Positions 1 to 57,562 of a DNA stretch of 57,562 bases are shown piece after piece; the first letter of the stretch is position 1, and each line of letters opens with the position of its first letter. The translations under genes and the position numbers were made by a program. The notes beneath the pieces are model-generated. The model ran no database searches. It was not told where the DNA came from and saw only the letters and a list, made by a program, of their open reading frames with translations. Source of the stretch: Anaerolineae bacterium CG2_30_57_67 (GTDB lineage Bacteria; Chloroflexota; Anaerolineae; Anaerolineales; Villigracilaceae); contig MNXJ01000069.1 of NCBI GenBank assembly GCA_001872455.1, positions 1-57,562 of the forward strand, read 5' to 3'.

Positions 1-1
1 T

Positions 2-1294
2 GACGCGGAAGGATTGATCGAGCGCATCGCGCCCATCTTGAGCGACATGATCGGGCGCACTATCCGCGACTCGCGCGACGATATGGCGGAAGCGCTCGGT
101 CCGTTAATGGGCGAAGCCATCCGCGTACAAATCCGCGACTCGCGCAAGGATATGGTCGAAGCGCTGTATCCCGTCATCGGCGAGACCGTCCAAAAGTCGG
201 TGGCGGAATCGGTGCGCGAATTCCAGCGCAACATCGACTCGCAACTCAAAAAAACTTTCGGACCCGAAGGGATGTTGCGCACAGTTACCGCCCGTCTGCG
301 CGGAGTTTCGCCCACTCAACTTGCGCTGCGCGACTCGCTGCCTTTCTCGGTGCGCGAGATTTTTCTCATCCAGCGCGAGACGGGGCTGCTGCTGGCGCAC
401 AGTCATCCCGGCACCAGCGAAATTGTCGACTCGGATATCGTCAGCGGAATGTTGACCGCCATCCGCGACTTCGTTCAGGATTCATTCGGACAGGGGCAGG
501 AAGATAAAGAATTGGATGAGATTCAATATGGCGACCAGCGCGTCGTCATCCAAAGCGGACGGGCGGCATATCTTGCGGTGGTGATGAACGGCGTCGAACC
601 TGAAGGCTTCCGCGCCCGCCTGCATGAATTCATCTCTGAATTGCACGTCAAATATGAAAGCGCATTAAAGCAATACAACGGCGACCCGGCGACTCTGCCC
701 AACCTGCAGCCGAAAATTGCGCGGCTGGTGGCGGATATTGGCGGCGAAGAGACGGGACCCAAAAAGATGAGTCCCGTCACGCGCTGGGGAATCGCGGGAC
801 TGGTTTTGCTGGGAATACTCTTTATTATGCTGGCATGTTTTTATCTTCAATTTACGGTTGCGTTATATCCCGTCGCATTCCCCAGCCCGACCCCGACGAA
901 TACATCCACGCCGACATCCACGCCCACAGCAACGGCGACGCCCACATTCACGCCGACTGCTACCAGCACGCCCACTTCCACGCCCACACCGACCTTCACG
1001 CCCACGTTTACGCCGACTCCGACTTCAACGTTTACGCCGACCGCGACTCCCACGCCTTTTACGGCAATCTCCTCCGGCAACATGTGGCTTCGCCCCGCGC
1101 CAGATTTCTCCGCTCCGCATATTGATTTGCTATTCATCAACACGCCGATAAAAGTATTGTCTGTCTATGGCATTTGGATGGAAGTGGAATGGAACGATAG
1201 CGTCGGCTATCATCACGGCTGGGCGCTCGCCGAATGGATTTCCCTGCTCGAGTCTGTGCCGGCGGAACGCATCACCCCCACGCCAACGCAGTGA
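2..1294 (+). CDS. Membrane protein with SH3-like C-terminus, partner of the downstream GTPase (5' partial)
   Basis: The frame is open from base 2, so the gene begins outside the window. The visible part starts with two near-repeats of the type 'LGPLMGEAI...RDSR...', then a segment with the motif [14 protein letters not shown] recognise this motif from bacterial (especially cyanobacterial) OmpA-type proteins encoded beside small GTPases. A roadblock-like alpha/beta region follows. One membrane helix lies at about 783-850, then a Thr-Pro linker (about 885-1065) and a small beta domain resembling SH3b (about 1070-1260, with LRPAPDF and GWALAEW). The inferred topology is a cytoplasmic sensory part, a helix, and an outside domain. 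The position directly before a Ras-like GTPase suggests a receptor or scaffold for that switch. The function is not proven. Confidence 0.7.
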
Positions 1295-1319
1295 ATTAAC
1301 TTGTGTGATGAAGATTTCC

Positions 1320-1367
1320 GTAGCGCGACATTTATGTCGCTGTTTGGCGAGATAAATCTCGCGCTAC
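1320..1367. repeat. Composite palindromic repeat (GCGACATTTATGTCGC family)
   Basis: Two palindromes, GCGACATTTATGTCGC (1325-1340) and GCGAGATAAATCTCGC (1347-1362), sit inside a perfect 9-bp outer inverted repeat (GTAGCGCGA at 1320-1328 and TCGCGCTAC at 1359-1367). The second palindrome differs from the first only by compensating changes. Related copies lie at 9340, 11751, 15847 and 46560. The repeat fills the gap in front of the GTPase gene. Confidence 0.85.
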
Positions 1368-1397
1368 CGTGTAGCATTGGCGAACAAAGGATTCAAT

Positions 1398-1913
1398 ATG
1401 ACAACTGTAATTCAAAAAAAAATTTGCCTGCTGGGAGAATTTGCCGTCGGCAAAACCAGTTTGGTGCGCCGCTTCGTGGAAGGAAATTTTAGCGACCGTT
1501 ACATCAGCACGATTGGAGTCAAAATTTCGCGGCGCGTGGTTGAGCGCGCATCTGGCAATATGAATTTGCTGGTTTGGGATTTAGCCGGCAGCGACGAGTT
1601 CAACGGTCAGATTCAAGCCAATTATTTGCGCGGTTCCTCCGGCGCAATTATCGTCTGCGATTTAACGCGCCGCGAAACGCTGTCGGGATTTCAACGCTAT
1701 GTGGAGCAAATCCGCGCGATTGGCTTGGAAATTCCGCTCATCTTTATCGGCAATAAAATGGATTTATTGGAAGAGCGAACCATCAGCGCCGAAGACTTGC
1801 AATCCGCTGCGGAAACCTTCCGCTGCCCATACTTGTTGAGCAGCGCCAAGACCGGCGAAAATACCGAAGCCGCTTTTCTGCGCCTGGCGGAATTAATCGA
1901 AGCCAGAGGCTGA
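1398..1913 (+). CDS. Small Ras/Rab-like GTPase
   Basis: A 171-residue single-domain GTPase. All five G motifs are visible: P-loop GEFAVGKTS (13-21), switch I Thr38, DLAG (61-64), NKMD (119-122) and SSAK (148-151). At the position of Ras Gln61 (after DxxG) there is Ser65, so intrinsic hydrolysis may be slow and depend on a partner. I chose the ATG at 1398 because AAAGGA ends 6 bases before it; an in-frame TTG at 1377 lies inside repeat-derived sequence. The gene sits between a roadblock-like membrane protein and two cyclase genes (next start 2 bases after the stop). This suggests a GTP switch acting on second-messenger enzymes, by analogy with MglA-type bacterial switches. The target is inferred. 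Confidence 0.9.
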   Translation: MTTVIQKKICLLGEFAVGKTSLVRRFVEGNFSDRYISTIGVKISRRVVERASGNMNLLVWDLAGSDEFNGQIQANYLRGSSGAIIVCDLTRRETLSGFQRYVEQIRAIGLEIPLIFIGNKMDLLEERTISAEDLQSAAETFRCPYLLSSAKTGENTEAAFLRLAELIEARG

Positions 1914-1915
1914 AC

Positions 1916-2863
1916 ATGTTTGAAAACACTGAACTCGCATTGGACGTTTTGCAGACCCTGCTTGAACGCGGGAAAATCACCTATGCCTTGCTCAAAGATG
2001 ACGTAAGCATTTACGAGCTTGCGCCGAATTTCAAGACTTTTTTGAACGCCGCGAACGTTCAAGTCGGTCAACCTGTTACTGAAATTTTCGACGCTTTGAC
2101 TTGCTCCGAGCAAACTTTACAAGAAGTCTTAAGCCAGAAAATACCGGAGTACAGACTCGAGTATATAAACTTTTCATCTCCCGGTTTTTCTCCGCGTTAT
2201 ATTTCTCTGTATATCTGGAACTATCGCTGCAACGCTCCACGCCGCCTTTTATTGGTGGTTGAAGACGTCACGTCGTCTGCGCTGATTGAGCAAAGCGCCA
2301 TACAGGCGCACAACGAGTTGTATTTATTGCGCATTCGCTTGGGTCAAGCCAACGCCAAATTGCAGCGTCAGGCGCTTTATGATTCCTTGACAGAATTACC
2401 CAATCGGCGTTATCTGGACGACGCCTTGCCGCGCTATGTTGAGTTTTCTAAACGTTACCAAACGCCGCTATCGTTGATGATGATGGATATTGACGATTTC
2501 AAAAATTTGAACGACGGCTTTGGTCATGATGTTGGCGATGAAGGCTTGCGGATTCTTTCCCGCGTCCTTTCAAAGTCAATGCGCGAAACTGATTTTACGG
2601 CTCGATATGGCGGCGATGAGTTTTGCATTTTCTTGCCGATGCTGAACGTTGCCTTGGCGCGCATCCTGGTGGACAAAATCAAAAAAGCGCTGGATAAAGA
2701 ATTGGAGTCGTTTTCACTACGGTTTACAATCTCGGTCGGCATTGCCGCATTAACGTCTGACGTCGCGTCTGCCGCCGAATTAATCAAACTGGCTGACGAC
2801 GCCTTATATCGCGCAAAACGGGAAGGAAAAAACCGCATTTATATTTCAGGGGAGAAAAAGTAA
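1916..2863 (+). CDS. Diguanylate cyclase with N-terminal PAS-like sensor
   Basis: A 315-residue soluble protein. Residues 1-120 form a PAS-like sensor, followed by a short coiled segment (about 120-150) and a GGDEF domain (about 155-312). The active site GGDEF is at 232-236 and an intact inhibitory I-site RETD (223-226) lies exactly five residues upstream, so product feedback by c-di-GMP is expected. The metal-binding MDIDDFK is at 190-196. The N-terminal part resembles that of the next gene (shared pattern 'GQP..E.FD.LT...E..L' and 'DVT..AL.EQ'). The gene starts 2 bases after the GTPase stop and ends 1 base before the next start, so the three are surely co-transcribed. Confidence 0.93.
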   Translation: MFENTELALDVLQTLLERGKITYALLKDDVSIYELAPNFKTFLNAANVQVGQPVTEIFDALTCSEQTLQEVLSQKIPEYRLEYINFSSPGFSPRYISLYIWNYRCNAPRRLLLVVEDVTSSALIEQSAIQAHNELYLLRIRLGQANAKLQRQALYDSLTELPNRRYLDDALPRYVEFSKRYQTPLSLMMMDIDDFKNLNDGFGHDVGDEGLRILSRVLSKSMRETDFTARYGGDEFCIFLPMLNVALARILVDKIKKALDKELESFSLRFTISVGIAALTSDVASAAELIKLADDALYRAKREGKNRIYISGEKK

Positions 2864-2864
2864 T

Positions 2865-3935
2865 ATGGCTGGATTAAGCCTGTATCAGGAAATTTTCAAA
2901 CAAAAAAAACTGGATTACGCTTTATGCAATTCAAACCGACGAGTGGTGGAATATAGTCCCGGTCTGCTACGCTACGCTCAACACATCTCTGGACCGTTGC
3001 GCGGACAGCCCATCGAGAATCTCTTCGATTTGTTGACTGGCATGGAAGCCGACCTTGACGGGGTCATCCGCAAAGAAATTCCGACGATCGCCATTGAAAA
3101 AATACATCATCGTCTGAACGCGAACGAAAGCCTGTATTTTAGCGTTCACATTTCGCCTTATCAGAACGGGGCGCTTATGCTGATTTCAGACGTTACCGAA
3201 GAAGCCCTGCTCGAGCAGCGCATTACCCAGCAGCGCAATCAACTGGATATTATCAGCGCCCAACTGGCGCAATCCCGCGCCGAATTAGATGACCTGCTCC
3301 ATCGCCTGATGCCTGCCCGCGCTGCCGACCGGGCTATTTCTGCGCGTGGACGCATCACCGTCGGCGGGCAGCGCGGGCAGATTAGCGCCCTGTTTGCCGA
3401 TATGCGCGGTTTTACCCCCATGGTCGAAGCGCTACCCCCCGAAGAAATATTGAATCTCCTCAACCAGCATTTTGCGCTGATGGGGGAGGCCATCACCCAC
3501 AACGGCGGCGAAATCACCAATTACGTTGGCGACATGGTCATGGCTGTCTTCAACGCGCATGGCGACCAGCCCGACCACGCGGCGCGCGCGGTGCAAACCG
3601 GCCTGGATTTGCAGCAAATTTTGCCGGAACAATTTCAGCAAGCCCATTCCTCGCTGCCCTTCCTGCTGGATTTCGGTGTTGGTATTTCCAGCGGCGAAGC
3701 CGTGATTGGTTACCTGGGATTCGACAATCGCCTGGACTACACGGCCATTGGCGAGCAAATCAACACTGCCTCGCGCCTTTCGGGCTATGCCAAAGGCGGC
3801 CAGGTTTTGCTCACGGCGCAAACGCAATCTTTGATAAAATCTACCCTCGACCTCACCGAACTTGGCCCAGTCACCCTGCGCGGCATCAGCCGTCCCGTTT
3901 TGGTCTATGAAGTGCACCCGTCAATTTCCAAATAA
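2865..3935 (+). CDS. Class III adenylate/guanylate cyclase with PAS-like sensor
   Basis: A 356-residue protein. The N-terminus (1-120) is homologous to that of the upstream diguanylate cyclase, then a helix (120-150) and a cyclase homology domain (about 170-340). The two metal aspartates are D179 (in FADMRGFT) and D223 (in VGDMVMAVF), and the transition-state pair N300/R304 is present. The usual purine-reading Lys is Asn219 and its partner position is Thr293. Substrate (ATP or GTP) therefore cannot be assigned by rule. It is the last gene of the GTPase-cyclase cassette; dcd follows after 24 bases with its own strong ribosome site. Confidence 0.9.
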   Translation: MAGLSLYQEIFKQKKLDYALCNSNRRVVEYSPGLLRYAQHISGPLRGQPIENLFDLLTGMEADLDGVIRKEIPTIAIEKIHHRLNANESLYFSVHISPYQNGALMLISDVTEEALLEQRITQQRNQLDIISAQLAQSRAELDDLLHRLMPARAADRAISARGRITVGGQRGQISALFADMRGFTPMVEALPPEEILNLLNQHFALMGEAITHNGGEITNYVGDMVMAVFNAHGDQPDHAARAVQTGLDLQQILPEQFQQAHSSLPFLLDFGVGISSGEAVIGYLGFDNRLDYTAIGEQINTASRLSGYAKGGQVLLTAQTQSLIKSTLDLTELGPVTLRGISRPVLVYEVHPSISK

Positions 3936-3959
3936 CCTATCTTTTATCAGGAGAAAAAC

Positions 3960-4514
3960 ATGGGACTTAAACCCGACCACTGGATTCGCAAGATGGCGCT
4001 CGAACACAAAATGATTGAACCGTTTGAAGATAAACAGGTGCGCAACGGCGTAATTTCCTACGGCGTTTCCTCCTACGGCTACGATTTGCGCGTCGCCAGC
4101 GAATTCAAAATTTTTACCAACGTTTTTGGTGCTGTGGTTGACCCCAAACAATTTGACCCCAAAAGCATGGTAGATTTTGTTGGCGACGTATGCGTCGTGC
4201 CACCCAACTCGTTTGCGCTGGCGCGTTCGGTCGAGTACTTTCGCATTCCGCGCAACGTGCTGACGGTTTGCCTGGGAAAATCCACCTACGCGCGCTGCGG
4301 CATCATCGTCAACGTCACGCCCTTTGAGCCAGAATGGGAAGGCTTTGTCACCCTCGAAATCTCCAACACCACCCCGCTCCCGGCCAAAATTTATGCCAAC
4401 GAGGGCCTGGCGCAGGTCTTGTTTTTTGAAGCCGACGAAGAATGCCAAACCAGTTACGCCGACAAAAAAGGCAAATATCAGAAACAACAATCTATTGTTC
4501 TACCGAAATTGTAA
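3960..4514 (+). CDS. dcd: dCTP deaminase
   Basis: A 184-residue enzyme of the dUTPase/Dcd fold that deaminates dCTP to dUTP for thymidylate synthesis. The family motif GKSTYARCG and the following [12 protein letters not shown], which carries the catalytic Glu, are clear, and the length is normal. AGGAG precedes the ATG by a good distance. The last 23 bases overlap the tail of the convergent homoserine kinase gene. Whether the enzyme is only a deaminase or also has dUTPase activity (bifunctional form) cannot be told from sequence reading alone. Confidence 0.93.
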
Positions 4515-5406
4515 GCGTTGCCCCGCTGGAAGTTGGCCTCGTTGAGAATCCCCTCGACCCGATGCCTGCCTCGCCAAAAGCCGCCCTCATCGCCTCGAGG
4601 GCGGCTTCTGCATCTGATTCGCGCACAAACGCAATCAGCGACGGCCCCGCCCCCGAAAGCGCCGCCGCGCCAAAGCGCCGCGCCGCCAAATAGGCCGCCC
4701 GTCCGCCCGGGATGTGCGCCATCCGGTAGGGTTGATGCAGTTTATCCTCCATCACCTTTGCCAGCAGCGCCAAATTTCCTTCGCGCAGGGCTTCCACCAC
4801 CAGCGTCACCCGGCTCAGGTTGAAAACCGCGTCGGTGCGCGGAACGCTATGCGGCAGCACCGCCCGCGAGGCGCGCGTCAGCAATTCCACGTTCGGGCGC
4901 ACGATGACCGCCCGCAGCGCGGGAACCTCGAAGCGGCGCGTCAGAATTTCGTCTTCCAACTCCGCTGAAATCACCAGCCCGCCGAACAGGGCCGGGGCGG
5001 CGTTATCGGGGTGACCTTCCACCTCGACGGCTAGTTTCAGCAAATCGCCCACCGCCAGCGGATTTCCCAGCAGGGCATTGGCGCCCATCAACCCGACAAC
5101 GGTGGCCGCCGCGCTCGACCCCAGCCCCGACGCCAGCGGAATGGCGTTTTTTGCTCGCGCCAGTACGTCCGCAGGCGGATTTTTTCCTAGCATTTTATAA
5201 ACACGGTAAAAACTCTGTGCCAGTAAATTATCGGCCTGACCATTCAGCGCCTCGGCACCCTCACCGCGCACCTGATAGGTGAAACCGTCCCCTTCCAGCG
5301 AGAAGGTGACTTCATTCCACAAATCCAGCGCCAACCCCAGGCAGTCGAAGCCCGGCCCCAGGTTGGCCGAGGTGGCCGGTACGCGCACACGAATTAATTG
5401 GGTCAT
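4492..5406 (-). CDS. thrB: Homoserine kinase
   Basis: A 304-residue GHMP-family kinase that phosphorylates homoserine, the step before threonine synthase. The N-terminal [18 protein letters not shown] and the ATP-binding loop [11 protein letters not shown] (90-100) are diagnostic. I chose the ATG at 5406, which is preceded by GGAGAA; a longer frame exists but has no ribosome site. It is divergent from thrC, with about 140 bases between the two starts. The 3' end overlaps the convergent dcd gene by 23 bases. Confidence 0.95.
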
Positions 5407-5480
5407 AATTTCTCCACTGTTGTAGCGCAAGTTTCAATTTGCACGCAGACATATTTTTGCAGTAAACTGTGTCGAACAAT

Positions 5481-5523
5481 CCAACGTCGGGAGACGCTGG
5501 AGTCCAAAATCTCCCGATTTTGG
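5481..5523. repeat. Tandem pair of covarying hairpins between thrB and thrC
   Basis: Hairpin one has arms CCAACGTC/GACGCTGG with loop GGGA (5481-5500, one mismatch). Hairpin two has arms CCAAAATC/GATTTTGG with loop TCCC (5504-5523, perfect). The spacer is AGT. The same arrangement occurs in part inside the radical SAM gene (16301-16332), and a single hairpin lies at 41371. Here it occupies the leader of thrC, so it would be transcribed as RNA hairpins if the promoter lies upstream. Confidence 0.8.
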
Positions 5524-5546
5524 AAAGACCTGCTTTGGAGGTTTTC

Positions 5547-6578
5547 ATGTCTTACCAGGGTATTTTACATCGTTACGGTCATTTATTGGATTTGCCTGCA
5601 CATACTCGCGCGATTTCTCTGCTGGAGGGCAACACGCCGCTGGTGCCGCTGCCGCGCCTGGGGCATGAACTGGGCTGTGAGTTGTTCGTCAAATATGAGG
5701 GACTCAACCCGACCGGCTCGTTCAAAGACCGCGGCATGACTGCCGCCATCAGCGAGGCATTGGGGCGCGGCGCGCAGACGGTCATTTGCGCTTCGACGGG
5801 TAACACCGCCGCTTCTGCCGCGGCGTATGCCGCCCGCGCTGGTTTGCGCGCGATTGTGCTGATTCCGCAGGGCAAGGTGGCGGCAGGAAAACTGGCCGGG
5901 GCAATTGCCTATGGCGCGGAAGTGATTCAGGTTGACGGCTCGTTCGACGATGCGCTGGCGCTGGTGGTGGAAATCACGCAAAAAACGCCGCTGGCGCTGG
6001 TCAATTCGATTAATCCGTACCGCATCGAAGGCCAGAAAAGTTCGGCGTTTGAAATTTGTGATGACCTGGGCGCTGCGCCCGACTGGTTGTGTCTGCCGGT
6101 GGGCAATGCGGGAAATATCACCGCCTATTGGGCGGGTTTCAAACAATATCAAAAAGGGTTGCCGCAGATTTTGGGCGTGCAGGCCGCCGGTGCTGCGCCG
6201 CTGGTGCTGGGCCATCCGGTGGAGAAACCCGAAACGGTGGCGACCGCCATCCGCATTGGACGTCCGGCGCGCGGCGAGCAGGCGCTGCAGGCCGCGCAAG
6301 AATCGCGCGGACAGATTATCGCGGTTTCGGACGCGGAAATTTTACAAGCTCAGAAAATCCTTGCCAGCGAGGGCCTTTGGGTGGAGCCGGCTTCAGCGGC
6401 GGGAATCGCCGGGCTGCTGGCGCAAACACAATCAGCGGGGATGGAAGTTCGCGGCAAGAAAATCGTCGTGGTGTGTACCGGCCACGGGATGAAAGACCCG
6501 GCCATCATCACCGAGTCGTTCACTTCCCCCAAGGTTATCCCTGCCGATTATGATTCTTTGTTTGCCCTTGTGGAATAG
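5547..6578 (+). CDS. thrC: Threonine synthase
   Basis: A 343-residue PLP enzyme (tryptophan synthase beta fold) converting O-phosphohomoserine to threonine. The PLP lysine is K60 in NPTGSFKDRG, and the glycine-rich phosphate loop PVGNAGN is present. The ATG at 5547 has GGAG a few bases upstream. The in-frame GTG at 5469 would translate the palindromic repeat and is rejected. It is transcribed away from thrB, so the last two threonine steps share one intergenic control region. Confidence 0.94.
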   Translation: MSYQGILHRYGHLLDLPAHTRAISLLEGNTPLVPLPRLGHELGCELFVKYEGLNPTGSFKDRGMTAAISEALGRGAQTVICASTGNTAASAAAYAARAGLRAIVLIPQGKVAAGKLAGAIAYGAEVIQVDGSFDDALALVVEITQKTPLALVNSINPYRIEGQKSSAFEICDDLGAAPDWLCLPVGNAGNITAYWAGFKQYQKGLPQILGVQAAGAAPLVLGHPVEKPETVATAIRIGRPARGEQALQAAQESRGQIIAVSDAEILQAQKILASEGLWVEPASAAGIAGLLAQTQSAGMEVRGKKIVVVCTGHGMKDPAIITESFTSPKVIPADYDSLFALVE

Positions 6579-6623
6579 AGTTGTTCCCGAATAGAAAATT
6601 TACTACAATTTACCGCTTGGAGG

Positions 6624-6760
6624 ATGTCATTGCGAGGAGCGCGCTCTCCGCGACGACGTGTACCACGCAGTGGTAAGCAACCTCCGATAAAAGGGGGGGG
6701 ATTGCTTCGCCATACCTGCCCTGGCGGGCGGTGTCAGGGCAGTGCAGCTCGCAATGACAT
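6624..6760. repeat. Long inverted-repeat element (ATGTCATTGCGAG type)
   Basis: Perfect 13-bp terminal arms ATGTCATTGCGAG (6624-6636) and CTCGCAATGACAT (6748-6760) bound a 137-bp element with further internal pairing. Sequences of the type 'GTCATTGCGAGGAGC...GCAATGACA' are widespread intergenic repeats in several bacterial phyla, from general knowledge. There is no coding capacity. It separates the convergent thrC and thioredoxin genes. Confidence 0.8.
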
Positions 6761-6786
6761 TTTTGAGTGGATTTAAGGTCTAAAAC

Positions 6787-7188
6787 TTATCCGCGTTGGA
6801 GTTGAATGAGCAATTGTTCCGCACGAGCCACACCGTTGTTGACGTGGCGTACTTTGCCGCGCGGGTCAATCACAAACGTAGTTGGTACGCTGAGCACGCC
6901 CCAGCGCCGGGCAACTTCTGGCCGTTGAGCAGCATCAATCTCGAGTACTTGGAGCGCATCGCCGAGCAGTTGGCTGACTTGCTGAATGGCTGGACGCTGA
7001 AGGGTCTTGCATGGCGCACAGGTTGGAGTGGTGAAGTAGACCAGCGTAGAAGCTCCGGGGCGTAATGTCCCCAAGTCTGGGAACAAGTCAGGCGTGCGCA
7101 GCCGGGCCCAATACTGGTAAAGCAGCGAAAGGCCGAAGCCGCCGAACATGATCAGAAGTGCGATTCCGGCGCGGGTCAAGACATCCAT
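6787..7188 (-). CDS. Membrane-anchored thioredoxin-like protein
   Basis: A 133-residue protein with one N-terminal helix (about 5-25) and a thioredoxin fold. The active site is C57-A-P-C60 in TPTCAPCK, and the cis-Pro motif VPTTFVI is also present. The single anchor puts the thiol domain outside the membrane or at its surface. It starts 4 bases after the DUF4395 stop with AGGTAA as ribosome site, so it is in the same operon. DUF4395 membrane proteins are often encoded next to thioredoxins; a thiol relay between the two is plausible but inferred. Confidence 0.9.
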   Translation of the reverse strand: MDVLTRAGIALLIMFGGFGLSLLYQYWARLRTPDLFPDLGTLRPGASTLVYFTTPTCAPCKTLQRPAIQQVSQLLGDALQVLEIDAAQRPEVARRWGVLSVPTTFVIDPRGKVRHVNNGVARAEQLLIQLQRG

Positions 7189-7192
7189 TGAG

Positions 7193-7678
7193 TTACCTCG
7201 CTTTCGGTTTCATCCCGGGAAAAATTCCAGCGGGCGCAGTTTTGGTGAATCCAGAAACTTTTAGAATTCCCAGCCAGTAGTACACGGCGCAACCGACGCA
7301 GAAGCCGCCGAAAGCGTTGAGCGCGGCCAACGCCACGACCAGCCAAACCAGTCCCCAGCCGAGTGCGCCCGCGCCAGTGAACAGGGCGGCAGAACCGGCG
7401 GCCATGAACAAGAAACCGAGAAATTGGGCGAAGCGATGTGGCTCTGGATTGTCGTCAAGAATGTCGGGCTTGAGAAGGCCGAGCGGTTTGTAGAAATAGC
7501 GGTAAAGCAGGATGAAGCCGGGTAGCTTGAGTAATGAACCCAGCCCCATGACGGCGGCAACCAGGGCGGCCAAGAATGGCAGGTTGAAGACAAAAGCCAG
7601 AATGTTGAGCAAAATAATGGTCAGTTGGTTGGCTTTAAGTGCCGAATGGTCTACTTTTTGGAGCGGTTGATTGGTCAT
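7193..7678 (-). CDS. DUF4395 membrane protein
   Basis: A 161-residue polytopic protein (about four helices) that opens with the family phrase VDHSALKANQ. Near the end it has a CxxC in a helix (C127-V-G-C130, FGGFCVGCAVYYWL). The family has no firm biochemical role. The intramembrane or edge CxxC and the thioredoxin gene immediately downstream suggest thiol-disulfide exchange across the membrane. It follows cysK by 62 bases on the same strand. The ribosome site is weak. Confidence 0.85.
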   Translation of the reverse strand: MTNQPLQKVDHSALKANQLTIILLNILAFVFNLPFLAALVAAVMGLGSLLKLPGFILLYRYFYKPLGLLKPDILDDNPEPHRFAQFLGFLFMAAGSAALFTGAGALGWGLVWLVVALAALNAFGGFCVGCAVYYWLGILKVSGFTKTAPAGIFPGMKPKAR

Positions 7679-7740
7679 AATGCCATGTTCTTTCTTGGTC
7701 GCCTTGGCGATGGTTGCGGGGTGCGCTGCGATAGCAGAGA

Positions 7741-8679
7741 TTAATCTGCCAGGTGCTGATACAGCACGGTGCTCAAGTAGCGTTCGCCGAAGGATGGGAT
7801 GATCACCACAATCAATTTTCCCGCGTTCTCGGGGCGATTCGCCACCTGCAAAGCGGCCCAGGTAGCCGCGCCGGATGAAATACCAATCAGCAAACCTTCT
7901 TCCCTGGCCACGCGGCGGGCGGTGTTGAGGGCGTCATCGTTGGTTACGCGGATCACCTCGCTGTACACGTTGGTATTCAACACTGCCGGAATAAACCCCG
8001 CGCCGATTCCCTGAATGATGTGCGGCCCCTTGGCGCCGCCCGATAAAACGGGGGAAGCATCCGGCTCGACGGCAATTGCCTGAAAAGATGGTTTGCGCGC
8101 CTTGAGCACTTCGCCGATGCCGGTAATTGTTCCACCGGTGCCGATGCCCGCCACGACAAAATCTACTTTGCCATCCGTGTCGCGCCAGATTTCCTCCGCA
8201 GTTGTCTTGCGGTGAATTTCGGGGTTGGCCGGATTTGTAAATTGGTTGGGAACAAAATACTTCTCAGGGTCTGATGCGGCTAACTGTTCAGCGCGGCTGA
8301 TGGCTCCAACCATGCCTTCCGGCCCAGGAGTCAGAACCAGTTCAGCGCCATAGGCGCGCAACAAAATACGGCGTTCTTTTGACATGGTTTCGGGCATGAA
8401 CAGGGTGATTTTGTAACCCTTGGCCGCCGCTACCATCGCCAGCGCGATACCGGTATTGCCGCTGGTGGCCTCGACGATGGTTTTTCCCTTGGTAAGGATG
8501 CCAGCTTTTTCAGCCGTATCAATCATGGAAAAACCGATGCGGTCTTTGACACTTTTTGCCGGGTTGTAAAATTCCAATTTGGCAACTACCTGGGCATAGG
8601 CCCCCTCGGTAACACGATTCAAACGGACCAGCGGGGTGTTGCCAATTAAGTCGGTGACACTTTGCGCAATTTTAGCCAT
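7741..8679 (-). CDS. cysK: Cysteine synthase A (O-acetylserine sulfhydrylase)
   Basis: A 312-residue PLP enzyme. It carries the N-terminal [11 protein letters not shown], the PLP lysine in [11 protein letters not shown] (K45), the substrate loop [10 protein letters not shown] and the phosphate loop GIGTGGT, all typical of CysK. It makes cysteine from O-acetylserine and sulfide. The strong ribosome site AGGAG lies before the ATG. A palindrome shared with the promoter of the upstream Rrf2 gene lies at 8703-8719, so expression probably follows that regulator. Confidence 0.96.
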
Positions 8680-8702
8680 TGTGATACTCCTTTTTTTGAA
8701 TA

Positions 8703-8719
8703 ACGACTTACATGGTCGT
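8703..8719. promoter_or_regulatory. Probable Rrf2-family operator upstream of cysK
   Basis: ACGAC-TTACATG-GTCGT, a palindrome with 5-bp arms, lies 24 bases upstream of the cysK start. It matches the site in the rrf2 promoter (9247-9262) at 14 of 16 positions. A weak -10-like TATTAA (minus strand, 8722-8727) abuts it in the same geometry as at rrf2. Confidence 0.7.
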
Positions 8720-8764
8720 TTTTAATAGGTAAAAATTTTTTGCGCTATTGCAAGCGCAATACAG

Positions 8765-9229
8765 TTATATTCCAGCGCCGCCCATCAGGGCATCGTCAAA
8801 AACTTCCTGGCGACGAACTGGCTGACCGCGAAAGGCGGCGGATAAGGTGGTGTTGTCCATCAGACGCGCAGTTTCATTGCGGACATCCAAAAAGACACGG
8901 CGAAAGCGGCAGACGGCTTCCTGGCTACACTGTTCGTACTGATTGGTTGAAACACAATTGATTGGGGCCAGCAACCCATCAAAATAGCGTAAAACCTGTC
9001 CCATGCGGATTTCATCCGGTCTTCTCGAAAGCGTGTAACCGCCGCTTTTTCCAGGCAGGCTGCTGACCCAGCCCTGAGATTTCAAATCAAGCATAATGTG
9101 TTCCAAAAAACGCTTGGGAACGGCATTGCGGGTTGCCAGTTCACGGATTGAAATGGGTTCCTTGCCGTACGCCTCAACCAGCGTCATCAGCACGCGCAAG
9201 GCGTAATCAGATTTTTTGGAAATTTTCAT
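8765..9229 (-). CDS. Rrf2-family transcriptional regulator (IscR/CymR type)
   Basis: A 154-residue winged-helix protein starting MKISKKSDYALRVL, with the Rrf2 wing KSGGYTLSR. Three cysteines at 92, 101 and 107 are in the usual place for an Fe-S cluster in IscR/NsrR relatives. CymR-type members instead sense cysteine synthesis through CysK binding. The gene lies directly upstream of cysK on the same strand, and the same operator is found before both. I infer an autoregulated regulator of cysteine supply or thiol redox. Whether it carries a cluster is open. Confidence 0.92.
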   Translation of the reverse strand: MKISKKSDYALRVLMTLVEAYGKEPISIRELATRNAVPKRFLEHIMLDLKSQGWVSSLPGKSGGYTLSRRPDEIRMGQVLRYFDGLLAPINCVSTNQYEQCSQEAVCRFRRVFLDVRNETARLMDNTTLSAAFRGQPVRRQEVFDDALMGGAGI

Positions 9230-9246
9230 TATGTCTCGTTTTATAT

Positions 9247-9293
9247 ACGACTTATATAGTCGCTATTATGCGACAGTTCAAAACAATTGTCAA
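9247..9293 (-). promoter_or_regulatory. rrf2 promoter with overlapping operator
   Basis: On the minus strand: TTGACA (9288-9293), a 17-base spacer, and CATAAT (9265-9270). This is a near-ideal sigma-70 promoter. Two bases downstream begins the palindrome CGACTATATAAGTCGT (9247-9262) covering the expected start point, a classical place for a repressor to act. Confidence 0.8.
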
Positions 9294-9303
9294 GGCTTTT
9301 GTT

Positions 9304-9417
9304 CTGGTGATTACCCACATCTTTGTTACATCCTGCAAAGCGACATAAATGTCGCACAACGTAGCGCAACATTTATGTCGCTTTGCAAGGCAAAACCAAA
9401 ATGTGGGGCATCACCAA
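9304..9417. mobile_element. MITE-like element, copy 1
   Basis: A 114-bp non-coding element. Its left end CTGGTGATTACCCAC (9304-9318) is the imperfect inverse of the right end GTGGGGCATCACCAA (9403-9417). Inside are GCGACATAAATGTCGC (9340-9355) and a second, inverted near-copy (about 9364-9381). A second element with the same ends lies at 11706-11802. No transposase and no clear target duplication were seen. It starts about 10 bases upstream of the -35 box of rrf2. Confidence 0.7.
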
Positions 9418-9435
9418 TTTTTCTGTCTAAAATGT

Positions 9436-10635
9436 TTATTCATGATTTGCATTACCTGCCATTGCCGTAACCTGACGCGCCTGCTGAACGTGAACCCGGT
9501 CGTGCTCGGCAAAAAAAGCAACCAGTTCACGCAAATGCGTTGGGCCAAAAATCGTATGGCGCGCGCTGCGCTCCCACTGTGCGGGGGTCAGCGCGCGCAG
9601 TGTTTCCAGCAGGCGCAGACGCGCCGCCAGGTACGCATCCAGCGCCGCCGCGCCGTCCTGATGCAAATAATCGCGTTCTTCGGCCCAGGGGTCGGTCACC
9701 TGCCCGGCGATGAAAGCGTTTTCTTCACGCAAAACCGCCGCAATGCGCGGCAGATTGACTTCGAGTTCGACATCGCGCAGATGGCAGAAAATTTCCGTCA
9801 GCGCCCATTCGCCGGAGGCGGGGCGCTCGGCCCATTGAGCGGAATCCAGCTGGCGGCTGAGGCTATGCAGGGCAGCGGCGTTGCCCATCAGCAGGGGAAT
9901 CAGCGCTTCGGGCGCGGAAAAATCCACTTTGAGCGAGTTTAAATCTACCGTCTGAAAATAGTGGCGCAAATCTGCCAGCGAGCCGCCCGGGGCGGAAGCG
10001 CCATCGGCGGGGGCCAGCCAGAAGACGGGCAATCCCGCCTTGCGGGCGGGGAGAATGTCGCGCTCGAGGCTGTCGCCGACCATCAGCACGGGGTCATTTT
10101 CCCAGCCGAGCGCATTCAAAAATTCTGCATAGTAGGCGACGGAGGCTTTGGCGAAGTGGAAGGTTTGAAAATCAGAAATCAGCGCGAAGGGGTATTTTTC
10201 GGGCGGCAAACCGGCCCAGCGCAGGCGGTGCAAAATGGCTTTGCGCGGGAAAAGCGGGTCGGTGGCGATGGCGATGCGCCAGCCTTGCGCAAAAGCCCAT
10301 TCGACCAGCGCGACGGCGTCGGGGCGGGGGCGGGTGAGCGGCTGCAGGCTGGGAAAAACGTTGTCGTAGAAATCGTCCAGGTCGGCGGCCAGGTCGGGTT
10401 GGGTGAGGCCCAACGGCGGGTAAAAGCGGGCGCTGAAAACCTGTTCGAGGGTCTGGTCGAGGCGGACACTGGCGTACATGCGCCGGGTGCTGGCGGCCAG
10501 TTCGGTCAATAATTTTTCGGGCGGAATGCGTCCCGCCAGGTGGGCGGCCAGTTTTTGAAAATAAGCCGAAATAAAGGCTTCGATGTTGGAATCGAGCAGG
10601 GTGTCGTCGAGGTCGAGCAGCAGGGTGAAGGTCAT
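9436..10635 (-). CDS. HAD hydrolase fused to a DinB-like domain
   Basis: A 399-residue protein. The N-terminal half is a HAD phosphatase: DLDDT with D8 and D10 as nucleophile and acid/base, and VGDSLERDI for the metal site. From about residue 250 there is a DinB/DUF664-like four-helix domain, with conserved His in CHLRDVE and AEHDRVH that usually bind a metal ion. The ATG at 10635 overlaps the upstream stop (ATGA). The fusion puts a small-molecule phosphatase together with a metal/thiol-linked domain; the substrate is unknown. Confidence 0.82.
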   Translation of the reverse strand: MTFTLLLDLDDTLLDSNIEAFISAYFQKLAAHLAGRIPPEKLLTELAASTRRMYASVRLDQTLEQVFSARFYPPLGLTQPDLAADLDDFYDNVFPSLQPLTRPRPDAVALVEWAFAQGWRIAIATDPLFPRKAILHRLRWAGLPPEKYPFALISDFQTFHFAKASVAYYAEFLNALGWENDPVLMVGDSLERDILPARKAGLPVFWLAPADGASAPGGSLADLRHYFQTVDLNSLKVDFSAPEALIPLLMGNAAALHSLSRQLDSAQWAERPASGEWALTEIFCHLRDVELEVNLPRIAAVLREENAFIAGQVTDPWAEERDYLHQDGAAALDAYLAARLRLLETLRALTPAQWERSARHTIFGPTHLRELVAFFAEHDRVHVQQARQVTAMAGNANHE

Positions 10636-10961
10636 TTTTTCACGTCGAAAATGGGCGGCAGGGGGTGGCATTCGCCGCAGCCGATGTGCGGCTCGGCGAC
10701 GGCGCGTTTGTTTTTCTCGCACCAGGCAGATATTTGGACGCGGCGCTGAAAAACGGCGCTGAAAGGGCGGCCAACGCTGGCATGCAGCGTCAGATTTGGG
10801 CAGGCGTTGGCGCGGGTGATGCCGGGAACCGGGCAGGTTTTGCACAAATCCGGCGACCAGGGCTGTCCGGCGGCTTTGAGCAAGCGGCATTCTTCGAGCG
10901 AACGTCCGCGAAAGTAGTCGCCATAAAAATATTGGCAGTCAATTCCGGTGGGAGTTTTCAT
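10632..10961 (-). CDS. Small Cys-rich protein of unknown function
   Basis: A 109-residue protein that I do not recognise as a named family. It contains eight cysteines, arranged as C..YFYGDYFRGR..EC, LCKTCPVP, ANACPN, WCEKN and GCGECH, which suggests one or two bound metal ions or an Fe-S cluster. A longer reading from 11045 exists, but the ATG at 10961 begins the conserved-looking part. Its stop overlaps the HAD-DinB start, so they are translated together. Confidence 0.65.
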   Translation of the reverse strand: MKTPTGIDCQYFYGDYFRGRSLEECRLLKAAGQPWSPDLCKTCPVPGITRANACPNLTLHASVGRPFSAVFQRRVQISAWCEKNKRAVAEPHIGCGECHPLPPIFDVKK

Positions 10962-10988
10962 GGGCTGAATTATACGCAAGCGTTTAAT

Positions 10989-11027
10989 AAAGAAACAGGC
11001 CGCCAGTGAAGAATCACCTGCGGCCTG
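10989..11027 (-). terminator. Rho-independent terminator after efp
   Basis: On the minus strand, a 14-base arm CAGGCCGCAGGTGA pairs with TCACTGGCGGCCTG (one mismatch) around loop TTCT. TTTCTTT follows. It lies 22 bases beyond the efp stop and ahead of the Cys-rich gene. Confidence 0.85.
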
Positions 11028-11048
11028 AGATGATTTGCCAGACAAAAG

Positions 11049-11606
11049 CTAGACGCGGGTGACGTATTCGCCGGTGCGCGTGTCCACGCGGATGGTGTCG
11101 CCGACTTTGACAAAGTTGGGGACCTGAATGTCAATGCCGGTTTCGACGCCCACTTTTTTGGTAACGCCGGTGGCGGTATCGCCGCGCACAGCAGTTTCAG
11201 CGGAGATGACTTTCAAATCAATCGAGGTGGGCAATTCAATATCGAGCGCCGCGCCCTGATAGAAAGTGATTTTGCACTCCATGCCTTCTTTGAGAAAACC
11301 GGCAGTTTCGCCAACCGTCTTGGCCGAGACAGCCGGCTGCTCAAAAGTGTCGTTATCCATAAAGTAGAAATTGTCGCCGTCGTTGTAGAGATATTGAACG
11401 TTATGGAAATCGAGGCGCACATCTTCCACCCGGTCACCAGATTGGAAGGTTTTTTCGATGTTGGCGCCGGTTTTCAGGTTGCGGGCTTTAATGCGGATGG
11501 TAGCATTGCCGCGTCCCGGTTTGTGGTGGGCATATTCCAAAACTTTGAAGAGATGGCCGTCATACTCGAACGTGACGCCTTTGCGAAGATCATTTACATC
11601 AATCAT
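11049..11606 (-). CDS. efp: Elongation factor P
   Basis: A 185-residue three-domain translation factor that rescues ribosomes stalled on polyproline. The length and the C-terminal OB domain (GDTIRVDTRTGEYVTRV) are typical. The tip of the loop in domain I reads HHKPGRGNA, so the residue normally modified in other bacteria (Lys34 in E. coli) is Arg32. Arg-tip EF-Ps are known from EarP-containing bacteria, but the surrounding sequence is different here. It has its own terminator downstream, and AAAGGAA lies upstream of the ATG. Confidence 0.96.
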   Translation of the reverse strand: MIDVNDLRKGVTFEYDGHLFKVLEYAHHKPGRGNATIRIKARNLKTGANIEKTFQSGDRVEDVRLDFHNVQYLYNDGDNFYFMDNDTFEQPAVSAKTVGETAGFLKEGMECKITFYQGAALDIELPTSIDLKVISAETAVRGDTATGVTKKVGVETGIDIQVPNFVKVGDTIRVDTRTGEYVTRV

Positions 11607-11705
11607 GCTTTCATTCTTTCCTTTGTGATTTTATTCTGGACGGCGGGATTATAGCGCATGTGAACAATGGCGGCAAGCGCAGGTTTAACTGCAATACTAT
11701 TTAGT

Positions 11706-11802
11706 CTGGTGATTACCCACGAGTCGCCAATTCTCGTCCTGCGGACAAAAGCGACATAAATGTCGCTTTGCGGGGTAGAGTAAAGCTGTGGGGTATCACC
11801 AG
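11706..11802. mobile_element. MITE-like element, copy 2
   Basis: A 97-bp element with ends CTGGTGATTACCCAC (11706-11720) and GTGGGGTATCACCAG (11788-11802), and a central palindrome GCGACATAAATGTCGC (11751-11766). It has the same ends and core as the element at 9304-9417 but a shorter inside (one core palindrome, not two). It lies between the efp and antiporter starts. Confidence 0.75.
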
Positions 11803-11813
11803 GCTGCTCGCTA

Positions 11814-11842
11814 TTGACACCAATTGCTTTTTGCATTAAAAA
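11814..11842 (+). promoter_or_regulatory. Candidate promoter of the antiporter gene
   Basis: TTGACA (11814-11819), a 17-base spacer, and TAAAAA (11837-11842). Only nine bases separate it from the ATG and no Shine-Dalgarno is visible, so the mRNA would be leaderless or nearly so. Confidence 0.5.
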
Positions 11843-11851
11843 CCTTTTGCC

Positions 11852-13159
11852 ATGACTCCTTTTCTGCAACTACTACTCGCGCTAGTTGTTCTCCTGGTCG
11901 CTGCTAAACTAACCGGGTTGCTGGCGATTCGCCTGCATCAGCCCTCGGTGCTGGGAGAATTACTGGCAGGCATTTTGCTTGGCCCGTCGGCTTTGCATCT
12001 CTTGGCCTGGCCGATTTTTAGCGATTCTGGCGGGCTGGAACATATTCTGGCCGAACTGGGCGAAATTGGCGTTTTATTGTTGATGTTCATTGCCGGGCTG
12101 GAATTGCATCTCTCCGAGCTGCGCAGCAACCTAAAAGTAGCCGGGCTAGGCGGAACGTTGGGCGTACTATTGCCGCTCCTGCTGGGCTGGTTAACCGGCC
12201 TGGTTTTTGGCATGGAGCAATCAGCAGCGATTTTCCTGGGGCTGGTGATGGGCGCCACCTCCGTCAGCATTTCGGCGCAAACGCTGATGGAATTGAACGC
12301 GCTCAAAACCCGCGTGGGGCTGGGCTTGCTCGGCGCGGCGGTTTTTGACGATATTCTGGCAATTTTCCTGCTTTCGGCGTTTTTTGCGCTGACTTCCGGC
12401 ACGGGCGGCCTGCTAGAAATCGTTTGGGTGTTCGCGCGCATGGCGCTGTTTTTTGCGCTGGCTTTTGGCTTTGGCCTGTGGCTGTTGCCGCGCGTCATCC
12501 GCGTCACGCGCAACCTGCCCATCAGCCAGGGGATTTTGACGCTGGCGCTGGTGACGATTTTTGGCTACGGGCTGGCAGCGGAAACAGTCGGACAGATGGC
12601 CGCCATCACCGGGGCCTTCATCGCCGGGCTGATGTTTGCCCGCACGCCGGAGAAAGAGACGCTCACCCCGCGTATTTCGGCGCTGGCGTACGGCTTTTTC
12701 GTCCCACTTTTTTTTGTGGGGATTGGGCTGAATACCGAAATTCCCCTTGGCGCGAAAACACTAACGCTTTCGCTGGTGGTCATTTTGGTGGCAATTTTTT
12801 CCAAGTGGCTGGGTGTTGGCGTGGGCGCGCGTCTGGCAGGTTTTTCGTGGCGCGAGAGCGTTCAGCTGGGCATGGGCATGGTTTCGCGCGGTGAAGTCGG
12901 GCTGATTGTCGCCAGCGCCGGGGCGCGCGCCGGGCTGGTCAGTGAAGGCGAATTTGCCGCCGTCGTCGGCATGGTGATTGTCAGCACACTGGTCACGCCG
13001 CCCGCTTTACGCGCCTTGTTTCAACTACCCGAAGACTGGTCGCCGCCATTTCCACGCTTTAAAAGACGAGTGCGCCCCAAACCGGTTCAGCCCGCTAATG
13101 CGGAACATCCCGGCACAACCAATACCGAAGAGAAAGTGGCGTCCAAGGAGCAAACATGA
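11852..13159 (+). CDS. Kef/CPA2-type cation:proton antiporter
   Basis: A 435-residue membrane protein with about 12-13 helices, starting with the family phrase HQPSVLGELLAGILLGP. The CPA2 core is visible: GATSVSISAQTL, and the ion-binding AVFDDILAIF with a DD pair. The C-terminal 40 residues are short, basic and cytoplasmic. There is no TrkA-N (NAD-binding) domain as in KefC, so regulation must come from elsewhere. The next gene, a PII-like protein, overlaps by four bases (ATGA) and is the natural candidate. Whether the cation is Na+ or K+ cannot be told. Confidence 0.9.
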   Translation: MTPFLQLLLALVVLLVAAKLTGLLAIRLHQPSVLGELLAGILLGPSALHLLAWPIFSDSGGLEHILAELGEIGVLLLMFIAGLELHLSELRSNLKVAGLGGTLGVLLPLLLGWLTGLVFGMEQSAAIFLGLVMGATSVSISAQTLMELNALKTRVGLGLLGAAVFDDILAIFLLSAFFALTSGTGGLLEIVWVFARMALFFALAFGFGLWLLPRVIRVTRNLPISQGILTLALVTIFGYGLAAETVGQMAAITGAFIAGLMFARTPEKETLTPRISALAYGFFVPLFFVGIGLNTEIPLGAKTLTLSLVVILVAIFSKWLGVGVGARLAGFSWRESVQLGMGMVSRGEVGLIVASAGARAGLVSEGEFAAVVGMVIVSTLVTPPALRALFQLPEDWSPPFPRFKRRVRPKPVQPANAEHPGTTNTEEKVASKEQT

Positions 13160-13506
13160 GTCTCATCCTTTTTGTTTTGCATGACCCCGAAAAGCTTCAA
13201 CAGGTCTTGGCCGCCTGGGAATCCTGCGGCATTCCTGGCGCATCAGTGTTATACAACACCGGGCTGGGCGCGATTCGCCAGCACGAGGGCCTGCGCGACG
13301 ACATTCCGCTGATTCCCTCGCTGAGCGATTTCTTCTCGCACCCGGAGCATCACGGGCGGACGATTTTTTCGATTGTGCCGGATGACGCCATCGTGCCCGC
13401 GCTTGTGCGCGCCACCGAAGAGGTAGTCGGCGACCTGAACGAGCCGAACAACGGCATTCTGGCAGTTTTACCCATCAGCCAGGTGTACGGCCTGAGAAAA
13501 CGATAA
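13156..13506 (+). CDS. Small PII-like protein coupled to the antiporter
   Basis: A 116-residue soluble protein. A beta strand followed by a helix at the start (LILFVLHDPEKLQQVLAAWESCGIPGASVLY) and the closing VVGDLNEPNNGILAVLPI fit the ferredoxin-like fold of PII/CutA-type trimers. No T-loop uridylylation Tyr motif is evident. Start and stop overlap with the antiporter gene, so the two are translationally coupled. By analogy with other transporter-associated PII-like proteins it probably gates the antiporter in response to a ligand. Fold and role are inferred. Confidence 0.65.
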   Translation: MSLILFVLHDPEKLQQVLAAWESCGIPGASVLYNTGLGAIRQHEGLRDDIPLIPSLSDFFSHPEHHGRTIFSIVPDDAIVPALVRATEEVVGDLNEPNNGILAVLPISQVYGLRKR

Positions 13507-13532
13507 CAACATTCAGTGGAAAAATCTCTTTT

Positions 13533-13574
13533 GCAGGGGCGCGCCAATTCGGTTCCGCCCCTGCGACGTTTTTT
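13533..13574 (+). terminator. Rho-independent terminator / GC-rich hairpin
   Basis: Arms GCAGGGGCG (13533-13541) and CGCCCCTGC (13556-13564), a 14-base loop, then GACGTTTTTT. A partial copy of the left arm (TTGCAGGGGC) recurs at 13609, so the hairpin may belong to a dispersed repeat reused as a terminator. Confidence 0.65.
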
Positions 13575-13668
13575 CATTCATTCCGTAAAATAGAGACGAA
13601 TGTCATTTGCAGGGGCTGTGAAAAAATGCTACACTCGAAATCAGGTTGATATTTTGATGGAGGCTGGC

Positions 13669-14070
13669 ATGGGAAAAATTTTTGCTTTTATCGGCGCGGG
13701 CGTTTTGTTTTTGGTTTCGTTTTGTTTTTTGGGGTACGCCGCTCTGGCGTTGATTGGTTCCACCGACCCGGCAAGTGGTTCGTCCAGTTGGGTTGGGTTG
13801 GGTGGTGTTTTGGGCGTGATTGGCTTGTTTTTGGCGGGCGGCGGCGCATTTCTGATTTGGGTCGGGCTGCGCGGCCAAAAAACCGAAGTCGTGCAGCAGG
13901 TGACGATGCAGGTGGATTTGCCCGGTGAAACCAAAGTGGAGCAAATGAAATGTCGCTCGTGCGGCGGAGTGATTTCGTCCAGCGATATTAAATTGATGGC
14001 GGGCGCGCCGGTGGTGACCTGCCCGTACTGCCAGTCTACCTATTCGCTGACCGAAGAACCCAAGTGGTGA
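13669..14070 (+). CDS. Small membrane protein with C-terminal zinc ribbon
   Basis: A 133-residue protein with two hydrophobic helices (about 3-25 and 40-63), a charged linker and a C-terminal zinc ribbon formed by CRSCGG and CPYCQS. I chose the ATG at 13669 for the GGAGG at 13659-13663; longer starts lack a ribosome site. It lies 16 bases before the DUF2207-like gene, so it is in the same operon. The ribbon should face the cytoplasm. The function is unknown. Confidence 0.75.
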   Translation: MGKIFAFIGAGVLFLVSFCFLGYAALALIGSTDPASGSSSWVGLGGVLGVIGLFLAGGGAFLIWVGLRGQKTEVVQQVTMQVDLPGETKVEQMKCRSCGGVISSSDIKLMAGAPVVTCPYCQSTYSLTEEPKW

Positions 14071-14086
14071 GTGGCGGAGGCATACC

Positions 14087-15763
14087 ATGAAATATCGCAT
14101 CTATTCTTTTTTGATGACCATTTTGCTGGCGCTGGGCGTGACCTCGGCGGCGCTGGCGCAGAGTTACTCGTTTCGTGTGCCGAAGGAAGTGGTGCGCGTC
14201 TTCGTCAACGCCGATGGCACGCTGGCGCTGGATTATGTTTTTGAATTTCAAAATGAATCCGGCGCACATGCGATCGATTTTGTGGATGTGGGTCTACCGA
14301 ACAGTAATTACGATTTCAACAGCATTTCAGCGGATGTGGATGGAGTCCCCGTCAGCATTTCCAGCGACTATCAGGGGGATGGCGGCTCCGGCGTTTCGGT
14401 GGACATGGGCGGCCAGGCGATTGCGCCCGGCCAGAGCGGGGTGGTGCATGTGCATGTGGGCAAAGTGGAGCGCATGATTTTCCCCGACGATGCGGATGAG
14501 ACCTACGCCAGCATGGAATTTATGCCGACCTATTTCGGCTCGGCCTACGTCAACGGGCAGACAAATTTGACGATGATTCTGATTTTGCCCTCCGGGGTGA
14601 CGTCGGATCAGCCGCGCTACCACCCGGCGCGTGGCGGCTGGCCTGGCGCCAGCGAGCCGGTGATTGCTCAAAACAGTCAGGGCAACCTCACCTACACCTG
14701 GCAAAGCGACAGCGCCAGCGCCGCCGGTCAGTACACTTTCGGCGCCTCCTTCCCGGCCAGCGCCGTGCCCGAAAGCGCCATCGTGCGCACGACCGCCTTC
14801 GATTTGCTGCTGGGCGGAATTGCCGCCGTAGTAGTGGGCGGGTTCTTCAACATTCTGCCGTTTTGCTGTTTCGGTGGTTTTTTCTTCGGCCTGCCCATTT
14901 TGGGCGCAGTACAGGAACGTAAGCGCAAATTGCAATACATGTCGCCGAAAATTTCCATCGAAGGGCACGGCATCAAACGTGGGCTGACAGCGGTGGAAGC
15001 GGCGGTGCTGATGGAAACCCCGCTCGACAAAGTGATGACGATGATTTTGTTCGGCGTCGTCAAAAAAGGCGCGGCAGAAGTGGTGCGCCGCGACCCGCTG
15101 CAGCTCAAAATCTCGGAGCCCCAACCCGAAAATTTGCGCGGCTACGAAAAGAGTTTCGTGGCAGCCTTTGCCAAGCCCGACGCCGCGCGCCGCAAGGATT
15201 TACAGGCGCTGGTGGTGGAACTGGTGCGCAGCGTGGAAGAGAAGATGAAAGGCTTCAGCAAAAAAGAAACGCAGGAATATTACAAATCCATCAACGACCG
15301 CGCCTGGACGCAAATTGAAGCCGCCAACACGCCCGAAGTCAAAAGCCAGATGGCTGAGGAAGCGCTCGAATGGACGATGCTCGATAAAAATTATGATGAC
15401 CGTTCGCGCCGCGTCTTCACCGGCCCGATGTACGCGCCGCTTTGGTGGGGACGCTATGACCCTGGTTACGGCGGCAGCGCGGCTTCCGGCTCTGGCGGCG
15501 GCTCGGCGCCCATGTCCATGCCGACTACCAGCGGCGGACGCACCGCCCTGCCGGGCGCGGCGTTTGCCTCCAGCGTCATCACCAACACCCAAACATTTGC
15601 TCAAAAAGTGTTGGGCGGCACCGATACCTTCACGCAGGGCATCACCAAAGTCACCAATCCGCCGCCGGTATCGACTTCCAGCGGTGGTGGACATTCGGGT
15701 GGCGGCGGATGCGCCTGCGCCTGTGCCGGTTGCGCCTGCGCCTGTGCTGGCGGCGGACGGTAA
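14087..15763 (+). CDS. DUF2207-like membrane protein with Cys-Ala tail
   Basis: A 558-residue protein. A signal peptide (1-24, ending ALAQ) is followed by an exported beta-rich domain (about 25-230). Next come one or two membrane helices (about 238-282, with CC in ILPFCCFGGFF) and a cytoplasmic region (about 290-460). A Gly/Ser-rich stretch leads into the last 17 residues CACACAGCACACAGGGR, with six cysteines alternating with alanine. The layout matches DUF2207-type predicted membrane proteins, which usually end in Gly-rich tails. The regular Cys tail could bind metal, or could be a substrate for modification by the radical SAM enzyme encoded 463 bases downstream. The latter is my hypothesis. 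Confidence 0.75.
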   Translation: MKYRIYSFLMTILLALGVTSAALAQSYSFRVPKEVVRVFVNADGTLALDYVFEFQNESGAHAIDFVDVGLPNSNYDFNSISADVDGVPVSISSDYQGDGGSGVSVDMGGQAIAPGQSGVVHVHVGKVERMIFPDDADETYASMEFMPTYFGSAYVNGQTNLTMILILPSGVTSDQPRYHPARGGWPGASEPVIAQNSQGNLTYTWQSDSASAAGQYTFGASFPASAVPESAIVRTTAFDLLLGGIAAVVVGGFFNILPFCCFGGFFFGLPILGAVQERKRKLQYMSPKISIEGHGIKRGLTAVEAAVLMETPLDKVMTMILFGVVKKGAAEVVRRDPLQLKISEPQPENLRGYEKSFVAAFAKPDAARRKDLQALVVELVRSVEEKMKGFSKKETQEYYKSINDRAWTQIEAANTPEVKSQMAEEALEWTMLDKNYDDRSRRVFTGPMYAPLWWGRYDPGYGGSAASGSGGGSAPMSMPTTSGGRTALPGAAFASSVITNTQTFAQKVLGGTDTFTQGITKVTNPPPVSTSSGGGHSGGGGCACACAGCACACAGGGR

Positions 15764-16226
15764 ATGCGCAAAAATCAGGAGGTTTCGGGTTCCAACGTTT
15801 CCTACAAAATTAAATAGCTGATATTACACAGCAAGAACTCTGTGGCGCGACATTTATGTCGCGGTTGTGCCAAAGAAACCGGACAGGTGTATTTTTAGGA
15901 CTATTTGAAAGACTTCAGGTTTCTGAAAATTGGCTGACGTCAATTTTTAGAGTCTTGCCGAAAAACGGGGCAGGTTGGGCAGGCCCGCGCAAATCGCAGA
16001 TTTGCGCCACCGTTGGCGGCCCATTTTGCCAATCTTTTGGACGGGTTCTTCTCTGTTCAGCGCCTATTCAACAGCTCTAAAATTTCAACTTTCCGGTTTC
16101 TGCGACGCAACCGTGTGGAGCAAGTCTCTGACTTGCCCGCGCAAATCGCAGATTTGCGCCACTGGTTCTTGTTGCGCAACATCAGTTAAATAAATTTCAA
16201 CTTTATAGATTTGGACGAGGTAAACG
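15764..16226. repeat. Non-coding 463-bp stretch with five hairpin repeats
   Basis: There is no convincing gene here. Contents: GCGACATTTATGTCGC (15847-15862); arms GCGCAAATC/GATTTGCGC with loop GCA twice (15987-16007 and 16139-16159); and GCAAGTC/GACTTGC with loop TCT (16120-16136). In addition, CGCGCAAATC... is flanked by GCCCG and CCAC in both copies. Short open frames across it consist mostly of repeat sequence. A promoter for the radical SAM gene should lie near its right end. Confidence 0.75.
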
Positions 16227-17609
16227 ATGTCCCTGAATTTTAGAACAGGTCTGCAACACTTTTTTGCGCTGGATAAGAAAACTTCAAATCGAGAAAATGC
16301 CCAAAGTCGGGAGACTTTGGACTCCAAAATCTATCACTACCTGCTCGAAACCCCCGGAGAGAAAAGCCGTGTTCACCTGCGCCTCGACGCGGACGGACGC
16401 GGCACGCTGATTGTCAACGCCAACCGCATCACGCACCTCAACCCCTCGGCGGCGTGGATGGCAAAACAAGTGCTGGACGGAAAAACCGAAGCCGAAATTT
16501 TGCAGGCTGGCCGGAAGACCTGGAACGTGAAACCTGACACCTTGAAACAGGATTTTCAAGCCTTCAACCAGCAACTCGCCAGCCTGATTCGACCGGACGG
16601 CGCCTGCCCGGTGCATGACCTCGACCTGGAAATGCTGATGCCCTTCAGCGCCCGCCCCTCCGCGCCCTACCGCCTCGACCTGGCCCTCACCTACCGCTGT
16701 AACAACGACTGTCACCACTGCTACAATCTCGAACATCCCCAGCCCGGCCAGCCGCTCCAGCGCCCGGAACTCTCCACCGCCGAGTGGATTCAGGTCATTG
16801 ACAAGGCCTGGGCGCTCGGCATTCCGCACATCATCTTCACCGGCGGCGAACCCACTTTGCGCGACGACCTGCCAGCGCTGATTGCCCACGCCGAGGGCAA
16901 CGGTCAAATTACCGGCATGAACACCAACGCCCGGCGGCTGAGCGACGCCAATTTCGTCCAACGGCTGGTGGATGCGGGCCTCGACCACGTCCAAATTACG
17001 GTCGAATCCGCTGACGCCGACATCCACAATCAAATGGTCAATGCCCGCGCTTTCGACCAAACCATCGCCGGGCTGAAAAATGTTTTGGCGACGCGCCTGT
17101 ATGTCATGACCAACACCACCATGCTGCGCGATAACGTCGCCAGCATCCCGGCCACCCTCGATTTTCTGGCCGATTTGGGCGTGCCGACCGTTGGCCTGAA
17201 CGCGCTGATTCATTCCGGCCACGGCGCGACAGTTGGCACCGGCCTGCCGGAGCGCGACCTGGCTCCACTGCTGGAAATCGCCCGCGCCAAAACCGAAGCC
17301 CGCGGCCAAAAACTGATCTGGTACACGCCGACCCAATATTGTCACTTCGACCCGGTACAAATGGATTTGGGCGTCAAAGGCTGCACCGCCGCGCAATACA
17401 ACATGTGCGTTGAACCCGACGGCGCGGTATTGCCCTGCCAGTCGTACTACAAACCGCTCGGCAACCTGCTGACGGATGACTGGGACTCGATTTGGAATCA
17501 CCCGCTGGCGCTGAAACTGCGCGAGCGCCTCGACTTGCCCGAAAAATGCGCAGGTTGTGCGCTGGTCGCCGAATGCGGTGGCGGCTGCCCGTTGCAATTT
17601 GAAAACTAA
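16227..17609 (+). CDS. PqqD-radical SAM-SPASM peptide-modifying enzyme
   Basis: A 460-residue protein with three parts. Residues about 35-125 resemble PqqD, the peptide-binding chaperone (LRLDADGRGTLIVNANRITHLN...). The radical SAM core has the cluster motif C158xxxC162xxC165 and GGEP (206-209). The SPASM region has seven cysteines (386, 394, 404, 441, 444, 450, 454) for extra Fe-S clusters. Such fusions act on ribosomally made peptides or proteins (sactipeptide, ranthipeptide or similar maturases). A GAGG ribosome site lies before the ATG. A hairpin repeat lies within codons 25-35. No small precursor peptide gene is evident beside it. A degenerate paralogue lies two genes downstream. Confidence 0.9.
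   Translation: MSLNFRTGLQHFFALDKKTSNRENAQSRETLDSKIYHYLLETPGEKSRVHLRLDADGRGTLIVNANRITHLNPSAAWMAKQVLDGKTEAEILQAGRKTWNVKPDTLKQDFQAFNQQLASLIRPDGACPVHDLDLEMLMPFSARPSAPYRLDLALTYRCNNDCHHCYNLEHPQPGQPLQRPELSTAEWIQVIDKAWALGIPHIIFTGGEPTLRDDLPALIAHAEGNGQITGMNTNARRLSDANFVQRLVDAGLDHVQITVESADADIHNQMVNARAFDQTIAGLKNVLATRLYVMTNTTMLRDNVASIPATLDFLADLGVPTVGLNALIHSGHGATVGTGLPERDLAPLLEIARAKTEARGQKLIWYTPTQYCHFDPVQMDLGVKGCTAAQYNMCVEPDGAVLPCQSYYKPLGNLLTDDWDSIWNHPLALKLRERLDLPEKCAGCALVAECGGGCPLQFEN
16301..16332. repeat. Hairpin repeat inside the radical SAM gene
   Basis: A perfect hairpin with arms CCAAAGTC/GACTTTGG and loop GGGA (16301-16320), followed by ACTCCAAAATCT. This is the same order as in the thrC leader at 5481-5514. 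It encodes about residues 25-35 of the enzyme, in a stretch with no counterpart in the paralogue at 18286, so it looks like an in-frame insertion. Confidence 0.75.
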
Positions 17610-17615
17610 CGTTGT

Positions 17616-17920
17616 TTGACCAGTTGACCAGTTATCCAGTTGACCAGTTGATCAGTTGACCAGTTATCCAGTTGACCGGTTTGACTGCCTAACCGAACAA
17701 CTGCCTAACCGAACAACTGCCTAACCGAACAACTGAACAACCGAACAACCGAACAACCGAACAACTGAACAACTGAACAACTGAACAACCGAACAACTGA
17801 ACAACCGAACAACCGAACAACCGAACAACTGAACAACTGAACAACTGAACAACCGAACAACCGAACAACTGAACAACCGAACAACTGAACAACTGAACAA
17901 CCGAACAACCGAAAAACTGG
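17616..17920. repeat. 8-bp tandem repeat array (two unit types)
   Basis: It begins with eight consecutive 8-bp units of the type TTGACCAG/TTATCCAG (17616-17679). From about 17691 it continues with units AACCGAAC/AACTGAAC, including a 16-bp variant AACCGAACAACTGCCT at the start, up to about 17917. That makes some two dozen units of the second type. The period is strictly eight in both parts. It fills the gap before the PAS gene, whose AAGGAG lies at 17932. Reading it as protein on the minus strand gives only an 8-residue echo, so I call it non-coding. Confidence 0.9.
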
Positions 17921-17941
17921 AAAACTGGAAAAAGGAGAGTT

Positions 17942-18274
17942 ATGAACTGGCTCAAAGAATTTCCCGCCGCCATCACCGTCTGCGACCCGGACGGCATCCT
18001 TTTGGAAATGAACGACAAAGCCGCCCAAACCTTTGAAAGCGACGGCGGCTACGCCCTGATTGGCAAAAACATGCTCGACTGCCACCCCGCCCCGGCGCGC
18101 GTCAAAACCGAACGCCTGCTGGCGGCGCACCAGAAAAACGTCTACACCATTGAGAAAAAAGGCCTCAAAAAACTGATTTACCAAAGCCCCTGGTATCAAA
18201 ACGGCCAATACGCCGGTTTTGTCGAAATCTCGCTGGAAATTCCGTTTGAAATGCCGCATTTTCTGCGCGGATGA
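17942..18274 (+). CDS. Stand-alone PAS-domain protein
   Basis: A 110-residue protein that is a single PAS domain: FPAAITVCDPDGILLEMNDKAA, GKNMLDCHP, and a closing beta strand YAGFVEISLEI. AAGGAG lies before the ATG. Its stop overlaps the ATG at 18271 and lies only 11 bases before the preferred start of the next gene. It lies between the active and the degenerate radical SAM genes. A role as sensor or small-molecule-binding subunit of that system is possible. No cofactor residue can be named with confidence. Confidence 0.8.
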   Translation: MNWLKEFPAAITVCDPDGILLEMNDKAAQTFESDGGYALIGKNMLDCHPAPARVKTERLLAAHQKNVYTIEKKGLKKLIYQSPWYQNGQYAGFVEISLEIPFEMPHFLRG

Positions 18275-18285
18275 AAGGAAATCCT

Positions 18286-19434
18286 ATGGCTGCTTTCATG
18301 GACTGGCTCAAAGAACGCTTTACCTCCGTCACCCCCCTGCCGGTTGGCGTTTACCACCTGCAATCCGCGCCGGAAGGCAGGCCGCCCTTCCGGCTGCACC
18401 TGCGCCTGCAAAAAGATGGCAGCGGCATCCTCATCGTCAACGCCAGCACGGTCTTGCAACTCAACCCAACCGCCGCCGAATACGCTTACCACGTCATCAA
18501 AGGCACCGACCCGATTGAAGCCGCCAAAACCGTCGCCGCACGCTACCGGGTCAAAAAATCGCAGGCGCTGGCCGATTTCAGCGATTTTATGACCCGCATC
18601 CTGGCGCTCGCCGAAACGGAAGACCTCGACCCGGTGGCGACTCTCGGCTTTGAACGCGTTGCGCCCAACAGCGCCGCTTTAACCGCCCCCCTGCGCCTCG
18701 ATTGCGCGCTCACCTACCGCTTGCCCCCCGGCGCCGACCCGCTCAACGCTCCCGCCAAAAACGTCACCCGCGAACTGACCACCGCCGAATGGCAGCAAAT
18801 CCTCGACCTGGCCTGGGCGCAGGGCGTGGCGCACATCGTCTTCACTGGCGGCGAGGCCACCCTGCGCGCCGACCTGCCCGACCTGATTGCCCACGCCGAG
18901 AAAAACGGCCAGGTCACCGGTCTGCTGACCGATGGTCACAAACTGACCGACCCAGCCTACCTTGAAACCCTGCTGCAAACCGGCCTCGACCACCTGATGA
19001 TGGTTTTGCCCACCGACGCCGAACCTAACTGGCAGGCCCTCCAAAACGCCATCGCCGCCGATATTTTCCTCGCGGTTCATCTCACCTTGACCCCACAAAA
19101 TATTTCCGGCGCGCGCGCCCAAATGCAGAAGTTGCACACCGCCGGAATTGAGGCGCTTTCGCTCAGCCTGAGCGACGCCGCCCTGCGCGAAGAAGCCTCC
19201 CATCTGCGCGATTTCGCCGCCGAGTTGGGCCTGCGCCTCGTCGCCGACTTGCCCGTCCCCTACTCCGCCGCCAACCCGGTCGCCCTCGAAACCGCCGAAG
19301 AAAACGAAATCCCCGGCGCGGGCAAAGTCTGGCTGTACGTCGAACCCGATGGCGACGTACTCCCCGCGCAAGGGCTGGCCGAAAACATCCTGGGCAACCT
19401 GCTGACCGATGCCTGGGAAAAAATTTACCACTGA
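18286..19434 (+). CDS. Degenerate (pseudo) radical SAM paralogue with PqqD-like N-terminus
   Basis: A 382-residue protein, collinear with the enzyme at 16227. The PqqD-like part (about 22-110) aligns well (LRLQKDGSGILIVNAS against LRLDADGRGTLIVNAN). The barrel keeps HIVFTGGEATLRADLPDLIAHAE, but the CxxxCxxC loop is replaced by YRLPPGADPLNAP (144-156). The SPASM end keeps YVEPDGDVLPAQ..LGNLLTD but has no cysteines and stops short. No Fe-S cluster can be bound, so it cannot be a radical SAM enzyme. The frame is intact and the codon use like its neighbours, so it is a pseudoenzyme rather than a pseudogene, perhaps a docking partner. I chose the ATG at 18286 for AAAGGA upstream. Confidence 0.85.
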   Translation: MAAFMDWLKERFTSVTPLPVGVYHLQSAPEGRPPFRLHLRLQKDGSGILIVNASTVLQLNPTAAEYAYHVIKGTDPIEAAKTVAARYRVKKSQALADFSDFMTRILALAETEDLDPVATLGFERVAPNSAALTAPLRLDCALTYRLPPGADPLNAPAKNVTRELTTAEWQQILDLAWAQGVAHIVFTGGEATLRADLPDLIAHAEKNGQVTGLLTDGHKLTDPAYLETLLQTGLDHLMMVLPTDAEPNWQALQNAIAADIFLAVHLTLTPQNISGARAQMQKLHTAGIEALSLSLSDAALREEASHLRDFAAELGLRLVADLPVPYSAANPVALETAEENEIPGAGKVWLYVEPDGDVLPAQGLAENILGNLLTDAWEKIYH

Positions 19435-19475
19435 CCGGCGGCGTGAAACAGCGAGCATGAAACCCCTGGAGCGGG

Positions 19476-19481
19476 TATAAT
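19476..19481 (+). promoter_or_regulatory. -10 box giving a probable leaderless PfkB mRNA
   Basis: TATAAT ends only six bases before the ATG at 19488, and there is no Shine-Dalgarno. Transcription would start at or very near the start codon. No clear -35 box is seen. Confidence 0.5.
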
Positions 19482-19487
19482 TTCGCC

Positions 19488-20339
19488 ATGCTCAACCTGG
19501 CCCCGCTTGAACCTGTTGATTACCTCGTTTTTGGTCATCTGACGCTTGACCAGACGCCGCAAGGCGCAGTTTTGGGCGGTTCTGCCGCCTACGCCGCGCT
19601 GACCGCCGCCGCGCTCGGCCTGCGTGTCGGCGTGGTCACTGCCTGGGGCGGCGAAATTCCGCTGACAGCCTTGGGAAAAATCCCAGTCATCGCCGCCCCG
19701 GCGGAAAGTTCCACCACTTTTGAAAATATTTCCGCTTCCGGCGGGCGCATTCAATTTTTACGCGCCCGCGCGCCGGAAATCAACTTTTTGCTGACTCCCG
19801 AAGCCTGGCGGCGCGCAAAAATCATGCACCTGGCCCCGGTTGCCGCAGAAGTTGCCCCCATTTTGCCGGAAAATTTGCGCCCCACCCTGCTCGGGCTCAC
19901 CCCGCAAGGCTGGATGCGCGCCTGGGACGCAAGCGGGCGCGTGCGCCCCTGCGCCTGGCAAGCCGCTGAAAGCGCCCTGCCCGCTGCCAGCGCCGTTGTT
20001 TTCAGCCTGGAAGATGTCGGCGGCGATGAAGAACAAATCGAGGCCCTGGCGCATTTTTCGCGGCTGATGGTCGTCACCGAGGGCGCGGCGGGCTGCCGCG
20101 TCTTCTGGCACGGCGACAGCCGCCGCTTCCGCGCCCCAACCGTGCGCGAGGTGGATGCCACCGGCGCGGGCGACATTTTCGCCGCCGCCTTTTTCATCCG
20201 CCTGACGCAAACTCGCGACCCGTGGGAAGCGGCCCGCTTCGCCTCGCAGGCCGCCGCCATCTCCGTCACACGCCCCGGCTTGCAGGGCGTCCCCACCCCC
20301 GCCGAAATTCAGCGCTGTCTGGTCGAAGTTATTTCCTGA
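19488..20339 (+). CDS. PfkB-family carbohydrate/nucleoside kinase
   Basis: A 283-residue ribokinase-fold protein. An N-terminal GG motif (VLGGSAAYAALTAAALG) and the C-terminal PfkB signature DATGAGDIFAAAFF, whose last Asp is the catalytic base, are clear. The substrate is not deducible; the sugar-binding region is shortened compared with ribokinase. It follows the pseudo-radical SAM gene by 53 bases and precedes parA by 59. Confidence 0.85.
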   Translation: MLNLAPLEPVDYLVFGHLTLDQTPQGAVLGGSAAYAALTAAALGLRVGVVTAWGGEIPLTALGKIPVIAAPAESSTTFENISASGGRIQFLRARAPEINFLLTPEAWRRAKIMHLAPVAAEVAPILPENLRPTLLGLTPQGWMRAWDASGRVRPCAWQAAESALPAASAVVFSLEDVGGDEEQIEALAHFSRLMVVTEGAAGCRVFWHGDSRRFRAPTVREVDATGAGDIFAAAFFIRLTQTRDPWEAARFASQAAAISVTRPGLQGVPTPAEIQRCLVEVIS

Positions 20340-20398
20340 CTTCCCCCTTCTCACCTCTCCTTCTTTTCTCCTCATCTCATCTTCACCTCCCTCCCCTC

Positions 20399-21178
20399 AT
20401 GACCAAAACCTACACACTCGTCAATCAAAAAGGCGGCGTGGGCAAAACCACCACCGCCATCAACCTGGGTGCCTACCTGGCGCGGCTCGGTCAGCGCGTG
20501 CTGATTGTGGATTTGGACGCGCAGGCCAACGCCACCTCGTGCCTGGGCGTGGACAAAAGCGAAATCAGCGCCGGAACCTACGAAGCCCTGCTGGGGCTGA
20601 AGCCCGCCGCCAGCCTGTTGTGGAAAAATCCCGACCTGAAGTTGTGGCTGCTGCCTTCCTCGCCCGCGCTGGCTGGGGCCGAGGTGGAACTGGTGGACAC
20701 TCCCCGCCGTGAGTTTCGCCTGCGCGAGGCGCTCGAACCGCTCGGCGGGCAATACGATTACATTTTGATCGACTGCCCGCCCTCGCTCAGCCTGCTGACC
20801 ATCAACGGCCTGCTCGCCGCCCGTGACGGGGTGATTGTGCCGGTACAGTGTGAATATTTGGCGTTGGAAGGCCTGGGGCAGTTGATGCAAACCTTGCAGC
20901 GCATCCGCGTCTCGCTCTTCCCCGAGATGAAAATTCGCGGGCTGGTGATGACCATGTTCGAGAGCCGCACCAACCTTTCGGCGGATGTGGTGGCTGAAGT
21001 GCACAAGTTTTTCCCCAATCAGATTTTTCGCGCCATCATCCCGCGCAGCATCCGGCTGGCTGAAGCGCCCTCGCAGGGCAAACCGATCAGCGCCCACGCC
21101 CCCGAATCGACGGGCGCGCAAGCCTACGAAGCCCTGGCGCGCGAAATTTTGCTGGGCGATGGCGTGACGGTTGCCTGA
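20399..21178 (+). CDS. parA: Chromosome-partitioning ATPase ParA (Soj)
   Basis: A 259-residue deviant-Walker ATPase. VNQKGGVGKTTTAINLG holds the signature Lys and P-loop at the very N-terminus, followed by DLDAQANAT and DCPPSLSLLT. It lacks an N-terminal HTH, so it is the chromosomal Soj type. A longer frame upstream is not used; the ATG at 20399 begins the conserved sequence. The 50 bases before it are almost pure pyrimidine with no ribosome site, so translation may be leaderless or coupled. parB follows at once. Confidence 0.96.
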   Translation: MTKTYTLVNQKGGVGKTTTAINLGAYLARLGQRVLIVDLDAQANATSCLGVDKSEISAGTYEALLGLKPAASLLWKNPDLKLWLLPSSPALAGAEVELVDTPRREFRLREALEPLGGQYDYILIDCPPSLSLLTINGLLAARDGVIVPVQCEYLALEGLGQLMQTLQRIRVSLFPEMKIRGLVMTMFESRTNLSADVVAEVHKFFPNQIFRAIIPRSIRLAEAPSQGKPISAHAPESTGAQAYEALAREILLGDGVTVA

Positions 21179-21215
21179 TGCAAAATTTCTTGCGCACAGT
21201 GAAAAAGGAGCAAGC

Positions 21216-22088
21216 ATGGCGGTGAAAAAAAGTGGTCTTGGCCGTGGGCTGGACGCCCTGATTCCGGGAAGCGATGCGCTGCCCGCCGCGCCGGTTTCGG
21301 GCGCGGCGCTGTTGGTTGCCATTGACGAAATCATCCCCAACCCGCGTCAGCCGCGCAGCCGTTTTGAACCCGAAGCGCTGCAGGAACTCTCGGATTCCAT
21401 CCGCGAGCATGGCGTCATCCAGCCGCTGATTGTCAGCCGCAACGAAAGCGGCAGCGGCTACACCCTCATCGCGGGCGAGCGCCGCCTGCAGGCCTCGCGC
21501 CTGGCTGGGCTGGCGCAGGTGCCCGTGATTGTGCGGCAAACCACCGACCAGCAAAAACTGGAACTGGCGCTCATCGAAAACATTCAACGCGCCGACCTGA
21601 ACGCGCTAGAAGAAGCCCTGGCCTACCAGCAGCTTTCGGATGAATTCCGCCTTTCGCACGAAGAAATTGCCCGCCACGTCGGCAAAAGCCGCGTCGCCGT
21701 CACCAACACCCTGCGTCTGCTCAAATTGCCCGCCAATATTCAGCAGGTGCTGGTGGATAGGCGCATCACCGAAGGTCATGCCCGCGCGCTGTTGGCGCTC
21801 GCCAACCCGCAGGCGCAAAACGCCGCCCTGCAAACCGTGCTGACCCAAAATCTGACGGTGCGCCAAACCGAGGAACTTGTCCGCAAAATGAGCGGCGAAA
21901 AACCGCCCGCCCGCCTGCCTGCCGCGCCCACCCCTGATGTTCAGGCGCTGGAAGAACGGTTGCGCAACAGCCTCGGCACCAAAGTAAGCCTGAAGAGCGG
22001 CAAAAAAGGCAACGGTTCACTGACCCTGTTTTTCTATTCCGCCGAAGAATTGGACGCCATTTTGGCGCATTTTCTGGAAAAAGAATGA
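21216..22088 (+). CDS. parB: Chromosome-partitioning protein ParB (Spo0J)
   Basis: A 290-residue protein with the N-terminal GLGRGLDALIP typical of Spo0J. The CTP-binding GERRLQA is at 87-93, the HTH that reads parS around 140-190, and a C-terminal dimer domain follows. The ATG at 21216 has AAGGAG upstream; the in-frame codon at 21171 does not. It loads ParA-dependent segregation complexes at parS. I saw no parS-like TGTTTCACGTGAAACA in the window when scanning by eye. Confidence 0.95.
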   Translation: MAVKKSGLGRGLDALIPGSDALPAAPVSGAALLVAIDEIIPNPRQPRSRFEPEALQELSDSIREHGVIQPLIVSRNESGSGYTLIAGERRLQASRLAGLAQVPVIVRQTTDQQKLELALIENIQRADLNALEEALAYQQLSDEFRLSHEEIARHVGKSRVAVTNTLRLLKLPANIQQVLVDRRITEGHARALLALANPQAQNAALQTVLTQNLTVRQTEELVRKMSGEKPPARLPAAPTPDVQALEERLRNSLGTKVSLKSGKKGNGSLTLFFYSAEELDAILAHFLEKE

Positions 22089-23665
22089 AAATTTTTCACA
22101 ACGCCCGCATTTACACACTTGACCCGCGCCAGCCGATGGCGTCTGCGCTGGCGGTGGAAGCGGGCCGCGTGCTGGCCGTCGGCGGGGAGGAATTGCCCGG
22201 CCAGGCGCCGCTCTCTGCCGCGCGGGAAGACCTCGGCGGGCGGGTGATTCTGCCCGGGCTGACCGACGCCCACATTCATTTGATGCACTACGCCCTCAGC
22301 CTGCAAAAAGTGGACGTGGAGACCGCCAGCCTGGCCGCAGCCCTGCGCCGGGTGGCTGAGCGCGCCGCCCTCGCCGCGCCCGGCACGTGGATTTTGGGGC
22401 ATGGCTGGCAGCAAAACGATTGGGGCGGCGACTTCCCCGCCGCCGCCGACCTGGATTCTGTCGCGCCGCGCAACCCGGTGTATCTCAGCGCCAAATCGTT
22501 GCACGCCGGATGGGCCAATTCCGTCGCCCTGCGCGCGGCGGGCATCACCGCCGATACTCCCGACCCGCACAACGGAAAAATTTTGCGCGACGCGCGCGGC
22601 CAGCCGACCGGCATTCTGCTCGAAAGCGCCATGAGCCTGCTGGAAAAAGCCCTGCCGCAGCCCTCCGCCGCCGAAGCCGCCCGCGCCATCGCCGCCGCCC
22701 TGCCCGTTTTGCACGGTTTCGGCCTGACCGGCGCGCATGACTTTGACTATCGCACCGCTTTTCAGGCGCTGCAACTGCTCAACGCCCAGGGAAAACTTGC
22801 GCTGCGCGTCACCAAAAGCATCCCTGTTGACCTGCTGCCGCACGCCCATGCGCTTGGCTTGCGCACTGGTTTCGGGGATGATTTTTTGCGGATTGGCTCG
22901 GTCAAGGCCTTTATGGACGGCGCGCTCGGCCCGCGCACGGCGGCCATGTTGGAACCCTACTTGAATGAACCCGAAAATCGCGGTATTCTGAATTTGGATG
23001 GCGAAGAATTGTTTGAAATTGGCCGCCAGGCCGCCGAAAGCGGCCTCAGCCTGGCGGTTCACGCCATCGGCGACCGGGCGGTGCATGAGGCGCTGGCAGC
23101 CTTCGCCCGCCTGCGCGGCTATGAGCGCGAAAACGGCCTGCCCGCGCTGCGTCACCGCATTGAGCATGTGCAGTTGATTCACCCCGCCGACGCGCGCCGC
23201 CTGGCCGAATTGGGCGTCATCGCCTCGATGCAGCCCATTCACGCCACTTCCGACATGTTCGCCGCTGGAAAATACTGGGGCGCGCGCGCAGAACTGTCCT
23301 ACGCCTGGAAAACCCAGCAGGCAGCCGGCGCGACTCTCGCTTTTGGTTCGGATGCGCCGGTGGAAAGTCCCAACCCGTTTTGGGGAATCCACGCCGCGGT
23401 GACGCGCCGCCGCCCGGATGGCGCTCCCGCCCCCGCTGGCTGGATTTCCGCTCAGCGGCTGGATTTTCCCGCCGCTTTGGCCGGGTTCACCACCGGCGCC
23501 GCCTACGCCGCCGGAGCAGAATCCCACCAGGGACGCCTCGCTCCCGGCTTTTTTGCTGATTTCATTACGCTGGAGCGCGACCCGTTTCAGACGGATTCCG
23601 CCGCCCTGCGCGATTTTCGACCCTGCGCCACCTGTCTGGCAGGCGAATGGGTCTGGCAAAGTTGA
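22085..23665 (+). CDS. Amidohydrolase (YtcJ-like, amidohydrolase 3 family)
   Basis: A 526-residue metal-dependent hydrolase. The N-terminal beta sandwich (NARIYTLDPRQP) is followed by metal-binding DAHIHLM, then GHGWQQNDW, HAIGDRAVHEAL, RIEHVQL and FGSDAPVE, which together define the YtcJ-like TIM-barrel group. The chemistry is amide or imidate hydrolysis; the substrate is unknown. It overlaps parB by four bases and is followed three bases later by a histidine kinase, so it belongs to a long operon with parAB. Confidence 0.9.
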   Translation: MKIFHNARIYTLDPRQPMASALAVEAGRVLAVGGEELPGQAPLSAAREDLGGRVILPGLTDAHIHLMHYALSLQKVDVETASLAAALRRVAERAALAAPGTWILGHGWQQNDWGGDFPAAADLDSVAPRNPVYLSAKSLHAGWANSVALRAAGITADTPDPHNGKILRDARGQPTGILLESAMSLLEKALPQPSAAEAARAIAAALPVLHGFGLTGAHDFDYRTAFQALQLLNAQGKLALRVTKSIPVDLLPHAHALGLRTGFGDDFLRIGSVKAFMDGALGPRTAAMLEPYLNEPENRGILNLDGEELFEIGRQAAESGLSLAVHAIGDRAVHEALAAFARLRGYERENGLPALRHRIEHVQLIHPADARRLAELGVIASMQPIHATSDMFAAGKYWGARAELSYAWKTQQAAGATLAFGSDAPVESPNPFWGIHAAVTRRRPDGAPAPAGWISAQRLDFPAALAGFTTGAAYAAGAESHQGRLAPGFFADFITLERDPFQTDSAALRDFRPCATCLAGEWVWQS

Positions 23666-23668
23666 GCG

Positions 23669-24694
23669 ATGATGAACGATTCTGAATTAATTACCCCCGA
23701 AGTGCTCATCCCCCGCCTGGGCGACCAGTTGGTGAAAATGGATCTACTGACCGAGGCGCAGTTGCAGCAGGCGCTGGCGTATCAGCGTCAGCAGGCAGCG
23801 AAAAACCAGCCCTGCCTGCTCGGTCAGGCAGCTGTGGAATTGAATTTTCTTGACCGGCCAACCCTCGACCGCGCCGTGACAGAGCAAATTGTGCGCCTGC
23901 GCTCGGCGCTGGAAGATGCCAACCGCAACCTGGAATTGCGCGTTCAATTGCGCACCACCGAGTTGGAAGAAGCGCTGCGAAAACTTTCAGATCTCAACCA
24001 GCTGAAAGCCAATTTTGTCGCCAACGTTTCACACGAATTGCGCACCCCGCTGACGCACATCCGCGGCTACCTGGAGTTGTTGCAAACTGAGTCGTTGGGC
24101 GGTCTGAACGCCGACCAGAAGAAGGCGCTGGAAGTTTCCCTCCGTTCGTCGAATCGCCTGCAAGCATTGATTGACGACCTGATTCTCTTCTCGCTGGCCT
24201 CGCGCGGCGAGTTGACCCTGCAACTGCGCCCGGTGGATTTGAACCGCGCTATTTCGTTGGTGGCGGCGCGCGCTACGCCCAAAGCCACTGAGCGCAGCCT
24301 GACACTGGCAATGGAAATCGGCTCCAACTTGCCTGACGTACAGGCCGACGAAGAAAAATTAAGTTGGGTGCTGGCGCAACTGCTGGATAACGCCATTAAA
24401 TTCACCCCGCCGGGTGGCAAAGTCACCCTGAATGTGACGCGCGAGGAGAAGATGGCGCTGGTAAGCGTTACGGATACCGGCATTGGCATTCCCGCAGAAC
24501 GCCTGAAAGAAGTGTTTGAACCGTTTCACCAGTTAGATAGTTCTGCCACGCGCCGCTACGGCGGAACAGGGCTGGGGCTGGCGCTGGTGCGTCAAATCGT
24601 CGAAGCGCACGGCTCGGTGATTGAAATTCATTCTCGACCGGAACAAGGGACAATTGTCTCGTTTCCGTTGGTTTTTTCGTTGAAAAACGAGTAA
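23669..24694 (+). CDS. Histidine kinase with MshEN-like N-terminus
   Basis: A 341-residue soluble kinase. Residues about 14-75 hold two MshEN-type repeats (RLGDQLVKMDLLTEAQLQQAL..Q, then LLGQAAVELNFLDRPTLDRAV..Q), a fold known to bind c-di-GMP in T4P/T2S ATPases. Then a coiled coil (75-110), HisKA with H122 in VSHELRTPL, and HATPase_c with N and G boxes (DNAIKFTPPG, DTGIGIP, GTGLGLALV). Either of two adjacent ATGs may be the start. It has no membrane helix, so the signal is internal. It is in one operon with a second kinase and a response regulator. Confidence 0.9.
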   Translation: MMNDSELITPEVLIPRLGDQLVKMDLLTEAQLQQALAYQRQQAAKNQPCLLGQAAVELNFLDRPTLDRAVTEQIVRLRSALEDANRNLELRVQLRTTELEEALRKLSDLNQLKANFVANVSHELRTPLTHIRGYLELLQTESLGGLNADQKKALEVSLRSSNRLQALIDDLILFSLASRGELTLQLRPVDLNRAISLVAARATPKATERSLTLAMEIGSNLPDVQADEEKLSWVLAQLLDNAIKFTPPGGKVTLNVTREEKMALVSVTDTGIGIPAERLKEVFEPFHQLDSSATRRYGGTGLGLALVRQIVEAHGSVIEIHSRPEQGTIVSFPLVFSLKNE

Positions 24695-24700
24695 AAACGC

Positions 24701-25912
24701 ATGTTGCCCACTTTTGAAGAAAACGCGCCCGACTATCTAAAAATTGCTGAAATCGTCATCGAACACGATGACTGGAAGCAGGCCCTGGATTCGGTCATTG
24801 CGGTTGTGCGCTCCGTTTTCTTGTTTGATAACATGGCGCTTTTTCTCAACGAGGCGGCTTCCGGCGGGTTGACCGAAGTCGTCTATGCACGCGCCATTGG
24901 ACGTGGGCGCAGCGCAGAAGCGGATGGCGCCTGGGGCGCGGAAGTGGCAGCGCAAGTAGCGACGCAAAACCACTTGATGGTCAAAACACCCGACTCTACC
25001 ACCCCGCGGAGTGAGCGCGTGCTGTTTCCTTACTACCTTGGTTTACCTTTGCGCGCGCCGCAAGGGTGCATCGGCGCGTTGATTTTTGTGCGCTATGGCG
25101 GCCCAACTTACGCCCAAACACAAATTCAACGCGCGCAGTATATTGCTACGCAATTTTCCAGCCTGTTCGAGCGCAAACGCCTGCTGGAACTCGTTGCTCG
25201 ATTGAAGGATGCCCAGCATCAGGTGGATTTGCAGGAAACGTTTATCGCCACCATCTCGCACGAACTGCGCACGCCGCTGGGCTTTATCAAGGGTTACTCC
25301 ACCACCCTGCTGCGTTCTGACACCAAATGGGATGAGCCGACCCGCCGCGAATTTCTGACCATCATTGACGAGGAAGCCGACCACCTCAAGGAGTTGATTG
25401 AAAACATGCTTGAATCGGCGCGTTTGCAGAGCAACACGCTTTCAATGAAATTTCAGGCGATACGGCTGGATGGCCTTTTGCGTGATGTCATTTTGCGCAA
25501 TCAAAGCCGTTATAAAAACCTAAAGGTTACGCTGGATGCCCCGGTTTGCCCGCCAATTTTGGCAGACGGCGTGCGCGTGACGCAAGTGATTGAAAACCTG
25601 ATCAGCAACGCCGCCAAATATGCCCCCGATGCGCCCATTACCATTCACCTGTCTGAAACAGAAGGCGGACAGCGCATTCTGTTTTCTGACCAGGGGCCGG
25701 GCATCGCGCCCGAACATCTGGCGCACATCTTCGATAAGTTCTACCGCGTCCCCGGTCAGAGCGGTTCGGGTAGCGGGCTGGGGTTGTACATTTGCCAGCA
25801 AATTATTCGCGCCCACGGCGGCGACCTGCTGGCAAGATCATCGCTCGGCCAAGGCGTCACGTTTATTATCAATTTACTCACCGACCCGCGCAACATCGTC
25901 ACTGGAGGTTGA
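24701..25912 (+). CDS. GAF-domain histidine kinase
   Basis: A 403-residue soluble kinase. A GAF domain (about 15-155) is followed by a helix, HisKA with H187 in ISHELRTPLGF, and HATPase_c (NAAKYAPDAP, DQGPGIAPEH, GSGLGLYICQ). The start follows the previous stop by 6 bases, and the stop is 1 base before the response regulator, which is probably its partner. Confidence 0.93.
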   Translation: MLPTFEENAPDYLKIAEIVIEHDDWKQALDSVIAVVRSVFLFDNMALFLNEAASGGLTEVVYARAIGRGRSAEADGAWGAEVAAQVATQNHLMVKTPDSTTPRSERVLFPYYLGLPLRAPQGCIGALIFVRYGGPTYAQTQIQRAQYIATQFSSLFERKRLLELVARLKDAQHQVDLQETFIATISHELRTPLGFIKGYSTTLLRSDTKWDEPTRREFLTIIDEEADHLKELIENMLESARLQSNTLSMKFQAIRLDGLLRDVILRNQSRYKNLKVTLDAPVCPPILADGVRVTQVIENLISNAAKYAPDAPITIHLSETEGGQRILFSDQGPGIAPEHLAHIFDKFYRVPGQSGSGSGLGLYICQQIIRAHGGDLLARSSLGQGVTFIINLLTDPRNIVTGG

Positions 25913-25913
25913 A

Positions 25914-26609
25914 ATGCCAACTCGAGTTTTGGTTGTAGATGACGAACCACGTTACCTGCGCCTGCTGGAAGCAAACTTGACGACAGAAGGCTACGAAGTC
26001 ATTGTGGCGCAAAATGGTGCGCAAGCGCTGGAAGTTTTTTCTTCGGCCCTGCCAGATTTAATCCTGCTGGATGTGATGATGCCGGAACTGGATGGTTTTG
26101 CCGTCTGTCAGCGCATCCGCCAGTTTTCCAACGTTCCCATCATCATGCTAACCGCCAAGGGCGAGGAGCAAGACCGCGTGCGCGGGTTGGATTTAGGCGC
26201 AGATGATTACCTCGTCAAACCCTTTTCGGCCACCGAGGTGCTGGCGCGGGTGCGCGCAGTGCTGCGCCGCTCGCAGTCTTCCAAAGAAGTCAGCGCCAAT
26301 CGCTTTTTTGAGCATGGTAATTTGCGCATTGACTTTGCCCGCGCCGAAGTCTGGCGCGGCGCCCAGCCGGTTTTTCTCTCGGCGACGGAATATCGCCTGC
26401 TTTTGCAGTTTGCCCACAGCGTCGGCCAGGTGATGAGCGCGGAGGATTTACTCACCAGCGTTTGGGGGCCGGAGTACCGCGACGATAAGGAAATTCTATG
26501 GGTGAGCATCGCCCGTCTGCGCCAAAAGCTGGAGGATGATGCCCACAGCCCCAAACACATCATCACCCGTTCCGGGCTTGGCTATCTAATGCCTCCGCTA
26601 GAAGGATGA
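25914..26609 (+). CDS. OmpR/PhoB-family response regulator
   Basis: A 231-residue regulator. The receiver domain has VVDDE, phospho-acceptor D53 (LLLDVMMP), and the Thr and Lys of LTAKG and LVKPFS. A winged-helix DNA-binding domain (about 135-230; RLRQKLEDDAHSPKHIITRSGLGYLM) follows. A longer frame from 25620 exists, but the ATG at 25914 has GGAGG upstream and starts the receiver exactly. Its targets may include the adjoining tad-type genes. Confidence 0.96.
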   Translation: MPTRVLVVDDEPRYLRLLEANLTTEGYEVIVAQNGAQALEVFSSALPDLILLDVMMPELDGFAVCQRIRQFSNVPIIMLTAKGEEQDRVRGLDLGADDYLVKPFSATEVLARVRAVLRRSQSSKEVSANRFFEHGNLRIDFARAEVWRGAQPVFLSATEYRLLLQFAHSVGQVMSAEDLLTSVWGPEYRDDKEILWVSIARLRQKLEDDAHSPKHIITRSGLGYLMPPLEG

Positions 26610-26629
26610 CCCCACCAGAAAGGTCAGTC

Positions 26630-27790
26630 ATGGACAAAGTACCTGTTTCGATACTGGTGCTTGATTTTGACCCACGCACGCTCAATGTTGTGGCGACCTA
26701 CCTCGCCCAACGTGGATACAGCGTTCAGGCCGCATCTTCGGCGCGTGAGGGATACATCGCCGCCTTGCGTGACCAGCCAGACGCCATCATTTTTGACCCG
26801 CGCCTGCCGGATATGCCCGGCGTAGATTTTCTCCGCCGGCTGCGCAGCGATCGCCGCACTGCGACCACCCTGTGCATTGCCCTTGCTAAAAACACTGATT
26901 CTGCGCTAATGGCCGAGTTGATGGCCGCCGGGTGCAACGAGTTTTTATTGAAGACACCCGATGTGTTTGAAAAGCTGATCGTTTTGCTTCAACCGCACCC
27001 GGCAGAGCAGCTTTCTGCATTCAACCGTCAAAACGGTGGCTTGCTGGTGGTTTTTCTCAGCGCCAAAGGCGGAACCGGCACGTCTTCGTTGTGCGCCAAC
27101 ATTGCCCAAAACATGGTCAAAGCCCATCCAGAAATGGATGTGGCAGTATTGGACATCGTCTTGCCGCTTGGCTCGATTGGCTCGATTGTTGGCTACGAAA
27201 AAGAATTCTCGCTGGTGCAGGCCACTGCCGAACCCCCCGAAAACGTCAACCGCGACTATCTGCGCCATCACCTGACGCTGATAGAAAACTGGGACTTTCG
27301 CTTGCTGGCGGGCCCGGCAGACCCGGAAGCCGCCAGCAAGGTAGATGCCAGCCGTATCCCGGCTTTGATTCGCGCCTCGCGCCAGGCTTTTGACATTACC
27401 CTGGTGGATTTGGGGCGCTCGCTCTCACGTATCAGCCTGCCCATCATCCTCGAAGCCGACGTTGTCGCCCTGATTATGGCCGCCGATTTAAGCACCGCCA
27501 CCCTCAGCCGCACGGTCTGGGATTATTTGCAGACCCAAGGCTTGCAACATCAGCGCGTCTATCCCATCCTTAACCGTGTTATTGGTCCCGAAGGGTTGAG
27601 CAAAAGTGATTCAGAGCGCTTGCTTGGCTTGCAAATTCAGGCTACCATTCCATACATGATGGGAAATTTTTCCCTGGCAAACAATCAACATTTACCCGTG
27701 TTACAGCGCTTCCCCAACGACACCGCCGCCATGATGGTCAGCCAAATTTCGCGTGATATGATTCGAATTGCCCGTCAGGGCCGTTCTTAG
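26630..27790 (+). CDS. TadZ/CpaE-like pilus assembly ATPase
   Basis: A 386-residue protein. A receiver-like N-domain (1-125, with D56 in IIFDPRLPD) precedes a MinD/ParA-type ATPase domain with AKGGTGTSS. As usual in CpaE/TadZ, the classical P-loop Lys is absent while the signature Lys is kept. It localises Tad pili at the pole or membrane. I prefer the ATG at 26630 with AAAGG upstream; an ATG at 26606 overlaps the previous stop but has no spaced ribosome site. Confidence 0.88.
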   Translation: MDKVPVSILVLDFDPRTLNVVATYLAQRGYSVQAASSAREGYIAALRDQPDAIIFDPRLPDMPGVDFLRRLRSDRRTATTLCIALAKNTDSALMAELMAAGCNEFLLKTPDVFEKLIVLLQPHPAEQLSAFNRQNGGLLVVFLSAKGGTGTSSLCANIAQNMVKAHPEMDVAVLDIVLPLGSIGSIVGYEKEFSLVQATAEPPENVNRDYLRHHLTLIENWDFRLLAGPADPEAASKVDASRIPALIRASRQAFDITLVDLGRSLSRISLPIILEADVVALIMAADLSTATLSRTVWDYLQTQGLQHQRVYPILNRVIGPEGLSKSDSERLLGLQIQATIPYMMGNFSLANNQHLPVLQRFPNDTAAMMVSQISRDMIRIARQGRS

Positions 27791-27799
27791 GAGGCATCC

Positions 27800-28093
27800 A
27801 TGAGCATCGAGTTTAATGACCGCGGTAAATACTTTACCGACATCGTCTCCAAGACGGCAGTCAATGCCGTCATCCAAACCACCACGCACCGCATCGAGGG
27901 CGCGATTCATGTCCGGCTCGATGAGCGTGTGAAGGATGAACTTGACCGCGCCGAACTCTTTTTGCCGGTAACACAAGCCAAAGTGTTTGCTGTTGATGGT
28001 ACTGTGCTTTTTCAGGCTGAGTTTATGACCATTTCACGCTCTCAAATCGTCTGGGTAATTCCGAGCGACGATGCTACTGGTTCCAAGGGGTAA
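27800..28093 (+). CDS. Small conserved protein between CpaE and CpaF
   Basis: A 97-residue soluble protein, mostly beta (THRIEGAIHVRLDERVKDELDR..LFLPVTQAKVF..DGTVLFQAEFMTISRSQIVWVIP). It has a perfect GGAGG ribosome site and lies 9 bases after cpaE; it touches cpaF without a gap. It resembles small uncharacterised proteins (DUF6812 type, a low-confidence recall). The position suggests a Tad accessory factor. There are no catalytic motifs. Confidence 0.65.
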   Translation: MSIEFNDRGKYFTDIVSKTAVNAVIQTTTHRIEGAIHVRLDERVKDELDRAELFLPVTQAKVFAVDGTVLFQAEFMTISRSQIVWVIPSDDATGSKG

Positions 28094-29416
28094 ATGATGG
28101 CACAAGGAATTTTGACTTCCATTTCGGGCGGGCTTTCTTCGGCAGACCTGCTCAAACTCAAACACTACGTCATCGAAACGCTGACCCGTGAGCTGGAAAG
28201 CGACAGCGTGCCGTTGGCCCAACGAGAACCCGTCATCCGCCAGAAATTGACCGACATCTTTAGCCGTCTGGGAAGCAAAGTACCGGAGTCGATTCGCCAG
28301 CAAATCACGCAAGACAGCCTGGATGATTTATTGGGTTACGGGCCAATCCAGCCCCTGCTCGACGACCCGGATGTTAGCGAAGTGATGGTGAACGGTCCCA
28401 AAAAGGTTTACGTTGAAAAGAAAGGCCATTTGGTAAAGACCGGTGTCACTTTTGAAGACAATGACCATGTGCTGAAAATTATCGAGCGCATCATCCTGCC
28501 GCTTGGCCGCCGTGTAGACGCCGATTCGCCCACAGTGGATGCCCGCCTGCCAGATGGCTCGCGCGTCAATGCCGTCATTCTGCCCGTTTCCATTGATGGC
28601 CCGTCCATCACCATTCGTAAATTCCGCAAAGACAAATTGAGCATGCAACAGTTGATTGACTTCGGCTCCATCACCGCGCCGATGGCTGAATTTCTGCGTG
28701 CCTGCGTCATCGCGCGTCTCAACATCGTCATCTCTGGCGGAACGGGCTCAGGCAAAACCACCCTCCTCAACGTCATGTCGGGGTCCATTCCCGAAGATGA
28801 GCGCATTATCACCATTGAAGACGCCGCTGAATTGCAACTACAACAAGACCACATCGTGCGCCTGGAAACCAAAGCGGCCAACCTGGATGGCAAGGGCATC
28901 GTCACCATCCGCGACCTGGTGCGCAACGCCCTGCGAATGCGTCCCGATCGCATCATCGTCGGGGAATGCCGCGGCGGTGAAACACTGGACATGCTTCAGG
29001 CCATGAATACCGGCCACGACGGCTCACTAACCACCTTGCACGCCAATACTCCGCGCGATGCACTCTCACGCCTTGAGACGATGGTGCTGATGGCGGGCAT
29101 GGATTTGCCGCTGAAAGTGATTCGCCAGCAAGTCTCCTCGGCGGTAGATTTGATCGTGCAACAGACTCGTCTCAAGGACGGCGCGCGCAAAGTAACCGCC
29201 ATTACCGAAGTCGCTGGCATGGAAGGCGACACAGTGGTTCTGACGGATATTTTCCGCTTTGAGCAAACTGGCACATCCACTGAAGGAAAGGTCATCGGGC
29301 AGCTAAAACCCACTGGAATTCGCCCGCTTTTCACCCCGCGCCTCGATGCTGCCGGTTTCAAATTGCCGCCCGAAATTTTCGGCGCCAACCTGGGCGACAT
29401 CCTTCGTAAACGTTAA
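28094..29416 (+). CDS. cpaF: Tad/type IV pilus ATPase CpaF (TadA)
   Basis: A 440-residue secretion ATPase of the VirB11/TadA group. The N-terminal helical part is followed by [18 protein letters not shown], Walker [10 protein letters not shown] (215-223), the Asp box [10 protein letters not shown], Walker [12 protein letters not shown] and the His box [12 protein letters not shown]. It powers pilus assembly. tadB/tadC and pilin genes do not follow: the next gene is a DNA-binding protein, so the tad system is split or this ATPase serves another machine. Confidence 0.94.
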
Positions 29417-29430
29417 CGCCAACTCACGGG

Positions 29431-29436
29431 TATAAT
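29431..29436 (+). promoter_or_regulatory. -10 box upstream of the double-HTH regulator
   Basis: TATAAT preceded by GGG, 36 bases before the ATG at 29473. I find no convincing -35 box 16-18 bases upstream. It suggests a new transcript after cpaF. Confidence 0.45.
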
Positions 29437-29472
29437 GAGAAAAATTATCCAATTATTCAATCGGAAAATATC

Positions 29473-30150
29473 ATGAGCCTTCAAGCGCAGATTAACCTTC
29501 GCACACGTAAACTAGGCGTCCTCATCCGCGATGCACGCATGGCGGCGCGAAAAACGCTCAGCGAAACCGCCAAAGCCATCGGTGTTACGCCTGCCACCCT
29601 GCGGGCCTACGAGGAGGGCCGCAAATCGTCCTCCCTGCCAGAGTTGGAAGTGCTGGCCTATTACCTCGATCTGCCAATTCAGCACTTCTGGAGCCACGAG
29701 GCACTCTCCGATGACGCTTCGCGCACTGCCCCGATTAATCTCACCGCACTGGCGGCGCTGCGTCACCGCATCATCGGCACCATTTTGCGCCAAAAACGCC
29801 TGCAAGCCAGCATCTCGCTCAAGGCGCTTGCCCTCGAAACCAGCATCGCTCATGGAAAATTGACCGCCTACGAGATGGGCGAAAAACCAATTCCACTGGC
29901 TGAGCTTGAAGCGGTGCTGACTATTCTGGGGGGACGCGTCGAGACCTTCTTTGACCAGAACGGCCCGGTAGGGAAGTGGATGAATGAACAGCAGGCCATT
30001 CAAGAATTTTTGCAACTGCCGTTGGAGTTACGCGCTTTTGTTTGCATGCCTGTTAACCGCCCCTACCTGGAACTTGCCAGCAATTTGAGTATGCTTTCCA
30101 CCGAAAAATTACGCTCGGTGGCCGAAGGCCTGCTCGATATTACCCTCTAA
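29473..30150 (+). CDS. XRE-family regulator with two HTH domains
   Basis: A 225-residue protein with two cro/CI-type helix-turn-helix units. Unit one is at about 14-70 (SETAKAIGVTPATLRAYEEGRKSS). Unit two is at about 100-155 (ISLKALALETSIAHGKLTAYEMGEKPIP). A short helical C-terminus follows. The two units are diverged duplicates, so one chain could read a full palindrome or two half-sites. No ligand domain is seen. The target is unknown; it could be the pilus genes before it or the small genes after it. Confidence 0.85.
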   Translation: MSLQAQINLRTRKLGVLIRDARMAARKTLSETAKAIGVTPATLRAYEEGRKSSSLPELEVLAYYLDLPIQHFWSHEALSDDASRTAPINLTALAALRHRIIGTILRQKRLQASISLKALALETSIAHGKLTAYEMGEKPIPLAELEAVLTILGGRVETFFDQNGPVGKWMNEQQAIQEFLQLPLELRAFVCMPVNRPYLELASNLSMLSTEKLRSVAEGLLDITL

Positions 30151-30198
30151 TTTATTTGCACTGCACCCTTCAAACTGCGCGTTACACCACGAGGTACC

Positions 30199-30705
30199 AT
30201 GACTGATACCAAATCCCTTGCTGATAATGCTGCCCAGGCCTACCAAACCGGCGATTTTGAACGCGCCGCTACGCTTTACACACAAGCTGCCGCTGGCGTA
30301 CAAGGCGTGGAAGCGGCAGAACTTAAAAACAATGCCAGCGTCTCCTGGCTGCAGGCCGGAAACGCCCAGGCCGCTTACGACGCTGTCCAAGACACAGCAG
30401 AAGTTTTTGCCGCTGCCGCCGACATCCGCCGTCAGGCTTTGGCGCTCGGCAATGAAGCCGCTGCCCTCGATGCGCTCACCCGCCATCACGAAGCCACCGC
30501 CCACTATCAGTCTTGTGCTGACTTGCTGGAAAGCATTGGCGAAGATCAACTACACGCCAGTGTGATGCAATCGCTGGCCGGTTTGCTGATGCGGCGCGGA
30601 AAACTATTCGACGCGCTGATTGCCATGAACAGTGGCTTACGCGGCGTTAAAAGCCCCACACTCAAACAAAAAATTTTGCGTACCCTGCTCAAAATTCGAT
30701 GGTAA
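30199..30705 (+). CDS. TPR-like helical repeat protein
   Basis: A 168-residue all-helical protein with TPR-like pairs (AAQAYQTGDFERAATLYTQAAAG; ALDALTRHHEATAHYQSCADLLESIG; GKLFDALIAMNSGL). It is likely a soluble protein-protein adaptor. It has a GAGG ribosome site. The last 7 bases overlap the acetyltransferase gene, so the two are co-translated. No specific role can be named. Confidence 0.7.
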   Translation: MTDTKSLADNAAQAYQTGDFERAATLYTQAAAGVQGVEAAELKNNASVSWLQAGNAQAAYDAVQDTAEVFAAAADIRRQALALGNEAAALDALTRHHEATAHYQSCADLLESIGEDQLHASVMQSLAGLLMRRGKLFDALIAMNSGLRGVKSPTLKQKILRTLLKIRW

Positions 30706-31535
30706 CCCGCATTCGACATGCGCAAGCTTCTGACCAGACGCGGCTTGCCAACCTGATATATTTTGATGAGCACGTGCACCGCCACCTCGATTGGCGTTCC
30801 CCGTTTGACTGGCTTGGTGCGCCTGAGTATTGGGTTATCGAACAGGATGATGTCGTTGTTGCCGTGCTGGCTTGCCCACCCGACCCAGAAAAAATCGCCT
30901 GGCTGCGTTTGTTTGCCCACAGCAACCAGGTTGCGCTGAAAGATGCCTGGCACGCCCTGTGGCAAACGGCCCTGAATGAGCTTCCTGCCGGGCTAACAGT
31001 CGCGGCCATCGGCATGTCGCCTTGGGTTCAAGATCTGTTGCGCCAGAGTAATTTTCGTCTGACGCAACAGATTATCATGCTTGAATATACCGGCAAAGCC
31101 TCTCCACGCCGCATGATGCCGCCTGAAATCAGCCTGCGTTCGATGAATTTTCAGGATTTGCCTGACGTTACCCGCCTCGATGCTACTGCCTTTACGCCGT
31201 TGTGGCGTAACTCGCTGCCGGCTCTGCAACAGGCTTTTCGCCAAGCACAGTTTGCCAGTATCGCCACCCGCGGCTCCAGTACGATCGGCTACCAAATCAG
31301 CACCAAGACGCCCGTTGGCGCGCACCTGGCACGCTTGGCGGTAGATCCTTCTTCGCAAAATTCTGGCATTGGCTGCGGGTTGCTTCAGGAACTACTGTTT
31401 CAGGCACAGCGCGCCAACATTCGGCGCATTACCGTCAATACTCAGAATGACAACGCCGCCTCGCTGGCGCTCTATCAAAAAATTGGATTTCGCCGCACGG
31501 GTGAACAGTATCCCGTATATACTTATTTTATGTGA
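30699..31535 (+). CDS. GNAT-family N-acetyltransferase (two-lobed)
   Basis: A 278-residue protein. The C-terminal half (about 140-278) is a complete GNAT domain: LARLAVDPSSQNSGIGCGLLQELL is the acetyl-CoA pyrophosphate loop (Q/GxxGxG/A type) and NDNAASLALYQKIGFRRTG the C-terminal motif. The N-terminal half looks like a degenerate GNAT. The RimI-like wording in the C-half suggests protein or peptide acetylation, but the substrate is not known. Confidence 0.85.
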   Translation: MVTRIRHAQASDQTRLANLIYFDEHVHRHLDWRSPFDWLGAPEYWVIEQDDVVVAVLACPPDPEKIAWLRLFAHSNQVALKDAWHALWQTALNELPAGLTVAAIGMSPWVQDLLRQSNFRLTQQIIMLEYTGKASPRRMMPPEISLRSMNFQDLPDVTRLDATAFTPLWRNSLPALQQAFRQAQFASIATRGSSTIGYQISTKTPVGAHLARLAVDPSSQNSGIGCGLLQELLFQAQRANIRRITVNTQNDNAASLALYQKIGFRRTGEQYPVYTYFM

Positions 31536-31553
31536 ACCAGAGAGGAGATTGCC

Positions 31554-32171
31554 ATGTCTCGCCCCGATTCGGTGATTGTTAACGGTTTGGTACGTCAGGC
31601 GCTGGTTTCGGCAGAAGAGGTGATGGGCGCAAACGGCCTGCATACTGTTTTGCGGACGTGTGGGTTGGAGCGTTATGTTGACTCTATGCCGCCCAATGAC
31701 ATGAATTCCGCCATCAACACTTCGGATTACGCCAAACTCAACCAGGCCATCGAGGGGTTTTATGGCCGCGCGGGTAAAGGGATGTTGCGGCGCATCGGCA
31801 AAGCCTCCTTTCAGTATGGCATTCGTGAACAGGCCGCCTTGCTGGGCCTTGCCGGGGCCGCCATTAAACTTTTGCCTGAAAAGCAGCGCATCAAATTTAT
31901 TCTTAACGGCATGGTCAATGCGCTCAAAAAAAGCAATTCTGCGGTAGATGCCTGGGTGGATGAAAGCGGCGCGAACATCGCTTATATTGAGCGCACCTGC
32001 GCCATCTGTTGGGGGCGTACCAGCCAGACTCCGCTTTGCCATCTGTATATCGGCTCCATCAGCGAGGCGGTGCTGTGGGCAACCGGCGGAGAACACGATA
32101 TTATCGAAACACACTGCCTGGCTAAAGGCGATGAATACTGCCGCTTTGAAGTTGGCGCGGCCAAGGCATGA
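31554..32171 (+). CDS. V4R-domain protein
   Basis: A 205-residue soluble protein. The C-terminal half fits the V4R (4-vinyl reductase-like) small-molecule-binding domain, with CAICWGR, CHLYIGSISEAV and the closing ETHCLAKGDEYCRFEV. Four or more cysteines there may bind metal. It has a GAGGAG ribosome site. V4R proteins act as ligand sensors or in tetrapyrrole chemistry; no other tetrapyrrole genes are near, so a sensor role is more likely. Confidence 0.75.
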   Translation: MSRPDSVIVNGLVRQALVSAEEVMGANGLHTVLRTCGLERYVDSMPPNDMNSAINTSDYAKLNQAIEGFYGRAGKGMLRRIGKASFQYGIREQAALLGLAGAAIKLLPEKQRIKFILNGMVNALKKSNSAVDAWVDESGANIAYIERTCAICWGRTSQTPLCHLYIGSISEAVLWATGGEHDIIETHCLAKGDEYCRFEVGAAKA

Positions 32172-32239
32172 GCTAAGCCGCAAAACACGGTAATAAACGA
32201 ATAAACCTCGCTTGGTCTAATCAAAAAGGAGAAAACGAC

Positions 32240-33070
32240 ATGGAAACTCTCGAATGGCGCTGGCTTTCGCGTGATGGTTTGGAATTTTATGCTCGCGAGT
32301 GGTCGCCTGATGCTCCCAAGGCAATGGTGATCTTGATTCATGGTCATGGTGAACATATCAACCGCTATGCTCACGTTGCCAAAGCCTTCAACGAGGCCGG
32401 GTTCGCTTTGTTGGGTTTTGACCAGCGCGGACACGGCCAATCGGGTGGACAACGCGGGCATACGCCCTCGTATGAACAGATGCAAGACGACATCGGTGAT
32501 TTTTTGGCGCAAGCCACCCGCCGTCACCCCGGTTTGCCGTTATTTCTCTATGGGCATTCGATGGGCGGCAATCTGGTATTAAATCAGCTTTTGCGCGCCA
32601 AACCGGCTGTCAAGGGCGCAATTGTTACCGGCCCGTGGATTCGCCTGGCCTTTGCGCCGCCTGCGGCTAAAATTACACTGGCGAAAATGATGGATGCCAT
32701 TTCGCCTTCATTTTCCCAAGCCAGTGGGTTAGAAACTGCCGCGCTCTCGCGCAGCAAAACTGTGGTAGATGCTTACATTGCCGATCCGTTGGTACATAGC
32801 AAAGTCACCACACGGCTGTTTGTTGGCATGTATACCGCCGGGCTGTGGTCGCTGGAACATGCCGCCGAGTTGAGCGTCCCTATTTTGCTGATGCACGGCT
32901 CTGCCGACCGCTTGACCTCACCCGCCGCCTCGCGCGAGTTTGCCGAAAAGGCCGGGAACAAAGTAACGTTTAAGCTGTGGGATGGCTTTTATCACGAAAT
33001 TCACAACGAGCCAGAACAGGCTGATGTGTTCAAGGTAATGGTGGATTGGCTAAATGGGCAAATGAAATAG
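32240..33070 (+). CDS. Alpha/beta hydrolase, monoacylglycerol-lipase type
   Basis: A 276-residue lipase-like enzyme: oxyanion motif HGHGEH, nucleophile S107 in GHSMGG, an Asp in HGSADRLTSP and a His in GFYHEIHNE complete the triad. The pattern DQRGHGQSGGQRGH is typical of bacterial monoglyceride lipases/lysophospholipases. There is no signal peptide, so it is cytoplasmic. A good AGGAG precedes the ATG. It is a single gene, flanked by 68 and 48 bases of spacer. Confidence 0.92.
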   Translation: METLEWRWLSRDGLEFYAREWSPDAPKAMVILIHGHGEHINRYAHVAKAFNEAGFALLGFDQRGHGQSGGQRGHTPSYEQMQDDIGDFLAQATRRHPGLPLFLYGHSMGGNLVLNQLLRAKPAVKGAIVTGPWIRLAFAPPAAKITLAKMMDAISPSFSQASGLETAALSRSKTVVDAYIADPLVHSKVTTRLFVGMYTAGLWSLEHAAELSVPILLMHGSADRLTSPAASREFAEKAGNKVTFKLWDGFYHEIHNEPEQADVFKVMVDWLNGQMK

Positions 33071-33118
33071 AATAACCCGGCGCCTGTTTTTTCCCATTTA
33101 TGAATTTGATTTGAGTTA

Positions 33119-34666
33119 ATGGTCAAACTGCGGCGTTTTTTGGGGTTGGCGCTTGTTTTTCTGACCGCCTGCCAGGGGGTGACGGAGGCGCCCGCCGCGC
33201 CGAATCTTTCGCAGCCGTACATTTTCGTCACCCCCGGCGCGCAGGCCAGCCCGACGGCTTTTCAGGCGCCACTGTTCACCCCCACGCTGATACCCACCTT
33301 TCCACCGCCAACGGCGACCTTCAGCCCCCCACCGCCCCCCGCCAGCGCCACGCCCATCGCGCCCAGCGCCACACCAGCCCCTGTCGCGCCGCCGCGTCCT
33401 TTTTATAATCTAAACGTCTTTTGGGATTACGCCGCCCACAGCGTGCGTGTGGCCGAGGAAATTACCTACCCCAACCATACCGGCCAGACGCTGACCGAAC
33501 TTCCGCTGCTGGTCAATCCCAATCTCTGGAACGGGGTTTTCCGGCTGAACGCCCTCAGCCTGAACAACGCCGCCTTTGACGGGCACAGCCTGAGCGGGCA
33601 GACGCTGCGCCTGCCGCTGGCGATTCCGCTCGAAGCAGGGCAAAGACTCACCATCCGCCTCGATTTCGAGCTTTCCCTGCCCTACAGCGCCGGAAAATTT
33701 GAAAATTTCGGCTGGACAGGCCGCCAAAGCAACCTGGTAGATTGGTTTCCCTTTGTGCCGCCCTACCTGCCGGAAACCGGCTGGCTGATGCGCGAACCCT
33801 GGGTCTACGGCGAAAACCTGGCCTACCCGCTGGCCGATTTCGCCGTGCAGCTGACTTTTGCCGATGTCATTCCGATTGTCGCCGCCTCGGCCCTGCCCGT
33901 GGAAAGCGGCTCAACCCTGCGTTATTCGCTGCCCGAAGCGCGCACTTTCACCCTTTCGGCCAGCCCGGAATTTCAGGTGGCGACCTCCAGCGCGGACGGA
34001 ATCACTTTTTTGAGTTACACCTTTCCCGAAGACACCTCCGCCGGACAGGCCGCGCTGCTCTACACGCAGAGCGCCGCGCAGACCTACGCCCAATTTTACG
34101 GCGCGTACCCGCACGCCAGCCTGAGCGTGGTCGAAACCGACCTGAACGACGGTCTCGAATCGGACGGCTTGTATTTTCTGGCAAAAAATTTTTACGCCGC
34201 CTACGACGGCAGCGCCGCCAACAACCTGGCGCTGATTGGCGTGCACGAAACGGCGCACCAGTGGTTTTTTGGCGTCATCTCCAATGACCAGGCGCTCGAA
34301 CCCTGGCTGGATGAAGCCCTGGCAACCTACTCGGAACATTTGTATTACGAAACCAACGCTCCCGGCCTGCTGCGTTGGTGGTACAACGCCCGCATTTATG
34401 CCTACGCCCCCAGCGGATTCGTGGACACGCGCGTCTACAACACCGCCAGTTCCCGCGCCTATGTGGACGCGGTCTATCTGCGCGGCGCGCTGTTTCTGGA
34501 TGCGCTGCGCGAACGCATGGGCGACGCCGCTTTTTTGGCCTTTTTGCGCGATTATGTTGACCGGCATCGCGGCCACATTGCCACCGCCGATACTTTTTTC
34601 AGCGTGCTGGCCGACCACACCAGCCAGGCCGATGATTTAATTCAGGCTTTTTTTCGCTACCGCTAA
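33119..34666 (+). CDS. M1-family metallopeptidase-like lipoprotein 1
   Basis: A 515-residue protein. The lipobox LTAC (C18) makes it a surface lipoprotein. A Pro/Thr/Ala linker (about 50-95) is followed by a beta domain and the gluzincin site H376-E-T-A-H380 with E399 exactly 19 residues after the second His (HEXXHx18E). It is much shorter than full aminopeptidase N and lacks its C-terminal superhelix. The substrate is probably extracellular peptides. It is a tandem paralogue of the next gene, separated by 13 bases. No strong ribosome site is seen. Confidence 0.9.
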   Translation: MVKLRRFLGLALVFLTACQGVTEAPAAPNLSQPYIFVTPGAQASPTAFQAPLFTPTLIPTFPPPTATFSPPPPPASATPIAPSATPAPVAPPRPFYNLNVFWDYAAHSVRVAEEITYPNHTGQTLTELPLLVNPNLWNGVFRLNALSLNNAAFDGHSLSGQTLRLPLAIPLEAGQRLTIRLDFELSLPYSAGKFENFGWTGRQSNLVDWFPFVPPYLPETGWLMREPWVYGENLAYPLADFAVQLTFADVIPIVAASALPVESGSTLRYSLPEARTFTLSASPEFQVATSSADGITFLSYTFPEDTSAGQAALLYTQSAAQTYAQFYGAYPHASLSVVETDLNDGLESDGLYFLAKNFYAAYDGSAANNLALIGVHETAHQWFFGVISNDQALEPWLDEALATYSEHLYYETNAPGLLRWWYNARIYAYAPSGFVDTRVYNTASSRAYVDAVYLRGALFLDALRERMGDAAFLAFLRDYVDRHRGHIATADTFFSVLADHTSQADDLIQAFFRYR

Positions 34667-34679
34667 CTGGGAGAACGCC

Positions 34680-36242
34680 ATGTTTCCATCCGCCCGCAAC
34701 TTTATTTTCTTTCTGCTTTCTTCTTTTCTGCTGACTTCCTGCGCCTCGCTCCCCGGCCTGATTACGCTGACGCCGACCGAAGCGCCGCAACTGCCGACCG
34801 AGACGCGCTTCCTGCCGACGCCGGAGGCCGTCACCCTGACGCTTCCGCCCACGGAAAGCGCCCCCGCCCCCAGCGCAACCCCGCGCCCGGCGGCTTCGCC
34901 CACGCTGCAGGCCGAAACATCCCCGGCGGCGGTTCTCTCGTCCTATACGATTGACGCGCTGATGGATTACGACGCCAAAACCCTGCAGGTGACGCAGGAA
35001 ATCATCTACACCCACAACGCCGAAGCGGTCAGCGCGCTCGTGCTGGCGATTCGCCCCAACGAACTGCCCAACGTCTTCACCCTGAACGCCGTCAGCGTGG
35101 ACGGAACCCCGCTGACGACCTACGAACTCGACGGCCCAAAACTGACCATCAGCCTGCCCGCGCCGCTGGAAAATGGTCAATCGCTGGCGCTGGGGCTGGA
35201 ATACCGCCTGGCTTTGCCCGAAATGCAGCAGGGCGACCCGAATCTCGTCCGCCCGCAGATTTTCGGCGTCAGTCAGCGCCAGGTGAATTTGACCGATTGG
35301 TATCCAATGCTGGTTCCATACATTCCCGGTCAGGGCTGGCTGCTGCACGACCCCTGGTTTTATGGCGAAAACCTGGTTTACCCGCTGGCAAATTTCGACG
35401 TGACGCTGCGCTTCAGCGACCCGGCCAACGCGCCGACGGTCATCGCCGCCAGTGGCGACGGTCAGCCCGTCGAAACGGGAATGCGCTACCAGTTGGCGCG
35501 CGGGCGCACCTTCGCCCTTGCGATGGGAAAAACCCTGCAGGTGGAATCCGCCCAAAGCGGGCAGACGCTCGTCTCTTCCTATTTCTACCCCGGCGACGAA
35601 CTCGCCGCCCACGCCGCGCTGGAGGCGACAACCAAGGCGGTCGAAACGTATACCGCGCTTTTTGGCGCGTACCCGCACCCGACGCTGGCGGTAGTGCAGG
35701 GCGATTTCAACGACGGCATGGAATTTGACGGCCTGTATTATTTGAGCGACGCTTTTTATGGCTTGTACGATGGCACAGAACGCAACTATCTGACGCTGGT
35801 GGCGGCGCACGAGACCTGTCATCAGTGGTGGTTTGGGCGCGTGGCAAATGACCAGGCCGCCGAACCCTGGCTGGATGAAAGCCTGGCGACCTTCTGCGAG
35901 CGCATTTTTTACGAGAAAAATTACCCCGAGGCGCTGGACTGGTGGTGGTCGTACCGCGTGGATTTTTACGCGCCGAAAGGTTTCATTGACGGCGATGTGC
36001 GCAGTTACGGCGGTTTCACCCCGTACACCGACGCCACCTACCGCGTCGGCGCGCGATTTTTGGAAGAACTGCGGAAAACCATCGGCGACGAGGCTTTTTT
36101 CGCTTTTCTGAAGGATTATTCTGAAACCCTGAACGGGAAAATTGCCAGCGCGCCCGATTTTTTCCGCCTGCTGAGGGCGCATACCGCCGCCGATTTGAGC
36201 GGCCTGCTGGCAAAATATTTCAAAACCCCGCCCGCGCCGTAA
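34680..36242 (+). CDS. M1-family metallopeptidase-like lipoprotein 2
   Basis: A 520-residue paralogue of the preceding protein with the same layout: lipobox LTSC (C21), a Pro/Thr-rich linker, a beta domain, then H377-E-T-C-H381 with E400. YGENLVYPLANFDV and DGLYYLSDAFYGLYDG match the first copy closely. The Cys inside HETCH replaces Ala of copy 1. GGGAG lies before the ATG. The tandem duplication suggests two substrate ranges or dosage. Confidence 0.9.
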   Translation: MFPSARNFIFFLLSSFLLTSCASLPGLITLTPTEAPQLPTETRFLPTPEAVTLTLPPTESAPAPSATPRPAASPTLQAETSPAAVLSSYTIDALMDYDAKTLQVTQEIIYTHNAEAVSALVLAIRPNELPNVFTLNAVSVDGTPLTTYELDGPKLTISLPAPLENGQSLALGLEYRLALPEMQQGDPNLVRPQIFGVSQRQVNLTDWYPMLVPYIPGQGWLLHDPWFYGENLVYPLANFDVTLRFSDPANAPTVIAASGDGQPVETGMRYQLARGRTFALAMGKTLQVESAQSGQTLVSSYFYPGDELAAHAALEATTKAVETYTALFGAYPHPTLAVVQGDFNDGMEFDGLYYLSDAFYGLYDGTERNYLTLVAAHETCHQWWFGRVANDQAAEPWLDESLATFCERIFYEKNYPEALDWWWSYRVDFYAPKGFIDGDVRSYGGFTPYTDATYRVGARFLEELRKTIGDEAFFAFLKDYSETLNGKIASAPDFFRLLRAHTAADLSGLLAKYFKTPPAP

Positions 36243-36259
36243 GAAAGCCAGAAATTGAG

Positions 36260-36742
36260 ATGATTACATTACTTCCCATTGAGCAAGACGATTACACGAT
36301 ATTCTACGAGCGCGAAATTGTGGATTACGCCCACGCTAAAGTCGCTGCTGGCAACTGGCCTGCTGATGAAGCCTTGGCAAAATCGCGCGCAGAGTTTGAA
36401 AGCGACCTGCCTGACGGACCGCGCACCAAAAACCAGTTCATTTTCACCATCTTCGAGGACGAAATGCGGCAAAAAATGGGAGTCCTGTGGGTGGAAGTCA
36501 AAATGGATGCGCCACATCACCCCGCTTTTATCTTTGACTTTGTCATTGAAGAACCATTTCGCGGGCAGGGGCATGGGAAAAAAGCCCTGCTGGCGCTCGA
36601 TGAAAAATTACAAGGGTTAGGCGCAGAAAGCGTCGGCCTGCATGTTTTCGGCCACAACAAAATTGCTTTTGAATTGTACAAAAAGATGGGCTACGAAGTG
36701 ACCAATATCCAGATGCGAAAAATGGTCGGGCGCGCGTACTAA
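36260..36742 (+). CDS. GNAT-family N-acetyltransferase
   Basis: A 160-residue single GNAT domain. FDFVIEEPFRGQGHGKKALLAL is the acetyl-CoA-binding motif (RGQGHG), and HNKIAFELYKKMGYEVTNIQM is the usual C-terminal motif. It ends 8 bases from the convergent metallo-hydrolase gene. The substrate is unknown. Confidence 0.9.
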   Translation: MITLLPIEQDDYTIFYEREIVDYAHAKVAAGNWPADEALAKSRAEFESDLPDGPRTKNQFIFTIFEDEMRQKMGVLWVEVKMDAPHHPAFIFDFVIEEPFRGQGHGKKALLALDEKLQGLGAESVGLHVFGHNKIAFELYKKMGYEVTNIQMRKMVGRAY

Positions 36743-36750
36743 ATTTTTCG

Positions 36751-37506
36751 CTACAAGTCAATTTCCAGAAAGTCTTTGGCGAGGCTGACCGGGCCGGAGA
36801 ATTTGGCGCGGGCTTCGGCCAGTGGGTCGCCGGTGGCGAGGCGGCCTGTCGGGTAGTGAATCAGCATCAACGCGCCGACTTCTGCCTGGCGGGCGGTCTC
36901 CCCGGCCTGGGCGGCGGAGGAGTGGCCGGTGAAGGGGCCGGAGGCCTCGTGTAGCAGCAAATCTACGCCCGCAGCCAGAACCGGCACCTGGGGGCAGGGT
37001 TCGGTGTCGCACGAATAGGCAAAGGATTTTCCGGTATCTTTCAACTCAAAGCGCAGGCCAATGTTCGGCACAAAATGTTTGACTGGGGAAGCCAGCACGC
37101 GCATTTCATCGTTATCCATCACCAGCGCCAGTTCATCAGCGGGGACGCGGCAAAAATTGACCGGGAAGAAGTTCGGCCATTCGGCCCAGCCGTAGAGGTT
37201 CATCATCGTTTCGACGCGGTCGAGGGTGTAATGCAGGCCGTAAATTGTCAGCGGAGCGCGCCGCCCGAGCAGCCACATATCCATCAGCAGCAGCGGCACG
37301 CCCGCCACATGGTCGGGGTGGAAGTGAGTGATGATGATATCCGTCAGGCGCTGAAAATCCACCCCGGCTTGCTCCAGCCGCACAATCGGGTTGCTGGCGC
37401 AGTCCACCAGCACCACGTGCGCCCGCCCGCACACCACCAGATGGGTGTTTTCGTTCTCGCGGGTCGGCACGGCGTTGGAGGAGCCGAGGATAATCAGTTG
37501 GGTCAT
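36751..37506 (-). CDS. Metallo-beta-lactamase-fold hydrolase (RNase Z-like)
   Basis: A 251-residue MBL-fold protein with metal motif H61-F-H63-P-D65-H66, a later Asp in SYSCDTEPCP and a His in MLIHYPTG. The N-terminal ILGSSNAVPT resembles the RNase Z/arylsulfatase-like subgroup, but the exosite arm of true RNase Z is absent. It overlaps the ABC-2 permease gene by four bases (ATGA), so it is translated with the exporter. Its function there is unclear. Confidence 0.88.
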   Translation of the reverse strand: MTQLIILGSSNAVPTRENENTHLVVCGRAHVVLVDCASNPIVRLEQAGVDFQRLTDIIITHFHPDHVAGVPLLLMDMWLLGRRAPLTIYGLHYTLDRVETMMNLYGWAEWPNFFPVNFCRVPADELALVMDNDEMRVLASPVKHFVPNIGLRFELKDTGKSFAYSCDTEPCPQVPVLAAGVDLLLHEASGPFTGHSSAAQAGETARQAEVGALMLIHYPTGRLATGDPLAEARAKFSGPVSLAKDFLEIDL

Positions 37507-38936
37507 GGCAGCGTCAAAAAGCGAATCAGCAGGAGCGGGGTCAGGTAGGTTTCAATCAACGCGGCCAGCACCAGCAGTGGAAAGGCAATTCCCAGGCTGA
37601 CTTGCGCCCAGTCGGCCAATGATTCCACCAGCGTTTCGCCCAAGCCAGATTGTTTCTGCGGGGTAATCAGGCGTAGACCAATAAATAAAACCGCGGCGGT
37701 GGAAAGAATAACGGAGGGCAGTTCCAAAATGCCATGCGGCAAAATGCCGTACAGAAAAATTCCCCAGGGCGAAAGCCCCAGCCAACTCACCACCGAAAGC
37801 ACGCCGCCAATCAGCGCAAAATTGAGCAGGTAAATCACCAGGCCGCCCACGCCAAAACTGAAGACACCGAAAAACAATACCAAAACTTCGGCGCGCAGGT
37901 TGTTGCCGAAAATGTATCCGAAGGAAAGGCTGCCGGGCAGGCCGTCCAACAGGCTGGACTGAACTTGCGTCAGCGCCTCGCTGAGTTTATCCTCTGGAAG
38001 TTTAAATCCGCCCAGCCAGGAATTGGCGTACAGTTGCGTGGCAAAAATGGCAAAAACGCCCACCAGCAGGGTGATTAAAACGCTAAAGCGCATCGAAAAA
38101 AGCGTGGCGCGCAGGGTTTTACCGTACCACTCGCCCAGCGAGTGCGCCCCGCCGGTAAAGCGCCGCCAGAAGAGTTGCAGCGTCCAGCGCAGGTTGAGCA
38201 CGTCAATTTCGCGGCCAATCAGCGCCTCGCGCTGAAAATGCGCCAGGCCGAGCCGCACCACCAGCGCAGTGACAATCAGCACCGCCACAATTGCCAGCCA
38301 CAAAACCTGATTGGTTCCCCAGAAAATCAGGGCGCTTTCGCCCTGAATCAGCAGCGCGGCGGGGATGACGATGAAGGAGGCCAGCAAATTGGCCGCGCGC
38401 ACGCTGGTGGATTGGGTGGAAATAATAATCGCCGCACTGACCATCAGCACCGTCTGCGCCGCCGTCAGCAAAAGCATCTGAATCAACAGGTCGAGCGGCG
38501 GGAAGGGAATTTTCTGAATCAGCAGCCCAACCAAATACAACCCCATGCTGATGTAACTGGCGGCCAGCGGCACCAGCGACCCGGCCAACAATTTGCCAAC
38601 GTACATCTGCCAGTCGGCCAGCGGGCTGGAAAGCAGCGGCTCCAGCGTGCCGCGCTCCTTTTCGCCGACAAAGGCTTCCAGCGCCACCACCAGCGAAACC
38701 GTCACCGGGAAAAAGCCGACCACCATCAGCAGAAACGGCACAATCCGCTCGGCAATCAGGTTTCCGCCATACTGGTTGACAAAGTCAATCGAGCGCAGGG
38801 CGGCATAATTCATCAGGTACGGGAAAAACAAAATCAGCGTGCCCATCGGCAGCAAAATGCGCCAGTCGCGCAGCTGGTCCACCAGTTCGCGCAGCGTCAC
38901 CCACCAGGTGAGCCGCAGTTGTTCTCGGAGATTCAT
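37503..38936 (-). CDS. ABC-2 type exporter permease
   Basis: A 477-residue polytopic protein. EKERGTLEPLLSSPLADWQMYVGKLLAGSL is the conserved ABC-2 coupling segment after the first helices. A second helical block with a large loop follows. I chose the ATG at 38936 because it overlaps the stop of the ATPase gene (ATGA); a longer frame from 39023 would run through that gene. It pairs with the ATPase as a NatAB-like exporter of unknown cargo. Confidence 0.88.
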   Translation of the reverse strand: MNLREQLRLTWWVTLRELVDQLRDWRILLPMGTLILFFPYLMNYAALRSIDFVNQYGGNLIAERIVPFLLMVVGFFPVTVSLVVALEAFVGEKERGTLEPLLSSPLADWQMYVGKLLAGSLVPLAASYISMGLYLVGLLIQKIPFPPLDLLIQMLLLTAAQTVLMVSAAIIISTQSTSVRAANLLASFIVIPAALLIQGESALIFWGTNQVLWLAIVAVLIVTALVVRLGLAHFQREALIGREIDVLNLRWTLQLFWRRFTGGAHSLGEWYGKTLRATLFSMRFSVLITLLVGVFAIFATQLYANSWLGGFKLPEDKLSEALTQVQSSLLDGLPGSLSFGYIFGNNLRAEVLVLFFGVFSFGVGGLVIYLLNFALIGGVLSVVSWLGLSPWGIFLYGILPHGILELPSVILSTAAVLFIGLRLITPQKQSGLGETLVESLADWAQVSLGIAFPLLVLAALIETYLTPLLLIRFLTLP

Positions 38937-39862
38937 AGTTTCCCCCGCGCCGCCAGCGCCATGGCCTTCAGATAGATTTGTTCCAAACTGTGCGGAACTG
39001 CCTGCACGGCGCACACCGGCCAACCCTGAGAGACGAGGGCGCGCACCAGGCCGGGATTGACCGAATCGGGCGACTCGACCCGGTAGCGCAGACTGCGCTC
39101 CGAGGCGGAAACCACCTCCACACCGGGAACAGCCTCCAGGCCAGTCAGATGTACCGGCGCGGAAAAAGTCACTTCATATTCCGGCTTGCCCAACAATTGA
39201 CGGCGCAATTCGGCCAGCGTGCCTTGCAGCAAAATGCGGCCACGGTAAATGATGGCGATTCTATCGGCCAGCATTTCGGCTTCGAGCAGGTTGTGGGTGC
39301 AAATGATGATGGAACGCCGTGAAGATTTCAGCCGGGAAATTTCCTGCCGCACCAGTTGGGCGCTTTCGGGGTCCATGGCCGAGGTGGGTTCGTCGAGCAG
39401 CAGCGCCAGTGGTTCGTGAATCAGGGCGCGCGCCAGCGCCAGCTTTTGGCGCATGCCTTTGGAATATTCGCCGGTGCGCCGGTTGGCGGCCTGCGCCAGG
39501 CCAAAATATTCCAGCAGTTCAGTGATGCGGCGTTTGCCAGTTTCTGCCGAAAGCCCGTAGATTTTGGCGAAGAAGTCGAGGTACTCGTTAGCGGTCATGC
39601 GCGCATACAGGCCGTGCATTTCAGTCAGCACACCGACCGAGGCGCGCACCTGATTGGGGTGCTCCACGACATCGTAGCCGCCGACCCGCGCCCAGCCGCG
39701 CGTCGGCGCAAGGATGGAGGTCAACATGCGAACGGTGGTGGTTTTGCCCGCGCCATTTTGGCCGAGCAGCGCCAGCACACGCCCTTCGGGCACGTCTAAC
39801 GTGACGCCTTCGACAGCCTGAAAAGCGCCGAAATGCTTGGTTAAATCCTGACATTCAATCAT
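38933..39862 (-). CDS. ABC transporter ATP-binding protein (NatA-like)
   Basis: A 309-residue ATPase. Walker A is GQNGAGKTTTVRML, the signature EYSKGMRQKLALARAL, Walker B LALLLDEPTSAMDP and the H-loop CTHNLLEAE. A C-terminal extension of about 90 residues is common in ABC-2 drug/Na+ exporters. I chose the ATG at 39862 with GGAG upstream. It is the first gene of the three-gene exporter operon. Confidence 0.95.
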   Translation of the reverse strand: MIECQDLTKHFGAFQAVEGVTLDVPEGRVLALLGQNGAGKTTTVRMLTSILAPTRGWARVGGYDVVEHPNQVRASVGVLTEMHGLYARMTANEYLDFFAKIYGLSAETGKRRITELLEYFGLAQAANRRTGEYSKGMRQKLALARALIHEPLALLLDEPTSAMDPESAQLVRQEISRLKSSRRSIIICTHNLLEAEMLADRIAIIYRGRILLQGTLAELRRQLLGKPEYEVTFSAPVHLTGLEAVPGVEVVSASERSLRYRVESPDSVNPGLVRALVSQGWPVCAVQAVPHSLEQIYLKAMALAARGKL

Positions 39863-39924
39863 GCAGGCTCCAGTGGTCAATAATCAGTGGTCAGTTGGCG
39901 TTTGGCAGCGGCGGCGGGAAAAGG

Positions 39925-40749
39925 CTATTCTGCCGGACGATTTTTGAGCAGCCGCCAGAGTAGCGCGCCCACCGCCAGCGCGGCGACAATCGCCATCAGC
40001 GTCTGATTGGCGTTGATGCCGCCCAGCATGGAAGCGTCCAGACGCAGAAAATCGAGCAGGAAACGCCCAATCGGGTAAACAATCAAATAAACCAGAAACA
40101 GGCTGCCGCGCGGCAGTTTGTCGCCAAAGCGCCGGTCGAGCCACAAGAGCAGAAACATGTTTCCAAAACTCCAAAGCGACTCGTACAAAAACAACGGGTG
40201 ATAGTATTCCTGGTCAAGATGCCCCGTCAGCCGTTTGGCCGATTCGATGAAGATTTTCCAGGGCAAATCAGTCGCCGCGCCGTAGAGTTCCTGATTGAAA
40301 TAGTTGCCCCAGCGCCCAACCGCCTGACCGAGCGCCAGTGCCGGGGCAGCGATGTCAGCCCACTCGGCAAAGTTAAGTTTACGCTTGCGGGTAAAAAAAT
40401 AGGTGGCAATCGCCCCGCCGATAACCGCGCCGGGAATGCCCAGCCCGCCGTTGCGCAAATTGATTAAATCAAGCGGATGCGTCAGATAGTATTGGGTGGT
40501 AATTCCCTGCGCAATGGACGAGGGCGGCGGAGTGAAAACATGCCAAAGCCGCGCGCCAATCACTCCGGCAATGATCAGCCAGACCAGTAAATCCCAGACC
40601 AAATCGGGGTCGTGACCACGCTTTTCGGCGCGATGAGCGGCCAGCCAGCCGCCCAAAAATGCGCCCGACATCAACACAATGCCATACCAGTAAATGACAA
40701 AGGCATCTTGTCCGGAGCCAAAATAAATTCCATCAAAGAGAATTTGCAC
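39925..40749 (-). CDS. lgt: Prolipoprotein diacylglyceryl transferase
   Basis: A 274-residue membrane enzyme that adds diacylglycerol to the lipobox cysteine of prolipoproteins. Motifs: LRNGGLGIPGAVIGG and the Lgt signature GRWGNYFNQELYG (usual form GRxGNFxNxExxG). About seven helices. I prefer the GTG at 40749, 2 bases after the preceding stop and preceded by AAAGGAAA; the upstream ATG lies within the other gene. Substrates in this window include the two M1-like lipoproteins. Confidence 0.95.
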   Translation of the reverse strand: MQILFDGIYFGSGQDAFVIYWYGIVLMSGAFLGGWLAAHRAEKRGHDPDLVWDLLVWLIIAGVIGARLWHVFTPPPSSIAQGITTQYYLTHPLDLINLRNGGLGIPGAVIGGAIATYFFTRKRKLNFAEWADIAAPALALGQAVGRWGNYFNQELYGAATDLPWKIFIESAKRLTGHLDQEYYHPLFLYESLWSFGNMFLLLWLDRRFGDKLPRGSLFLVYLIVYPIGRFLLDFLRLDASMLGGINANQTLMAIVAALAVGALLWRLLKNRPAE

Positions 40750-40751
40750 GG

Positions 40752-41348
40752 TTAATTTCCTTTCGCCTGTTTGCGAACGCGCCAAATGCGTTGCAAGGCA
40801 GTGACGTTGGCAAAGATGGCAATAGTCCAGACTGCCAGCCAGGCCAGATTAAAGACCAACAGCGGCGCGATCACCAGATAGCGTTCCACGCGCGTCAGGA
40901 TACCAGTGTTGGCATCAAATTTTAGTGAATCGGCGCGAGCTTTGGCGTACGAAACCAGCACCGAACCAGCGGCGGCGACGTAGCAAACCATCACCAGGGT
41001 TTTGTCACCCTGCATGGCGTAAAAATACGTCAGCCCGCCGAGAATGAACAATTCCGAGTAACGGTCAGTGACCGAGTCGACAAATGCACCGAAATCGGAG
41101 GCTTCGCCGCGCAGACGCGCCATCGTGCCGTCGAGGCCGTCAAACGGCCCGCCGATGAGTACCAGCAGACCGCCCGCCAGCATTTGCCCCTGCGAAAGCA
41201 GATACGCGGCGACGACGTTGAGCAGCAGCCCCAGCAAGGTCATCGTATTGGGCATGATTCCCAACCGGTTGAAAAATCCGCCCAACGGGTCGAGAATTCC
41301 CTTGAATGTTACACGCAAGAACTGAGTAAACGTTTTCGTTTTCTGCAA
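40752..41348 (-). CDS. CDP-alcohol phosphatidyltransferase (PgsA-like)
   Basis: A 198-residue membrane enzyme with the complete family motif DGTMAR-x8-G-AFV-D-SVT-D (DGxxARx8Gx3Dx3D) and about five helices. It joins a CDP-diacylglycerol to a polyol (glycerol phosphate or inositol phosphate); which one is not certain. I chose the TTG at 41348, preceded by AGGAG at 7 bases. Longer frames upstream read into the ftsK end and the hairpin repeat. It is in one transcription unit with ftsK and lgt. Confidence 0.87.
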   Translation of the reverse strand: MQKTKTFTQFLRVTFKGILDPLGGFFNRLGIMPNTMTLLGLLLNVVAAYLLSQGQMLAGGLLVLIGGPFDGLDGTMARLRGEASDFGAFVDSVTDRYSELFILGGLTYFYAMQGDKTLVMVCYVAAAGSVLVSYAKARADSLKFDANTGILTRVERYLVIAPLLVFNLAWLAVWTIAIFANVTALQRIWRVRKQAKGN

Positions 41349-41370
41349 AACAGGTCTCCTGAAATAAAGT

Positions 41371-41390
41371 CCAACGTCTCCAGACGTTGG
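41371..41390. repeat. Hairpin repeat between ftsK and pgsA-like gene
   Basis: A perfect stem with arms CCAACGTC/GACGTTGG and loop TCCA. It is another member of the family at 5481 and 16301, preceded by AAAGT as at 5501. It lies 7 bases after the ftsK stop, without a T-run, so it is not a normal terminator; it may mark an mRNA 3' end or processing site. Confidence 0.7.
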
Positions 41391-41397
41391 CGGTTTT

Positions 41398-43611
41398 CTA
41401 TTCGTCCGGCAAATCGCCTGCGCCGCGTTCCACCAGCACATCGCGGTCTTTACCGCCGCCCTGCGATTCGCCGACGATGCCCATTTCTTCCAATTGGTCA
41501 AGCAGGCGCGCGGCGCGCGGATAACCGATGCGCAGTTTGCGCTGTAACAGCGAGGCGTTGGCGCGCTGGCTTTGGCGCACAATTTCAATGGCCTGTTCCA
41601 GCAGCACGTCATCGCCGCCCTCTTCAGGCTCCTGCAGCAGGGCTTCCCAGGGCGCCAAATCGGTGGTGGTGGGCGCCATTTTTTGCCAGAAAGCCACCAG
41701 CCGCTCGATTTCCTGGTCGGTGACGTACACGCCCTGGGCGCGGATGGGGTTGCCGACTTCTGGATTCAGGAAAAGTAAATCGCCGCGCCCAAGCAGGGTT
41801 TCCGCGCCGGGGGTATCGAGAATGACGCGGCTGTCAATGCCCGATGCCACCGAAAAAGCCAGCCGCGCCGGAAAGTTGGCTTTAATCAGGCCGGTGACGA
41901 CATCGGTGCTGGGGCGCTGGGTGGCGACGACCAGGTGAATGCCGGTGGCGCGCGCCATCTGCGCCAGGCGGACGAGGGTGTGTTCGGTTTGCTCCGGCGC
42001 AGACATCATCAGGTCGGCCAATTCATCCACGATGACAACCATGCGCGGCAGGGCGGGTGCGCCGTCTTTGCGGGCGGCGCGTTTCTGGTTGTAACTGTCC
42101 AGGTCGCGGGCGTGCGCGTCTTCCAGCAGGCGGTAGCGATGTTCCATTTCGGCCACCACCCAGCGCAGCACGCCGGTGATGCGGTTGACATCCGTTTCTA
42201 CTTTGCCGAGCAAATGCGGCAGGCCGTTAAAACGGATGAGTTCCACCATTTTGGCGTCAATCATCACAATCCGCAAATCTTCGGGGGCGTTGTTCATCGC
42301 CAGGCAGGCCGCCAGCGCGGTGACAAAAACCGATTTGCCGGAGCCGGTTGCGCCCGCAATCAGCAGATGCGGCATACGCGCCAGGTCGGCAATCAGCGGT
42401 GCGCCAGAGACATCGCGCCCCAGCGCCACCGTCAGCGGGGCGCTGGTTTTGGCAAAGGCTTCGCTTTCGAGAATGGCGCGCAAGCGGACGGTGCTGGAAC
42501 GGGCGTTGGGAACTTCGATGCCGACGTAGGGTTTGCCCGGCACCGGGGCTTCAATGCGCAGCCGCTCGGCAGAAAGCGCCAGCGCCAGGTCTTTTTGCAG
42601 GGCGGCAATTTGCGCCACGCGCACTTTGAAAAGTTGTTTTTCGTCTTCGGCGGTCAGGCCGGGCTTTTTGATAAAGCCAGGCTGAACGGCAAATTGCGTG
42701 ATGGTCGGACCAATGCGAAAGCCAATCACCTTGACCGGAATGCCAAACTCATCGAGGGTTTTTTCAATCAGCCCGGCGATCAGGTTGATTTGGCGCTCAT
42801 CGGGACGCGCATTTTGTTCGCCAAAGAACAGATTGAAAGGCGGCAGGCGGTCGCTGCGGGGCAGAATGGCGGCAGGTTTTTCTTCCGTTTTTTCGGGGAG
42901 TTTGAAATTTTTGCGGAACTGCGCTGGCAGCGGGAGCGCCGGTTTACGGGCGGGGGGAGCCGCTGAAACGGAATCCGGAAGCGGCGAAATATTTCCTGCC
43001 GCTGCGGCGGCGGAACCTAAACTCTCCAGCGCGGCAACAGGCTGTTCGCCCGCTATTTTCCACAACAGGGTTTCGATTTTGGGGAGCAAGTGAAAACCTA
43101 TCAGACTGGTGACAATCAGCCCCAAAAAAGCGACAATGTTACGTCCAATGTCGCCCAGCAGGGCTGAAAGCAGGTAGGCCAGCGCCCAGCCAACGTAGCC
43201 GCCATCGCGGCCTTGTTCGGCGCTTTCAATTGAGACGCCGCCCAACAAGGTGAAGGTGAGAATGAAGAAGAAAGCGGCCAGTTCAAGCCAAAGGATGCGC
43301 CCCCAGCGCAATTGCTCTTCGGGGTGTTGACGGTGACGCAAAAGCCACCAACCGCCAACGCCCAGGAGGATGACGATGAAAAAACTACCGTAGCCAATAC
43401 CGCGCCGCAGGGTGTAGACCCAGGGGTCAATCAATGCACCTCCGGTGATGCCGGTCAGGCCGAGCAGCGTCAGCAGGGCGAGCGCCAGCAGCAGCACCGC
43501 CGCGGCGTCGGCGCCAAAACGGCCAAAGTGCGTTTGGACGCGCTCCAGCCAATCGAGCGGGTCGAGGCGCGCGCGGGGATCTTCGGCAGGGAAACGCTGC
43601 TCGGTAGGCAT
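41398..43611 (-). CDS. ftsK: DNA translocase FtsK/SpoIIIE
   Basis: A 737-residue protein. Four membrane helices (about 35-190) are followed by a Pro/Ala linker, then the RecA-like motor with Walker A AGATGSGKSVFV, RMVVIVDELADLM (Walker B) and RPSTDVVTGLIKANFPARLAFSVAS. The C-terminal winged-helix gamma domain (LLEQAIEIV..RANASLLQRKLRIGYPRAARLLDQLEEMGIV) reads polar DNA signals. It moves chromosome ends through the closing septum. It starts 1 base into the S1 gene stop (TAATG). Confidence 0.96.
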   Translation of the reverse strand: MPTEQRFPAEDPRARLDPLDWLERVQTHFGRFGADAAAVLLLALALLTLLGLTGITGGALIDPWVYTLRRGIGYGSFFIVILLGVGGWWLLRHRQHPEEQLRWGRILWLELAAFFFILTFTLLGGVSIESAEQGRDGGYVGWALAYLLSALLGDIGRNIVAFLGLIVTSLIGFHLLPKIETLLWKIAGEQPVAALESLGSAAAAAGNISPLPDSVSAAPPARKPALPLPAQFRKNFKLPEKTEEKPAAILPRSDRLPPFNLFFGEQNARPDERQINLIAGLIEKTLDEFGIPVKVIGFRIGPTITQFAVQPGFIKKPGLTAEDEKQLFKVRVAQIAALQKDLALALSAERLRIEAPVPGKPYVGIEVPNARSSTVRLRAILESEAFAKTSAPLTVALGRDVSGAPLIADLARMPHLLIAGATGSGKSVFVTALAACLAMNNAPEDLRIVMIDAKMVELIRFNGLPHLLGKVETDVNRITGVLRWVVAEMEHRYRLLEDAHARDLDSYNQKRAARKDGAPALPRMVVIVDELADLMMSAPEQTEHTLVRLAQMARATGIHLVVATQRPSTDVVTGLIKANFPARLAFSVASGIDSRVILDTPGAETLLGRGDLLFLNPEVGNPIRAQGVYVTDQEIERLVAFWQKMAPTTTDLAPWEALLQEPEEGGDDVLLEQAIEIVRQSQRANASLLQRKLRIGYPRAARLLDQLEEMGIVGESQGGGKDRDVLVERGAGDLPDE

Positions 43612-44570
43612 TAGCAGGTTTCCAATTTCAGGCTCAACCCCAAGCGTTGACGTTCGGGGTCGAGGTGCAAAATGCGGACGTTAATGGCCTGATTTTCGCG
43701 GTAGGTTTCTCGAATACTGGCTCCGGTGGGAAGTTCGATTTCGGAGGCGTGTACCAGGCCTTCAAGACCTTCGGACAGCCGGGCGAAAACGCCAAACGAT
43801 ACAACGCTTGTGATGGTGGCTGGCAAAATATCGCCAATGGCATAACGCTGGGCAACGCTTTGCCAGGGGTTGGGCTGCAGACGTTTGAGGCTGAGGGCGA
43901 TGCGGCAGCGTTCCGGCAAAATATCCAGCACCTGCACTTCCACACGCTGCCCGATTTTGAGAATATGAGAGGGGTGCAAAACGCGTCCCCAGGAAAGTTC
44001 AGAAATATGGATGAGGCCTTCGACGCCGCCCAAGTCAATGAAAACGCCAAAATCGGTGATGTTGGTGACATCGCCGCTGACAATTTCGCCGGACTGAAGG
44101 TTGGTGAAGATTTCGGTGCGGCGTCCGGCGTCGGCGCGGGCGGCGCGTTCGGAAAAGACAATGCGGCCTTCTTCGGGGACGCATTCGATGATTTTCAAGC
44201 GCAGGTCGCGGCCAACGTAGCGGGCGAGGAAACCTTCGCGCTCCGGCTCAACTTCGCAGGTCATGTCGATGAGATGGCTGTACGGGATGAATCCGCGCAG
44301 GCGCTCATTTTCGACCAGCAATCCGCCGCGGTTGTAGCCAACTACCGGCAGGGAAACGATTTGGTCCTGGCGATAAACACTGATGGCGTACTCCCAATCG
44401 GCGCGAAGCAGCGCAGGGGCAGAGGTTGATTCGGGACGGCTGAAAACGGGCGCAGTAGACAGGCGTGAGGCGGCGACAAAACGTTCTTCGTCGGCGAGAA
44501 CAGATTGCCACCAGTCTTCGTCAATGTCGAGGTACGTTGCCTCGGCGTGAGGGGGATTGGCGATTACCAT
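43611..44570 (-). CDS. S1-domain RNA-binding protein (short RpsA-like)
   Basis: A 319-residue protein with three S1 folds. Fold one, at about 70-135, is degenerate. Fold two, at about 155-225, is classical (GDVTNITDFGVFIDLGGVEGLIHISELSW). Fold three, at about 245-310, reads GDILPATITSVVSFGVFARLSEGLEGLVHASEIE. An acidic 60-residue head precedes them. Ribosomal protein S1 usually has four to six such folds, so this is either the lineage's short S1 or a specialised RNA-binding protein. It has GGAGG before the ATG, and TAATG overlaps at both ends. Confidence 0.85.
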   Translation of the reverse strand: MVIANPPHAEATYLDIDEDWWQSVLADEERFVAASRLSTAPVFSRPESTSAPALLRADWEYAISVYRQDQIVSLPVVGYNRGGLLVENERLRGFIPYSHLIDMTCEVEPEREGFLARYVGRDLRLKIIECVPEEGRIVFSERAARADAGRRTEIFTNLQSGEIVSGDVTNITDFGVFIDLGGVEGLIHISELSWGRVLHPSHILKIGQRVEVQVLDILPERCRIALSLKRLQPNPWQSVAQRYAIGDILPATITSVVSFGVFARLSEGLEGLVHASEIELPTGASIRETYRENQAINVRILHLDPERQRLGLSLKLETC

Positions 44571-46516
44571 TAAGAATCAGCCTCCTTCCTTTCTTCGGGC
44601 TTGCGTTGGATTTCCATTTCAAGGATGGTTTTCGCAACCGCCTCAACAGCGATGCGTTGTTTGCGATATAAATCGGCTTCAGACATTGCCAGGCGGGCGG
44701 CGACTTCGCGCACTTTGCGGCCTTCGATAAATTTCAGGTCAAGAATGTTGTAAAGCATCCATTCAGTAGTAAAACGGCGTTCACCTTCTGGACGTACTTG
44801 TTCGACAGCGCGTTTGAGCAAGGCGCGCAGGGCGTTGGGCATGTTGCCATCATATTCATCGCGCGCCATTTCTTGCACAACACGCAAGCGCATCAACGGC
44901 GAATCGGTCAATTTGGGGCCGCCCCAGTAATGGTTAAGGGCTTCACGCACCCATTCGGAAACATCGTTCTCTGGAGCAAAGGTTTCTGCCAGCAAGTTGG
45001 CGCGGGTGTCGTAGCGGCTGGCCGCGCGCATACGCTGAATAAGTTCGACCTGGGGCTGTAAATCTTGCAGGGTGCTGAAAACACGCTGTTGCAAGGAACG
45101 ATCTTCCAGCGCCAGCGCGGCGCGCTCAGCCAACAACCACAAAGCCTGAAGTTGATCTGGCTCAATCGTTTGCCCTGGCGCACAGACGACGCCGAGAATA
45201 CCCAGCAAGGGGGCTTCCTGGTCACGGTCTAACTCAATGGCGCGACGCTGGCGCAGAGGTAAAATCCAGGTATCGTTCCATAGATATTCCTTACGACCGG
45301 AGGCATCTGGTTCGAGCAGCTGCAATGCCTGCGAAAGGTTATCTTTTTCGGCAAAGGGCTTTCCGGCGTTAATCAACAGGCTGAGTTCGCCGCCATCCAA
45401 AGCGGCAATAAAGGCCGAGGGCGATTGCATGTGGTCGCGCACAGCGGCCAACACGGCTTCGAGAAATTGGCGCAAATCGCTTTGAGTGAGTAAGCGTTCT
45501 TCAACATTTTGCAGCAAGGTCAGTTCGGCACGGTCGCGGCCAAAAAAGAGTTGGCGTTCCCAGATGGGCGCAGCCAAAGTGATGAGGTGTTCCATCAGCA
45601 AGATACTGGCGACTGTGGCGACGGGAACCCCGGCATTGTACTCCAAGCCGAAGGTTTCGCCGCCGCGCCGAACGAGAGTCATCACCGAAAGAGCCACCGA
45701 GGCGGTCACCGGACCGCGCATAATCCATTTAAAAAGACGACTCTTGACAACGCGATCAGGCCAGGCAACGCCAAAAAACGCAACGGCGTAGGCCATGATG
45801 ATGATGAGCGCACCTACCAGTAGATTAATCAGCGTTGCAACGCTCCAAAAGAAGAGCGGAAAATTGGCGGCGAAGCTGGAGCCAAACAAAAGATAAGGGT
45901 AAGAGCCAAGCGCCGGGGCAGTAGCTCCGGTCATCAGGTAAATCATGCGGCGACGGCCCGAGCGAGTCAACATTTTGCCGTAGGCGCGGATGAAATTGAC
46001 GCCCGCCCACAGCATCACCGCCAAGTAATACAAACTAAAAAAGTCCGTCCACAGGGTGCGCTGAAGGTGAGGCGCTGGTTGACGATTGACAACCAGCCCG
46101 CCCACCAACTGTCTGGCCATGAAAAGAAGCAGGAAGAAGACCGAAACGAGGTAGATGGCGCGTACCGCCATGCGGCGGCGTCCGCGCGAAGGTTTGCCAG
46201 CGGTAACCAGAAGCGCGTCTGAAAGGTGCAGATACGCCGGGGGCAGAAAAACGATCCCGATCCATTGCAGGCGCAGGAAAAGGTCAATTAAGTCAGCGCT
46301 TTTGACAGCGCTCTGAATGGCTTCGGAAGTGAAAATCACCATCACCGAGAGCAGAATGACGGCAAAGGAGCGCGCAACGCGGTCGCGCAAGTTAAATGTC
46401 AGCGCATAAATGAGAAGCGAAAAAGCCGTGATGGCAATCCCGGCTGTGAGAATTTGATTGAGTGTTTTGATCCCCGCCAGCAAACCTTCATACCAACCGC
46501 TAAACATGCAGACCAT
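44570..46516 (-). CDS. Membrane GAF sensor with C-terminal HTH-like domain
   Basis: A 648-residue protein. About seven to eight helices (15-300) resemble the 7TM region of some histidine kinases. A GAF-like domain (about 335-480) and an unusual helical end (about 500-648) follow. The end contains YNILDLKFIEGRKVREVAARLAMSEADLYRKQ, which looks like a sigma-region-4/LuxR-type helix-turn-helix. There is no HisKA, ATPase, GGDEF or EAL domain. It could be a membrane-tethered transcription factor. The start may be the ATG at 46516 or at 46507. It heads the S1-ftsK operon with a TAATG overlap. Confidence 0.7.
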   Translation of the reverse strand: MVCMFSGWYEGLLAGIKTLNQILTAGIAITAFSLLIYALTFNLRDRVARSFAVILLSVMVIFTSEAIQSAVKSADLIDLFLRLQWIGIVFLPPAYLHLSDALLVTAGKPSRGRRRMAVRAIYLVSVFFLLLFMARQLVGGLVVNRQPAPHLQRTLWTDFFSLYYLAVMLWAGVNFIRAYGKMLTRSGRRRMIYLMTGATAPALGSYPYLLFGSSFAANFPLFFWSVATLINLLVGALIIIMAYAVAFFGVAWPDRVVKSRLFKWIMRGPVTASVALSVMTLVRRGGETFGLEYNAGVPVATVASILLMEHLITLAAPIWERQLFFGRDRAELTLLQNVEERLLTQSDLRQFLEAVLAAVRDHMQSPSAFIAALDGGELSLLINAGKPFAEKDNLSQALQLLEPDASGRKEYLWNDTWILPLRQRRAIELDRDQEAPLLGILGVVCAPGQTIEPDQLQALWLLAERAALALEDRSLQQRVFSTLQDLQPQVELIQRMRAASRYDTRANLLAETFAPENDVSEWVREALNHYWGGPKLTDSPLMRLRVVQEMARDEYDGNMPNALRALLKRAVEQVRPEGERRFTTEWMLYNILDLKFIEGRKVREVAARLAMSEADLYRKQRIAVEAVAKTILEMEIQRKPEERKEADS

Positions 46517-46535
46517 CCCGGTAAAAAAAAGTATG

Positions 46536-46575
46536 GCGCAAAAGTGACTTTGCGCAGAAGCGAAATAAATTTCGC
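46536..46575. repeat. Two adjacent palindromes between sensor and GNAT genes
   Basis: GCGCAAA/TTTGCGC with loop AGTGAC (46536-46555) and GCGAAATAAATTTCGC (46560-46575). The second is a compensated variant of the GCGACATAAATGTCGC family. Confidence 0.75.
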
Positions 46576-46582
46576 GGTACGA

Positions 46583-47116
46583 CTAAATAGTGCGGGTAAA
46601 AAATAAGGCCACATCGCGCGTGGCGTAGTGAATATCATTATAGCCACAAAATTCGTAGCCCAGTTTGAGCGCCATGCGAATGGCCGGATAATTTTTCGAT
46701 TGCATTTCAAGAATGGCGCGGCGCAACCCCTGTTGCACACCCCAGGCTTCCGCTGATGCAACCAGCTTGCGCGCCAATCCCTGTCGCCGCCAATCGCGGC
46801 CAACCACTACATCACTAATCCAAACAGCGTGAGGTACCATTTTTTCAGTGAAGCGCACGTAAGCGACAGGTTCCATCCCAGACAGGGCAGTTTGCATGGG
46901 GGTCAGATGCCAGGTATCGGGCAAATCGCTTGCCGGGCGCGGATGCGTCACCTGTACCGCGCGCGGCAAGCGCACTTCGCGGAAGATGGCATCCACCTGG
47001 CCAGGGTCGCGGCGCAAATCCAACTGCCAAACGTAGTCCGTTTGCAGGCTGTGATCAAGGGCGCTCAAACGCGCCAGGTCGGTGGAGATGGTGTTACGAA
47101 TTTGAATGTCGCTCAT
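46583..47116 (-). CDS. GNAT-family N-acetyltransferase
   Basis: A 177-residue GNAT domain: VWISDVVVGRDWRRQGLARKLVASAEAWG carries the acetyl-CoA loop (RRQGLA), and NYPAIRMALKLGYEFCGYND the C-terminal motif. The ATG overlaps the stop of the upstream membrane protein (ATGA). Substrate unknown. Confidence 0.9.
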   Translation of the reverse strand: MSDIQIRNTISTDLARLSALDHSLQTDYVWQLDLRRDPGQVDAIFREVRLPRAVQVTHPRPASDLPDTWHLTPMQTALSGMEPVAYVRFTEKMVPHAVWISDVVVGRDWRRQGLARKLVASAEAWGVQQGLRRAILEMQSKNYPAIRMALKLGYEFCGYNDIHYATRDVALFFTRTI

Positions 47117-47790
47117 GGTGCATCGGGTGCCGCGATACGAACAGGAATTTCACAGGGGGGCAGGGCTGTGCCAGTGTTATCGGTGACGACGACGCGCAAG
47201 GTGTAGTCGCCAGGAGTGATGGTGGAAGTGTTCCAAACTCCCAGCGATGCGTCGCGCAAGGGGTCGCGCCCAGCGGCAATGGCAACCCAATCTTGACTGC
47301 CGACAGGAGCATATTCGTACTTAAAAAAGCCAAAGTTAGGCAAATCTACCGTGCCTTTGAGTTCGACCGCACCTTGCAGGGTCTGCCCGGCCTGAAGCGA
47401 GGTGATAATCAATTTTCCGGGAATACAGCCGAGCGTTCCAGCAGGCGGCTGCGGCAGGGTTGCGGCGGGAGTCGCCCCGGGGGGCAAGGTGGTCCGCGGC
47501 GTGGCAAACAGGTCAGGAGTCGCGGTTTGCAGGAAGGTCATCGCTGGAATGAAAGGGGCGACAAAGCTGACCAGGCAGAAAACGCTCAATCCCATCATCA
47601 CCAACAGGATGGCGATGGTGCCAGAACTGCGCACGCGCTGAAACGCCATCTCTTTTTCGAGGCCAAAGACACTCTGCTTCCATTCCACCCAGGCGCGGTA
47701 GAGATTGCGAAACGCAAACAAGCCGCCCAGGCTGAGGAGTAAATAAAACGGGGTTTCATTTTTAACCAAAAAGCGAAAGAGGGCATCCAC
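47113..47790 (-). CDS. Membrane protein with external Ig-like domain
   Basis: A 225-residue protein with helices at about 14-32 and 55-85. A Thr/Pro linker (ATPRTTLPPGATPAATLP) is followed by a beta-sandwich of about 100 residues (QTLQGAVELKGTVDLPNFGFFKYEYAP..WNTSTITPGDYTLRVVVTDNTG). This resembles bacterial Ig-like folds and contains two cysteines that could bridge. The function is unknown. It is coupled to the acetyltransferase gene and 11 bases after the PNP gene's convergent-side neighbour on the same strand. Confidence 0.75.
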   Translation of the reverse strand: MDALFRFLVKNETPFYLLLSLGGLFAFRNLYRAWVEWKQSVFGLEKEMAFQRVRSSGTIAILLVMMGLSVFCLVSFVAPFIPAMTFLQTATPDLFATPRTTLPPGATPAATLPQPPAGTLGCIPGKLIITSLQAGQTLQGAVELKGTVDLPNFGFFKYEYAPVGSQDWVAIAAGRDPLRDASLGVWNTSTITPGDYTLRVVVTDNTGTALPPCEIPVRIAAPDAP

Positions 47791-47801
47791 AACAGGTACG
47801 C

Positions 47802-48644
47802 TTACAGGCCGCGCAATACGCCGCGAATAATTTTTTCCAGGCCCGGCACCATCAGCCGACCCGCTTCGAGAACTTCTTCGTGGCTGGTGAGGGTGTTTCC
47901 GTCCAAATTGGCTTTGTTGCTAATGCCAGAGATACCGAGGACGCGCATTCCGCCGTGTCTGGCAACTGTGACCTCGGGAACGGTGGACATGCCAACCGCG
48001 TCGGCGCCCGCCATGCGTAGAAAGCGCAAGTCGGCTGGGGTTTCAAAGGCCGGGCCGCTCAAGCCAACGTAAACGCCTTCGCGCAATATGACGTTGCGTT
48101 GACGGGCGGCCTGGCGCGCCAACTCGCCCAAAGCGCGGTCGTAGGCCTGGCTCATATCGGGGAAACGCTGACCGAGCGCCGGGTCGTTGGGCCCAATCAG
48201 CGGGTTGATGCCGCTCATGCCAATCATGTTCAGGTGATCAGTAATCAACATCAGGTCGCCAGGGGCAAAATCTGGGTGAATCGCTCCGGCGGCGTTGGTA
48301 ACGATGAGAATTTCAATGCCAAGGCGCTGCATGACGCGCACCGGCAGGGTGACCTGCGCCATGGAATAGCCTTCGTAAAAATGCACACGCCCTTGCATCA
48401 CCAGCGCGGCCTGACCTTCCAGCGTGCCAATCACTAATTGACCAGTATGCCCCCAAACAGTGGATGTCGGCCAATGGGGCAAGTCGGCGTAAGGAATAAT
48501 ATCGGATAATTCAATCGAATCGGCAAGGCTTCCCAAGCCAGAGCCAAGAATCAGGCCAACGCGCGGCTGGTAGCGGGTACGCGCGCGTACAACGGCGGCG
48601 ACTTCGTCTATTTGGGCAAGAGAAAAAAACGGCTCGTTAATCAT
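47802..48644 (-). CDS. punA: Purine nucleoside phosphorylase
   Basis: A 280-residue type I (trimeric) PNP that cleaves guanosine/inosine with phosphate. GLILGSGLGSLAD is the phosphate-binding start. MQGRVHFYEGYSMAQVTLPVRVM, TNAAGAIHPDFAPGDLMLITDHLN, GLSGPAFETPAD and the base-binding GISNKANL (usual Asn) complete it. GGTGA lies before the ATG. Confidence 0.95.
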   Translation of the reverse strand: MINEPFFSLAQIDEVAAVVRARTRYQPRVGLILGSGLGSLADSIELSDIIPYADLPHWPTSTVWGHTGQLVIGTLEGQAALVMQGRVHFYEGYSMAQVTLPVRVMQRLGIEILIVTNAAGAIHPDFAPGDLMLITDHLNMIGMSGINPLIGPNDPALGQRFPDMSQAYDRALGELARQAARQRNVILREGVYVGLSGPAFETPADLRFLRMAGADAVGMSTVPEVTVARHGGMRVLGISGISNKANLDGNTLTSHEEVLEAGRLMVPGLEKIIRGVLRGL

Positions 48645-48801
48645 TTTTCACCAATGAATTCTAAATTTTTTTGATAATTCGTGGGTGAAATTATACACGA
48701 TGGCACGACATTACGCCAAAAATGAATGCCGGACGCACAACAGAGCAGGAAGGTGATTGCGCATTGTAAAGACGCAGCTCCTATGCTATCCTTAACCGAT
48801 A

Positions 48802-51800
48802 ATGAATAAACTCTCCACCCAGGCGCTGTCATTTAGTGGGATAGTTTTCCTGTTTGCGACAGCCGCCACATTGTTAATTGCGCCCCATTTGATGAGCGGA
48901 ATAACCGGCCCTTTGCCAAGCTGGTTTTCGCTTGTGTGTGGAACGTTCCTTTTTGTGCTATCAAACGTTTTTCTGGCCGGTCTGGTACTGAATTATCCCG
49001 AAAACATGCAACGATTTTTTCGGATGGGGGTGGGAATCGCCACGTTGGGACTGAGCGCGCTTGCCTGGCGCGGCGGTTTTTTTCTGGAGACTTTTTGGCT
49101 TGGTATTTTGACGCTGGCGGCAGTTCTCTCCGTTGCGCCCTGGCTAAATCAGCGTGACTGGCTGCGGGGACTTACGCAAGCTGCCCATTTTCTGCTGGGG
49201 CTGGCCGTATTTTTGCGGCCCGACTGGGTAGCATCCACATTGGGAACGCCTCCGCACCTGCCGACCCAGGCGGCGCTGGGGAGTGGCTTCATTTTGAGCG
49301 CACTGATTGCCATCCTGCTTGGCCTGCGTCCCCATATTTCGCCAGAATCACGCGCCCGTCCAATGGCGATTCCCTGGCTACTGTGGGGATTTTTGGGACT
49401 GCTGGTCGGACGCACTCCACAAATGCTGGTAGCGGGGAGCGCGGCCTTTAGCCTGCTCTGGATGGACTCCATTCCGTGGGAAAAAATTGTCTTGCGCGAG
49501 GGTCAGAGCCTGGGACGCCGCTTTGTTCACCTGATTGAAATTGGGCATAGCATTTCATTAGCGCTTACGCTGCTTATTTTGCAGGCCGTTGAGCGGCTCG
49601 TGCCAGGCGCACAAACCAGCCCACAGATGAACAGTGTGCGCAATATCGCCCTGGTAGGGTACACAGTTGTGGTCGCAATCAGTATTCTACTGATCATTTC
49701 GGTTGCGCTTTCGATCAACGGCATTTTTTCGGGCTTGCAAGGCATAAAAATGAAAGCAGAGATAGAAAACACCAGCGAAAATGGAATATTTGCCGTAATG
49801 GTCAACCTGCTGCTGCAACCATTTGTCACCTCTCAAGAAATGTTAAGCCATGTTTCGCGTCAACAGAAAGAATACGCCCGCCTGCTGGAAGAACGTACCC
49901 GCAGCGAAAAACATCGCATGGCGCAGTTACACCTGCTTCACCAGATGAATCAGGAATTGGTCACCGTCCTCGACGCGCCCGTTTCGGCACAACTAGCTGC
50001 CAACGCCATTGCGGCCACGCTGGGAGTCAACCTGACAGCCGTGTTTGAATTCGACCCAGAACGCGATGAAATGGTGTTGATGGCTTCCAGCGGTGAACAA
50101 GCCACAGCCATTCCACCCGAATACCGACAGAGCATTCGCGTTGGGCTGATTGGGCGCGCCGCGCGCCTGCGCCGCACACAGCTGGTGGCGGATACACGCC
50201 TCGACCCTGATTATCTGCAACTCAATACTCTCGAAAACTTCTCTGAGCTGGTCGTGCCACTGCTCAACTACAACCAACTGCGCGGCGCGTTGCTCATCAG
50301 CCATGCCAGCGTCAATAACTTTGATGACAGCGATATTCGCGTTCTTGAGACACTTGGCTTGCTTTTAGTCACGTCCTGGGAACGCAGTGACCATGAACAG
50401 CGCCTGATGCGGCTGATTCAGGCTGGTGTCAATCTTTCCACTACGTTGGAGGTGGAGGAAGTGATTCAACAATTGGCAACCAGCGCCCAGCAAACGCTGG
50501 ATGCCCGTTACGTTTTCCTGGCATTGGTAGATAAGGGCGGCGGCTTCACACGCATCGCCAGCGCCGGGTACGCCCCAACACTAAGCAGCATGTTGGGAAG
50601 CGACCCGGAGGGCAACACGCTGATTCAAACCGTGCTGAACAATTCCAAACCCTTGCGCGTGCGCGACGTGCGCAAAAAATTCACTACCACCCCCACCGGA
50701 AGTCTTGACTTGCGCACCCTATTGGCTGCCCCCATCCGCTTGCGTCAATCCAGCATCGGTGTTTTATTATGCTTTGGCAAACAAGGCAACCGCGCTTTTA
50801 CCGACAACGACGAAGGTCTGGTACGCCTGCTTGCCAGCCAGGCCGCGGCGGCCATCGAAGCCACCTGGCTCTATCAGGAAATCCGCTCCATGTTCAGCAC
50901 CGCCACCCTGCTCTACCAGTTAAGCACGCGCGTCATTCAGGCTGAGCAACTTACCGACGCGGCGGCGGCGATTGCCGAAAGCTGTTACCAAATCAGTCGC
51001 GCGCGCGCGGCAGGCATTGTTCTGATGGATGTTCATCAGAAAGTCAGCATCAAAGTTCAAATCGACTCCACCGGCCTGCACCCCGGCAACAATCATCCGC
51101 TCTCTCTGGTGCGGCAAGCGCTTGCCAGCGGGCAAAGTATCATCTTTTCATCCGAAAATGAATTGGCACGCGTCTGCATCCCCCTGCAAACCCCGCGCCA
51201 CCAGTACGGTGCGCTCTGGCTCGACATCCCGGAAAAAAATTGGAGCGACACACGCTTTGCCGATAATCTGCACAGCCTCGCCAACCAGGCTTCAATTGCG
51301 CTGGAACGCAGCATCCTGCTTTCCGAAACCCGTAAGCAGGCCGAGGCGCTGGAAGCGGCCTTGAACGAACTAGAAGTGACCTATGACCAAACGCTGGCGG
51401 CGCTCACCTCTGCTCTGGATGCGCGTGACCGTGAAACGGAAGGACACAGCCTGCGCGTGGCGCGTATCGCTTCCTTTTTGGGGCGCAAAATTGGTCTCAA
51501 CGAAGAACAGGCCAAAATATTGGAACGCGGCGCAATTTTGCACGACATCGGAAAAATTGGCATCAGCGACACCATTCTGCTGAAACCCGGCCCGCTGACG
51601 CCTGAAGAATGGCAAACCATGCGTCTGCACCCCGATATTGGCGCACGCATTATCGAGGGGATTCCATTTTTGCAGGAGGCTTTGCCCATCATCCGCTATC
51701 ACCAGGAACGCTGGAACGGATCCGGCTACCCGCTGGGACTCAAGGAGCAGGATATTCCCTTTCCCGCGCGCATATTTGCCGTCGTAGACGCCTACGACGC

Positions 51801-51951
51801 ACTCACTACGAACCGCCCCTATCGTACACCCATCTCCACCGAGGAAGCGCTGGAATTTTTGCGCGGGCAGGCCGCAATTTTATTTGACCCGGAAATTGTG
51901 CAAGCCTTTGAGGCGCTCGTTGCCAGGGAAGAATTGGCAGCATTGATATGA
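48802..51951 (+). CDS. Multi-GAF HD-GYP phosphodiesterase with membrane sensor
   Basis: A 1049-residue protein. About eight to nine helices (8-315) precede a coiled linker, then at least three GAF-like domains (about 375-530, 540-690, 710-850), a helix, and an HD-GYP domain (about 870-1045). The catalytic HD pair is in ILHDIGKIG (H914, D915), and the GYP motif is ERWNGSGYP. Metal residues HSLRVA and HPDIG are present. It degrades c-di-GMP. The stop overlaps the next start (ATGA), so it is translated together with a diguanylate cyclase. Confidence 0.92.
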   Translation: MNKLSTQALSFSGIVFLFATAATLLIAPHLMSGITGPLPSWFSLVCGTFLFVLSNVFLAGLVLNYPENMQRFFRMGVGIATLGLSALAWRGGFFLETFWLGILTLAAVLSVAPWLNQRDWLRGLTQAAHFLLGLAVFLRPDWVASTLGTPPHLPTQAALGSGFILSALIAILLGLRPHISPESRARPMAIPWLLWGFLGLLVGRTPQMLVAGSAAFSLLWMDSIPWEKIVLREGQSLGRRFVHLIEIGHSISLALTLLILQAVERLVPGAQTSPQMNSVRNIALVGYTVVVAISILLIISVALSINGIFSGLQGIKMKAEIENTSENGIFAVMVNLLLQPFVTSQEMLSHVSRQQKEYARLLEERTRSEKHRMAQLHLLHQMNQELVTVLDAPVSAQLAANAIAATLGVNLTAVFEFDPERDEMVLMASSGEQATAIPPEYRQSIRVGLIGRAARLRRTQLVADTRLDPDYLQLNTLENFSELVVPLLNYNQLRGALLISHASVNNFDDSDIRVLETLGLLLVTSWERSDHEQRLMRLIQAGVNLSTTLEVEEVIQQLATSAQQTLDARYVFLALVDKGGGFTRIASAGYAPTLSSMLGSDPEGNTLIQTVLNNSKPLRVRDVRKKFTTTPTGSLDLRTLLAAPIRLRQSSIGVLLCFGKQGNRAFTDNDEGLVRLLASQAAAAIEATWLYQEIRSMFSTATLLYQLSTRVIQAEQLTDAAAAIAESCYQISRARAAGIVLMDVHQKVSIKVQIDSTGLHPGNNHPLSLVRQALASGQSIIFSSENELARVCIPLQTPRHQYGALWLDIPEKNWSDTRFADNLHSLANQASIALERSILLSETRKQAEALEAALNELEVTYDQTLAALTSALDARDRETEGHSLRVARIASFLGRKIGLNEEQAKILERGAILHDIGKIGISDTILLKPGPLTPEEWQTMRLHPDIGARIIEGIPFLQEALPIIRYHQERWNGSGYPLGLKEQDIPFPARIFAVVDAYDALTTNRPYRTPISTEEALEFLRGQAAILFDPEIVQAFEALVAREELAALI

Positions 51952-53513
51952 AAAATAACAATAAGCGCACGCCGTCAAACGTCACAGAAGCCGAATCCAA
52001 CCGGCTGGCAAGGCCCGCCACATTGTTTGGCTTGTTCCTGTTCACCGTGCTGATTGGTTACGGCCTGTGGCAAAATGCACTGGGCGCAAAAAGTGGACTG
52101 CAAATCACCTGGTTGGGGCTGGCGGGCATTCTCTACACCATCGGGTTATATTTTCTTTTACTGGTACGTTTCACGTTGGTCTACCGCTGGCGACTGTTAT
52201 TTACCCTGGGAAATGTCTTTGCCACCACCATCAGCCTGGCATTTTTGCCAGATGATGTTCAAATTATTCCCCATATTGTCATTACGCTGGTCGCCATTGT
52301 GACCGTCATCCTGTGGGGACGGTCACAAGCGCAAATTTTTATTTTTCTTACTGCGCTGGCAAGCGTCAGCCTGCTGCGCCCAGATATTGACGATGAACTG
52401 CCAGAACACCGGTTGACACGTTTCAGCCTGTTTTTACTGGCCTTCATCCTGGCAGAAAGCATCCATCGGCTGATTGAATCCACACACGCGCGCATTCAAC
52501 GTCTGGAAAAACTCAACGAATTTGGACGAAAAATTGGCTCTTCGCTGGACAAGACGGAAGTCGTCAACCTGGTTAATGCCGCCCTGCAAGAAGCGCTTGA
52601 CGCTGATACCTATTATCTCGGCATCCTGGAATCTGGTCAAATACGGCTGGATTTACTCTATGACGACGGCGAATGCTTCAACAACACCACCGTCTCCGCT
52701 GATGGCACGCTCTCTGGCTGGGTGGTACGCAACCATCAGCCGCTCTTCATCCCAGACCTGCGCAATGATGTCGAGCTGGAAGGCGTGGAACTAATCGTGG
52801 TTGGCAAAGGACGCACCAGCCTGTCATGGATGGGCGTTCCGATGATTACCGCCCATCTGACCGGCATTCTGGCCGTCGGGTCGTACCGCCACAACGCCTT
52901 TGACCGCACCGACATGGAATTACTGGAGAACTTGGGGCAACAAGCCGCGTTGGCGCTGGATAACGCCTATCACCACGGCGAAGTGAAGAGACAATCACAA
53001 ATGGATAGCCTGACGCAGGTATATAACCACGGCTACTTCATTTCACTACTGGAAAAGAGCGCCGTAGAATTAAAGAAATCCGGCGGGAGTATGAGCCTGA
53101 TTATGATGGATATTGATTATTTCAAACAATACAACGATACTTACGGCCACTTAACCGGCGACCGGGTACTGATAGAACTGACCCATTTATTGCGCGCCTA
53201 CATCAAATCCAGCGATAGCGTTGGCCGTTGGGGTGGAGAAGAATTCGCCTTACTGCTCATCAACACTACGGGCGAGCAGGCTGCCCAGGTCGCGCAGCGC
53301 ATTCAAGAAAAGGTCAATTCGCTTCAGTTGCAAGCTGAAGATGGCCGGCAAATTGCATTACCCACCGTCAGTCAGGGAATTGCCATTTTTCCTGCTGAAA
53401 CAGATGACATCATCCGGCTGGTAGATATGGCCGACCAGCGTCTGTACCTGGCAAAAGAGCGTGGGCGCAATCAAATTGAGCCGGGCGTAGAACACTGGAA
53501 ATATATTCAGTAA
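51948..53513 (+). CDS. Membrane GAF-GGDEF diguanylate cyclase
   Basis: A 521-residue protein. Six helices (about 20-170) are followed by a short coiled coil, a GAF domain (about 190-340) and a GGDEF domain (about 350-515) with active GGEEF (429-433) and MDIDYFK. The I-site position holds KSSD in place of RxxD, so feedback inhibition may be weak or absent. It makes c-di-GMP. The overlap with the HD-GYP gene predicts matched amounts of the opposing enzymes. Confidence 0.93.
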   Translation: MKNNNKRTPSNVTEAESNRLARPATLFGLFLFTVLIGYGLWQNALGAKSGLQITWLGLAGILYTIGLYFLLLVRFTLVYRWRLLFTLGNVFATTISLAFLPDDVQIIPHIVITLVAIVTVILWGRSQAQIFIFLTALASVSLLRPDIDDELPEHRLTRFSLFLLAFILAESIHRLIESTHARIQRLEKLNEFGRKIGSSLDKTEVVNLVNAALQEALDADTYYLGILESGQIRLDLLYDDGECFNNTTVSADGTLSGWVVRNHQPLFIPDLRNDVELEGVELIVVGKGRTSLSWMGVPMITAHLTGILAVGSYRHNAFDRTDMELLENLGQQAALALDNAYHHGEVKRQSQMDSLTQVYNHGYFISLLEKSAVELKKSGGSMSLIMMDIDYFKQYNDTYGHLTGDRVLIELTHLLRAYIKSSDSVGRWGGEEFALLLINTTGEQAAQVAQRIQEKVNSLQLQAEDGRQIALPTVSQGIAIFPAETDDIIRLVDMADQRLYLAKERGRNQIEPGVEHWKYIQ

Positions 53514-53552
53514 GCGATGTTGTCTCAGATTGCATAACATCAACGCAGCAAT

Positions 53553-53587
53553 AAAAGTCCTCCCGGAATTTCTCCGGGGGGACTTTT
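53553..53587. terminator. Bidirectional terminator between the GGDEF gene and rplL
   Basis: A stem of about 12 pairs (AAGTCCTCCCGGA against TCTCCGGGGGGACTT) with a small loop. AAAA on the left and TTTT on the right give a T-run on either strand. It closes both the plus-strand c-di-GMP operon and the minus-strand ribosomal operon. Confidence 0.88.
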
Positions 53588-53606
53588 GCAAGCATCTGTG
53601 AACAGA

Positions 53607-53984
53607 TTACTTGACTTCGACGGCAGCGCCGGCTTCTTCGAGCTTCTTCTTGGCCTCGGCGGCGGCATCTTTGGTGACGGCGGAAAGAACTTTGCCGCCA
53701 GCGGTTTCAGCGAGGGTCTTGGCTTCACCCAGACCCAAGCTGGTGAGTTGACGGATGACTTTGATGGTCTCAATTTTCTTCGGGCCGGCATCTTTGATGA
53801 TGACGTCAAATTCGGTCTTCTCTTCGACCGGTTCAGCGGCGACAGCGCCAGCGGCGGCGGCCATAGCAACCGGAGCGGCGGCGGAAACGCCCCACTTTTC
53901 TTCCAATTTTTTAACCAGTTCAGCGGCTTCAAGAACAGAGAGCTTGCTCAGTTCTTCAACCAGGGTATCGAGATTAGCAGCCAT
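53607..53984 (-). CDS. rplL: Ribosomal protein L7/L12
   Basis: A 125-residue stalk protein: N-terminal dimer domain (1-33), Ala-rich hinge (about 35-55), and a C-terminal domain with [24 protein letters not shown] that recruits GTPase factors. AAGGAG lies before the ATG. It is the last gene of the operon; rpoB does not follow. Confidence 0.98.
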
Positions 53985-54046
53985 TGCGTAAAAACTCCTT
54001 ATTACAGTGAGAAAATTCTTGACGGATAAAAATGCGTAACAACCGG

Positions 54047-54577
54047 TTACGCAGCAGCCTGAGCCGTATCTGCATAGGCTCGGAAGACAGAAGCCAGCGA
54101 GCGCGCGGGTTCAGCGATGGTGCGAACCAGTTTACCAGCAGGGGCTTGCAGCACGCCCAGCAATTGCGAGCGAACAACAGGCAGGGGCGGAAGATCTGCC
54201 AGGACCTTCACTTGAGCGACGGACAGAGATTGCTTGTCCAAGAAACCGCCCTTGACCTTGACGGGTTCAAGGCCCTTTGTGGATTCGGCCAATGCCTTGG
54301 CAGTCGCCGCCGGATCGCTGAAAGCGAACGTGATGGCGGTGCTTTTTTCAAAATATTCAGCCGGCGCTTCCATGCCAGCATTTTGAAAAGCTCTACGAAC
54401 CAGGGTGTTTTTGACGATATGAAACTCGCCACCACTTTCGCGCACCTTGGCGCGAATGGCATCCAGGTTTTTAACATTCAAACCGGTATATTCCACTAGC
54501 AGAACGGCCTGACTGCGGCCCATCCACTCTTGATACTGTGCGATGACAGCATCCTTCCTTTCACGAGAAATAGCCAA
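54047..54577 (-). CDS. rplJ: Ribosomal protein L10
   Basis: A 176-residue stalk base protein ([25 protein letters not shown]). The start codon is TTG at 54577, nine bases after GGAGG; no ATG is available at the conserved N-terminus. It is preceded by an L10-type leader with an attenuator hairpin. It carries L7/L12 dimers on its C-terminal helix. Confidence 0.97.
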
Positions 54578-54599
54578 AGAAAATTACCTCCTTTCCTTA

Positions 54600-54752
54600 A
54601 AAATTTTTGCCCGACAAACGTCAGGCAAAGACTTAATCCAGAAGGATTATGAGTCTTCACCTGGGCAGGATCATTAAGCGCTATCCGAAGAATACGCGCC
54701 TGCCGTCAATGGCGAAGTTCGTTTGTCAGTAATGCGCAAGAGTAAAAAGAAC
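54600..54752 (-). promoter_or_regulatory. L10 leader with attenuator hairpin
   Basis: The rplA-rplJ gap, read on the minus strand. It has CCTGCCCAGGTG, a sequence I associate with L10 leaders, then a stem AAGACT..TAATCC/GGATTA.AGTCTT (about 54629-54660). Last comes an intrinsic-terminator-like hairpin TTTGCCTGAC/GTCGGGCAAA with loop GTTT (54606-54629) followed by AATTTTT, 17 bases before the rplJ ribosome site. It fits autoregulation of the stalk genes by L10/L12. Confidence 0.7.
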
Positions 54753-55472
54753 TTACTCGGTCGCTTTCGTTGATTGGGCGGCGTTGGAGTCAACTTTAAT
54801 GCCGGGGCCCATGCTTGCCGCCAAGGTGATGTGCTTCAGGAAGTTACCCTTGGCTCCAGTCGGACGTGATTTGACAATCGCGTCCATCAGAGTAGCAAAA
54901 TTTTCAGCCAGTTGCTGCTCATCAAACGAGGCCTTACCGATCTGGACGTGAATATTGCCAGTTTTGTCCAGGCGAAATTCCACGCGGCCAGCTTTGGCTT
55001 CTTTGATGGCGCGAGGCAAATCATCGGCGCTGACAACGGTACCCGCTTTGGGGTTGGGCATCAAACCGCGCGGGCCGAGAACACGACCCAGGCGGCCAAC
55101 TTTACCCATCATATCAGGCGTAGCAATAGCGACATCGAAATCAAGCCAGCCGCCCTGAATTTTCGCCATAGTCTCATCATCGTCTGCAACAGCATCGGCT
55201 CCGGCATTGCGGGCAGCAGTAGCCGGTTCGCCAGCGGCGAAGACCAACACACGCACAGTTTTACCCAAGCCATGCGGCAGGACAACGACATCACGCAACT
55301 GCTGATCGGCCTGTCGTGAGTCGAGGGTCGTGTTCAAGTGAACTTCGATGGTCGCATCAAACTTGGTAAAAGCGGTCTCTTTAACCAACTTCAACGCTTC
55401 AGCGGGCGCGTAAAAGGTATCAGGGTTTACTTTTGCCGCAGCGGCCAGGTATTTCTTTCCGTGTTTTGCCAT
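54753..55472 (-). CDS. rplA: Ribosomal protein L1
   Basis: A 239-residue L1-stalk protein: [13 protein letters not shown] at the start, [15 protein letters not shown], and [18 protein letters not shown], the family signature. GGAGG lies before the ATG, directly after a GTGG-CCAC structured element, a likely autoregulatory site. Confidence 0.98.
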
Positions 55473-55482
55473 TTATTCCTCC

Positions 55483-55518
55483 GTGGTGCAAACGGGTTGC
55501 CAAAAACAACCCTCCCAC
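55483..55518 (-). promoter_or_regulatory. Candidate L1 leader upstream of rplA
   Basis: On the minus strand the strong inner stem GGGTTG/CAACCC is enclosed by GTGGGA and CACCAC. It ends exactly at the GGAGG ribosome site of rplA, where binding would block translation. A second copy precedes rplK (55982-56008). L1-type leaders are known between rplK and rplA in other bacteria. Confidence 0.55.
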
Positions 55519-55522
55519 CAGT

Positions 55523-55948
55523 CTAGTCAACTACTGTGATGCCCATCGAGCGGGCGGTGCCTTCGACCTGTTTCATTGCGCCTTCAATGCTGATGGCGTT
55601 AAGGTCTTTCATCTTGGTCTCAGCAATTTGGCGCACTTGCGCGCGGTTAACCTTGCCAACCTTATCCTTGTTGGGGGCACCGGAGCCTTTTTCCACGCCG
55701 GCTGCAGTGCGAAGCAATACTGCGGCAGGAGATGTTTTCAGCACAAAGGTGAATGACCCATCGCTGTAAACGCTGATTTCAGCAGGCAGAATTTCACCCG
55801 GGCGATTGGATGTGCGGGCATTATATTCTTTACAAAAGGCCATGATGTTGAGGCCATAACCCGCCAGCGCAGGGCCGACCGGGGGCGCCGGGTTGGCTTT
55901 GCCAGCCGCCAGCTGGAGACGAACAACTGCTTTTAGTTTTTTTGCCAT
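55523..55948 (-). CDS. rplK: Ribosomal protein L11
   Basis: A 141-residue protein of the GTPase-associated centre: [33 protein letters not shown] is the conserved start, and [33 protein letters not shown] the rRNA-binding end. I chose the ATG at 55948 with AAGGAG; the longer frame has no ribosome site. Confidence 0.98.
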
Positions 55949-55962
55949 ATCTACTCCTTGTG

Positions 55963-56008
55963 CCGGGGCCAAACCCCGGTTGTGGTATTAGCGGGAAAAC
56001 CCTCCCAC
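55963..56008 (-). promoter_or_regulatory. Structured leader upstream of rplK
   Basis: Two elements on the minus strand. The first is GTGG-GAGGG...TCCCGC...-CCAC (55982-56008), matching the element before rplA in its outer and left parts. The second is a CCGGGG/CCCCGG hairpin with short loop (55963-55979) just before the rplK ribosome site. It may control rplK translation. Confidence 0.5.
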
Positions 56009-56037
56009 TTTCAAACGGCGATGATGCTAACGCCGAT

Positions 56038-56661
56038 TTACGCTTTTTCAACTTGCAGAAAATCAAGTTCCACCGGGGTTTCACGTCCAAAGAACGAAAC
56101 CATCACACGGGCCTTGGTACGTTCCATGTCAATTTCTGACACAATGCCACGGAAGTCGTTGAATGGTCCATCCGTGATGCGGACTCGCTCACCCACTTTG
56201 AATGTTACGTGGATAGTTGGGGCTTCGGCTTCCATGCGCTTAATAATCAAATTGACTTCTTCGGGCCGCAGAGGCGTCGGTTCTTCGCCCATGCCGACAA
56301 AACCAGTCACGCCGGGAGTGTTACGCACAACATACCATGACTCTTCCGTCAAAATCAGATTTACCAACACATAACCAGGGAAGATGTGCCGCTCCACCGT
56401 ACGACGCTTGCCTTCGCGCACTTCAATTTCTTCTTGCGTGGGAATAACGACATCGAAAATTTTGTCCTTCATGCCCATCGTTTCGATGCGTTGCTCGAGA
56501 TTGTGCCGAACCTTGTTTTCATAGCCCGAATAGCAATGGATGACAAACCAGGCAGGCTGATCCGCGGCAGATTCGCTAGGCGCAGAAGTATCATCCGCCG
56601 GAAGGGGAATTTCATCGCCGGGGATAGTTTGGTCAAGCTCGGAAGCATCCTGCACGCTCAT
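56038..56661 (-). CDS. nusG: Transcription elongation factor NusG
   Basis: A 207-residue factor. An acidic 35-residue N-terminal extension precedes the NGN domain (WFVIHCYSGYENKVRHNLEQRI, FPGYVLVNL, RNTPGVTGFVG) and the C-terminal KOW domain (FKVGERVRITDGPFNDFRGIVSEID). It binds RNA polymerase and couples it to Rho or the ribosome. It lies between secE and rplK, the standard place. Confidence 0.98.
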   Translation of the reverse strand: MSVQDASELDQTIPGDEIPLPADDTSAPSESAADQPAWFVIHCYSGYENKVRHNLEQRIETMGMKDKIFDVVIPTQEEIEVREGKRRTVERHIFPGYVLVNLILTEESWYVVRNTPGVTGFVGMGEEPTPLRPEEVNLIIKRMEAEAPTIHVTFKVGERVRITDGPFNDFRGIVSEIDMERTKARVMVSFFGRETPVELDFLQVEKA

Positions 56662-56681
56662 AACAATCTCTTTCTAAAGTC

Positions 56682-56900
56682 TTACACGCCCAGAATTAAA
56701 TTTACAAACCAAGCGCCGATGGCATCTACAACACTCAGGTAAACGGCCATCACAACCAGAACCAGTATGACGATACCAGTCAAGTTTTTGGCATCAGGCC
56801 AAGTTGGCCAGTTAACCTTGCGCAGTTCACCGACGGTTTCCCGGTAAAAACGAGCAACGGCATTTGGCTGTTTGATTTCTTTTTTTTCTTTTTCTGCCAA
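56682..56900 (-). CDS. secE: Preprotein translocase subunit SecE
   Basis: A 72-residue protein with a Lys/Glu-rich N-terminus, the amphipathic FYRETVGELRKVNWPTWPDAKNLT typical of SecE, and one membrane helix (about 45-70). The start codon is TTG at 56900 with AAGGAG 8 bases upstream. It clamps SecY in the membrane. Confidence 0.96.
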   Translation of the reverse strand: MAEKEKKEIKQPNAVARFYRETVGELRKVNWPTWPDAKNLTGIVILVLVVMAVYLSVVDAIGAWFVNLILGV

Positions 56901-56962
56901 GGCAAACTCTCCTTATGCTGTACGGTGAAAACGCCGCCTACACGGACGGCGTCCAAATCAGG

Positions 56963-57035
56963 CAGGCCAGGCAGGACTTGAACCCACAACCACTCGTTTT
57001 GGAGACGAGCGCTCTACCAATTGAGCCACTGGCCT
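56963..57035 (-). tRNA. trnW: tRNA-Trp (anticodon CCA)
   Basis: A 73-base cloverleaf with acceptor arms AGGCCAG/CTGGCCT and discriminator G. The anticodon arm CTCGT-CTCCAAA-ACGAG gives CCA, and the T-loop is TTCAAGT. The terminal CCA is not encoded. It is embedded in the tuf-secE operon, the usual position. Confidence 0.95.
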
Positions 57036-57039
57036 ATTT

Positions 57040-57101
57040 TAGTCAGATAGTCGTTCAGGCTATGGGCTGTGATAGTCCGTAACCATACGACTATCTGACT
57101 A
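57040..57101. repeat. 15-bp perfect inverted repeat next to tRNA-Trp
   Basis: Arms TAGTCAGATAGTCGT (57040-57054) and ACGACTATCTGACTA (57087-57101) enclose 32 bases. In the transcript the stem ends four bases before the tRNA 5' end and begins five bases after the rpmG stop. There is no T-run, so an RNA-processing hairpin is more likely than a terminator. Confidence 0.8.
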
Positions 57102-57106
57102 GTGAA

Positions 57107-57277
57107 CTACTTTGTTTCGCGGTGCGCCGTATGCTTGCGACAACGCGGACAGTACTTACTCAGTTCCATGCGCTGCGGATCATTGCGGCGATTTTTTTGG
57201 CTGGTGTAATTGCGTTCTTTGCACTCGTTGCACTGAAAAGTAATAACGGGACGAACATCTTTCTTTTTAGATGCCAT
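57107..57277 (-). CDS. rpmG: Ribosomal protein L33
   Basis: A 56-residue protein starting [16 protein letters not shown], with zinc-binding C16-N-E-C19 and C43-P-R-C46, so it is the zinc-containing form. It is encoded between tuf and tRNA-Trp as in many bacteria. The stop is TAG at 57107. Confidence 0.96.
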
Positions 57278-57300
57278 GCTTGCTTACCAACTTTCCGAGT

Positions 57301-57562
57301 TTATTCGATAATCTTAGTGATGACACCCGCGCCAACGGTCAGGCCGCCTTCGCGGATGGCAAATTTGGAGCCTTGCTCCAGGCCGACCGGCACAATCAGT
57401 TCCACCGTCAGGTTGACGTTGTCGCCGGGCATGACCATTTCCACACCTGTCGGCAGGGTGATGTCGCCGGTTACATCCATCGTCCGAATGTAGAACTGCG
57501 GGCGGTAGCCAGTAAAGAAGGCTTTGTGTCGCCCGCCTTCTTCTTTCTTCAGCACGTACACC
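57301..57562 (-). CDS. tuf: Elongation factor Tu, C-terminal part (5' outside window)
   Basis: The last 86 residues of EF-Tu: [20 protein letters not shown] and [32 protein letters not shown] are domain III. The gene continues beyond the right edge. It is the first visible gene of the tuf-rpmG-trnW-secE-nusG-rplKAJL operon. Confidence 0.98.

What the first reader, a model, noticed from the sequence alone, without database searches (positions are those of the whole stretch)
14087..19434. Possible radical SAM modification system: active enzyme, cluster-less paralogue, PAS protein and a Cys-Ala-tailed membrane protein
The sequence shows a PqqD-radical SAM-SPASM enzyme (16227-17609) followed by a small PAS protein and a paralogue that keeps the PqqD part and barrel but has lost all cluster cysteines. 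Just upstream, a DUF2207-like exported membrane protein ends in CACACAGCACACAGGGR. PqqD-SPASM enzymes are known to act on ribosomal peptides, often linking Cys sulfur to a neighbouring carbon. No short precursor gene is evident, so the Cys-Ala tail of a large membrane protein is an attractive substrate. This link is inference; the 463-bp gap means the genes may not share an operon.
Basis: partly seen in the sequence, partly recalled or inferred. Interest (0 to 1): 0.8.

Follow-up and report, generated by a model that had tools for sequence, protein, structure and literature searches.

The report
Enzyme-modified cysteine-alanine membrane protein tail
A radical enzyme gene sits beside, and nearly always travels with, a membrane protein ending in a repeated cysteine-alanine tail in bacteria and archaea, so the enzyme very probably modifies that tail, a protein modification we could not find described.

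Summary
The window encodes a signal-peptide, probably single-pass membrane protein ending CACACAGCACACAGGGR (14087-15763), a PqqD-radical SAM-SPASM enzyme (16227-17609), a small PAS-like protein, and a paralogue without cluster cysteines (18271-19434). Searches from either side converge. In 350 sampled genomes of the phylum, all 23 with the enzyme have the tail next to it; the only other tail hit is a wrong-frame chance match. In a Lachnospiraceae sample all 16 enzyme genomes have a Cys-Ala tail next door. In Asgard archaea 25 of 26 tail genomes have the enzyme, though six enzyme genomes show no exact tail and some pairs are unlinked. A sister enzyme clade pairs with a homologous membrane protein bearing a different tail, CHSAC repeats. 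No conserved short peptide gene was found. The enzyme model resembles SkfB, SuiB and CteB. The tail is predicted to face the cytosol, suggesting modification of a resident membrane protein. The chemistry (thioether links) is inference. The PAS gene and inactive paralogue are lineage-specific accessories.

The parts
13600..14070 (+). small membrane protein with a C-terminal zinc ribbon, directly upstream of the tail gene
   Evidence: 156 aa, no family over cut-off; its cluster lies directly before the tail gene in 13 of 20 relatives' loci; tblastn hits in 35 of the 118 named stretches, archaeal ones among them; Pfam sees a zinc ribbon inside 5 of 34 clostridial-type tail proteins
14087..15763 (+). 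tail-bearing membrane protein: signal peptide (residues 1-22), exported beta domain (about 25-225), one predicted transmembrane helix (237-283), helical domain, Gly-rich linker, Cys-Ala tail
   Evidence: AlphaFold model pLDDT 84.2, pTM 0.48; hydropathy and K/R counts; alignment of 46
15710..15760 (+). proposed modification site: tail CACACAGCACACAGGGR (residues 542-558), six Cys
   Evidence: sequence; pLDDT under 50 in the model; Cys numbers across relatives
16227..17609 (+). PqqD-radical SAM-SPASM enzyme, proposed tail-modifying enzyme
   Evidence: Pfam; model pLDDT 89.2, closest SkfB/SuiB/CteB; C158, C162, C165 and C386, C404, C441, C444, C450, C454 invariant in an alignment of 40
16413..16583 (+). 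PqqD (peptide-recognition) domain of the enzyme
   Evidence: PF05402, 31.5 bits
17942..18274 (+). PAS-like protein, optional accessory
   Evidence: sub-threshold PAS hits; present in a subset of relatives only
18271..19434 (+). radical SAM paralogue without cluster cysteines, lineage-specific partner
   Evidence: with 14 relatives one group of support 100/100

Best explanation
The enzyme at 16227-17609 post-translationally modifies the Cys-Ala tail of the membrane protein at 14087-15763. Proposed working: the membrane protein is inserted by its signal peptide and one transmembrane helix, leaving the tail in the cytosol; the PqqD domain docks on a segment near the tail (candidate: the conserved helix and TNPxP stretch before the Gly-rich linker); the radical SAM cluster makes a 5'-deoxyadenosyl radical and the SPASM clusters assist bond formation at several Cys, most likely thioethers from Cys sulfur to carbons of neighbouring residues, loss of about 2 Da each, up to six here. 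The cluster-less paralogue probably acts as a non-catalytic substrate-holding or regulatory partner in Anaerolineae. Shown by sequence: enzyme architecture, genetic coupling, pairing of enzyme clade and tail type. Inferred: that the tail is modified, the topology, the bond type, the docking site, the paralogue's role.
For: Two-way co-occurrence: Chloroflexota sample, enzyme at 656 bits or more in 23 of 350, all 23 with the tail on the same contig and strand; the 24th tail hit is a wrong-frame chance match. Lachnospiraceae sample: 13 of 200 with the tail, all with the enzyme; the other 3 enzyme genomes carry a variant tail (CACACASSGRAGC) next to it. Asgard sample: 25 of 26 tail genomes have the enzyme. 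Reversed-pattern control: 0 in the 739 genome rows of the four tail searches, some genomes counted more than once. Of 113 genuine tail stretches found without regard to the enzyme, 92 hold an enzyme-family frame in the same stretch of at most 8 kb (80 with CxxxCxxC, 10 fragments, 2 only the degenerate paralogue), and 17 of 19 others tested have it elsewhere in the genome. In 83 of 90 parsed pairs the genes lie within 200 bp. A sister enzyme clade (100/100) goes with a homologous membrane protein whose tail is CHSAC repeats. Enzyme model: SkfB Z 28.6, SuiB 27.7, CteB 25.9. No conserved short peptide gene.
Against: No product was observed. Six of 31 Asgard enzyme genomes show no exact tail, and none was seen in the fetched stretches around the enzyme of G659, G640, G665, G647, G709 and G615 (the last and G647 lie at contig ends); in G632 and G653 tail and enzyme are on different contigs. 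Two of 13 clostridial tail genomes have no enzyme at E 1e-40 (L122, L137). Clostridial enzymes lack the CxxCx5CxxxC part of SPASM (0 of 12), so the chemistry may not be uniform. The cytosolic placing is a prediction: the membrane stretch is long enough for a hairpin, which would put the tail outside, and the tail itself scores as hydrophobic in several members. Sampled genomes are related, so the Fisher values overstate independence. The tail-first set was chosen by the pattern, so tail invariance there is partly by selection; the enzyme-first counts are free of this.
Confidence: 0.8

Rival explanations
1. The tail is modified by this enzyme, but by epimerisation (for example L- to D-Ala) or C-C bond formation rather than S-C thioethers. 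(This overlaps with the main explanation and differs only in chemistry.)
For: The Cys-Ala alternation is very regular; SuiB, which makes a carbon-carbon link (recalled; the title of PMC5491770 in the listing names a Lys-Trp bond made by a SPASM peptide cyclase), is as near in fold as SkfB (Z 27.7 and 28.6); the epimerase EpeE appears at Z 18.6.
Against: Cys is the best-kept tail letter while the residue after it is at times Val and once Asp; the nearest fold is SkfB, a sactionine-forming enzyme (abstract start of PMC6231123, listing).
Confidence: 0.25
2. The Cys tail stays chemically plain and works as a metal or redox site (metallothionein-like); the enzyme modifies another site or molecule that the same pathway needs.
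For: CxC repeats are typical metal ligands (general knowledge); a zinc-ribbon protein is encoded upstream or fused.
Against: It does not explain why the enzyme clade tracks the tail type (CA versus CHSA), nor why enzyme-first searches land on a tail gene in 23 of 23 and 16 of 16 genomes. The PqqD domain points to a peptide substrate.
Confidence: 0.12
3. The tail is a substrate of an MNIO (DUF692) enzyme, as proposed for TIGR04222 membrane proteins, and the radical SAM enzyme is incidental.
For: TIGR04222 has weak hits in 5 of 46 tail proteins, and TIGR04222 membrane proteins with Cys-rich C-terminal segments are proposed MNIO substrates (PMC12452194, passages read).
Against: The window's genome has no PF05114 hit, and only 4 of 41 genomes do, 3 of them among the 29 tail genomes.
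Confidence: 0.02
4. The inactive paralogue is the tail's main partner, the active enzyme serving something else.
For: 22 of 23 enzyme genomes of the phylum sample have a second, lower-scoring hit close by, read as this paralogue; it is next to the tail in L106, L117 and L126, where the active gene is farther off or not seen in the stretch.
Against: It was not seen in the clostridial and archaeal stretches, where the active enzyme alone flanks the tail; one genome (G131) has the paralogue with neither exact tail nor active enzyme.
Confidence: 0.05

Closest known systems
PqqD(RRE)-radical SAM-SPASM peptide maturases (SkfB, SuiB, CteB, PqqE/PqqD)
   Same: Domain content, CxxxCxxC, SPASM-type cysteines and overall fold.
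   Different: The proposed substrate is the C-terminus of a membrane protein of several hundred residues, not a short leader-core peptide; no NCBIfam maturase model shown comes near its cut-off (best 123.5 of 381 bits needed).
TIGR04222 membrane proteins with Cys-rich tails next to MNIO enzymes (PMC12452194, passages read)
   Same: Membrane protein with a low-complexity Cys-bearing C-terminus proposed as enzyme substrate; distant sequence kinship (5 of 46 weak hits).
   Different: Other enzyme class; no MNIO hit in the window's genome; those tails are predicted periplasmic in the paper, ours cytosolic; strict Cys-Ala or CHSA code.
Sactipeptides and ranthipeptides (for example ruminococcin C, PMC8188230, listing and start of abstract only)
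   Same: Cys-bearing core acted on by radical SAM enzymes of the SPASM kind; the thioether model would be the same reaction.
   Different: Those are short peptides; here a membrane-bound tail, bond type unknown.
TvgA/TvgB and other repeat peptides with SPASM enzymes (PMC9062424, passages read)
   Same: Repeated motif in the substrate modified several times by one SPASM enzyme.
   Different: TVGG or Asp-Cys repeats in peptides; no Cys-Ala repeats in the passages seen.

Membership tests
RRE-radical SAM-SPASM RiPP maturase | CxxxCxxC radical SAM motif | tested here: met
   C158, C162, C165 in the window enzyme; 44 of 44 CA-type enzymes tested
RRE-radical SAM-SPASM RiPP maturase | SPASM auxiliary-cluster cysteines | tested here: met
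   SPASM 38.7 bits over cut-off 21.5; CxxCx5CxxxC in 43 of 44 CA-type and 0 of 12 clostridial enzymes
RRE-radical SAM-SPASM RiPP maturase | PqqD/RRE domain | tested here: met
   PF05402 over cut-off
RRE-radical SAM-SPASM RiPP maturase | short precursor peptide gene nearby | tested here: not met
   no Cys-rich short frame shared by 5 or more of 20 Anaerolineae-order or 34 clostridial stretches; the linked gene encodes a large membrane protein
RRE-radical SAM-SPASM RiPP maturase | covalent modification of the partner | not testable with these tools
   needs expression and mass spectrometry
Sactipeptide/ranthipeptide | Cys sulfur to carbon thioether links | not testable with these tools
   sequence cannot show the bond
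TIGR04222 / MNIO substrate | TIGR04222 match | tested here: not met
   window protein: none at E 0.01; 5 of 46 aligned proteins weakly (best 3.2e-4)
TIGR04222 / MNIO substrate | MNIO gene in the genome | tested here: not met
   no PF05114 hit in the window's genome
DUF2207 (PF09972) | Pfam match over gathering score | tested here: not met
   none for the window protein; 1 of 46 and 5 of 34 aligned proteins at E up to 0.01
PAS domain protein (17942-18274) | PAS profile over cut-off | tested here: inconclusive
   PAS_4 21.8 of 23.1 bits, PAS_9 19.9 of 27
TIGR04347 pseudo-SAM/SPASM | match over cut-off for the paralogue | tested here: not met
   40.1 of 525 bits

The most novel reading that the evidence does not exclude
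A protein-modification system spanning bacteria and archaea in which radical SAM enzymes install multiple bonds in Cys-repeat tails of a resident, cytosol-facing membrane protein, in at least two sequence codes (Cys-Ala and Cys-His-Ser-Ala), each with its own enzyme clade and in some lineages an inactive enzyme paralogue as partner. The product would be a membrane-anchored protein-derived cofactor or knot rather than a secreted peptide.
Probability: 0.55. Interest if true: 0.9.

Novelty: new variant of a known kind. Interest (0 to 1): 0.82.

Why it matters
Radical SAM peptide enzymes are mostly known as makers of short peptides (recalled). Here one enzyme family seems to treat the tail of a large resident membrane protein, with nearly the same tail spelling in Chloroflexota, Clostridia, Asgard archaea and many other, largely anaerobic, groups (lifestyle recalled), which suggests a housekeeping or signalling role. 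The tail is short, regular and at or near the very C-terminus, so one co-expression and mass-spectrometry experiment would decide it, and cultured carriers exist (for example Ornatilinea apprima, locus L091). It would give a function to protein families now unnamed in Pfam and NCBIfam, and the matching of two enzyme clades to two tail codes gives a handle on how these enzymes choose substrates.

Tried and rejected
Chance tail: rejected by the reversed-pattern control and codon variation. Five of 118 tail stretches (L058, L059, L070, L080, L100) and one genome of the phylum sample (G207) were judged chance matches and dropped. DUF2207 membership: not confirmed. MNIO: in 4 of 41 genomes only. 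Short hidden precursor: free frames of 20-99 aa were clustered; two clusters of 4 of 20 loci in the Anaerolineae-order set (a zinc-binding-looking protein of about 95 aa with 4 Cys, and a simple short stretch) and none in 5 or more of 34 clostridial stretches. One origin of the two inactive paralogue groups (Anaerolineae type, and the Planctomycetota/Armatimonadota/Chloroflexota type): neither shown nor rejected (p-AU 0.384; one search was the same test, unfinished). Promoter and terminator scan: no excess over shuffles. Neighbouring genes (putative Zn-peptidase, methyltransferase, methylmalonyl-CoA mutase, unknown 340-aa protein) are each in at most 11 of 20 loci and were not taken as core. 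Literature: motif strings and combinations with radical SAM, DUF2207, TIGR04222, Asgard and Anaerolineae gave, in the listings shown (20 of 23, 12 of 33), no paper on this system; the library is open-licence PMC only. The fold search with the tail protein barely tested its domain after the membrane helix.
Full report
WHAT IS THERE. The open reading frames stand at the stated places. The 558-aa protein at 14087-15763 ends in CACACAGCACACAGGGR, encoded at 15710-15760. The enzyme at 16227-17609 has PqqD, Radical_SAM and SPASM domains over their cut-offs. The 387-aa paralogue at 18271-19434 keeps the GGE[PA] stretch and part of the barrel but has a single cysteine; it and 14 relatives all lack CxxxCxxC and the SPASM run. 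The 110-aa protein between them is PAS-like at sub-threshold scores. No Pfam or NCBIfam family matches the window's membrane protein at E 0.01. None of the NCBIfam models shown for the enzyme reaches its cut-off (best 25 of 61 shown), nor do those shown for six enzyme-family proteins from other loci (best 25 of up to 58 shown).

ENZYME AND TAIL TRAVEL TOGETHER. Among 41 genomes (own plus 40 relatives) the pattern for CACACAGGG was found in 29, the control in none. All 29 have an enzyme hit at E 2.5e-92 or better; of the 12 without the tail, 11 have only weak hits (3.1e-24 or worse), and the twelfth, G029, has the enzyme and a tail-protein gene cut by the contig end. In 350 sampled genomes of the phylum, the tail pattern was in 24 and the enzyme at 656 bits or more in 23; all 23 have both, on one contig and strand, separated by -32 to 608 bases in model coordinates. 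The extra tail hit, in G207, is a wrong-frame chance match. In 200 genomes of the family of locus L050 (titled Lachnospiraceae) the tail was in 13 and the enzyme at 571 bits or more in 16; all 13 have both on one contig and strand, and the other three carry the variant CACACASSGRAGC beside the enzyme. In 148 genomes of the phylum of L052 (titled Heimdallarchaeota) the tail was in 26 and the enzyme in 31 (29 at 533 bits or more, two as fragments), 25 with both. G624 has the tail, near a contig edge, without enzyme. Six have the enzyme without the exact tail; the fetched stretches around these showed no Cys-Ala tail (two lie at contig ends), and in G632 and G653 the two are on different contigs. 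The samples are not phylogenetically independent, so the Fisher values (4e-35, 6e-18, 1e-21) only rank the strength.

TAIL-FIRST VIEW. Five are chance matches; 113 are tails at or near a C-terminus. By record title they come from Chloroflexota, Clostridia, Asgard archaea, Methanomassiliicoccales, Bathyarchaeota, Thermoproteota, Zixibacteria, Aminicenantes, Krumholzibacteria, Planctomycetota, Armatimonadota and others. An enzyme-family frame of at least 60 bits lies in the same stretch (at most 8 kb) in 92 of 113: 80 with CxxxCxxC, 10 fragments, and L054 and L114 with only the degenerate paralogue. Of the other 21, 19 genomes were searched whole and 17 have the enzyme; L122 and L137 do not at E 1e-40; L117 and L150 were not searched (these two calls also held 7 genomes already known to have it). 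Where both genes could be parsed, 83 of 90 pairs lie within 200 bp and 86 of 90 on the same strand; frames were begun at the first start codon, so overlaps are upper bounds. In Clostridia the enzyme is upstream, often overlapping the tail gene; in Chloroflexota and archaea it is usually downstream. L065 shows two tail genes around one enzyme.

TWO TAIL CODES. Chloroflexota genomes G170 and G050, and 22 Asgard genomes, carry a more distant relative of the enzyme at 345-386 bits. None of these 22 Asgard genomes has the Cys-Ala tail pattern. Nine of the 22 were fetched: seven have, close to the enzyme, a homologous membrane protein ending in CHSAC repeats (for example [49 protein letters not shown]); L204 shows none in the stretch and L207 is cut by a contig end. 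G170 and G050 show the same kind of tail. Nine such enzymes (L204's among them) form one group with support 100/100 in a tree of 85 rows. G050 carries both enzyme types, each beside its own tail type. That the enzyme clade tracks the tail code is the best evidence that the tail is what the enzyme reads.

THE MEMBRANE PROTEIN. Profile comparison aligns the exported domains of the Anaerolineae/archaeal-type and clostridial-type tail proteins (E 4.8e-39, 207 columns); the reported alignment stops before the membrane helix. So the exported domain and the tail persist while the middle changes. Hydropathy shows a signal peptide and, in most members, one further strong hydrophobic segment, mostly followed by Lys/Arg, and the model has one 47-residue helix there; this predicts a cytosolic tail. 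Against it: some members show more hydrophobic stretches, a hairpin is not excluded, and the tail itself passes the hydropathy threshold in several members. The exported domain (25-225) resembles the lumenal domain of OST1/ribophorin I (Z 17.2, 183 aligned, 2.7 A) and M1 aminopeptidase beta domains. Tail Cys number is 7 in 23 of 46, 6 in 12 of 46 and 8-10 in 11 of 46 Anaerolineae/archaeal-type members; 6 is commonest (16 of 34) in the clostridial type. Odd numbers are common, which argues against simple pairing of all cysteines with one another. Because these sets were chosen by the pattern, tail identity there is partly selected; the enzyme-first counts above are not affected.

THE ENZYME. 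The model (pLDDT 89.2) is closest to SkfB (6efn, Z 28.6, 3.7 A, 348 aligned), SuiB (5v1s, 27.7) and CteB-type 5why (25.9; the name CteB is recalled) among 1000 Foldseek-ranked chains. This supports a peptide-modifying role with a recognition domain; it does not fix the bond made.

ACCESSORIES. The cluster-less paralogue: 22 of the 23 enzyme genomes of the phylum sample have a second, lower-scoring hit (156-289 bits) close to the first, read as this gene by score and position; G050 has none. G131 has it with neither exact tail nor active enzyme. It was not seen in the archaeal or clostridial stretches. In Planctomycetota, Armatimonadota and some Chloroflexota loci another paralogue has lost CxxxCxxC but kept the SPASM run (5 of 5 tested); it forms its own group, and a shared origin with the first type is not rejected (p-AU 0.384). 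The PAS cluster is in 6 of 20 relatives' loci and the zinc-ribbon gene in 13 of 20.

KNOWN OR NEW. Searches of the open-licence library showed no paper with the motif or the pairing (listings seen, some capped). The nearest idea in print that I saw is that TIGR04222 membrane proteins with Cys-rich C-termini are substrates of MNIO enzymes (PMC12452194, passages read); here the enzyme class and predicted topology differ, and the window's genome has no MNIO hit. I therefore call it a new variant of radical SAM-SPASM peptide modification, with a resident membrane protein as probable substrate.

WHAT STAYS OPEN. The modification itself, its chemistry, the docking segment, the role of the paralogue and the function of the protein are inference. 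If all six tail cysteines formed thioethers the tail would be about 12 Da lighter.

Noticed in passing
window 14087-15763, residues 25-225: The exported domain resembles the lumenal domain of OST1/ribophorin I (Z 17.2), and the layout (signal peptide, beta domain, one helix, helical part) recalls Asgard OST1, whose cytosolic bundle binds ribosomes (PMC11417166, passages read). Whether the domain after the membrane helix is related was not tested.
   Followed up: partly
window 15987-16007 and 16139-16159: A perfect palindrome GCGCAAATCGCAGATTTGCGC occurs twice in the gap between tail gene and enzyme and, at up to 2 mismatches, nowhere else in the window; none expected by chance.
   Followed up: no
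window 17616-17917: Arrays of 8- and 32-bp tandem repeats lie between the enzyme and the PAS-like gene.
   Followed up: no
L167:5593-7308, L172:4052-5794, L201:3787-5943 and kin: Membrane proteins ending in long CHSAC repeats, in Chloroflexota and Asgard archaea, with their own enzyme clade.
   Followed up: partly
L093, L124, L054, L169, L170: A second kind of degenerate radical SAM paralogue that lost the CxxxCxxC motif but kept SPASM-type cysteines, in loci with the Cys-Ala tail system.
   Followed up: partly
L065; L094 and L105 (one contig): Two tail-bearing proteins near one enzyme in Lachnospiraceae, suggesting the enzyme can serve more than one tail protein.
   Followed up: no
window 13156-13506: A 116-aa P-II-like protein (22.5 bits, below cut-off 25) follows a cation:proton antiporter gene at 11852-13159.
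   Followed up: no
L185, L187, L192, L200: A gene cluster whose one tested member is a sub-threshold Peptidase_Mx match lies downstream of the paralogue, at times two or three copies in a row, in 8 of 20 Anaerolineae-order loci.
   Followed up: no
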